Origin: a virus
Length of the DNA: 29,325 nucleotides
IMG/VR virus record: IMGVR_UViG_3300034166_000754
Coordinates: 1 to 29,325 of that record
Strand: one strand, 5' to 3'
A program made the translations under genes and the position numbers. Of the stretch, positions 1 to 29,325 are shown one piece after another (position 1 is the stretch's first letter; each line of letters opens with the position of its first letter). The notes under the pieces are model-generated. The model had not been told where the DNA came from. It saw only the letters and a list, made by a program, of their open reading frames with translations, and made no database searches.

Positions 1-220
1 GTAGCAATTCCCAGTTATGTAGTAAATTAACCTTTACTGTTGGGAAGACTTTTTCAAGTTTTCCTGCGTAGCAAACGCTTTCACAAACACTAGTGGCACC
101 AGGGCACGAGAAATTTTTTCCAGCAGGCAATCCAAAAGTGTTGGCGATACTTGCTTGTTTTCCATTAGGGCTGACGGCATTGGCGACCTTTCTATCTTTG
201 CTTCTAAGTAATTTTGACAT
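1..220 (-). CDS. Gene product 88-like protein (N-terminal 73 codons, runs off left edge)
   Basis: The reading frame from the ATG at 220 stays open to the window edge. It opens MSKLLRSKDRKVANAVSPNG and continues with FGLPAGKNFSCPGATSVCES and CYAGKLEK. The Cys-rich signature CPGAT-x2-C-x3-CYAGK (Cys39, Cys46, Cys50) followed by LxHNW is, from memory, the hallmark of the gene-product-88 domain found in many actinobacteriophages. Its biochemical role is not established; clustered cysteines would fit metal or Fe-S binding, which is inference. I preferred this ATG over a GTG at 234 that opens another frame, because only this frame encodes the conserved motif. It has its own early-type promoter 27-51 nt upstream, lying inside the end of the neighbouring 46-aa gene. 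Confident of the family, not of the function. Confidence 0.82.
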   Translation of the reverse strand, partial: MSKLLRSKDRKVANAVSPNGKQASIANTFGLPAGKNFSCPGATSVCESVCYAGKLEKVFPTVKVNLLHNWELL

Positions 221-226
221 GGTGGA

Positions 227-367
227 TTACTCACTTTCTTTTTTCAATTCTAACATTAGGGACTGACATTTCTTTCTGTCATATTTCTTTTTATTGGGCA
301 CGGCAGAGGCAGCATTGCTACGGCGTAATTCCATAAGCCTGCGTAATTCCTCTTGTGTTTTTTTCAT
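227..367 (-). CDS. Small basic hypothetical protein (46 aa)
   Basis: The peptide begins MKKTQEELRRLMELRRSNAA and ends in a Lys/Arg-rich stretch (NKKKYDRKKCQ, then LMLELKKESE). The N-terminal half should be an amphipathic helix and the middle is strongly basic, which would suit nucleic-acid binding (inference). Similar tiny RRSNAA...KKKYDRKK-type proteins occur in actinophage early regions. The start is well supported: the ATG lies 5 nt downstream of a good -35/-10 pair on the same strand, so the mRNA would be essentially leaderless, and there is no convincing Shine-Dalgarno. The last codons overlap the promoter of the downstream gene-88-like gene. Confidence 0.6.
   Translation of the reverse strand: MKKTQEELRRLMELRRSNAASAVPNKKKYDRKKCQSLMLELKKESE
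247..271 (-). promoter_or_regulatory. Early-type promoter A (AAATGTCAG-N7-TGTTAGAAT)
   Basis: On the minus strand AAATGTCAG (271-263) is followed after 7 nt by TGTTAGAAT (255-247), an extended -10. The same arrangement recurs at 1452-1476, 2371-2395, 3680-3704 and, on the plus strand, 4032-4056. This copy sits within the end of the 46-aa gene and faces the gene-88-like gene. Confidence 0.55.
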
Positions 368-372
368 AGTTA

Positions 373-401
373 ATCTTAGCAGAAATTGGGAAAAATATCA
401 A
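373..401 (-). promoter_or_regulatory. Sigma70-like promoter giving a leaderless mRNA
   Basis: On the minus strand, -35 TTGATA (401-396), a 17-nt spacer and -10 TAAGAT (378-373). The ATG of the 46-aa gene follows 5 nt after the -10, so transcription would start at or next to the start codon. Confidence 0.6.
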
Positions 402-410
402 GCACACGTA

Positions 411-430
411 AATAGGACAAAATAGGACAA
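411..430. repeat. Perfect 10-bp tandem repeat, AATAGGACAA x2
   Basis: Two back-to-back copies of AATAGGACAA lie directly upstream of the minus-strand -35 at 401-396. A tandem site one helical turn apart suits a protein-binding (activator or repressor) site. It sits inside an intergenic cassette resembling 1521-1574. Confidence 0.5.
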
Positions 431-444
431 AACGCCTCGGGCTT

Positions 445-684
445 TTATTGCAACATCATTAAATCAAATTGATCATACTCATCAACTTGAATTACTTCTC
501 TTTCACCAAAATCATTTTCAATTTCTAAACTATATCCATCAGGTAGTGAAACTATATCTATGATAGATACAACATCACCATCAACAAGAATAAAATCATC
601 AACCATTAACTGGCCTGCAGTTAATACATCAATCTTATAGTAATCCATAATAGGAATGGTATCATCTTTTTCAAGTGTTATCAT
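445..684 (-). CDS. Conserved phage hypothetical protein (79 aa), acidic
   Basis: From the preferred ATG the product starts MITLEKDDTIPIMDYYKI and carries VDDFILVDGDVVSIIDI, then SLEIENDFGEREVIQVDEYD. The alternating hydrophobic/acidic pattern predicts a small all-beta domain; proteins of this type ('...ND.GE.E.I.VD..D.FDL') are common in actinophages with no known function. The frame extends upstream to 699, but the ATG at 684 has GAGG at good spacing and lies 1 nt after the stop of the preceding gene, so 684 fits coupled translation better. No metal-binding or membrane signature. It is the last gene of the 1426-445 group. Confidence 0.7.
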   Translation of the reverse strand: MITLEKDDTIPIMDYYKIDVLTAGQLMVDDFILVDGDVVSIIDIVSLPDGYSLEIENDFGEREVIQVDEYDQFDLMMLQ

Positions 685-685
685 A

Positions 686-1021
686 TTATTCCTCATCATA
701 TTCTAGTGATAGCGGAAAGTCATCTGAGCCATCTTGCCACTCATCTACTGGGTCAATAAAAGTATGCAAGTGGTGTTGCTCTACGATAGCGTGTGCAGGT
801 GCGTGAGTCATGCCACGATATAAAATCTGAAAGTCGCCAACCATAGGCATTTCAATCATGCGGTCATAGTCCTCATCATAGTAAGCGTCAATCGCCTCTA
901 TGCAAGGTGCAACCATTTCTGCGGGTACTGGTGGATAGTGATTACCCTTTAAGTGATAAAGTAATTGTGTTTCTAGGTCTAACACGCTATCTTGAATTCC
1001 TAGTGCTGTAATTGAACCCAT
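686..1021 (-). CDS. Conserved actinophage-type hypothetical protein (111 aa)
   Basis: The product contains LLYHLKGNHYPPVPAEMV (residues 21-38), CIEAIDAYYDEDYDRMIEMP and ends with a YRGMTHAPAHAIVEQHHL motif. Both motifs are familiar from small proteins of actinobacteriophage early regions, where the function is unknown. Many His and acidic residues in the second motif could bind metal, but no known catalytic pattern is complete. The gene sits between genes on the same strand with gaps of only 1 nt, so it is almost certainly co-transcribed with them from the promoter at 1452-1476. Confidence 0.8.
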   Translation of the reverse strand: MGSITALGIQDSVLDLETQLLYHLKGNHYPPVPAEMVAPCIEAIDAYYDEDYDRMIEMPMVGDFQILYRGMTHAPAHAIVEQHHLHTFIDPVDEWQDGSDDFPLSLEYDEE

Positions 1022-1022
1022 A

Positions 1023-1232
1023 TTATTTTACGCTCACATTTCCATTACGATAGAAGGTCTTAGTATACATTTTACCCGTAGGGTCTGACAAGTTATAGGT
1101 TGCGTATTCTTTAGCATCGCCAAAGTCTACACATTTAGTCCATGCGTTTACTGCCTCTAGCATATCGCTAACTCGCAGGGTATGGATAAGTTCTCCGTCA
1201 TACGAAGTAGTAAGTGAATAGTTATATTCCAT
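1023..1232 (-). CDS. Conserved actinophage-type small protein (69 aa)
   Basis: The sequence runs MEYNYSLTTSYDGELIHTLR, then VSDMLEAVNAWTKCVDFGDA, then YATYNLSDPTGKMYTKTFYR. The pattern 'Y.LTTSYDGELIHTLRV.DM.EAV.AW..C.D.G.A.EYATYNL..P.GKMYTKTF' is a recognisable mini-family in actinophages: a predicted beta-hairpin, a helix, then a beta-hairpin. Function unknown. The start overlaps the stop of the preceding gene (shared A in TAATG), indicating translational coupling. Confidence 0.78.
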   Translation of the reverse strand: MEYNYSLTTSYDGELIHTLRVSDMLEAVNAWTKCVDFGDAKEYATYNLSDPTGKMYTKTFYRNGNVSVK

Positions 1233-1426
1233 TATGCGTTCTCCTTATTGTATTCGTTCATTTCATTTTCAGCATACCATGCGGAATACTCTTGAGCAAG
1301 TCTTTGCCCTTTTTCACAATCAGCGCAGAAGTCATTTATAAATCCTTCGCTATCCATATCTACAAATAAGATACCTTCGTCATAGCAAGTATAACAAGTT
1401 CCAATTTCGTCAAATAAGTTTCCCAT
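1232..1426 (-). CDS. Small zinc-ribbon-like protein (64 aa)
   Basis: Two Cys pairs are present: GTCYTCYDEG near residues 11-14 and FCADCEKGQRLAQEYSAWYA near residues 34-37. Two CxxC knuckles about 20 residues apart predict a treble-clef or zinc-ribbon fold followed by an acidic helix. Such proteins usually bind nucleic acid or protein partners; the target is unknown. An AAAGGAAAA sequence precedes the ATG. It is the first gene after the early-type promoter at 1452-1476 and leads the group ending at 445. Confidence 0.75.
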   Translation of the reverse strand: MGNLFDEIGTCYTCYDEGILFVDMDSEGFINDFCADCEKGQRLAQEYSAWYAENEMNEYNKENA

Positions 1427-1451
1427 TAGTTTTCCTTTCTTTAATAATACA

Positions 1452-1476
1452 ATCTTATATCATGGGGCTGACATTT
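1452..1476 (-). promoter_or_regulatory. Early-type promoter B
   Basis: AAATGTCAG (1476-1468), 7 nt, then ATATAAGAT with -10 TAAGAT (1457-1452) on the minus strand. The expected start is near 1445, about 19 nt before the ATG at 1426. This copy lacks the TGn extension. Confidence 0.55.
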
Positions 1477-1512
1477 TCAAGTTCATAAGCCAAGAATCTG
1501 GAGAATTTGGGG

Positions 1513-1528
1513 TGTGTTTTTAATCACA
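1513..1528. promoter_or_regulatory. CRP/FNR-like dyad TGTGT-N6-TCACA
   Basis: The palindrome (also readable as GTGTG-N8-CACAC, 1512-1529) differs from TGTGA-N6-TCACA at one position. Its centre is 66 bp upstream of the centre of the -10 box at 1452-1457. Confidence 0.45.
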
Positions 1529-1537
1529 CGTAAAGCC

Positions 1538-1558
1538 TGTGGATAACCCTGTGGAAAA
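1538..1558. promoter_or_regulatory. DnaA box TGTGGATAA plus near-box TGTGGAAAA
   Basis: TGTGGATAA (1538-1546) is the exact complement of the bacterial DnaA box TTATCCACA. TGTGGAAAA (1550-1558) has one mismatch and follows in the same orientation with a 12-bp period, matching the spacing of the pair at 3797/3809. Confidence 0.5.
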
Positions 1559-1584
1559 CGCCCCGAGTTTTTTAGAAAAAGGTT

Positions 1585-1607
1585 TGAGCAGTTTTAGATC
1601 GTGCTCA
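1585..1607 (-). terminator. Probable bidirectional intrinsic terminator
   Basis: TGAGCA (1585-1590) pairs with TGCTCA (1602-1607) around an 11-nt loop. A T-run follows on each strand (TTTTTTT at 1611-1617 on plus; AACCTTTTTC on minus). It lies just past the stop of the 48-aa gene and would end the 2338-1620 minus-strand group. The stem is short. Confidence 0.5.
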
Positions 1608-1619
1608 GGATTTTTTTAT

Positions 1620-1766
1620 TTATACTTTTAGTGCTTTACGCAATTCATTACGCAATCTGCGAATTTCTTTTTCTTGTGCAATATTTTGTTTCCAAAATAA
1701 ACACATTACAGTTAAGCAACCAAGCAGTGCAATTATGATTGCAAGTAAATCCCAGTTAGTTAGCAT
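1620..1766 (-). CDS. Small membrane protein with coiled-coil tail (48 aa)
   Basis: The peptide begins MLTNWDLLAIIIALLGCLTV and continues MCLFWKQNIAQEKEIRRLRN. Residues 7-25 form one clear membrane-spanning helix, and the remainder is a charged, heptad-like helix rich in Glu and Arg. The layout, a short N-terminal segment, one membrane span and a basic cytoplasmic coil, recalls small phage membrane proteins (holin/spanin-like or superinfection factors), but nothing specific can be assigned. GGAG lies at good spacing upstream of the ATG, and the gene overlaps the end of the upstream gene by 11 nt, so it is the last gene of that operon. Confidence 0.7.
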   Translation of the reverse strand: MLTNWDLLAIIIALLGCLTVMCLFWKQNIAQEKEIRRLRNELRKALKV

Positions 1767-1947
1767 TTCTTATCTCCACTCCTTCACATGCTTTTGTGAA
1801 TTTATCACGTTTGAAATTTGGGTTATCGCTTGCAAAAAAATCTGCAAAGTCATTTACTAAATCTTCCCACCAGTAATTATCTATCATAGCGTTTTGATAC
1901 CCTGAAAGAATTTCTGAAACGGCAACATAGTCTTTGCGTGTCATCAT
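1756..1947 (-). CDS. Conserved actinophage mini-protein, 'DNPNFKRDKFTKAC' family (63 aa)
   Basis: The sequence opens MMTRKDYVAVSEILSGYQNA and contains FADFFASDNPNFKRDKFTKA followed by CEGVEI. A 'MT+KDY...(I/V)..IL...' start, a helix and a final '(A/S)DNP.F.R.+F..AC' is one of the most widespread small-protein patterns in actinobacteriophage genomes. It is predicted all-helical and its function is unknown. It is the best single clue to host phylum in this arm. The start codon overlaps the upstream stop (TAATG); translation could also use the adjacent second ATG. Confidence 0.82.
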   Translation of the reverse strand: MMTRKDYVAVSEILSGYQNAMIDNYWWEDLVNDFADFFASDNPNFKRDKFTKACEGVEIRNAN

Positions 1948-2153
1948 TATTCTGCCACCTTTAGAGTTGCAAAAGAGTTGCCTGCGTTTAATTCATCAAG
2001 TGCTGGCTGAATCATTGGTGCAAGTAATTCTTTGAGCATGCCTTCAAGCATTAGCACCTGCATTTCATCAGGTAGTGATAGCAAGCGAATTGCGGTTGGG
2101 TTTGTTTCATCTAATTCAGTTATGAATTGTAGTGAGTGTGTAATTGTTTTCAT
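1947..2153 (-). CDS. Hypothetical helical protein (68 aa)
   Basis: From the coupled ATG the product begins MKTITHSLQFITELDETNPT and is mostly helical, with an amphipathic centre (LLSLPDEMQVLMLEGMLKEL). A longer frame reaches 2204, but those codons lie inside the upstream gene. The ATG at 2153 shares its A with the upstream TAA and has GGAAAGG ahead of it, so I chose it. No known domain recognised. Confidence 0.68.
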   Translation of the reverse strand: MKTITHSLQFITELDETNPTAIRLLSLPDEMQVLMLEGMLKELLAPMIQPALDELNAGNSFATLKVAE

Positions 2154-2338
2154 TATAGGGTAGCCTTTCCACGAAGTGTTCCACGAATTCCAAGAGTATC
2201 GCAAGCGATTTTTACTGATACGCCAACTGGTAATTGTGTTGGGTATGTTGATATGAATTGAGCAACCGCACCTTTTGAGGGTAGGTTGATAACCTTAACG
2301 CTTCCGTTAAAGGTTTCTAGATTTACTTTGTATGACAT
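2153..2338 (-). CDS. Small hypothetical protein, paralogue of the plus-strand gene at 4413 (61 aa)
   Basis: The product (MSYKVNLETFNGSVKVINLP...) aligns by eye with the protein of the plus-strand gene 4413-4595: both share L-T-x-NGS-x-K near the start, QF(I/V)xxY in the middle and LP(I/V)Gx(A/S)V followed by LGI near the end. The predicted fold is a beta-hairpin, helix, beta pattern. Function unknown. GAAGGAG precedes the ATG. It is the first gene after the early-type promoter at 2371-2395 and heads the operon running to 1620. A paralogue on the opposite strand across the control region suggests the two arms descend from an inverted duplication. Confidence 0.72.
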   Translation of the reverse strand: MSYKVNLETFNGSVKVINLPSKGAVAQFISTYPTQLPVGVSVKIACDTLGIRGTLRGKATL

Positions 2339-2360
2339 AGGTTGTCTCCTTCTTTTTCTT

Positions 2361-2395
2361 TGATAGGACTATCCTATCATTTACGACTGACATTT
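2361..2395 (-). promoter_or_regulatory. Early-type promoter C with 8-bp operator-like dyad
   Basis: AAATGTCAG (2395-2387), 7 nt, then TGATAGGAT (2379-2371). A perfect inverted repeat TGATAGGA-CTA-TCCTATCA (2361-2379) covers the -10 and the predicted start site, where bound protein would block polymerase. The leader is about 26 nt. Confidence 0.62.
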
Positions 2396-2421
2396 ATTCA
2401 ATTTTGGGGGGTGGTTGGTGG

Positions 2422-2437
2422 TGTGAGTTATCTCACA
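2422..2437. promoter_or_regulatory. Perfect TGTGA-N6-TCACA dyad
   Basis: It matches the CRP consensus in both half-sites and is also a 6-bp hairpin (TGTGAG-TTAT-CTCACA). The centre is 56 bp upstream of the -10 centre of the promoter at 2371. It overlaps the TGA stop of the 40-aa gene. Confidence 0.5.
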
Positions 2438-2555
2438 ACGCACCTTCCTGCGATAGACTTAGGGTTAAATCTATTAGTTCAGCGGTAGTGGCTTCGGATA
2501 GGTCTACCCATCCTGCGCCATCTTCGTTCATGCGAAAAATTTCTACATATCCCAC
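2433..2555 (-). CDS. Small hypothetical protein (40 aa), GTG start
   Basis: The frame reads (V/M)GYVEIFRMNEDGAGWVDLS, then EATTAELIDLTLSLSQEGAL. It starts with GTG 2 nt after the stop of the preceding gene, with AGGTGA overlapping that stop as ribosome-binding site. The pattern (beta-hairpin, then a short helix) resembles other mini-proteins of phage early operons; no function can be given. An opposite-strand frame over 2404-2613 is the shadow of this gene and its neighbour. Confidence 0.6.
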   Translation of the reverse strand: MGYVEIFRMNEDGAGWVDLSEATTAELIDLTLSLSQEGAL

Positions 2556-2557
2556 TA

Positions 2558-2773
2558 TTATTCACCTACCTTTACTGCGATTGTGCGGAAAGTCTTGCGA
2601 CCCCAATTATTAAAACCGCTATTTGGAGCAATTTCTACCAAATAGGTTTCTGTATTATCACCATACCAAATTGGGGCAGGGTGTTTTTCTGCGGAGATAA
2701 TTTCGCCCTGTAAAGTTTTTGAGCGATAGTTTTTTCCTACAAGTAGGTTTTCTATTGTGTATAGGTTTGCCAT
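2558..2773 (-). CDS. Small hypothetical protein (71 aa)
   Basis: The chosen product starts MANLYTIENLLVGKNYRSKT and contains HPAPIWYGDNTETYLVEI and a C-terminal KTFRTIAVKVGE. It looks like a small all-beta domain with conserved-looking aromatic residues; no family recognised. The frame extends to 2848, but those codons are basic, unlike the rest, and contain promoter-like sequence. The ATG at 2773 has AGAAGGTG before it, so I chose it. Likely co-transcribed with the 40-aa gene downstream. Confidence 0.66.
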   Translation of the reverse strand: MANLYTIENLLVGKNYRSKTLQGEIISAEKHPAPIWYGDNTETYLVEIAPNSGFNNWGRKTFRTIAVKVGE

Positions 2774-2800
2774 GGTGGCACCTTCTTTCTTTTTCATTTT

Positions 2801-2820
2801 CTTACTATGTAAGTTTACCA
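2801..2820 (-). promoter_or_regulatory. Weak candidate early promoter with start-site dyad
   Basis: TGGTAAACT (2820-2812) could be an extended -10. CTTAC-TAT-GTAAG (2801-2813) forms a dyad at the expected start, as in promoters C and D. The AAATGTCAG element is absent or badly degenerate, so this is weaker. Confidence 0.35.
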
Positions 2821-2848
2821 AAAAAATCTCAAGAAAGCAAATCGCCAC

Positions 2849-3058
2849 GCCGTAAATCTCAAAATATGGACGATTTTTTGTGTGATCTTAACCACACGTC
2901 TTAAATTATACACAGGCTGTGGACGACACGCCGTGGGAGTCGGGCTGCATTTTTATGCAATGATTTGCATATTTATTTTGTTATGTGCAACCAAAGTGAA
3001 TAACCAAATAACGCAAATAAAAAAAAGAATGCAGCGTTACCATTTAAATAAAATTCTT
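2849..3058. other. Non-coding regulatory stretch: CRP-like dyad, DnaA-type box, inverted repeat
   Basis: No convincing gene. It holds TGTGA-N6-CCACA (2881-2896), a DnaA-type box TTATACACA (2906-2914, fitting TTATNCACA), the 12-mer ACGACACGCCGT (2923-2934) whose complement occurs at 3899-3910, and a perfect 7-bp inverted repeat TATGCAA-TGAT-TTGCATA (2954-2971) in AT-rich sequence. A plus-strand frame at 2882-3070 has no credible protein character. Confidence 0.5.
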
Positions 3059-3241
3059 TCACTTTTCTAACATCGCAATCAGTTCATCAGAAAATGCAAG
3101 TGCAGTTTCATTTTGTTGTTCAGGTGTGAGTGTTGCCCACAAATAACCAAGCAAATAAGCATATCCACTATCTACATTTCCATTACGGATTTTAGTAGAC
3201 ATGGCTTTTACTTCTTGTAGTAGTTGCATATCAGTTGCCAT
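3059..3241 (-). CDS. Small helical hypothetical protein (60 aa)
   Basis: The product begins MATDMQLLQEVKAMSTKIRN and continues GYAYLLGYLWATLTPEQQNE, ending in an amphipathic helix. It looks all-helical with an aromatic patch in the middle; no known domain recognised. AAAAGGAG precedes the ATG, which shares its A with the stop of the upstream gene (TAATG). It is the last gene of the group starting at 3625. Confidence 0.72.
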   Translation of the reverse strand: MATDMQLLQEVKAMSTKIRNGNVDSGYAYLLGYLWATLTPEQQNETALAFSDELIAMLEK

Positions 3242-3345
3242 TAGTTGTAACTCCTTTTACATTCTGAACATACGAAATTAATTTTGCAATAGCAACCTGC
3301 ATATACAGGCGCTGGATTTTCATAGTAGTCGTCATAGTAGTCCAT
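3241..3345 (-). CDS. Tyr/Cys-rich mini-protein (34 aa)
   Basis: It reads MDYYDDYYENPAPVYAGCYC then KINFVCSECKRSYN: an acidic, Tyr-rich N-terminus and a CxC...CxxC set of four cysteines that could hold one zinc ion. Small size lowers certainty, but it lies in a run of coupled genes and its stop overlaps the next start. Function unknown. Confidence 0.55.
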   Translation of the reverse strand: MDYYDDYYENPAPVYAGCYCKINFVCSECKRSYN

Positions 3346-3351
3346 TATAGA

Positions 3352-3465
3352 TTACCCCCAACATTCTTGACAAGTAGCAGTTAGAATTTTTGCATCTTCA
3401 AGAGCAACTTCTACAGTTGGCTCTTCGCAAATTTGACATGAGAGCATTATCATTGTGTTATTCAT
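3352..3465 (-). CDS. Zinc-ribbon mini-protein (37 aa)
   Basis: It reads MNNTMIMLSCQICEEPTVEV with C10xxC13 and ends ATCQECWG with C32xxC35, a classic two-knuckle zinc ribbon. GAAAGGA precedes the ATG. It lies 4 nt after the upstream gene. Nucleic-acid or protein binding is the usual role of such ribbons; the specific role is unknown. Confidence 0.62.
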   Translation of the reverse strand: MNNTMIMLSCQICEEPTVEVALEDAKILTATCQECWG

Positions 3466-3469
3466 TTAT

Positions 3470-3625
3470 TTATCCTTTCACACAACAAGAGCAATAAGTA
3501 GGGAGAGAGAAAAGGTGTTTTAGCAACGCCTTTCTTTCATAGGTAGTTAATTCAGGGTGATTAGATTTAACACCACCATGTTGATATTCATAGACAATTT
3601 TATCTAATGTTTTTTGAGTGAGCAT
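3470..3625 (-). CDS. Small hypothetical protein (51 aa)
   Basis: It begins MLTQKTLDKIVYEYQHGGVK and ends TYCSCCVKG. The first part is helical, the middle (HPELTTYERKALLKHLF) looks like a helix-turn-helix-sized segment, and the end has a C-S-C-C cluster. AAAGGAGC precedes the ATG at good spacing. It is the first gene after the early-type promoter at 3680-3704, so it leads the 3625-3059 operon. Confidence 0.62.
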   Translation of the reverse strand: MLTQKTLDKIVYEYQHGGVKSNHPELTTYERKALLKHLFSLPTYCSCCVKG

Positions 3626-3665
3626 TTAATGCTCCTTTCGTTAAGAGGCTTACTTCTGATTCAAC

Positions 3666-3704
3666 CTTCTATACATAGAAGTCTATCAGAGGGGTCTGAC
3701 ATTT
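3666..3704 (-). promoter_or_regulatory. Early-type promoter D with 7-bp start-site dyad
   Basis: AAATGTCAG (3704-3696), 7 nt, TGATAGACT (3688-3680). CTTCTAT-AC-ATAGAAG (3666-3681) is a perfect inverted repeat at the expected transcription start. The leader would be about 47 nt. Confidence 0.6.
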
Positions 3705-3755
3705 ACTAGCCAGTAGGTATGACAATTCGGACATTTTAAAATGTGAGGTAGGTCA

Positions 3756-3840
3756 TGTGGATAACTTGAGCGTAAATCGTAGTGTGATATACATCATGTG
3801 GATAAACCTGTGGATAACTACCCGAGCCAGCCCGAGCCAA
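3756..3840. other. Candidate replication origin: three perfect DnaA boxes
   Basis: TGTGGATAA occurs at 3756-3764, 3797-3805 and 3809-3817, all in the same orientation, the last two 12 bp apart. A 10-bp near-perfect tandem repeat (CCCGAGCCAG/CCCGAGCCAA, 3821-3840) follows. The stretch is non-coding and lies where minus-strand genes to the left diverge from plus-strand genes to the right. Further DnaA-type boxes are at 1538 and 2906. Origin function is inference. Confidence 0.5.
3783..3798. promoter_or_regulatory. Partial CRP-like dyad TGTGA-N6-TCATG
   Basis: The left half-site is perfect and the right one degenerate. It sits between the first and second DnaA boxes and touches the second. Confidence 0.3.
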
Positions 3841-3863
3841 TGTCCGTTTTGCACCCTTTGTCG

Positions 3864-3879
3864 TGTGGTGTAAATCACT
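3864..3879. promoter_or_regulatory. CRP-like dyad TGTGG-N6-TCACT
   Basis: One mismatch per half-site from TGTGA-N6-TCACA. Its centre is 66 bp upstream of the -10 centre of the plus-strand promoter at 3935-3940, the same distance as at promoter B. Confidence 0.4.
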
Positions 3880-3911
3880 AATTACATGCGTGTTATTTAC
3901 GGCGTGTCGTG

Positions 3912-3940
3912 TTGACTTTTGGCGGTATCTATGTTATACT
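3912..3940 (+). promoter_or_regulatory. Strong sigma70-like promoter for the right arm
   Basis: -35 TTGACT (3912-3917), a 17-nt spacer and extended -10 TGTTATACT (-10 at 3935-3940). It is the best consensus promoter in the window. Transcription would start near 3947 and run through the MSLSK mini-frames into the gene at 4093. Confidence 0.65.
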
Positions 3941-3971
3941 TCCAGTATCAAATTAAATAAAGAAGCAGGGT

Positions 3972-4024
3972 ATGAGCCTTAGCAAATAAATGTGAGATAA
4001 ATCACAGTGAGCCTAAGCAAATAA
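3972..4024 (+). repeat. Direct repeat encoding twin MSLSK mini-frames around a CRP-like dyad
   Basis: TGAGCCTTAGCAAATAA (3973-3989) and TGAGCCTAAGCAAATAA (4008-4024) match at 16 of 17 positions. With their first base each makes a complete five-codon frame (ATG- and GTG-started) reading M-S-L-S-K-stop, and the one difference is synonymous. Between them lies TGTGA-GATAAA-TCACA (3991-4006), a perfect CRP-type dyad centred 55 bp upstream of the -10 centre at 4051-4056. Confidence 0.5.
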
Positions 4025-4031
4025 GACCCTA

Positions 4032-4056
4032 AAATGTCAGTGGTATCTGATAGGAT
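4032..4056 (+). promoter_or_regulatory. Early-type promoter E
   Basis: AAATGTCAG (4032-4040), 7 nt, TGATAGGAT (4048-4056), identical in layout to promoter C on the other strand. A palindrome ATACTAGTAT follows at the expected start site. Confidence 0.6.
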
Positions 4057-4092
4057 ACTAGTATAAGAATTAAAAAAGAAAGGTGGTCTAAA

Positions 4093-4275
4093 ATGACTAC
4101 ATTAACAATAAACAATGTGTGCAAAAAGCACACCCCTCATCTACCTTCTATCTCTGAAGTAAATGATGACCAATTCACTTTCTGCGAGGTTTGTGAACAA
4201 AATATAGAGCGTTGGTATAACGATACTGACCCTGAGCGTCTACCTATGTGGACAAGTTGGGTGGTATCTAAATGA
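4093..4275 (+). CDS. Cys-containing actinophage mini-protein, 'WTSW' family (60 aa)
   Basis: The product (MTTLTINNVCKKHTPHLPSI...) has C10-x2-H13, then F-C-E-V-C-E-Q-N-I-E near residues 31-40, and ends DPERLPMWTSWVVSK. The C/H pair plus CxxC predicts one zinc site. The ending (R)LP-x-WT-x-W is familiar from small proteins of actinophages; function unknown. AAAGGTGG stands before the ATG. First gene of the right-arm operon, followed by two overlapping or abutting genes. Confidence 0.75.
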   Translation: MTTLTINNVCKKHTPHLPSISEVNDDQFTFCEVCEQNIERWYNDTDPERLPMWTSWVVSK

Positions 4276-4412
4276 TAAAAGATATCATGGTTATCCCTTG
4301 TGATGAATGCAAGGGTGCAGGGTTTCTATATTTTGGAAATGATAACGAATATCATGTTGAAAGATGTGATTGCAATATGAATGATGACCTAGTATTAGAT
4401 TGGAATGAATAA
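4272..4412 (+). CDS. Zinc-ribbon mini-protein, DnaJ-knuckle-like (46 aa)
   Basis: It begins MIKDIMVIPCDECKGAGFLY and continues to RCDCNMNDD. CDECKGAGF looks like the CxxCxGxG knuckle of DnaJ zinc domains, here paired with a later CxC. The start overlaps the upstream stop (ATGA), so translation is coupled. Probable metal-binding protein of unknown role. Confidence 0.66.
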   Translation: MIKDIMVIPCDECKGAGFLYFGNDNEYHVERCDCNMNDDLVLDWNE

Positions 4413-4595
4413 ATGATACAGATTAAATTAACTACATGGAATGGTAGCGAAAAGAAAATGACTATGCCTGATAGGGCTAGTGTAAATCAATTCGTTGAAC
4501 AATATGCTAACGCATTACCTATTGGCACGGCAGTATGTATTGACGCACCGCTAATTGGTATTCACAATGGCTGGATACAAGGTCGCAAGGGTTAG
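4413..4595 (+). CDS. Small hypothetical protein, paralogue of the minus-strand gene at 2153 (60 aa)
   Basis: The product (MIQIKLTTWNGSEKKMTMPD...) matches the 61-aa protein of 2153-2338 along its length: L-T-x-(W/F)NGS-x-K, QF(V/I)xxY, LP(I/V)Gx(A/S)V and LGI-like positions coincide without gaps. It starts directly after the upstream TAA and has no separate Shine-Dalgarno, consistent with coupling. Function unknown. Last gene before a strong terminator. Confidence 0.72.
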   Translation: MIQIKLTTWNGSEKKMTMPDRASVNQFVEQYANALPIGTAVCIDAPLIGIHNGWIQGRKG

Positions 4596-4610
4596 CATAT
4601 AGATCCCCTA

Positions 4611-4650
4611 AGTGGGCATGCCTCAATGGTGTGCTCACTATTTTTTTTTA
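4611..4650 (+). terminator. Intrinsic terminator of the right-arm early operon
   Basis: AGTGGGCA (4611-4618) pairs with TGCTCACT (4632-4639) with one G-T pair, followed by A and nine Ts and further T-rich sequence. It lies 16 nt after the gene ending at 4595. Confidence 0.75.
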
Positions 4651-4727
4651 TTTTTATTTTTTAAAATACATATCATACATCTCAGAAAAATATTCAGATT
4701 TTATGAAAATGAAAATTTTTTCAGATT

Positions 4728-4841
4728 TTAACAGTTGTGAGTACATCCACAAATTGGGCATGCAGATCCTGGGGCAGACACACAATCATCACACCACTGT
4801 GGAGGAGTCTTCTTATATCCTGGTAGTTCGTTTTTTTCCAT
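4728..4841 (-). CDS. Cys-rich mini-protein (37 aa), leaderless
   Basis: It reads MEKNELPGYKKTPPQWCDDC then VSAPGSACPICGCTHNC. Six cysteines (17, 20, 28, 31, 33, 37) plus one His form CxxC...CPxCGC, a zinc-ribbon or small zinc-finger layout. The ATG lies 6 nt after a TATACT -10 box shared back-to-back with the promoter of the plus-strand gene at 4864. No Shine-Dalgarno is seen, as expected for a leaderless gene. The plus-strand frame across 4631-4849 is a shadow. Confidence 0.62.
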   Translation of the reverse strand: MEKNELPGYKKTPPQWCDDCVSAPGSACPICGCTHNC

Positions 4842-4847
4842 CTATCT

Positions 4848-4857
4848 AGTATATAAT
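4848..4857. promoter_or_regulatory. Overlapping divergent -10 boxes (AGTATATAAT)
   Basis: Plus strand: TATAAT (4852-4857), 6 nt, ATG at 4864. Minus strand: TATACT (4853-4848), 6 nt, ATG at 4841. The two -10 boxes share two bases, so polymerase cannot occupy both at once. Confidence 0.6.
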
Positions 4858-4863
4858 GGTTTT

Positions 4864-5022
4864 ATGTGCGAACACGTCTATAAATATACAAATCCTGGTC
4901 CATGCGGGTATTGTGGGTTTGATACCCATGATCCTAATTGGAACAACATAAATAAAGGCTATGCCAAATACAGGGAAAAGGTTGGGTTCTTCTTTAACAA
5001 CAACACCTGGTGGACCATTTAG
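4864..5022 (+). CDS. CxxC mini-protein (52 aa), leaderless
   Basis: It begins MCEHVYKYTNPGPCGYCGFD, with C2-x-H4, C14-x2-C17 and H22 as likely metal ligands, then DPNWNNINKGYAKYREKVGF and an aromatic end (NTWWTI). The ATG follows the TATAAT box by 6 nt. I do not know its function; it looks like the other single-zinc mini-proteins of this arm. Confidence 0.62.
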   Translation: MCEHVYKYTNPGPCGYCGFDTHDPNWNNINKGYAKYREKVGFFFNNNTWWTI

Positions 5023-5025
5023 TAG

Positions 5026-5031
5026 TATAAT
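5026..5031 (+). promoter_or_regulatory. -10 box TATAAT of a leaderless gene
   Basis: TATAAT is followed by 6 nt (TATTAT) and the ATG at 5038. It begins 4 nt after the stop of the previous gene. No TGn extension. Confidence 0.5.
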
Positions 5032-5037
5032 TATTAT

Positions 5038-5100
5038 ATGAAACAGCAAATATTAATCTCTATCGTAATAATTGGTTTGGCAGCGCTATGGCTTTTCTAG
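5038..5100 (+). CDS. 20-aa membrane micro-peptide
   Basis: The whole product is a single hydrophobic helix: MKQQILISIVIIGLAALWLF. A short polar start and about 16 hydrophobic residues make it a textbook single-span micro-protein. Its own -10 box at exact leaderless spacing argues that it is expressed; without that I would not call it. Role unknown; membrane micro-peptides often modulate larger host membrane proteins. Confidence 0.5.
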   Translation: MKQQILISIVIIGLAALWLF

Positions 5101-5237
5101 ACAATTTTGAAAACTCTATACCTGATGATGAAATGCCAAGCCAAAAGGTTTTAAATGCAATTAAAGAAATGCTTGAAGATCCAGAGCATCATAAACTTAT
5201 GGAACGACTAAAATACATGGAGGACCATGGAATCTAA
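5088..5237 (+). CDS. Small acidic helical protein (49 aa)
   Basis: It begins MAFLDNFENSIPDDEMPSQK and continues VLNAIKEMLEDPEHHKLMER, ending LKYMEDHGI. Predicted two-helix acidic protein, family unknown. It overlaps the end of the micro-peptide gene by 13 nt in another frame, so it is probably expressed by coupling from the same mRNA. Confidence 0.58.
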   Translation: MAFLDNFENSIPDDEMPSQKVLNAIKEMLEDPEHHKLMERLKYMEDHGI

Positions 5238-5349
5238 AGAAATTAAAATTATTTCGGCACAAGTAAACGAAGAGCCATGCTGCGAATCATGCTCTTGTCA
5301 AACCCCAGTAAACGAATTATTGGAAACGCTAGAATCTTTTGAAGAATAA
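5227..5349 (+). CDS. Cys-cluster mini-protein (40 aa)
   Basis: It begins MESKEIKIISAQVNEEPCCE and has CCESCSCQTP at residues 18-27, then an acidic helix. Four closely spaced cysteines could hold a metal. GGAGG stands just upstream of the ATG, inside the end of the previous gene. It ends directly against the stop of the convergent gene at 5350. Confidence 0.6.
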   Translation: MESKEIKIISAQVNEEPCCESCSCQTPVNELLETLESFEE

Positions 5350-5547
5350 TCACCACTTACCCAAAGGACAATAGGCTTTTTCCAATTGTGTTTTCATTTT
5401 CATAAAACACCCACATTTTTTGCATGTCTGAGTTAATGGTCTAAAGGCAGGGCATGTATGGCAAATATCTAACCTTTGTTTAATTATTTCTTCTGGAACT
5501 CTAGGCGAACCATTTATCATATCCCAAGGACGAACTTTATCGGTCAT
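5350..5547 (-). CDS. Phage zinc-binding protein, CxxCP...CxxCGC type (65 aa)
   Basis: The product (MTDKVRPWDMINGSPRVPEE...) contains RLDICHTCPAFRPLTQTCKK followed by CGCFMKMKTQLEKAYCPLGK and W. The order C-x2-C-P...C-x2-C-G-C-F-M...C-P-L-G-K-W is a well-represented small viral protein pattern that should form a zinc ribbon; the role is unproven. AAGGAAA precedes the ATG, 9 nt after the sulfotransferase stop, so it is the third gene of the 6977-5350 operon. Confidence 0.75.
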   Translation of the reverse strand: MTDKVRPWDMINGSPRVPEEIIKQRLDICHTCPAFRPLTQTCKKCGCFMKMKTQLEKAYCPLGKW

Positions 5548-5556
5548 TGTATTTCC

Positions 5557-6378
5557 TTAAAAACCTAAAACGTTTAAATTTTTATATTTTTCTAAAACAT
5601 AGTCAGAGAAAAAACTTTTTGGATCTGCTTTATTTGATTGAATTGTTGAGTAAACTTTATGAAGGTCTTTTGGTAGGCCAAGTGCTTCATCATTTTCTTT
5701 TTCTTTTAACTCTATATTATTTAAATCATTATTAAACTTTTCAATTTCAAAAAAATCATATATTTTATTCATAACATCTTGTGTATTTGAAATCAAATCA
5801 TTGTATTTAACTATATGAAATATATTTTTATTTTCTGGCAAAGAAGATGCATAGATAAAAGATTGTAATTGTGAAACAATCCCATTGTGTCCTAACAGAT
5901 AGTTTGCTCTATTATCATTTATAGATAATCCAGAATCACTTATAAAGTTACTTTCTACCATAAGCCTATCTACATACTCTGGACCACTTTTGATTGAAGA
6001 CTCAGCAATTTCAAAAAAATCTCTAACAGTAAAAATAATTTTTGGTTTTGGATTTATAAAATTTTTAATCAAGTTAACAGATTCATGTGTGCACCAAGAC
6101 TTATGTCTATCAAAAACTATAGGCTTTTTAACATCTTTATGGTATGAGTCAAGAATTCCTTTGATGGTGTTTTTTGATTTTTCAGATCCTGTGTATTTAG
6201 GGTCTGCTGGATTATCTGAAAAATTTTGGCTAACTGAAAAAGCATAATCTAGTACTGGACTAAGATGACTTGCATAAATCTCTGGATGCTGATTCAGTAA
6301 AGCAGATAAAAGTGTATTCCCAGATCTCTGCAAACCTGATAGATAAAAATATTTTTTCGTTTCTGATTCTTGTTGCAC
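5557..6378 (-). CDS. Sulfotransferase family protein
   Basis: Sulfotransferases move a sulfuryl group from PAPS to a sugar, protein or small molecule. The N-terminal P-loop-like 5'-phosphosulfate-binding motif is clear: YLSGLQRSGNTLLSALLNQ (residues 12-30), with Arg18, Ser19, Gly20 and Thr22. The 3'-phosphate motif follows as IIFTVRDFFEIAESSI (114-129), with Arg119 and Ser127/128. IVFDRHKSW (87-95) fits the acceptor side of the active site. At 273 aa it is about the size of a complete single domain. It starts with GTG 2 nt after the upstream stop. No signal peptide, so cytoplasmic. The acceptor is unknown; phage sulfotransferases have been seen in cyanophages. Confidence 0.82.
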   Translation of the reverse strand: MQQESETKKYFYLSGLQRSGNTLLSALLNQHPEIYASHLSPVLDYAFSVSQNFSDNPADPKYTGSEKSKNTIKGILDSYHKDVKKPIVFDRHKSWCTHESVNLIKNFINPKPKIIFTVRDFFEIAESSIKSGPEYVDRLMVESNFISDSGLSINDNRANYLLGHNGIVSQLQSFIYASSLPENKNIFHIVKYNDLISNTQDVMNKIYDFFEIEKFNNDLNNIELKEKENDEALGLPKDLHKVYSTIQSNKADPKSFFSDYVLEKYKNLNVLGF

Positions 6379-6380
6379 TT

Positions 6381-6977
6381 TTACAATATCTCCAATTTTG
6401 TCGGGGAACCAACAATTGACTCATTAACACTAGTCCACAACTGTGACGACATACTAGTATTAATTCTAGCAGACATGCCTATAGAATCCATAACGTAGTT
6501 ATATCCTCCAGATTTGGTTTCAACCTTATTCCAAACCCCACTATCGTATATCAAGGTTTTGGCAGGGAACACAAATAAATAATAAATCTTCTTCTCATTT
6601 TGCGACGGTACAGAAGACCAATCCTGGTCGCTCTTTGCAAGACACACATAGTAATCAGCACTGTTATCTATAACGCTGGCTATCATATTATCTAAACCTA
6701 CATGCTTACCTAGCCTGGATCCTGAAAATGTTAGTGTGTTATTTGCATATACGCCTGATTTAACGGAGAAAGATTGCCCTGAGTCCAAAGACATGTCTAC
6801 ACTGATACTATGGCTTCTATTGGGCTGCCAGTCGTTTGTATACCCCGCTTCTGTCAGAACGCTAGCAATGAGTTCTTCTAGAAATTCACTTGTACATGGA
6901 AGACGATACACCGAATGATGGACCTTTAGTTTTTCTGTCAAACCAGTTATAAGGATATTTTTTATTTGATCTAGCAC
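6381..6977 (-). CDS. Possible PD-(D/E)XK-like nuclease (198 aa), GTG leaderless start
   Basis: The sequence has FLEELIASVLTEAG (32-45), then SHSISVDMSLDSGQSFSVKS (55-74) and TLTFSGSRLGKH. An N-terminal Glu (31, 34 or 35), Asp61 and the S-V-K73-S-G strand match the layout of restriction-endonuclease-fold proteins in which the (D/E)xK acid is replaced, and 'SGSR(L/T)' after the core is common in such enzymes. This is pattern matching, not proof. GTG is chosen because TATAAT ends 5 nt upstream, and an overlapping ATG frame stops after two codons. It leads the operon with the sulfotransferase and the CxxC protein. Confidence 0.45.
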   Translation of the reverse strand: MLDQIKNILITGLTEKLKVHHSVYRLPCTSEFLEELIASVLTEAGYTNDWQPNRSHSISVDMSLDSGQSFSVKSGVYANNTLTFSGSRLGKHVGLDNMIASVIDNSADYYVCLAKSDQDWSSVPSQNEKKIYYLFVFPAKTLIYDSGVWNKVETKSGGYNYVMDSIGMSARINTSMSSQLWTSVNESIVGSPTKLEIL

Positions 6978-6982
6978 ATCTC

Positions 6983-7011
6983 ATTATAACTCATATCGGG
7001 CTATTAAGCAA
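6983..7011 (-). promoter_or_regulatory. Sigma70-like promoter of the nuclease-like/sulfotransferase operon
   Basis: -35 TTGCTT (7011-7006), a 17-nt spacer and -10 TATAAT (6988-6983) on the minus strand. The GTG start codon follows 5 nt later, so the mRNA is leaderless. Confidence 0.62.
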
Positions 7012-7041
7012 ATATAGATATTCAACATATTGACATTATTA

Positions 7042-7129
7042 GACTGCTTGCAGTCGTAGTGTGTCTTATAGTGGTTTGATATTCTATTTTCGGCTTAATC
7101 TAAATCCCGCCGAAATAATACGATATACT
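7042..7129 (+). promoter_or_regulatory. Divergent control region: two dyads and -10 box TATACT
   Basis: GACTGC-TT-GCAGTC (7042-7055) and TTTCGGC-N14-GCCGAAA (7088-7115) are perfect dyads. The second ends 8 nt before TATACT (7124-7129), which is 6 nt from the ATG at 7136, so it covers where a -35 would be and could be an operator. A TTGACA at 7030-7035 has no partner -10. Confidence 0.45.
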
Positions 7130-7135
7130 CAATAG

Positions 7136-7414
7136 ATGGCAACAGCGCATTCATTAGTCACACTTAGCGATTCTTCCGCTACTCGCTTGACTCCACCAGG
7201 CGCACACGGTGGGATGGATATTACTCTCCAAAATGTTAACGCAACTGGATATATTTATATTGGTGGCGAAGGAGTTACATCCTCAAATTATGGTTTTAGA
7301 ATTTTGCCAAACCACTCAATCTCTTTTGAATTAGTTTCAAACGATGCACTGTACGCTACTTCATCCGTTAACTCTATGAACGTTGCAATGATTCAAATTG
7401 GCTTGGAGCCTTAA
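7136..7414 (+). CDS. Small virion-associated protein, beta-rich (92 aa)
   Basis: The product begins MATAHSLVTLSDSSATRLTP and includes HGGMDITLQNVNATGYIYIG, with a C-terminal MNVAMIQIGLEP. This looks like the short beta-sandwich proteins found beside tail-fibre genes in aquatic phages ('...V.LQN...YIYIGG.GVT...YG..L.P...'), which probably decorate capsid or tail; no direct functional evidence. It starts 6 nt after a -10 box, so is leaderless, and the following gene begins at the next base after its stop. Confidence 0.62.
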   Translation: MATAHSLVTLSDSSATRLTPPGAHGGMDITLQNVNATGYIYIGGEGVTSSNYGFRILPNHSISFELVSNDALYATSSVNSMNVAMIQIGLEP

Positions 7415-7930
7415 GTGGCTAGATTTACTCATCCAGCATTTGATTCTGGAAATGGTATATCGGATCTTAATCCATTTTCGGCTTCTTATTACAGCACAGA
7501 AGATCAGACTGGAACTAATGGATCTATTCAGGCTCATACGCTAAATGTTATAGACTGGGAAAATGGCATTCAGTTAGTTGATAACTCAAAGATAAAATTT
7601 TTACATGCAGGAAAATATAATATACAATTTTCCGACCAACTTCATTACACAGGCGGTGGAGGATCTGGCGACGACGTAAATATCTGGCTTGCAAAAAATG
7701 GAACAGCGCTAGAAGATACAAATACAAAAACAATTATTACATCAAATAATCCATACTATGTAGCAGCATGGAACTTCTTTGTTAATGCTGCAGTTAATGA
7801 CTACTACCAAATTATGTGGTCTACAAATAACGCTAATATTAAGTTAGAACATGAAGCAGGAACTGGTAGTGGCGCAAGTCGTCATCCATCTATTCCTTCA
7901 GTTATTGTAACTGTTAATCAAGTTGGATAA
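7415..7930 (+). CDS. C1q/TNF-like tail or decoration protein (171 aa)
   Basis: The product has the strand pattern of compact jelly-roll trimer domains: a GKYNIQFSDQLHYT strand, VNIWLAKNGTALEDTNTK, AAWNFFVNAAVNDYYQIMWS and a final SIPSVIVTVNQVG. 'G.Y.IQFS.Q...DV.IWL.KNG' followed by 'AW.F...AA.DYYQ..WS' and 'P.IPSVI.TV' is typical of C1q-like domains at the tips of aquatic phage fibres. Likely a receptor-binding or decoration trimer. GTG start directly after the upstream TAA, hence co-translated. Confidence 0.65.
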   Translation: MARFTHPAFDSGNGISDLNPFSASYYSTEDQTGTNGSIQAHTLNVIDWENGIQLVDNSKIKFLHAGKYNIQFSDQLHYTGGGGSGDDVNIWLAKNGTALEDTNTKTIITSNNPYYVAAWNFFVNAAVNDYYQIMWSTNNANIKLEHEAGTGSGASRHPSIPSVIVTVNQVG

Positions 7931-7944
7931 TTTGTCTCAAATAA

Positions 7945-7953
7945 TGATATAAT
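7945..7953 (+). promoter_or_regulatory. Late extended -10 promoter TGATATAAT
   Basis: The -10 (7948-7953) is 7 nt from the ATG at 7961. No -35 is recognisable. Confidence 0.6.
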
Positions 7954-7960
7954 TTGATTT

Positions 7961-8176
7961 ATGACTCCACAAGACTGGGCTGCGTTTATATTAACTCTTC
8001 TTACAATTACAACTATTGTTGCGGGTGGAGTTCGCTGGCTTGTAAAACACTATTTAAATGAACTTAAACCGAATTCAGGATCCAGTCTCAAAGACTCCGT
8101 TAATCGCCTAGAGGAAAAAACTGACAAATTGTTTGATCTTTTGCTTGAACATTTAAAAGATCATTCTAAAAAATAA
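7961..8176 (+). CDS. Small membrane protein with coiled-coil tail; holin candidate (71 aa)
   Basis: Residues 6-30 (WAAFILTLLTITTIVAGGVR) form one membrane helix. The rest is a charged coiled coil (LKDSVNRLEEKTDKLFDLLL). One N-terminal span with a cytoplasmic coil is the layout of several small phage holins and holin-like proteins. The lysozyme of this window has its own signal peptide, so a classical holin is not strictly required. Leaderless start. An anchoring or anti-superinfection role is equally possible. Confidence 0.58.
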   Translation: MTPQDWAAFILTLLTITTIVAGGVRWLVKHYLNELKPNSGSSLKDSVNRLEEKTDKLFDLLLEHLKDHSKK

Positions 8177-8337
8177 TTTCTCTATATATAATATATAAGA
8201 TATCTTAAATACTTTACTTGCTAGTTATTCTTTTCTTTATATATTTTAAGTATACACGTTTATACCCTGGTTTTTTACAGTTTATGAAGAAATGAATATA
8301 ACGATTTGATAACTTTTATTTTATAAAAAAAATAAAA
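8177..8337. other. AT-rich convergent intergenic region with AT-only hairpin
   Basis: No gene seen. TTTTATTTT (8314-8322) pairs with AAAATAAAA (8329-8337) just before the stop of the convergent gene and may serve as a weak bidirectional terminator. Confidence 0.4.
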
Positions 8338-9048
8338 CTATTGATATTTTTTCTTTTGCCAATAATTATTTTTATAATATCCTCTAAATATACTTTTGCC
8401 TTTAATTTCTTCTTTGTTTGCCCAATCAGTTAATGAGTCATCTATTTTTGATTTCCAGTTATCTCTTTTAAAAGGTATTATTTGTATAATTGGTGTTCCA
8501 GCAGGTATGATACCTTCAAAATCTTTTATAAATGAAAATGGTTGATTTCCCCATATACCCCATTTATCAGTATCCATAATTCCAGTACTTGTGATAAAAG
8601 GAAGGTCAGTTCTATTGAATGGATGGGTTAGGATACAACTATATCCTTTTGGAGTTTTAATTCCCCAATGAGATTTCCAACTAAAAAACATAGGGTCAAA
8701 TCCTTGAAAAATTGGTAAGCCAGGATCTGGTCTATCTTGAATAGGTATTAGATCAAAAGCAGTATTTCCCCAAGTAACTAATTTTCCAGTATTTGTTTTG
8801 CTATTTTTTACTTGTATGTCACACCAAAGATTAAAGGTGTATCCAGAAGTCAATGAATCTAAAAATGGTATACATGTTTTTGCAGATTGATTTGTTTCAC
8901 CATTAAAAACAATTAATTCACTTGATCCCTGATAAATTGGAAGTTTTTTAAACCATTGCGGAACAAGGGTAGGCTTAGGTGGATCAATTATATCTTTTAT
9001 ATACTTAGATTTTGGATAAAAAGTTATTTCTTTTGTATTTACACCCAT
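8338..9048 (-). CDS. Conserved aquatic-phage hypothetical protein (236 aa)
   Basis: Recognisable motifs in order: PQWFKKLPIYQG (30-41), KTCIPFLDSLTSGYTFNLW (57-75), SHWGIKTPKGYSCILTHPFN (about 126-145), LPFITSTGIMDTDKWG and GIIPAGTPIIQIIPFKRDNW near residues 179-198. I recognise this motif series from hypothetical proteins of marine and freshwater phages, where it is often near structural genes. The core is beta-rich with a double-stranded beta-helix feel and many Trp and Pro; no catalytic residues can be assigned. Minus strand within a plus-strand block, with its own leaderless promoter. Confidence 0.62.
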   Translation of the reverse strand: MGVNTKEITFYPKSKYIKDIIDPPKPTLVPQWFKKLPIYQGSSELIVFNGETNQSAKTCIPFLDSLTSGYTFNLWCDIQVKNSKTNTGKLVTWGNTAFDLIPIQDRPDPGLPIFQGFDPMFFSWKSHWGIKTPKGYSCILTHPFNRTDLPFITSTGIMDTDKWGIWGNQPFSFIKDFEGIIPAGTPIIQIIPFKRDNWKSKIDDSLTDWANKEEIKGKSIFRGYYKNNYWQKKKYQ

Positions 9049-9054
9049 TAAACT

Positions 9055-9063
9055 ATTCTATCA
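9055..9063 (-). promoter_or_regulatory. Extended -10 promoter TGATAGAAT (minus strand)
   Basis: -10 TAGAAT (9060-9055) stands 6 nt before the ATG at 9048, so the mRNA is leaderless. The TAG-type -10 resembles the early promoters rather than the late TATAAT boxes. Confidence 0.55.
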
Positions 9064-9082
9064 TAGCAAAAATAAAACATAA

Positions 9083-9152
9083 TGTTATAATCTTTACGCT
9101 GGCACCTAGATTCTACCCCCACCCCACTGCGTCTAGGTGTCCAGTTTTATTT
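9083..9152 (+). ncRNA. Candidate small hairpin RNA with its own promoter and terminator tail
   Basis: TGTTATAAT (9083-9091) is an extended -10 with expected start near 9096-9098. CTGGCACCTAGA (9099-9110) pairs with TCTAGGTGTCCAG (9132-9144) as a 12-bp stem with one bulged base around a 21-nt C-rich loop, followed by TTTTATTT. No start codon fits. Either a roughly 55-nt small RNA or a terminator insulating the next promoter at 9155-9163. Confidence 0.5.
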
Positions 9153-9154
9153 AA

Positions 9155-9163
9155 TGGTATAAT
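9155..9163 (+). promoter_or_regulatory. Late extended -10 promoter TGGTATAAT
   Basis: -10 at 9158-9163, 8 nt before the ATG at 9172. It immediately follows the hairpin's T-run. Confidence 0.6.
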
Positions 9164-9171
9164 CAATTATT

Positions 9172-9573
9172 ATGTGTGCTCCTACAATAGAAAAATATGG
9201 TGCTTCTCCAGCAAATATTCAATGGACCGTGGTCCGTGGAAATAGTGCAACCTTAAAAATAGAATTTTTTGAAGATGATGAGGTTACATATTGGGACACA
9301 GATGGTTGGACTTTTCTATCAACCTCTTATGACCCAACAGGAGATGTTCTTGACGAACTTACAGTAACCGAAGAAGCAGGGTATGTAACAATATCTGTTC
9401 CAGCAGAGACTACACTTAACTGGGGAAATCAATATAGATCTGTTGTATCAGAATTACCATTTGACCTACAGGTTACAATTCCTGGCGGTAGCGGAGAGCA
9501 AGATACAATTTGGACTCCAGTAGTTGGAACAATTTGTGTACTTGGAAATGTTACACCTGGAGGAAGTTTATAA
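9172..9573 (+). CDS. 'RGDTA'-type minor structural protein, copy 1 (133 aa)
   Basis: The N-terminal motif NIQWTVVRGNSATLKIEFFE (15-34) followed by a beta-rich domain and a final IWTPVVGTICVLGNVTPGG repeats in two other genes here (10417 and 14574). The signature 'W.VVRGD(T/S)A...' is typical of small phage baseplate or tail proteins whose Ig-like N-terminus resembles lactococcal BppU. This is the most diverged copy (RGNSA). Leaderless start after TGGTATAAT. Its stop overlaps the next ATG. Confidence 0.62.
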   Translation: MCAPTIEKYGASPANIQWTVVRGNSATLKIEFFEDDEVTYWDTDGWTFLSTSYDPTGDVLDELTVTEEAGYVTISVPAETTLNWGNQYRSVVSELPFDLQVTIPGGSGEQDTIWTPVVGTICVLGNVTPGGSL

Positions 9574-9662
9574 TGCCAGTTGTAAAAACTTCTACCCCTA
9601 ATGCAAACATTCCTCCAATTGTAAAAATTGGCAAAAAGGTTTTTAAAACAAAAATAAAATAA
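9573..9662 (+). CDS. Basic 29-aa peptide, coupled partner of RGDTA copy 1
   Basis: It reads MPVVKTSTPNANIPPIVKIG then KKVFKTKIK. Strongly basic end, no fold predicted. Supported by TAATG overlap with the upstream gene and a GGAGG at correct spacing. The same position after the other two RGDTA genes is also held by a coupled gene. Confidence 0.5.
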   Translation: MPVVKTSTPNANIPPIVKIGKKVFKTKIK

Positions 9663-9672
9663 GGGGAATCTT

Positions 9673-10392
9673 ATGGCTACAAATATGGATTTTCCTAGTA
9701 AAAAGAAAAAATATAACGAAACTGTAGAACAAACCAAGTTTACTGAATACATTGCTGTTCCTGGAATTCAAGGAGAAAAAGGTGAAACTGGTCCACAAGG
9801 TCGCCAAGGACCACAAGGGGAAAAGGGCGATAGAGGTGAAAAAGGACCTCAAGGTCCACAAGGTCCAAAAGGCGAAAAAGGAGATCCAGGCAAAGGCGCT
9901 GAAGGCTACGATAGTCCATCTGGACAATATCCTGGCTGGGCATACTATGCTGGTAGTAAAACTGGTATTCATAGGGTTGGTCCAGAAAGAGGAGAAGATG
10001 GCTGGGTTTCTTTTTTCTTAGATATAGATCAAGACCAAACCATTGAAACCTATCTTCCAAATAAATCAGTTTCTTTATTAAACCAGGTAGCAAAAAATAT
10101 TAATTTAAAAACACTTAAGGTAGGATCAAAAGTAGAAGTTAGGTATGACTTTTCTTTAGAGACATATTCAAACAATACAGAGGTTTGGATTAGAACTCTT
10201 TTAAAAGATGAAGAGTTGTCTCCAATAGGATATGTGGGGTTATTAAAATATCAATATCAATATGATCTATCTTATTCTCAAACCATTTTTATAACTAGTG
10301 ATAAGGTTAGAAACTCTGGTGGCACCCCCCAAATAAGAACAGACAATGAAGGGTCTTTTGTTTTAAAAGGCATATATATAGCAGTATCATAA
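9673..10392 (+). CDS. Collagen-like tail-fibre protein (239 aa)
   Basis: A lysine-rich start is followed by about 15 Gly-X-Y triplets (residues 31-75; GPQGRQGPQGEKGDRGEKGP is representative) and a C-terminal globular beta domain of about 160 residues (SPSGQYPGWAYYAGSK..., ending SFVLKGIYIAVS). The collagen stretch would form a trimeric rod holding the C-terminal domain, which probably binds receptor or carbohydrate. GGGGA upstream supports the ATG. The Pro- and Gln-rich triplets are typical of phage collagens. Proposed location: tail tip or side fibre. Confidence 0.75.
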   Translation: MATNMDFPSKKKKYNETVEQTKFTEYIAVPGIQGEKGETGPQGRQGPQGEKGDRGEKGPQGPQGPKGEKGDPGKGAEGYDSPSGQYPGWAYYAGSKTGIHRVGPERGEDGWVSFFLDIDQDQTIETYLPNKSVSLLNQVAKNINLKTLKVGSKVEVRYDFSLETYSNNTEVWIRTLLKDEELSPIGYVGLLKYQYQYDLSYSQTIFITSDKVRNSGGTPQIRTDNEGSFVLKGIYIAVS

Positions 10393-10401
10393 TGGTATAA
10401 T
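10393..10401 (+). promoter_or_regulatory. Late extended -10 promoter TGGTATAAT
   Basis: It begins one base after the stop of the collagen-like gene. AGGAGG and the ATG at 10417 follow, so this transcript has a short leader. Confidence 0.6.
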
Positions 10402-10416
10402 GTTCTAGGAGGAATA

Positions 10417-10767
10417 ATGGCATTTCCAGGTTCTTATAATTTTAATTACTACCGTGGCGACACCGCTGAATTTGTGGTACGCCCAAAAACAGCAAATGGT
10501 GATGCCTTTGACTTAACAGGTTTTAGTGCAGACTTTTTTATTGCAACAGCAAGAGGTGAAGGTCAAACACAGTATGAAGGCCAAGCAGTAGTTGACGGCT
10601 CAGCAGACACAATTACCTGCACGATTCTTCCTGGTTTAGGTAGAAATTTAACTGCTGGAACTTATGTTTATGATGTTCAAATAGATGCAAGCGCTTCTGA
10701 AATTTATACCGTTCTGACTGGAAGCATTACAGTGACAGACGATATCTCTGGAGCAGATGAGTCATAA
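10417..10767 (+). CDS. 'RGDTA'-type minor structural protein, copy 2 (116 aa)
   Basis: The sequence shows NFNYYRGDTAEFVVRPKTAN (residues 8-27), DLTGFSADFFIATARGE and a final IYTVLTGSITVTDDISGADE. Predicted Ig-like or BppU-type beta-sandwich, probably in the baseplate or as fibre adaptor. It shares the RGDTA start and the 'W/YTV..G...V..D...' end with the genes at 9172 and 14574. AGGAGG precedes the ATG, and its stop overlaps the next ATG (TAATG). Confidence 0.68.
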   Translation: MAFPGSYNFNYYRGDTAEFVVRPKTANGDAFDLTGFSADFFIATARGEGQTQYEGQAVVDGSADTITCTILPGLGRNLTAGTYVYDVQIDASASEIYTVLTGSITVTDDISGADES

Positions 10768-11342
10768 TGGTAGATGTATTACTTAATACTGAAGATGTTG
10801 TTGTTTTAGGGCCACCAGACTCAGTTGATGTTTTAGTAGATATTGGTCCACAAGGAACTCGTGGTAGCAAAATCATTGTTGGCTCTGGAGAACCAAACGC
10901 ACAGACATCTAGTGGAGTATTGCTTGGTACAACTTTAATATTAAATGACATATATATACAAACCGATCCTGGAGCAAATTATGGATATATGTACCAGTAT
11001 GTTTCTCAGCCTGGAGGAAATACCTGGGTAGAAGTTTTAAGTATAAGTCCAGCAATTTATTCTGTAATACAAACACTTTCTTTTTCATCTGGATCTGCAT
11101 CTACAACTATTCCAATATCAAACATAGTTACTGTAACTGGATCACCACTTACTGCTTCAAACTTTAATGTTCAGTTTCAAATTGAAGGGGCAAATCCAAT
11201 TGCAGCATCAATGGAAATCCCCGCTTTGGCAGGGGCTGGAACAAACCTAGTAATAAATTTTGACGCAGTTCAATATAGTGGGGGTAGTTGGTCTGCATTA
11301 ACTGGAAGCAAAACTGTACATTTATTTATATCTATAGTTTGA
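10767..11342 (+). CDS. Minor structural protein with short collagen-like linker (191 aa)
   Basis: It begins MVDVLLNTEDVVVLGPPDSV and contains VDIGPQGTRGSKIIVG (24-39), a remnant Gly-X-Y linker common in small phage tail proteins. Next is a DIYIQTDPGANYGYMYQYVS segment and a Thr/Ser-rich beta domain ending KTVHLFISIV. The middle resembles the 'G.PGD.YI....G.YYR...' cuffs used in phage fibres. Translationally coupled partner of RGDTA copy 2. Confidence 0.62.
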   Translation: MVDVLLNTEDVVVLGPPDSVDVLVDIGPQGTRGSKIIVGSGEPNAQTSSGVLLGTTLILNDIYIQTDPGANYGYMYQYVSQPGGNTWVEVLSISPAIYSVIQTLSFSSGSASTTIPISNIVTVTGSPLTASNFNVQFQIEGANPIAASMEIPALAGAGTNLVINFDAVQYSGGSWSALTGSKTVHLFISIV

Positions 11343-11350
11343 TATAAAAA

Positions 11351-11359
11351 TGGTATAAT
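11351..11359 (+). promoter_or_regulatory. Late extended -10 promoter TGGTATAAT
   Basis: It lies 8 nt after the previous stop; GAGGTGA and the ATG at 11378 follow. Confidence 0.6.
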
Positions 11360-11377
11360 CTTTAAAGAGGTGACCCA

Positions 11378-11857
11378 ATGGCTGTAGAAAATATAGGAAA
11401 CTTAGTACCAACTAAAATTCCAGCATTAGTTGATGATGCGAATATTCAAGATGCTTTAAGAGCATATCATTATGGATCATATGATTTTGATCCTGCAGAA
11501 AATGACCCAGCAGAACTCTTAGTGCCATCAATTGCACATACACTTAATGATTTACAAGAGCAGGTAGATGATCAAGTTGCTCTAGAACTAGCAGCAAGGA
11601 ATATATCTTCAGCACAAAACTCTGCACCCATAGCAGCAGATTTCACAGCATTTTCTGCTACAGTGCCAAATGGTTATATTTGGGTAGATAAAGATGCTTC
11701 TGGAGCAGTTGGATATTTATCTGCAACATCACTCTATACCGCAACAGAGCCATCAACAGGACTAGCAAACGGTGTAATTTGGATTAAAAAAGGTACAAGC
11801 CCTCTTGAAATGTATGTTTACAATAGCGACACTAGCACGTTTGATCAGGTGATTTAG
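11378..11857 (+). CDS. Phage minor structural protein, 'YHYGSY' type (159 aa)
   Basis: The first 45 residues (MAVENIGNLVPTKIPALVDD then ANIQDALRAYHYGSYDFDP) match a domain that recurs in phage virion genes: '(N/D).LVP(T/S)KIP...D...IQ.A...YHYGS'. The central SIAHTLNDLQEQVDD is a short coiled coil and the end (NGVIWIKKGTSPLEMYVYNS) repeats the 'IWI.....PLEMYVY' pattern. Probably a baseplate or fibre connector. The following gene starts with GTG overlapping this stop (TAGTG). Confidence 0.62.
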   Translation: MAVENIGNLVPTKIPALVDDANIQDALRAYHYGSYDFDPAENDPAELLVPSIAHTLNDLQEQVDDQVALELAARNISSAQNSAPIAADFTAFSATVPNGYIWVDKDASGAVGYLSATSLYTATEPSTGLANGVIWIKKGTSPLEMYVYNSDTSTFDQVI

Positions 11858-12237
11858 TGCCAACTTCATTTAATTACGATGGAAAGCCAGGTTATATTTA
11901 TAATACGGCAGACGATACCTGGTATGAAATATCTGGAAAAACAGATACCTCTGGAACTTTTGAATGGGCTGGAGTGCATACACACCTATCAAATGTCACG
12001 ATGCTTGAACATTTTATTTCAAAAAAGGGTATAAATAATTATTTAAACCCAGCAGCAAGAGATGCCTCAATAACATCCCCAACTGCTGGAACCATATGCA
12101 TAATAAGACAGGATTCGGTAGGTAATGTTGTAAATACTCTACAACTTTACGATGGAGCAGAATGGTTACCTATTGCAAAACAATCTTTAGTTGAAGAGTT
12201 AGAACTTAGAACCATTATGGGTGTTTATACCTTATAA
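11857..12237 (+). CDS. Minor structural protein (126 aa), GTG start
   Basis: It starts (M)PTSFNYDGKPGYIYNTADD then TWYEISGKTDTSG and has an Asn/His-containing middle (WAGVHTHLSNVTMLEHFISK) and a LQLYDGAEWLPIAKQSLVEE end. 'PGYIY..A.DTWY.I' and 'YDG.EW.PIA' are the two-hairpin repeats commonly used in phage fibres. Coupled to the gene before it. Confidence 0.55.
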   Translation: MPTSFNYDGKPGYIYNTADDTWYEISGKTDTSGTFEWAGVHTHLSNVTMLEHFISKKGINNYLNPAARDASITSPTAGTICIIRQDSVGNVVNTLQLYDGAEWLPIAKQSLVEELELRTIMGVYTL

Positions 12238-12241
12238 AAGA

Positions 12242-12250
12242 TGATATAAT
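12242..12250 (+). promoter_or_regulatory. Late extended -10 promoter TGATATAAT
   Basis: It starts 5 nt after the previous stop. The ATG at 12280 follows with AGAAGGG in between. Confidence 0.58.
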
Positions 12251-12279
12251 AATCTTACACTACAGAAGGGTAGTAATTA

Positions 12280-12594
12280 ATGGCTACAACAACAAAAGTA
12301 CTTTCAAGAACGGCTGCTGCTACATCAAGCGCAACACTTTATACCGTTCCAAACACATCAACAACAACTGTTGTTACAAATATTGTAATTTCAAATACAG
12401 CCGCTTCAACATCAACAGCAACAATTTTGATTGATAGCGTAAACGTAATTCCAACAGTGTCAATTGCAGCAAATACCGTTTTTGGATTTGATCTAAAACA
12501 AGTTATTCCAGCAAATGCAACACCTAAGACAATTTCTGGTTTTGCATCAACTACTGCTGTAACATTTCACATTAGCGGAGTGGAGATTTCCTAA
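12280..12594 (+). CDS. Small Thr/Ala-rich virion protein (104 aa)
   Basis: It begins MATTTKVLSRTAAATSSATL and includes YTVPNTSTTTVVTNIVISNT with a HISGVEIS end. 'LY.VP..T.TVVTNIVI.NT...TFT..I....' is a frequent module in aquatic phages: an all-beta domain usually encoded next to adhesin genes, thought to be a virion decoration or fibre-attachment protein. The stop overlaps the following ATG (TAATG), tying it to the adhesin. Confidence 0.62.
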   Translation: MATTTKVLSRTAAATSSATLYTVPNTSTTTVVTNIVISNTAASTSTATILIDSVNVIPTVSIAANTVFGFDLKQVIPANATPKTISGFASTTAVTFHISGVEIS

Positions 12595-13514
12595 TGGCTA
12601 TTTCAGTATTCCCAGTATCAACTTCAGCCTCTGCCTCTGGCCTATCTAAAGCAGTAAATTTAACAACTTCTCAAACCTACTATACTTTAGTTGATGCAAC
12701 CCTAACTGCAGGAAACTATACAATTACCTCTCCAAGCACTGTTCCTGTAAATGCAACATTTTATAATGCTTCATACACACAATTAGCAACTGGAACTACA
12801 AGTTCTGGATCTACACAAATAATTCTTCCAAGCGATGCAAGTAGATTAGTATTAATTGCAGATGCAGGATCAAACGTTGGCGTAACAATACAACTAACTG
12901 GTTTAATTCTTACTCCTAATTATACATCCGCTGGAACTGAAACAATTACATCTACTCAGACTTATACAGACTCAAGTACTTCTGGCTATGCTCTTGCTCT
13001 TGTTGTTGGCGGTGGCGGTAACGGTGGTTCTAGGGCATACTATCCAGGCGGTGGAGGTGGTTCTGGCGGTATAAATTTTGGAATTGTTCAATTAACTGGA
13101 AGCCAAACATTGACTATTGGTGGCGCAGGTGGCGGTACAACATCATTTGGTAGTCTTTCAGCAACTGGTGGTGGCGGTGGTTCTCAAGGTGGGGGTGCAG
13201 GTTCAGCAGGAAGCCCAAACGGAGTAAGTGGCGGTAACGGTGGATATTATAACGGCGCTGGCGAAAATGGCCCAGCAACATCGGTTGTAAATAAATACAT
13301 AGTTAATGGAACCACTGGTGGCGGTGGTGGCGGTGGTGGAGTACACTACTCTGGTGCTTGTGGTAGTGGCGGTGGTTCAGGCATAGGAACTGGTGGTGCT
13401 GGTGGAGCAAATGCTGGAAATAATGCTACAGGATATGGTGCAGGTGGTGGCGGTGGACGCAGTGGTGGCGGTGGCTCTGGCACCCAAGGCGTAGTATATA
13501 TAAGGAGATTTTAA
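12594..13514 (+). CDS. Glycine-rich receptor-binding adhesin (306 aa)
   Basis: Residues 1-110 form a beta-rich anchor domain. From about 138 to 300 the chain is dominated by glycine blocks (for example GGGGGSGG, TGGGGGSQGGGAGSAGSPNG, GGGGGGGG and GAGGGGGRSGGGG). Alternating Gly blocks with short aromatic or Asn loops recall the polyglycine-II sandwich adhesins of T-even gp38, where the loops bind the outer surface. I infer a tip adhesin. Gly-rich repeats make this prone to recombination and rapid change. Coupled with the gene before and abutting the gene after. Confidence 0.65.
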   Translation: MAISVFPVSTSASASGLSKAVNLTTSQTYYTLVDATLTAGNYTITSPSTVPVNATFYNASYTQLATGTTSSGSTQIILPSDASRLVLIADAGSNVGVTIQLTGLILTPNYTSAGTETITSTQTYTDSSTSGYALALVVGGGGNGGSRAYYPGGGGGSGGINFGIVQLTGSQTLTIGGAGGGTTSFGSLSATGGGGGSQGGGAGSAGSPNGVSGGNGGYYNGAGENGPATSVVNKYIVNGTTGGGGGGGGVHYSGACGSGGGSGIGTGGAGGANAGNNATGYGAGGGGGRSGGGGSGTQGVVYIRRF

Positions 13515-13817
13515 ATGAAAAGATATGCTGTTATTGAAGATTCAACCGTTGTCAATTTGATAGTTGCAGATTCACAAGAAGTCGCAGAAGCAATTACTGG
13601 CAAACAATGTATTGAGTCAGACCATATGCAAATTGTTATTGGATCTGTTTTAGTTGCTGGCATTTTAAAGCCATATGCCTCTTGGATCTTGAATGATAAT
13701 AATGAATGGATTCCTCCAATACCAAAACCAGAATTTCCTGAACGCTCTGGCAGATATGCTGAATGGAATTTTGAAACAAATGAATGGGAAACTATTGAAG
13801 TAGATCCTCTTCCATAA
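13515..13817 (+). CDS. Tail-fibre-associated small protein, possible adhesin chaperone (100 aa)
   Basis: The product (MKRYAVIEDSTVVNLIVADS...) is a compact domain whose end, KPYASWILNDNNEWIPPIPK then RYAEWNFETNEWETIE, carries 'SW.L.....W.PP.P.P' followed by 'Y.W.E....W'. This pattern is widely found next to phage tail-fibre and adhesin genes and in some phages belongs to assembly chaperones. Its start is immediately after the adhesin stop, with AAGGAGA at good spacing, which supports a partnership with the adhesin. Confidence 0.6.
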   Translation: MKRYAVIEDSTVVNLIVADSQEVAEAITGKQCIESDHMQIVIGSVLVAGILKPYASWILNDNNEWIPPIPKPEFPERSGRYAEWNFETNEWETIEVDPLP

Positions 13818-13832
13818 ATTTATAAAAATATA

Positions 13833-13871
13833 AAAAATACCCCCAAAGCACATAGCCAAGGGGGTATTTTT
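13833..13871. terminator. Strong bidirectional intrinsic terminator
   Basis: AAAAATACCCCC (13833-13844) pairs perfectly with GGGGGTATTTTT (13860-13871), a 12-bp stem with a 15-nt loop and T-runs on both strands. It separates the convergent genes ending at 13817 and 13881. Confidence 0.88.
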
Positions 13872-13880
13872 ATTTAATTA

Positions 13881-14429
13881 CTATCTTGATTTACATGGAT
13901 ACTTGTTGTACCATTCTTGATACCGTGTTCCATTTACAGAACTCCAGGAAGACCAGTCTTTTCCACCATTTGTCATATGTAGAGCAATTTGTGCATTTAC
14001 TACTGGATTTAATAATTCAGCATTTGAATCTAACTCAAATTTCTCTCTACGATCTGGTCCAAGTTCTCCAAGCATATTAATTTGAAACACACCATAAGAA
14101 CTATCTCCAGTCTTTGTATTGCCATTAAAAGCAAGGGGACGACCATTTGACTCTGCCTTGGCAATTGCACAAGCAGACCTTAAAGCCTTTCCCTTGAACC
14201 CTACATGGTGCAACATGTCAACTAGTTGCTCATCAGTTAAATTATGAGCATTTTCATACTTTTCTAATTTTTTGTCCTTAGAAACCAAAAAAGCCACCTG
14301 TTGGGTGGCAGACTTCACGGACTCTTTAATCAATAGATTATTTTCATTTGTTGCATTTGCAGAAGCCGAAAAAACGGTACTGCAAATAACCAACGTTAAT
14401 ACCCCTAGCCAAACATTTGACTCTCTCAT
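13881..14429 (-). CDS. Secreted lytic transglycosylase / endolysin (SLT-like)
   Basis: The enzyme should cleave the glycan strand of peptidoglycan. From the chosen ATG, residues 1-26 are a Sec signal peptide (MRESNVWLGVLTLVICSTVF then SASANA, an AxA cleavage site). The C-terminal SLT/lysozyme-like domain contains ACAIAKAESNGRPLAF (catalytic Glu93 in AxAES), GDSSYGVFQIN (108-118), NPVVNAQIAL (141-150) and DWSSWSSVNGTRYQEW, the usual order E...GxYG(V/L)fQIN...NP..N...A. A longer frame reaches 14453, but ATG 14429 has AGGAGG. The signal peptide allows export without a holin. Minus strand in a plus-strand block, with its own promoter. Confidence 0.82.
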   Translation of the reverse strand: MRESNVWLGVLTLVICSTVFSASANATNENNLLIKESVKSATQQVAFLVSKDKKLEKYENAHNLTDEQLVDMLHHVGFKGKALRSACAIAKAESNGRPLAFNGNTKTGDSSYGVFQINMLGELGPDRREKFELDSNAELLNPVVNAQIALHMTNGGKDWSSWSSVNGTRYQEWYNKYPCKSR

Positions 14430-14453
14430 TGTAAAATACCTCCTAGAGAACAA

Positions 14454-14488
14454 ATGCTACCTACTGGTAGCATACATTAATTATACCA
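14454..14488 (-). promoter_or_regulatory. Lysozyme promoter TGGTATAAT with 8-bp leader hairpin/operator
   Basis: TGGTATAAT (14488-14480, minus) is the same late-type box as the structural genes use. ATGCTACC-TACT-GGTAGCAT (14454-14473) is a perfect inverted repeat at or just after the expected start and before the AGGAGG. Confidence 0.6.
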
Positions 14489-14555
14489 TTGTTTGGCCTT
14501 TTGAGTCAAATACCTTTGTCAAATAAAAAATATTTATAAAATTGTTATTAGTTAA

Positions 14556-14564
14556 TGGTATAAT
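14556..14564 (+). promoter_or_regulatory. Late extended -10 promoter TGGTATAAT
   Basis: -10 at 14559-14564, 9 nt before the ATG at 14574. It stands back-to-back with the lysozyme promoter, 67 bp away. Confidence 0.6.
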
Positions 14565-14573
14565 GATAAGATT

Positions 14574-14984
14574 ATGGCTACATTTAGAAATCAGGGTTCA
14601 GATTCTTATTCAGTTGGTTTAACACCACCCAATGTGCTATGGACAGTTGTTCGTGGTGATACCGCCTCATTTCGTGTTTATGTTACAGATGATAACAAAG
14701 ATCCGCTAAATATTTCAGACTGGACTATTGCAATGGAAATTAAACGTCCAAATACAAAGCCTGGCGATTTTACAGATGATGCAGAATTAATTATTGAACT
14801 TGAACCAGTTCAAACAGAAATAGATGATGCTGGAGAGTTTACAGTTTCTCTTACAGCAAATGAATCTGTTTTGTTGGAAACTGGCGATATTTTTGATATT
14901 GAATTAAGTGATGAAAGTCGTGTTTGGACGGTAGCCAGAGGCACCATGAAAGTAATTGAAGACGTAACAAATAGTGAGTCATAA
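14574..14984 (+). CDS. 'RGDTA'-type minor structural protein, copy 3 (136 aa)
   Basis: The most canonical copy: VLWTVVRGDTASFRVYVTDD (21-40), LNISDWTIAMEIKRP, a central acidic strand set and a final RVWTVARGTMKVIEDVTNSE. This matches the common phage 'RGD(T/S)..F.....D....LN.(S/T)(D/G)W.....(I/V)+RP' domain, generally a baseplate upper-protein N-terminus. It shares the entire plan with the genes at 9172 and 10417 and is likewise coupled to a following gene by TAATG. Confidence 0.72.
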   Translation: MATFRNQGSDSYSVGLTPPNVLWTVVRGDTASFRVYVTDDNKDPLNISDWTIAMEIKRPNTKPGDFTDDAELIIELEPVQTEIDDAGEFTVSLTANESVLLETGDIFDIELSDESRVWTVARGTMKVIEDVTNSES

Positions 14985-15205
14985 TGGCATCCGCTATCAT
15001 AATTGATACCGATAGCCATAAAGCAAAAAAGATAAACTCTGTTGGCTATCCAATATCCGAAATAATTTATAAGGCAAGAGCAGTAAAAATTAACGAGGTT
15101 TTGCCATTTAGGGTTAGGTTTACTACCATAGGGATTGGTCCAGCATATGCAAACGTTCCTGGTATTGGTCTTCAAATTATTGGGGTTAATAACTATATAC
15201 TTTAA
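14984..15205 (+). CDS. Small structural protein, 'GPAYANVPGIGLQIIGVNNY' type (73 aa)
   Basis: It reads MASAIIIDTDSHKAKKINSV, then VRFTTIGIGPAYANVPGIGL and ends QIIGVNNYIL. The Pro/Gly-rich 'G.PAY...PGIGL.IIGVNNYIL' ending is a very frequent signature in aquatic and soil phages, encoded beside RGDTA-type genes. Likely a baseplate component. Its ATG shares its A with the previous stop, making the two products a probable pair. Confidence 0.66.
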   Translation: MASAIIIDTDSHKAKKINSVGYPISEIIYKARAVKINEVLPFRVRFTTIGIGPAYANVPGIGLQIIGVNNYIL

Positions 15206-15212
15206 CATATAA

Positions 15213-15221
15213 TGATATAAT
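15213..15221 (+). promoter_or_regulatory. Late extended -10 promoter TGATATAAT
   Basis: -10 at 15216-15221, exactly 6 nt before the ATG at 15228, and only 8 nt after the previous stop. Confidence 0.6.
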
Positions 15222-15227
15222 TGCACT

Positions 15228-15674
15228 ATGGCAAAGGTATCAATTCCAAACGTTAAAACCAAATTTCAGACTGGCGACCGCCCAACACAAGAAGACTATA
15301 TAGATTTAATTGATAGTGCTTCTGCTAGATCTACAGATCTCGGTTCAGACGGTAACAATGAGTTAACCATTAATGGTATAGAAAACTCAACAATTTTTGA
15401 TAACTTTTCCGCAAGTGAATGGCGATCAATGAAATATATGATTTCCATTAAATATGTAGCAGGTGGCGCAAACAAGTACTACTCTACAGAAATCAACATA
15501 TTAATTGATGGATCAGGAGTATCTGTCAGCGAATATGCAACAATTGAAAATGATGGGAATATTGGCACCATCTCTGTTTCAAGGGCTGGAGACACAGTAT
15601 CACTAACTGTTGTTCCAGTAGGGGGAATTACACCGATAACCCTGCGCTATATGCGTATGGGATTAAAGGCCTAA
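15228..15674 (+). CDS. Fibre-associated structural protein (148 aa)
   Basis: The first 40 residues (MAKVSIPNVKTKFQTGDRPT...) match the '(I)P.LKT.F..GD.PTQ.D(Y/F)..LIDS' starts of phage minor structural proteins. The rest (SEWRSMKYMISIKYVAGGAN, a 'VSEYATIENDGNIGTISV' strand set and a final RYMRMGLKA) repeats the jelly-roll that also closes the 627-aa protein downstream ('S.KYIVQ.K....EV.E.LVTVDG....TEYA.......GT'). I infer a fibre-tip domain. Leaderless start. Confidence 0.62.
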   Translation: MAKVSIPNVKTKFQTGDRPTQEDYIDLIDSASARSTDLGSDGNNELTINGIENSTIFDNFSASEWRSMKYMISIKYVAGGANKYYSTEINILIDGSGVSVSEYATIENDGNIGTISVSRAGDTVSLTVVPVGGITPITLRYMRMGLKA

Positions 15675-15689
15675 CCAAGGAGATAAAAG

Positions 15690-17573
15690 ATGGCAACCGT
15701 AACAAAAGACTTTAGAGTAAAAGCGGGGCTGGTAGTTGAGGGATCAACCGCAACTGTAAACGGCCACGACATATTAACAGAAGCATTAGTAGACGCCAAA
15801 GGTGATTTATTAGTTGCTTCAGCAGCAGATACCGTAACTCGCCTTGCAGCGGGAACAAACGGATATGTTCTTACAGCAAATTCTGGAGCAACAAACGGAA
15901 TTGAATGGGCAGCACCAGCAGCAGTTGGAGTATTTGATTCAAGTATTTCATTTGAAGGTGCAACTGCAAACGATCACGAAACAACACTTCAGGTAACTGA
16001 TCCAACTGCAGATAGAACAATCACACTTCCTGATGCAACAGGTCAAGTGGTTCTTCGTGATACAACTGACACACTAACAAACAAAACAATCAGTTTATCA
16101 AACAACACATTTTCTGGAACAACTTCAGAGTTTAACACAGCACTAACAGATGCTAACTTTGTAACAACTGGTGATACTGGTACAGTTACAAGCACAATGA
16201 TCGCTGATGGTACTATTGTTGATGCAGACATTAACGCATCTGCTGCCATTGCAGCAAGCAAGATTTCTGGAACTGCAATTACTGCTGCTGACACAGCAAC
16301 TGTAACAAATGCAATGCTTGCAGGATCAATTGCAAACAATAAACTTGAAAATTCATCAGTAACCATAAATACAAACTCATTGTCACTAGGTGGATCTTTA
16401 ACACTTGATACAGATGATATTTCTGAAGGAACTAACAAGTATTTTTCAGATGAATTAGCACAAGATGCTGTTGGAAATGCAGTTGGCAATGGTCTTGACT
16501 ATGACGACAATTCAGGAGCAATTTCTGTAGATCCGTCTGAGTTTGCACTAAACGCTGTTGGAGCACCAACTGGTGCAGTATCAATGGCTACCTACAAGAT
16601 TACAGGACTTGGAACACCAACAGATGCAGCAGATGCTGCTACAAAGGGTTATGTTGATTCTGTTGCAGAAGGCCTACATATTCACGAGTCTGTAGTAGCA
16701 GCAACAACAACAAACGTAGCACTAGCAACTGCTCTTGAAAATGGTGATGTACTTGACGGAATTACCCTTGCTACTGGCAACCGTATTCTTGTTAAGAACC
16801 AAACTACTCAATCAGAAAACGGTATCTATGTAGTTCAGGCTTCTGGTCAACCATCTCGTGCAGCAGATTTTGATACTGCAGCAGAGGTTGACTCTGGTGA
16901 CTTCGTATTCGTATATTCAGGTACAGCAAACGCTGGAACTGGTTGGGTACAGACAAATCGTCCAGCAACTATTGGAACAGATGCAATTGTATTCACACAG
17001 TTCTCAGGTGCTGGCACATATATCGGTGGCGCTGGTTTAACACTAGATGGAACAACATTTAACGTTGGAGCAGGAACTGGTATTCAAGTAAATGCTGACA
17101 CAATTGAAAATACTGGTGTACTTTCAATCACTGGTACAGCAAACCAAATTACTGCAAGCGGATCAACTGGTGCAATCACGCTGTCTGGTCCACAAGACCT
17201 ACATTCTGGTGCAACACCTTCATTTAGCGGTGTAACAGTAGGATCTGTAACTCTTACAGATGCATTACTTGGAACTGCTACTGCTACCGCTTCTACTAGC
17301 GCAACAGTAGTTGACTCATGGTCAGCAACCACTTATTCATCTGCAAAATATATTGTTCAGATGAAAAAGGCGGGAGACATTGAAGTAATTGAAGTCTTGG
17401 TTACTGTAGATGGATCAAACAACGTTTACTTAACAGAATACGCAGATGTTATTAGCAATGCTCAATTAGGAACAACAGATGCTGACTATAGCGGTGGTAA
17501 TGTTCGTCTTCTAGTTACTGCTGCTGCTGCAGACACTGTTGTTAAAGTAAGCAAAACTTATATTGAAGCATAA
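15690..17573 (+). CDS. Long tail-fibre protein 1 (627 aa)
   Basis: N-terminus MATVTKDFRVKAGLVVEGST, then an extended Thr/Ala/Ser-rich beta structure with repeats of 'ETTLQVTDPTADRTITLPDA' type (about residues 98-117). Next is KITGLGTPTDAADAATKGYV (303 on) with a 150-residue segment nearly duplicated in the 617-aa protein, and a C-terminal jelly roll (SAKYIVQMKKAGDIEV...). Beta-prism repeats and 'ITGL.TPTDA.DA..K.YVD' are typical of phage side fibres. AAGGAG precedes the ATG. Probably trimeric and host-range determining. Confidence 0.75.
   Translation: MATVTKDFRVKAGLVVEGSTATVNGHDILTEALVDAKGDLLVASAADTVTRLAAGTNGYVLTANSGATNGIEWAAPAAVGVFDSSISFEGATANDHETTLQVTDPTADRTITLPDATGQVVLRDTTDTLTNKTISLSNNTFSGTTSEFNTALTDANFVTTGDTGTVTSTMIADGTIVDADINASAAIAASKISGTAITAADTATVTNAMLAGSIANNKLENSSVTINTNSLSLGGSLTLDTDDISEGTNKYFSDELAQDAVGNAVGNGLDYDDNSGAISVDPSEFALNAVGAPTGAVSMATYKITGLGTPTDAADAATKGYVDSVAEGLHIHESVVAATTTNVALATALENGDVLDGITLATGNRILVKNQTTQSENGIYVVQASGQPSRAADFDTAAEVDSGDFVFVYSGTANAGTGWVQTNRPATIGTDAIVFTQFSGAGTYIGGAGLTLDGTTFNVGAGTGIQVNADTIENTGVLSITGTANQITASGSTGAITLSGPQDLHSGATPSFSGVTVGSVTLTDALLGTATATASTSATVVDSWSATTYSSAKYIVQMKKAGDIEVIEVLVTVDGSNNVYLTEYADVISNAQLGTTDADYSGGNVRLLVTAAAADTVVKVSKTYIEA
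16596..17046 (+). repeat. Duplicated fibre segment, copy 1 (partner 18984-19434)
   Basis: About 450 bp align without gaps at an offset of 2388. The encoded 150 residues (KITGLGTPTD... to ...GLTL) are about 85% identical by hand alignment, while many differences at the DNA level are synonymous, indicating an old duplication kept under protein-level constraint. Could recombine. Confidence 0.7.
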
Positions 17574-17593
17574 TTAAAGAATAGAGGTCGGAA

Positions 17594-18052
17594 GTGGCAA
17601 CAGTAAATAGAGACTTCAGAGTAAAGCACGGCATTAATGTAGCCGAAGGCGGAATCTTTGGATCAACAGTCACAGTTGCCACTCCAACTGAAAATAATCA
17701 TGCTGCAACAAAGTTATATGTAGATAGTGCAGTAAGTTCACCAACAATTCCAGTTAGTGGAACAGCGCCAGCATCTCCAGAAAATGGAGATCTATGGTTT
17801 GATACATTAACACAGCGTATGCATGTTTATTACAGTTCTGAATGGATTGCAATTGCAACACTTGAAGATGCAGAAACACTGCAAGATCATATTCATGATA
17901 CATCAATTGATGGTAATGGATTAATTGTAAGCATTTTCAAGGATGCAGGATATTATTATCAAGCAGGAGAATTGGTTAGTGCTGGATTTTATAATACAGC
18001 CTCTTGGGATGAAACCTGGGATGGCGGAATAGCAATAGATAACTTTAACTAA
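17594..18052 (+). CDS. Short fibre protein with the shared N-terminal domain (152 aa), GTG start
   Basis: It begins (M)ATVNRDFRVKHGINVAEGGI, matching the first 20 residues of the 627-aa fibre (MATVTKDFRVKAGLVVEGS). It then has TPTENNHAATKLYVDSAV, the 'K.YVD' motif of the long fibres, and a two-hairpin 'P..GDLWFDTLTQRMHVYYSS' segment with an Asn-rich end (DGGIAIDNFN). AGAGGTCGGAAG precedes the GTG. It looks like a cut-down fibre or adaptor sharing the virion-binding N-terminus. Confidence 0.62.
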   Translation: MATVNRDFRVKHGINVAEGGIFGSTVTVATPTENNHAATKLYVDSAVSSPTIPVSGTAPASPENGDLWFDTLTQRMHVYYSSEWIAIATLEDAETLQDHIHDTSIDGNGLIVSIFKDAGYYYQAGELVSAGFYNTASWDETWDGGIAIDNFN

Positions 18053-18057
18053 TTATC

Positions 18058-18066
18058 TGTTATAAT
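18058..18066 (+). promoter_or_regulatory. Late extended -10 promoter TGTTATAAT
   Basis: -10 at 18061-18066, 6 nt after the previous stop; AAGGAGC and the ATG at 18090 follow. Confidence 0.55.
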
Positions 18067-18089
18067 ATAACTAAGTATAAGGAGCAATA

Positions 18090-19943
18090 ATGGCAACCAG
18101 AATGCAGCAACGCAGAGGTACTGCAGCACAATGGACATCAGCAAATCCAATATTAAATGCTGGTGAAATGGGTTGGGAATCAGATACAAATAAATTTAAA
18201 ATTGGTGATGGAACAAATCACTGGGCAAACTTAGACTACTTTGCCGACATTAACTCAACAGTAAATCCTGCTTTTGGTACAAGCATTGTTTTTGAAGGTG
18301 CTACCGCCGACTCTTATGAGACTACCTTACAGGTAATAGATCCAACTGATGACCGCACAATCACTCTTCCAAACGTAAGCGGTACAGTTATTACAACTGG
18401 AAATCTTTCCGATATTACAGATATTGGAGTATTTACTTCAACAATCGTAATGGAAGGTTCTAGCGCAGATGATTTTGAACTTACACTTTCTGCAGGAAAC
18501 CCAACAGCAGATCGTACAATTACTTTTCCAGATGCAACAGGTACAGTTGCCTTAACATCTGATATTTCAGAACTTTCACAAGACGCTATTGATTCCGCTC
18601 TTACTGCGGGTACAGGTATAACAAAGACTTATAACGACGGTGCAAATACGCTAACACTAGCAGTAGACACAACAACTATTCAGGCTCGTGTTGCCGATGT
18701 TTCAGATACAGAAATTGGATACCTAAACGGTGTAACATCTGCTATCCAAACCCAAATGGACGCTAAGGCTCCAACAAATAATGCATCATTTACTGGAACA
18801 TTCTCTGCACCAACAGGAACAATTACTTCAACGATGATTGCGGATAGCACAATTGTAGATGGTGACATTAATGCTTCTGCTGCAATTGCACAATCAAAGA
18901 TTTCAGGACTTACTACAGACCTTGCAGCCAAACTAGCACTTGCTGGTGGCACAATGACTGGTGCTATTGCAATGGGAACAAATAAAATTACAGGACTTGG
19001 AACCCCAACTGATGCAACAGACGCAGCAACAAAGTCTTACGTAGATGCAGTAACAGAAGGTTTGCATATTCACGAAGCAGTAATTGCTGCAACAACAACA
19101 AATGTTACTTTATCAAGTGCTCTTGAAAATGGAGATACTCTTGACGGTATCACACTTGCTACAGGAAATAGAATTCTTGTAAAGAATCAGAGCACTGCAT
19201 CTGAAAACGGTATTTATGTAGTCCAAGCATCTGGTCAACCAACTCGTGCCACAGACTTTGATACTGCAAGTGAGGTAGATAGCGGAGACTTTGTTTTCGT
19301 ATACTCAGGAACTGTAAACAGTGGAACTGGCTGGGTACAAACAAATAAACCTGCCACAATTGGCACTGATGCAATTGCATTTACCCAATTTTCTGGTGCA
19401 GGTACATATTTAGCAGGTACAGGATTAACTCTAACTGGAAATACATTTAGTGCAAATATTGGCACAGATATTCAAGCATATAACTCTACACTTGCAGCAG
19501 TTGCTGGCGGTACATACACTGGTGACGATAGCATTACTACTCTTGGAACAATTTCAGCAGGTACTTGGAATGGTACAACAATTGCAATAGCAAACGGTGG
19601 TACAGGACAAACTACAGCAATGGCTGCAGCAACCGCTCTTCTTCCATCACAAACCTCTAACTCAGGCAAGTATCTAACAAATGATGGTGCAGGAACTCTT
19701 TCTTGGGCAACAGTTGCAGGATACTCTGCTCCAACGCTTGGTTCAACATCAATTGCATCAGGTGAAACCGTAACAACAATTGCAGGTCTTACTTTATCAA
19801 ACGCAACACTTTCTGGCTCATTAACAGCAGGTGGTGGAACTGGAACATCTGGTCAAGTTCTTGCATCAACAGGTAGTGGTGTACAATGGACAACTCCTGC
19901 TGCAGGTGCAGATGAAACATTAGTATTAATGGGTGCTTACTAA
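18090..19943 (+). CDS. Long tail-fibre protein 2, Mtd-like N-terminus (617 aa)
   Basis: Residues 1-52 (MATRMQQRRGTAAQWTSANP, then LNAGEMGWESDTNKFKIGDG and TNHWANLDYF) form the 'RM..RRGTA..W...NP.L..GE.G.E.DT.KFKIGDG...W..L.Y' domain of Bordetella phage Mtd and many phage fibres, which mounts the fibre on the baseplate. Two copies of an 'E.TL...(D/N)PT.DRTIT.P...G' repeat follow, then the 150-residue duplicated segment and a C-terminal 'IANGGTGQTTA' beta-prism repeat. No diversity-generating reverse transcriptase is in the window. AAGGAGC precedes the ATG. Confidence 0.75.
   Translation: MATRMQQRRGTAAQWTSANPILNAGEMGWESDTNKFKIGDGTNHWANLDYFADINSTVNPAFGTSIVFEGATADSYETTLQVIDPTDDRTITLPNVSGTVITTGNLSDITDIGVFTSTIVMEGSSADDFELTLSAGNPTADRTITFPDATGTVALTSDISELSQDAIDSALTAGTGITKTYNDGANTLTLAVDTTTIQARVADVSDTEIGYLNGVTSAIQTQMDAKAPTNNASFTGTFSAPTGTITSTMIADSTIVDGDINASAAIAQSKISGLTTDLAAKLALAGGTMTGAIAMGTNKITGLGTPTDATDAATKSYVDAVTEGLHIHEAVIAATTTNVTLSSALENGDTLDGITLATGNRILVKNQSTASENGIYVVQASGQPTRATDFDTASEVDSGDFVFVYSGTVNSGTGWVQTNKPATIGTDAIAFTQFSGAGTYLAGTGLTLTGNTFSANIGTDIQAYNSTLAAVAGGTYTGDDSITTLGTISAGTWNGTTIAIANGGTGQTTAMAAATALLPSQTSNSGKYLTNDGAGTLSWATVAGYSAPTLGSTSIASGETVTTIAGLTLSNATLSGSLTAGGGTGTSGQVLASTGSGVQWTTPAAGADETLVLMGAY
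18984..19434 (+). repeat. Duplicated fibre segment, copy 2
   Basis: Gap-free partner of 16596-17046, inside the second long fibre gene. Confidence 0.7.
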
Positions 19944-19975
19944 AACATAAAGTACTAAACCTAAACTAAAGATTG

Positions 19976-20006
19976 ACACGCCTTAAACAAGCGTGTTTTT
20001 CTTTTT
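19976..20006 (+). terminator. Intrinsic terminator of the fibre block
   Basis: ACACGC (19976-19981) pairs with GCGTGT (19991-19996), followed by TTTTTCTTTTT. It separates the fibre gene from the ribonucleotide-reductase unit. Confidence 0.72.
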
Positions 20007-20013
20007 AATTTTG

Positions 20014-20049
20014 TGATATACTTAACACTACTTTGTAATTTTCAAAGTA
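20014..20049 (+). promoter_or_regulatory. Promoter TGATATACT and leader hairpin of the RNR gene
   Basis: Extended -10 TGATATACT (20014-20022), then a leader of about 55 nt containing TACTTTG-N7-CAAAGTA (20029-20049), a perfect 7-bp hairpin at the 5' end. The leader is too short for a cobalamin riboswitch. A second TATAAT at 20052 lacks TGn. Confidence 0.5.
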
Positions 20050-20082
20050 CTTATAATATTTTAATAGAAAGTTGGAACATAA

Positions 20083-22113
20083 ATGTCAGACATCTTTTCT
20101 TTTCGTTTAACAGATGAATTCATAAATAAATATGTTAGAGTATCTGCACCTTTTGGTTTTACAGATGCAGGCTCTAACTCATTAGGCGAAATTACCTTTA
20201 TACGTACATATTCTCGTATGAAGGAGGATGGCACAAAAGAAAGATGGCATGAGGTTTGTAAGCGGGTAATTGAAGGAATGTACTCAGTACAAAAGAATCA
20301 CGCCAAAGATAATCGTTTACCTTGGAATGACAACAAGGCGCAAAAGTCTGCTCAAGAAGCCTATGACAGAATGTTTAACTTAAAGTGGACTCCACCAGGA
20401 CGTGGTTTATGGGCATTTGGAACTTCTATGACTATGGAAAAACGCAATTCTGCCTCCCTCCAAAATTGTGCCATGGTCTCTACTCGTGATATTGATCGTA
20501 ATGATCCAGGAGCCTTGTTTGCATGGGTGATGGATGCCTTAATGCTAGGTATAGGTGTAGGGTTTGACACAATCGGCCAAGATAAAGAGATGGCTATACA
20601 TGCTCCAACAGAACCAGAAAATATATGGGAAATTCCAGATACTCGTGAAGGTTGGGTAGACTCTGTAAGAATGCTTTTAAATTCATACCTACGCCCTAAT
20701 CAGGCTATACAGAAGTTTAACTATGACCTTATCCGTCCTCTAGGTGCCCCTATAAAAGGCTTTGGAGGGGTTGCCAGCGGTCCAGCACCACTTATTGCAC
20801 TACATAACAAGATAGATACAGTAATTGGTGGTAGAGCAGGAGAAAAACTTGATTCTAGAGCAATAGTAGATGTTGTTAACCTGATTGGTACATGTGTTGT
20901 TTCTGGAAATGTTCGTCGCTCTGCTACTTTGGCTTTAGGGCTGGCGGGAGATCAAGATTTTATTAATCTCAAAAATGCAGAGGTTTTTCCAGATAGAAAT
21001 TCTTTTGATTCAAAAAATCCAGGATGGGCATGGATGTCTAATAACTCTATTGCTGCAGAAGTTGGAACAAAATATGAAGACTATGTGGATTTAATTGCAG
21101 ACAATGGTGAGCCAGGTTTTATTTGGCTAGATGTTGCTAGAGATTATGGCAGACTAGCAGATGCTCCAGACTATAAAGATTCTCGTGTTATGGGATTTAA
21201 TCCATGTGCTGAACAACCATTAGAATCTTATGAGTTATGCACACTTGTAGAAGTTCATTTAAATCGTCATGAAGATAAAGAAGATTTTCTTCGTACATTA
21301 AAATTTGCATATTTATATGGCAAGACAGTTACGTTAATGCCAACACATTGGCAAACAACAAATGGCATTATGCAACGCAATCGTCGTATCGGAACATCTT
21401 TAACAGGCATTGCATCATTTGCAGATACAAAGGGAATGCCAACAGTTCGTAATTGGATGGACGAAGGATATAAAAAGATTCGTTTATATGATCATTCCTA
21501 TTCAGAATGGCTATGTGTTCGTGAATCAATTCGTGTAACTACCGTCAAACCTTCTGGCTCTGTGTCATTACTTTCTGGTGCAACCCCTGGAGTTCATTGG
21601 GGTCCTGGAGGAGCATTTTATCTTCGTGCTATTAGGTTTGGCAATACAGATCCAATGCTTCATTTATTTAAAGCAGCAGGGTATAAAATTGAAGACGACG
21701 TAGTGTCAGCAAATACTTCAGTAGTATATTTCCCAGTAGCATCTGGACATCCAAGATCTGAGAAGGATGTAAGTCTTTTTGAAAAGATTGGTTTGGCTGC
21801 TACCGCTCAAAAATATTGGTCTGACAATGGCGTATCTGTAACTCTTTCATTTAACAAAGAGTCAGAGTCTAAGCATATTGCACCAGCCCTCCATATGTAC
21901 GAGGGGCAACTAAAAGCAGTTTCATTCTTGCCAATGGGCAACCAAACATATCCACAACAGCCATACACTCAAATAACAAAAGAAGAATATAACTCATATG
22001 TTGGAAAAATTGGCAAGATTGACTGGTCTGCTATTTATGATGGAGTAGAAAATCTTGAAGCACAAGGAGAGGCATACTGCTCAACAGACGCATGTGAGAT
22101 TAAATTATATTAG
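20083..22113 (+). CDS. nrdJ: Adenosylcobalamin-dependent (class II) ribonucleoside-triphosphate reductase
   Basis: It reduces ribonucleotides to deoxyribonucleotides for phage DNA synthesis, using coenzyme B12 to make the thiyl radical, so works with or without oxygen. Visible landmarks: SASLQNCAMVST (Cys129, first of the redox pair), FNPCAEQPLESYELC (372-386) with Asn373, the radical Cys375, Glu377 and the second redox Cys386, and a C-terminal CSTDACEIKLY whose pair Cys666/Cys671 re-reduces the active site. GNVRRSA and NPCAEQ fit the monomeric Lactobacillus-type enzyme (about 740 aa); 676 aa is slightly short, with all key residues kept. It has its own promoter and lies between fibre and head genes, which is unusual. 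Confidence 0.9.
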   Translation: MSDIFSFRLTDEFINKYVRVSAPFGFTDAGSNSLGEITFIRTYSRMKEDGTKERWHEVCKRVIEGMYSVQKNHAKDNRLPWNDNKAQKSAQEAYDRMFNLKWTPPGRGLWAFGTSMTMEKRNSASLQNCAMVSTRDIDRNDPGALFAWVMDALMLGIGVGFDTIGQDKEMAIHAPTEPENIWEIPDTREGWVDSVRMLLNSYLRPNQAIQKFNYDLIRPLGAPIKGFGGVASGPAPLIALHNKIDTVIGGRAGEKLDSRAIVDVVNLIGTCVVSGNVRRSATLALGLAGDQDFINLKNAEVFPDRNSFDSKNPGWAWMSNNSIAAEVGTKYEDYVDLIADNGEPGFIWLDVARDYGRLADAPDYKDSRVMGFNPCAEQPLESYELCTLVEVHLNRHEDKEDFLRTLKFAYLYGKTVTLMPTHWQTTNGIMQRNRRIGTSLTGIASFADTKGMPTVRNWMDEGYKKIRLYDHSYSEWLCVRESIRVTTVKPSGSVSLLSGATPGVHWGPGGAFYLRAIRFGNTDPMLHLFKAAGYKIEDDVVSANTSVVYFPVASGHPRSEKDVSLFEKIGLAATAQKYWSDNGVSVTLSFNKESESKHIAPALHMYEGQLKAVSFLPMGNQTYPQQPYTQITKEEYNSYVGKIGKIDWSAIYDGVENLEAQGEAYCSTDACEIKLY

Positions 22114-22122
22114 TTCCCATCC

Positions 22123-22131
22123 TGCTATAAT
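22123..22131 (+). promoter_or_regulatory. Late extended -10 promoter TGCTATAAT
   Basis: -10 at 22126-22131, 12 nt after the RNR stop; GATAGGAG and the ATG at 22149 follow. Confidence 0.58.
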
Positions 22132-22148
22132 AAGGGGATAGGAGAAAA

Positions 22149-25100
22149 ATGTCTAATCCATCAAATTTATATGCAGAAAAGATATATTCTGAGCACCCAT
22201 TAGTTTTATGGGCCTTAGATGATACTCTTGACTATAAAAGTTTAATCTCTGAAGCACAGCGAGATATCTCTAATTCTTGGACTATATCAAATGCAACAGC
22301 AACATTAGAGTCAGAATCTCTTAAAGAGCCATTTTCAGGTAGCGCTTTAACATTAATTGAAGTTGATGTTCCAGTTTCTGAAAATATTGAAGCATCAGTA
22401 GTTAGTCCCAACATATTAAACTTTAATACACTTGAAAATCTTGAAACCTTTACGATAGGATCATATTTTTATTCAAATAGTGTTTATTTACAGAGTGTTT
22501 CTATAGGTTATGAATATACAGATCCAGCCACATCTACAATAGTTCAAAACTTAAAAACTTTTACAAGTACACTTTACCAAAGATGGGGTTTTATTTCTGA
22601 AACATTTACCATTCCAAATGTTTCTGCAAACCTAAGAATTGTTTTTAAAATAAAAATATTTGAAGGATCAGGAAGTTCGTCAGACAATCAATTCTATTTT
22701 AATGGAATTACTTTAGGACAGTGGAACGAAGAATTTAATACACACTCTTTAAACGGAATAACAGAAACTATGGTTCCGTCAACGGTAAGCATTTACGGTG
22801 GCTTGGATGCAGTAGAAGCCCAAGCATATGGTATTGCGGAAGATTCTGGATACTATATTACAGAAGGTGGATTAAAATGTAAAAATATAGGAATTCCTTT
22901 AGTTTATGGAGCAAGTGGAGTAACAAGGTTGGAGCCCAACACTAATGCGTCCTTAATAATTCCAGGCAAAGGGTTTTTAAATAAGAAGGGACAGTATAAC
23001 GACTACACAATTGAATTTTGGGCAAGAATAGCGGTAAATACGTCAACTCCATTCAAAATCTTTGGACCAATCGCATCAGATGACGGACTATATGTTGAAG
23101 ATGGATTCTTAACATTAGTTATTGGAAATCAATTTGCCTCCCATTTTATTGGCGAATGGTTTAGACCAATGCTTATTCATATACGTTTAATTAGGAATTC
23201 AGCATCACTATTGATAAATGGAGAAGAAGTCCTATCTTTATCTTTAGACACTGCTAATCTTTCTTTACCAGAGGAACTAGACAATATTGGAGATAATCAA
23301 GATTGGTTAGGATTTTATGCAAGTAATAATGTATATCCTTTTGAAATTGATTGTGTTGCAATTTACTCATATCAAATTCCAGTTACAGTAGCAAAACGTA
23401 GATGGGTGTATGGACAAGGGGTTATATCTCCAGAAGGAATTAACTCAGGATATGCAGGAATAACAGCATTTATGGATTATCCATTTGCCAATTACACAGC
23501 AAACTATAATTATCCTGATTTTGCAAAATGGAGTCAAGGAAGTTTTGACAATTTAGTAACAACCACAACTAGTTTAAGAACGCCAGAATACGCATTACCT
23601 GAAATATTTTTAGATGGAAAAACATTACAAGAACTTTATAATGATAACCAAGACATACAAGATAATGAATCTGGACCATTTATTGAAAATAAATTTTTAT
23701 CTTTTAGACCAAACAATACCTGGAACTCTAAAAATGTTTATATTAATTTTGATAAATTTAATATTTTAGCAAATCAGGTTGATAGTTTTTATGGTGTTTT
23801 TAGTTCACACGACCTTGTTTCGGAACAAATATTGTTTAAAATATACAATCCTATAACTGGAAATTATTTTTCTATTATTAAAGATGCTGACGAAATTAAA
23901 TATTCTTTAACTTATAATGGAAATACACAATTACTATTTACATCAGATCTAATAACAGCAAACAATATTTTTGCAACAGGGTTTAATTTAAAGGAATTAT
24001 CTAATAATTTTGGTGGAAGCGTAAGTTCTTTTTTTGGAGATCAAAATTCTTTAAAAATGTATGTCGGTGGAGATGATTCGGGAAACTATGTTTTTACTGG
24101 AAGGATATACTCTGTTGGACTTTGTAGTACAACAAACTCTTCTAAAATATCAAACAATTTTGATGAAGATGGAATTATAGTTTTAGATCATGGATCACCG
24201 CTGATTTCTCATACAGCAAGTTATACTCTTTTACCTTCTGAAGCATATGAAAAATATTTCTTAGACATAGGTGTTGCTGGGTATTGGCAAGACTATTTAC
24301 CGCTTTCTTATTTTGGACAGTTTGTTGATAATAAAGATGGCGAAAAATATTATGACTTAGACTTTTTACAGTTTAATTTAGGATATCCAACAACTACAAC
24401 ATTGGTAGAAGATTCAGGTGCTACCGAATATTATTACGATACAACAGGGGCACAAATAAAAAGTTATGTTACTTTTCAATATGTTTCCGATGGAGCGAAT
24501 ATCCCTACATCTTTTGCAAATCAACAGGCGCTAAATCAATATAAAGTTCTTGATATAAATAACTATGAAAATTGGGAAACAACAAGGTTTGAAGTTTTAA
24601 ATAATACATTGATATATCCAATTAAAACAGAAGATTTTAATAGTCTTGCAATTATCTATAGTCTTGAATTTAATAGTCGTGGTATTTTAACTAAACCCAT
24701 ACTATTAAATAAATTACAATTAGCCTCGCAAGTATTTAATGATAATCTATCTAACCCAATTGGAACAAGATTTGGTGTAGATTTATTTCCATATAAGAAA
24801 AACGGCATATATTTTGATTATAAATCAAAAAATCCATTTAGTATATATAAAGAGAGTACTCCATATTTATATTTAACCAAAACGTCTGGAATAGAGGTGC
24901 GTGGAGAATTTAATGTTTTAGAAAATCGTGGCCTATCTCTTCCAATTAATAAAGAACTTGCAACTTCTTATAAAGTAAGTGCCATGCAATTATGGCTAAG
25001 ATATGACCAAGATGCTTTTCCAGAAACAGCAACAGAAATATTTGAAATTAATTACAAAAATGGAACATTAAAGTTTTACGTTCAAGCAAATAGTTCTGCT

Positions 25101-25613
25101 TTGGATAGAGGAAGAATATTTGTTTTAAATGAAAATGGACTTGAATATAATGGAGTTGCTTTTTATTTAAATGGAAATCTTGTAAGAGAGCCAATATTGT
25201 TATTAAAAAATTGGTCAGCCATTGGAATTTCGTTTTCAACCTCACTTGTTTATAACTCGTATCTTGGAAATATAAATGTTACAGGTCCAGTATTATTTAA
25301 TAATATTGCATATTATCAGGCAAGTAGTTTGCAAGAGGTTGAAAGCAGAACCGTTAGACCATGGTATAAAGTTTTAACGGATGGAACTACAACATTTGAT
25401 TGGCAATTTTGGGGCAATAACTTTACTTGGGACGGAATGTTAGTTTTGGGATTATCAGAGTTCTATGGGATTAACCCATTAGATATTTATAAAACCTATA
25501 TAGGTACCAATAAGATTATTGTTGATGACGGAGAAGGATTGATCTACGAGCCTGAAACATTGAAAATATATTCAGACATAGAATGGTCAAGCACTGTCGT
25601 TACACCAGTATAG
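22149..25613 (+). CDS. Large LamG/concanavalin-like structural protein (1154 aa)
   Basis: The longest gene here. Residues 1-60 (MSNPSNLYAEKIYSEHPLVL then WALDDTLDY) have the 'Y...V......P...W.LD' start typical of large phage tail proteins. A jelly-roll-like region near 80-190 is followed by a LamG-type domain around 265-410 (YNDYTIEFWARIAVNTSTPF, then LIRNSASLLINGEEVLSL) and at least one further LamG-like region around 600-680 (SSFFGDQNSLKMYVGGDDSG) plus another near 960-1090. Such domains bind carbohydrate, so it may be a peripheral baseplate or capsid-surface protein. Position just before the head genes is unusual. AT-rich codon use like its neighbours. No catalytic motif seen. Confidence 0.62.
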   Translation: MSNPSNLYAEKIYSEHPLVLWALDDTLDYKSLISEAQRDISNSWTISNATATLESESLKEPFSGSALTLIEVDVPVSENIEASVVSPNILNFNTLENLETFTIGSYFYSNSVYLQSVSIGYEYTDPATSTIVQNLKTFTSTLYQRWGFISETFTIPNVSANLRIVFKIKIFEGSGSSSDNQFYFNGITLGQWNEEFNTHSLNGITETMVPSTVSIYGGLDAVEAQAYGIAEDSGYYITEGGLKCKNIGIPLVYGASGVTRLEPNTNASLIIPGKGFLNKKGQYNDYTIEFWARIAVNTSTPFKIFGPIASDDGLYVEDGFLTLVIGNQFASHFIGEWFRPMLIHIRLIRNSASLLINGEEVLSLSLDTANLSLPEELDNIGDNQDWLGFYASNNVYPFEIDCVAIYSYQIPVTVAKRRWVYGQGVISPEGINSGYAGITAFMDYPFANYTANYNYPDFAKWSQGSFDNLVTTTTSLRTPEYALPEIFLDGKTLQELYNDNQDIQDNESGPFIENKFLSFRPNNTWNSKNVYINFDKFNILANQVDSFYGVFSSHDLVSEQILFKIYNPITGNYFSIIKDADEIKYSLTYNGNTQLLFTSDLITANNIFATGFNLKELSNNFGGSVSSFFGDQNSLKMYVGGDDSGNYVFTGRIYSVGLCSTTNSSKISNNFDEDGIIVLDHGSPLISHTASYTLLPSEAYEKYFLDIGVAGYWQDYLPLSYFGQFVDNKDGEKYYDLDFLQFNLGYPTTTTLVEDSGATEYYYDTTGAQIKSYVTFQYVSDGANIPTSFANQQALNQYKVLDINNYENWETTRFEVLNNTLIYPIKTEDFNSLAIIYSLEFNSRGILTKPILLNKLQLASQVFNDNLSNPIGTRFGVDLFPYKKNGIYFDYKSKNPFSIYKESTPYLYLTKTSGIEVRGEFNVLENRGLSLPINKELATSYKVSAMQLWLRYDQDAFPETATEIFEINYKNGTLKFYVQANSSALDRGRIFVLNENGLEYNGVAFYLNGNLVREPILLLKNWSAIGISFSTSLVYNSYLGNINVTGPVLFNNIAYYQASSLQEVESRTVRPWYKVLTDGTTTFDWQFWGNNFTWDGMLVLGLSEFYGINPLDIYKTYIGTNKIIVDDGEGLIYEPETLKIYSDIEWSSTVVTPV

Positions 25614-25615
25614 TC

Positions 25616-25624
25616 TGATATACT
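25616..25624 (+). promoter_or_regulatory. Late extended -10 promoter TGATATACT
   Basis: It lies 2 nt after the previous stop. The ATG at 25632 is 7 nt away, whereas an in-frame ATG at 25626 is only 1 nt away. Confidence 0.55.
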
Positions 25625-25631
25625 TATGGTT

Positions 25632-26027
25632 ATGGAATCATTAATTAACCCAAAAACTGGTAAACCGTATGTACAAAATGTTCGTCGCAAGGTAATAGAT
25701 AAGCACTATGACTGGGGACTTTACGTATATAAAAAATCTGATGGAAAGTGGTTTACGGACGACACTGGATCAATTTTAAACATTCCTTCAGACCGTGGCG
25801 ACTTATCCAAGATTGCAGAACTACGAAAGGCTGCCATGCATTATGGAGATGACGGTGAAGGCAAAGCAGTTTTTGTTCCTGGACTTACAAGAATTAGCGA
25901 AGAAGAGTACTCTGAACAAAAGGAAAGAATGAGAGAAGGACTAATTCCTTCAATGAATGACTTAGGTGCTTGGCATGCAGCACAACAGACATTAGATAAA
26001 TATGGAAAGGATGCTGTAAATGAGTGA
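25632..26027 (+). CDS. Pre-portal hypothetical protein (131 aa)
   Basis: It begins MESLINPKTGKPYVQNVRRK and continues WGLYVYKKSDGKWFTDDTGS, with an acidic helical end (EEEYSEQKERMREGLIPSMN). No family recognised. The start at the second ATG places the codon at the usual leaderless distance from TGATATACT; a start two codons earlier is possible. Its stop overlaps the portal start by 8 nt, so the two are co-translated, suggesting a head or connector-assembly role. Confidence 0.6.
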   Translation: MESLINPKTGKPYVQNVRRKVIDKHYDWGLYVYKKSDGKWFTDDTGSILNIPSDRGDLSKIAELRKAAMHYGDDGEGKAVFVPGLTRISEEEYSEQKERMREGLIPSMNDLGAWHAAQQTLDKYGKDAVNE

Positions 26028-27624
26028 TGAGCAAGAATACATTCGTGTAGGTCTTAATACACAGAACAAAGAAGAAAATCCTTTTAGGCATCAAGATCCT
26101 TTTAATAAAAGTTGGGATGATTTAAAAGATTATTCTGGACTAGATCAAAATTTTCGTCGTAGAACAACTCGTAATTTATCAAAATATATTAGTCCAGAAA
26201 CAAACCAGGCATATTTAAATGCAGCAAATGTTACACCTTCAGGGGTAGATGCAAGTTCAAAGCAGATCAATCCTGGCACGGTATACAGAAATGGTTACGG
26301 ACTATTTGACGTAATCACTCCTCCATATAACATGTACGAATTAGCCAACTTTTATGACACATCATTTGCTAACCATGCTGCTATTGACGCTAAAGTAGAA
26401 AATGTTGTTGGTCTTGGATACCGTTTTGATATTTCAGATAGGACCATGTTAAGGTTTGAAATGAACGAAGATCAAGCAGCGGTAGATCGTGCTCGTAATC
26501 GTATTGAAAGAGCAAAGATACAATTGCGTGATTGGTTAGAAAGTTTAAATGATGATGATAGTTTTACAAAAACTATGGAAAAGGTTTACACAGATCTTCA
26601 AGCAACTGGTAATGGATTTATTGAAGTAGGCAGAACCGTGGCTGGAGATATTGGATATGTTGGTCATATTCCAGCAACGACTGTTCGTGTACGTCGTTTA
26701 CGTGATGGCTTTATTCAAATTATTGGTCAAAAGGTAGTTTATTTTAGAAACTTTGGAGCAAGAAATGCAAACCCTATGGGAACAGATCCAAGACCAAATG
26801 AGATTATTCATCTTAAAGAATACTCTCCCTTAAATACATTTTATGGAATTCCAGATATTGTTGCAGCAATGCCATCTTTAATTGGAGACCAGTTAGCATC
26901 TCAATATAATATTGACTACTTTGAAAACAAGGCGGTTCCAAGATATGTTGTGACACTAAAGGGTGCAAAATTGTCTGGCGATGCTGAAGATAAAATGTTT
27001 AGATTCTTGCAGACTGGCCTTAAGGCTCAATCCCATAGAACTCTTTATATCCCACTTCCTGGAGATAGCGATGGCAATAAGGTTGAGTTTAAAATGGAGC
27101 CAATTGAAAACGGTATTCAGGATGGCTCATTTAAAGAGTATCGTAAACAGAACCGTGATGATATTTTAATTGCACATCAGGTTCCAATATCTAAACTTGG
27201 AGGTGCTGATTCAGGTATTGCTGCTGCCCTTTCACAAGACCGTACATTTAAAGAACAAGTCTCTCGTCCAGCACAAAAACATCTTGAAAAAGTAGTTAAT
27301 AAGATTATTAAGGAAAAAACAGATATTCTTGAACTTAAATTTAATGAATTAACCCTAACAGATGAAATTGCTCAGTCTCAGATTATTGAGCGTTATGTCA
27401 AGACACAGGTAATGACTCCAAATGAGGCTCGTGAAAAATTAGATTTGCCACAAAGAGCAGATGGAGATGATCCTTTTGTTATGTCGCCAAGACAAGCAAC
27501 CGACTCTAGGGCAAACTTAGCGGGTACTCGCCAAAGAGATTCAGAAAGAACAAATAATAATTCTGATTCACCAACTACCATTGCTGGTCGTAATCCACAG
27601 GGTGAAGGTAGATCGTCTCAATAG
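26020..27624 (+). CDS. Phage portal protein
   Basis: The dodecameric portal forms the DNA gate at one capsid vertex. Residues 110-134 (NFYDTSFANHAAIDAKVENV then VGLGYRF) are the 'N....AI..K...I.G.G' start of PBSX/HK97-type portals. LQATGNGFIEVGRT (193-206), EIIHLKEYSPLNTFYGIPDI (261-280), VAAMPSLIGDQLASQYNIDY and FENKAVPRYVVTLKG (301-315) follow, the family's central core, and VPISKLGGADSG lies later in the crown region. Length (534) is normal. A disordered, Asn/Ser-rich C-terminus (NNNSDSPTTIAGRN) is typical. Overlaps the gene before. Confidence 0.88.
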   Translation: MSDEQEYIRVGLNTQNKEENPFRHQDPFNKSWDDLKDYSGLDQNFRRRTTRNLSKYISPETNQAYLNAANVTPSGVDASSKQINPGTVYRNGYGLFDVITPPYNMYELANFYDTSFANHAAIDAKVENVVGLGYRFDISDRTMLRFEMNEDQAAVDRARNRIERAKIQLRDWLESLNDDDSFTKTMEKVYTDLQATGNGFIEVGRTVAGDIGYVGHIPATTVRVRRLRDGFIQIIGQKVVYFRNFGARNANPMGTDPRPNEIIHLKEYSPLNTFYGIPDIVAAMPSLIGDQLASQYNIDYFENKAVPRYVVTLKGAKLSGDAEDKMFRFLQTGLKAQSHRTLYIPLPGDSDGNKVEFKMEPIENGIQDGSFKEYRKQNRDDILIAHQVPISKLGGADSGIAAALSQDRTFKEQVSRPAQKHLEKVVNKIIKEKTDILELKFNELTLTDEIAQSQIIERYVKTQVMTPNEAREKLDLPQRADGDDPFVMSPRQATDSRANLAGTRQRDSERTNNNSDSPTTIAGRNPQGEGRSSQ

Positions 27625-27646
27625 TTGAGAAAACTATATAAAGCGG

Positions 27647-27655
27647 TGCTATAAT
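27647..27655 (+). promoter_or_regulatory. Late extended -10 promoter TGCTATAAT
   Basis: -10 at 27650-27655, 9 nt before the ATG at 27665. It would start a separate protease/scaffold-capsid transcript. Confidence 0.58.
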
Positions 27656-27664
27656 TATAACGTT

Positions 27665-29020
27665 ATGTTAATAAACAAGGCTCATTGGGAAACTAAAGGC
27701 AACAATGTTCGCCTTTCAATGCCCATTGGAAAAGTAGATGTTGAACGCCGTATGGTGTCTGGTTTTGCTACGCTTGACAACGTTGATCGTCAAGGAGACA
27801 TAGTCACAACAGAATCTAGCGTAGAGGCTTTTAAAAACTTCCGTGGTAATCTTCGTGAAATGCATCAGCCAAGCGCTGTAGGAAAGATTGTCTCTTTTAA
27901 AGAAGACAAATACTTTGATCCAAATGACAAAAAGTTTTATAGCGGAGTTTATGTATCTGCCTATGTTTCTAAGGGTGCACAAGATGCCTGGGAAAAAGTT
28001 TTAGATGGAACGTACACTGGATTTTCAATTGGTGGAAACATCAAGACTTGGGATGATGCTTATGATGAAAAAATTGATAAAACAATTCGTGTAATCAAGA
28101 CATATGAACTGCATGAGTTATCTCTTGTAGATAATCCAGCAAATCAATTTGCAAATATTTTGTCTATTGAAAAAGTAAATGGACAAAACGTTGTAGATGG
28201 CTATTTGTCAAAGACAGAAATTGAAAACGTATTTTGGGATTCAGAAAACGGTATTGTTATGGTTTCAGATTCTGACTCAGTAACAAGTCCAGTAACTGGA
28301 AACAAAATGCAAAACATTGGTTTTATAGAAAAAAATGATAAAGATAATGCAGAAATGATAAAATTCTTAGTTGATAGTGCTAAAGGCATTAATACAATTA
28401 AGATTACTAAGGAGGTAAATCAAATGACAGAATCAACAGAAGCAGTTGCAGAAACTGCAGTTGAAAATGCAGAGATTGCTCCAGAGGCACAGCCAGCAGA
28501 GGTAAATGCAGAAGCAGCAACAGAAGTTGTTGCAGAAGCAGAAAAAGTTGTTGCAGAAGCAACAGAAACCCCTGCAGTCGCTGAAGAAGTATCAGCAGTT
28601 GAAGAACTTGCTGTTGCCAAATCAGACGATGGTGGTGCAGAATCTTCTGCTGCAAAAGCAGCAGTTGAAGTAGAGAATGTAGTGGAAAAATCTATTGCAG
28701 ATGTTAAAGAAGAAGTTGCCAAGGCAGTTTCAGAAATTAATGCTTCTCTTACTAATGCCTTTGGCGATCTTGCTGCAACTATCAAATCTCTTAATGAGAA
28801 GGTAACAGCAGTAACAAAATCTCTTGATGCAGTAACATCAGATGTTAATGGTATCAAGAATAACTTTAACGAGTTTGGCAAGCGAGTAGATCTTGTAGAA
28901 CAAGACACTGCTTTCCGCAAGTCTGGCGATCTAGGCGAGATCGTACAGGAATCACCACAAGTGGTTCAAAAATCCCTATGGGGCGGTCGTTTCCTCACAT
29001 CAACCGACCTATTTAACTAA
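27665..29020 (+). CDS. Prohead protease fused to scaffold (XkdF/S78-type)
   Basis: Residues 1-170 are the protease: LREMHQPSAVGK with the likely catalytic His67, GFSIGG with Ser121 (119-124), and YELHELSLVDNPANQFANIL (147-166), the standard closing motif of phage prohead proteases. From about 250 the chain becomes Ala/Glu-rich and disordered (MTESTEAVAETAVENAEIAP...), then a long coiled coil (ENVVEKSIADVKEEVAKAVS, LNEKVTAVTKSLDAVTSDVN), ending SLWGGRFLTSTDLFN, typical of scaffold tails. So the protease and the scaffold it removes are one gene, upstream of the capsid gene as expected. Leaderless start. Confidence 0.85.
   Translation: MLINKAHWETKGNNVRLSMPIGKVDVERRMVSGFATLDNVDRQGDIVTTESSVEAFKNFRGNLREMHQPSAVGKIVSFKEDKYFDPNDKKFYSGVYVSAYVSKGAQDAWEKVLDGTYTGFSIGGNIKTWDDAYDEKIDKTIRVIKTYELHELSLVDNPANQFANILSIEKVNGQNVVDGYLSKTEIENVFWDSENGIVMVSDSDSVTSPVTGNKMQNIGFIEKNDKDNAEMIKFLVDSAKGINTIKITKEVNQMTESTEAVAETAVENAEIAPEAQPAEVNAEAATEVVAEAEKVVAEATETPAVAEEVSAVEELAVAKSDDGGAESSAAKAAVEVENVVEKSIADVKEEVAKAVSEINASLTNAFGDLAATIKSLNEKVTAVTKSLDAVTSDVNGIKNNFNEFGKRVDLVEQDTAFRKSGDLGEIVQESPQVVQKSLWGGRFLTSTDLFN
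28424..29020 (+). CDS. Nested scaffold protein from an internal start (198 aa)
   Basis: Inside the protease gene and in frame, a full AAGGAGG (28409-28415) stands 8 nt before an ATG that is codon 254, exactly at the switch from protease to Ala/Glu-rich scaffold. Translation from it would give the free scaffold, as lambda Nu3 is made from within gene C. The RBS is far better than needed for a chance match in this AT-rich gene. Expression is inference. Confidence 0.55.
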   Translation: MTESTEAVAETAVENAEIAPEAQPAEVNAEAATEVVAEAEKVVAEATETPAVAEEVSAVEELAVAKSDDGGAESSAAKAAVEVENVVEKSIADVKEEVAKAVSEINASLTNAFGDLAATIKSLNEKVTAVTKSLDAVTSDVNGIKNNFNEFGKRVDLVEQDTAFRKSGDLGEIVQESPQVVQKSLWGGRFLTSTDLFN

Positions 29021-29049
29021 AAGGTAAAATCACTAGGAGGTGAAAAATA

Positions 29050-29325
29050 ATGTCGGAACAAAATAAAGACCTAGAAAAAAACTATCCAGGTGCAAGTGCT
29101 GGCGCTGAAATTAACTCAGCAGGCTCATTTGTATCAGGTGGTGTAGGTAGTGCAACAGGTTTAGACGCTGCAGGATCATCTGTAGGATCTCAACTTGGTA
29201 ACACTGCAACTGCAGCATTCGGTTCAACAACTGGAGCAAATGCAGTAAACCCAACAGGTGTTGCAGGTGGTATTTTAGCACCAGAGCAAGCACGTCGTTT
29301 TATTGACTACGTATGGGATGCAACT
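29050..29325 (+). CDS. Major capsid protein (N-terminal 92 codons, runs off right edge)
   Basis: A Gly/Ala/Ser-rich start (MSEQNKDLEKNYPGASAGAE...) leads to GGILAPEQARRFIDYVWDAT, the '(L)(A/T)PEQ.RRFIDY(M/V)(W/F)DAT' motif with which major capsid proteins of many actinophage-like phages begin their folded core. Position directly after the protease/scaffold fits a capsid gene. AGGAGGTG precedes the ATG. Truncated by the window end; the HK97-fold core lies beyond. Confidence 0.75.
   Translation, partial: MSEQNKDLEKNYPGASAGAEINSAGSFVSGGVGSATGLDAAGSSVGSQLGNTATAAFGSTTGANAVNPTGVAGGILAPEQARRFIDYVWDAT

Follow-up and report, generated by a model that had tools for sequence, protein, structure and literature searches.

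The early arm of the viral DNA analyzed here carries a set of promoters that are best read, from their sequence, as sigma-A promoters of the RecA-NDp class, at which the early genes are probably co-activated by two host regulators, CRP/GlxR and PafBC. This reading of the window (the whole 29,325-nucleotide stretch of IMG/VR record IMGVR_UViG_3300034166_000754) draws on sequence, promoter geometry, helical phasing, the sharing of the element with host recA promoters, and the presence or absence of the regulators in phages and hosts; from these we infer binding and activation by CRP/GlxR and PafBC, as well as early timing. The parts of the promoter are of host type, and what appears to be phage-specific is the fixed combination of a -26/-10 element with a phased CRP/GlxR site. 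Many mostly uncultured phages, apparently with freshwater actinobacteria as hosts, put many small, probably early genes behind such composite promoters.

Promoters in the Early Arm

The nonamer AAATGTCAG occurs exactly five times in the first 4.1 kb of the window, which has a GC content of 37%, and at all five copies a TANNNT hexamer starts 10 nt past it (Table 1). First-order Markov shuffles of this region lead to an expectation of 0.06 copies of the nonamer alone and 0.001 copies of the nonamer with TANNNT. The shuffles, together with the recurrence of the element in viral relatives described below, reject a chance origin. An earlier note on this DNA had placed the five nonamers at these positions, each followed by a -10 element, and both the positions and the constant offset are borne out. 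The spacer, which the note had described as varying, does so in sequence and not in length, the offset being 10 nt throughout the window and at 312 of the 339 nonamers in the loci fetched from IMG/VR. The extended TG before the -10 is present in four of the five promoters, the exception being P2 (1476-1452), which reads ATATAAGAT. A sixth exact copy of AAATGTCAG, at 20081 (+), overlaps the start of the ribonucleotide reductase gene without a -10 and is attributed to chance, and a TGTCAG at 1085-1090 (-) with TAAAAT was excluded as it lies within coding sequence that is conserved in relatives.

Table 1. Promoters and CRP/GlxR-like sites of the early arm. Transcription starts are predicted at 7 nt after the -10; positions of the nonamer are given in parentheses.
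Feature	Element	Position (strand)	Predicted start	Center relative to predicted start	Downstream
P1	AAATGTCAG (263-271)-N7-TGT-TAGAAT	247-271 (-)	240		GP88/phrog_1392, ATG about 222, cut by window edge
P2	AAATGTCAG (1468-1476)-N10-TAAGAT, without TG	1452-1476 (-)	1445		ORF 1426-1232, then three more small ORFs
CRP/GlxR-like palindrome	9/10	1513-1528 (-)		-75.5 (P2)	
P3	AAATGTCAG (2387-2395)-N7-TGA-TAGGAT	2371-2395 (-)	2364		ORF 2338-2153
CRP/GlxR-like palindrome	TGTGAGATAACTCACA, 10/10	2422-2437 (-)		-65.5 (P3)	
P6	extended -10 TGGTAAACT, without TGTCAG	2812-2820 (-)	2805		
CRP/GlxR-like palindrome	9/10	2881-2896 (-)		-83.5 (P6)	
P4	AAATGTCAG (3696-3704)-N7-TGA-TAGACT	3680-3704 (-)	3673		ORF 3625-3470
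Weaker CRP-like site	8/10	3742-3757 (-)		-76.5 (P4)	
Weaker CRP-like site	8/10	3864-3879 (+)		-75.5 (P7)	
P7	ordinary promoter TTGACT-N17-TATACT, extended TG	3912-3940 (+)	3947		
CRP/GlxR-like palindrome	TGTGAGATAAATCACA, 10/10	3991-4006 (+)		-64.5 (P5)	
P5	AAATGTCAG (4032-4040)-N7-TGA-TAGGAT	4032-4056 (+)	4063		ORF 4093-4275

The same note had pointed to palindromes at expected start sites and to a possible operator function. Such palindromes exist, with CTTCTATGTATAGAAG at P4 and GATAGGATAGTCCTATC at P3, and short inverted repeats at starts are somewhat commoner than chance (mean best arm of 3.56 versus 3.19 ± 0.06 when halves are swapped between sites). Their centers vary, which rejects a fixed operator at the start site and makes these repeats a minor feature. 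An operator function is less likely than a set of activator sites.

A Promoter Family in Viral Relatives

IMG/VR was scanned with AAATGTCAG-N7-TGNTAGNNT, and among the matches listed, many contigs held several copies. These loci were fetched via the motif itself, and all frequencies given here are frequencies among motif-found loci. To avoid circularity, a count was limited to nonamers that do not match the search pattern; TANNNT stands at the same offset in 150 of these 176. All 30 of the larger records contain TGTCAG-N7-TGNTANNNT, with up to 12 copies each that are generally grouped in one arm, whereas the same pattern read backwards finds one match over all 30 records. Logos of the phage sites show no information at -35, which rejects a -35 element upstream of the nonamer and agrees with the remark in the note that the nonamer lies too close to the -10 for an ordinary -35. 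A ribosome-binding site and start codon follow 183 of 212 non-redundant promoters, at a median of 25 nt from the predicted transcription start. This arrangement, with the fixed offset in relatives, upholds the assignment as a promoter class. The genes behind the 212 promoters are small (median of 63 amino acids), and among forty of their longest products, matches were to unnamed PHROGs, DUF families, and GP88. Judging from this small-gene content and from their location, the downstream genes are probably early.

Loss of the nonamer in close relatives was to have counted against the class. For the neighboring gene of the window, the two relatives of highest similarity (L187 and L188; 81-82% identical in protein) keep several such promoters in the same arm. 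Two relatives of lower similarity (L189 and L190) have no promoter cluster, and the motif was not found in DSL-LC01, Gaia, Sham, or Dorin, four named phages whose proteins are related. Proteins of the window have their matches among actinophage genes: the head maturation protease resembles the protein of Streptomyces phages, and the class II ribonucleotide reductase shares about 60% identity with those of Mycobacterium phage Gaia and lake phage DSL-LC01. WhiB, which occurs in actinobacteria and in their phages, is encoded in 17 of the 30 phage records. The hosts are likely freshwater low-GC actinobacteria.

Correspondence of the -26 Element to Host Promoters

The RecA-NDp consensus, tTGTCRgtg-8nt-TAnnnT, belongs to the mycobacterial RecA-independent DNA-damage response (PMC5656591), and the promoter extends to other actinobacteria (PMC8223512). 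The phage promoters have the same geometry, with 10 nt from TGTCRG to TANNNT. In the weaker, lower-case part of the consensus (TGTCRGTG), the G after T occurs in a minority of phage sites, and CC is commoner. TGTCRG-N10-TANNNT stands upstream of recA in 16 of 25 loci from actinobacterial genomes, mostly small ones, with a typical form of TGTCAGTGG..CCTGCTACCTT-like sequence followed by a LexA/SOS box. Applied to 18 actinobacterial genomes, most of them small, the phage-derived pattern gave 26 matches versus 2 in the control; 10 of the 26 precede recA and 4 precede carD. A stricter pattern run over genome contigs gave only 20 matches, a number near chance. Three of them, two in Rothia and one in Arthrobacter, lie upstream of one and the same large gene, whose product is nuclease/helicase-like by our own reading. 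Of 28 actinobacterial genomes, 24 encode PafC; weighing against the correspondence, three small low-GC genomes with PafC (G132, G162, and G235) show no strict motif at recA. Contrary to the earlier note, the -26/-10 element is not phage-specific, being the same as that of host RecA-NDp (PafBC) promoters.

PafBC places itself between DNA and region 4 of sigma, such that the -26 element is read by sigma adaptation, and it is activated by single-stranded DNA (PMC11804915; PMC10609372). Binding to the RecA-NDp motif was at first reported for ClgR, a ClpR-like regulator that is cited for recA P1 (PMC5656591), but since the later structural and in vitro work gives the -26 element to PafBC, it is scarcely credible that ClgR is the factor acting here. 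A phage-encoded factor, such as a sigma adaptor, a WhiB-like protein, or another small protein, could also read the -26 element, the likeness to RecA-NDp promoters then reflecting convergence or capture. WhiB is known elsewhere as a sigma-4 partner, so its frequency in the phage records fits this alternative, as do phage spacers that are unlike host spacers. However, core and spacing are the same as in host recA promoters, no WYL protein was found in any of the 30 phage records, and pre-made host factors fit early genes better. We therefore regard a phage factor as fairly unlikely and favor host PafBC. Neither a phage-encoded CRP nor a phage-encoded PafBC was found in the phages searched.

Phased CRP/GlxR Palindromes Upstream

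CRP-type palindromes lie upstream of the promoters, an observation that the earlier note had missed. Two perfect copies of TGTGA-N6-TCACA are present in the early arm against 0.02 expected, along with several that match at 8-9 of 10 positions; at P1, a CRP-like site was sought upstream and none was found. With a threshold of 8/10 or better, 83 of 218 non-redundant promoters have a CRP-like palindrome whose center falls at -64.5, -74.5, or -84.5, give or take 1 bp; these absolute positions may shift by a few bases because the starts are predicted, with the spacing between them unaffected. Three bands of equal width half a turn away hold 2 sites versus the 83 in phase, and scrambled half-sites give 0-3 matches in the same test. 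About 60% of the non-redundant promoters have no in-phase CRP-like site at this threshold.

The relationship also holds in reverse. Starting from 215 perfect palindromes, with TGTCAG ignored, 102 in-phase extended -10s were found, and 81 of the 102 have TGTCAG at -26. A second scan, which left the gap between palindrome and promoter free from 27 to 50 nt, yielded 76 new loci. Counted over non-redundant gaps, the centers fall at -54.5 (2), -64.5 ± 1 (17), -73.5 to -76.5 (32), -84.5 to -86.5 (11), and -95.5/-96.5 (3), with seven others at -69.5/-70.5 and one at -57.5. In at least some promoters with a center at -69.5, another site centered at -85.5 overlaps the first.

These counts bear on two further alternatives. 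The palindromes might be phage repressor operators with the nonamer as a half-site, in a lysogeny switch comparable to the stoperator system of cluster A mycobacteriophages, which would account for many dispersed, repeated intergenic sites and for the inverted repeats at start sites. Yet the palindromes lie mostly 54-96 bp upstream on a 10-bp ladder, which is activator geometry; their sequence is that of a CRP/GlxR site; and a CRP-type helix-turn-helix protein was found in none of 19 phages, the window included. A repressor system is therefore highly improbable. The second alternative is that these are plain extended -10 sigma-A promoters served by CRP/GlxR alone, with TGTCAG as a constitutive -26 contact or a leftover. 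An extended -10 can stand in for a -35, and at P6 and P7 phased CRP-like sites accompany promoters that lack TGTCAG. This alternative is nevertheless improbable, given that most promoters keep TGTCAG at precisely the same offset whether or not they have a CRP site.

On the host side, a CRP/GlxR orthologue is present in 13 of 13 candidate-host genomes, with one strong hit per genome; these orthologues match structures of M. tuberculosis CRP and of the GlxR type, and the recognition-helix segment is identical. More than 119 viral stretches, against none of the 395 actinobacterial genomes searched, contain the full composite of CRP palindrome and -26/-10 element, which rejects the composite as a host feature.

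Proposed Mechanism and Relation to Known Systems

In the mechanism that we favor, host CRP/GlxR on a palindrome at -64.5, -74.5, or -84.5 would help to recruit RNA polymerase from the same helix face, as a class I activator. Host PafBC would be switched on by single-stranded DNA arising when the phage replicates or the chromosome is broken down; placed between sigma region 4 and DNA, it would read TGTCAG at -26 as a substitute for a -35 element, and the TGN extended -10 would complete recognition. With PafBC and CRP as inputs, strong firing would be expected in an infected or DNA-stressed cell. More tentatively, and with somewhat less than even confidence, we suggest that this is an AND-type promoter, evolved by a widespread set of freshwater phages and not found in the actinobacterial genomes searched, that reads cAMP/CRP and single-stranded DNA (through PafBC) at once. 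If so, early genes would sense, in the course of infection, how far DNA breakdown or replication has advanced as well as the energy state of the cell, and the composite would be a natural dual-input promoter.

Prophage induction by host DNA-damage systems is known to work through removal of a repressor. Here, phages would use the actinobacterial damage-response activator as a transcription factor at many promoters, a testable link between single-stranded DNA sensing and early phage transcription. The composite is also a compact signature that may help host prediction for uncultured actinophages. A search of an open-access library yielded no paper that connects early promoters of phages with PafBC or GlxR.

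The closest likeness is to RecA-NDp/PafBC promoters such as mycobacterial recA P1, which share the TGTCRG core, the 10 nt to TANNNT, and the lack of a -35; the element also precedes recA and carD of small actinobacteria. The phage promoters differ in that they drive small genes of unassigned function, prefer AAA before the core and an extended TG, and often add a phased CRP site; their spacer often has ACCC after the core, whereas hosts mostly have TGG. Class I CRP/GlxR promoters likewise have TGTGA-N6-TCACA upstream at positions one helical turn apart, but the phage promoters have a PafBC-type -26 element instead of a -35, and their ladder of -64.5/-74.5/-84.5, counted from predicted starts, compares with -61.5/-71.5/-82.5 for class I CRP in E. 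coli. Cyanophage genes under host Pho/NtcA control resemble this system in carrying sites for a host regulator in phage promoters; there, a single regulator governs nutrient genes, whereas here two regulators would act in a fixed geometry. In LexA-controlled temperate phages such as Bacillus phage GIL01 (PMC4551915), phage transcription is similarly tied to the host DNA-damage response. The difference is that a host repressor is removed in GIL01, whereas a host activator is proposed here to act at many dispersed promoters.

Results and Discussion

The -26/-10 part of the early-arm promoters recurs in small actinobacteria: a TGTCAG-N7-TGGTAGAAT promoter lies upstream of carD (loci L221, L224, L229 and L235), which suggests that carD is controlled by PafBC, the DNA-damage activator that reads the -26 element. 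Some recA leaders of small actinobacteria (L159, L160, L168, L172, L177 and L178) conserve GTCAGTG..CCGTACCTT downstream of the LexA box; this element looks like an additional -26/-10 pair in which the -26 part reads CGTCAG.

In the window, short inverted repeats overlie the -10/start region near 240, 2364, 3673 and 4063, as they do in relatives; they are commoner than expected, and their centre and sequence vary. P7, an ordinary promoter, has a CRP-like site at -75.5, and a five-codon reading frame, ATGAGCCTTAGCAAATAA, lies downstream near 3972. Three of the four perfect DnaA boxes sit between the divergent arms, adjoining CRP-like sites, and may mark a replication origin.

Features located in the window
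Feature	Position	Strand	Basis
DnaA box TTATCCACA	1538-1546	-	sequence match
DnaA box TTATCCACA	3756-3764	-	sequence match
DnaA box TTATCCACA	3797-3805	-	sequence match
DnaA box TTATCCACA	3809-3817	-	sequence match
P7, -35/-10 promoter TTGACT-N17-TATACT	within 3912-3990	+	predicted from sequence
Class II ribonucleotide reductase gene	20083-22113		protein similarity

The ribonucleotide reductase is about 60% identical to those of Mycobacterium phage Gaia and lake phage DSL-LC01. G316, the phage record containing locus L033, carries 12 promoters, mostly of the TGTCAGG-N6-TG type, with a spacer that differs from that in the other phages.
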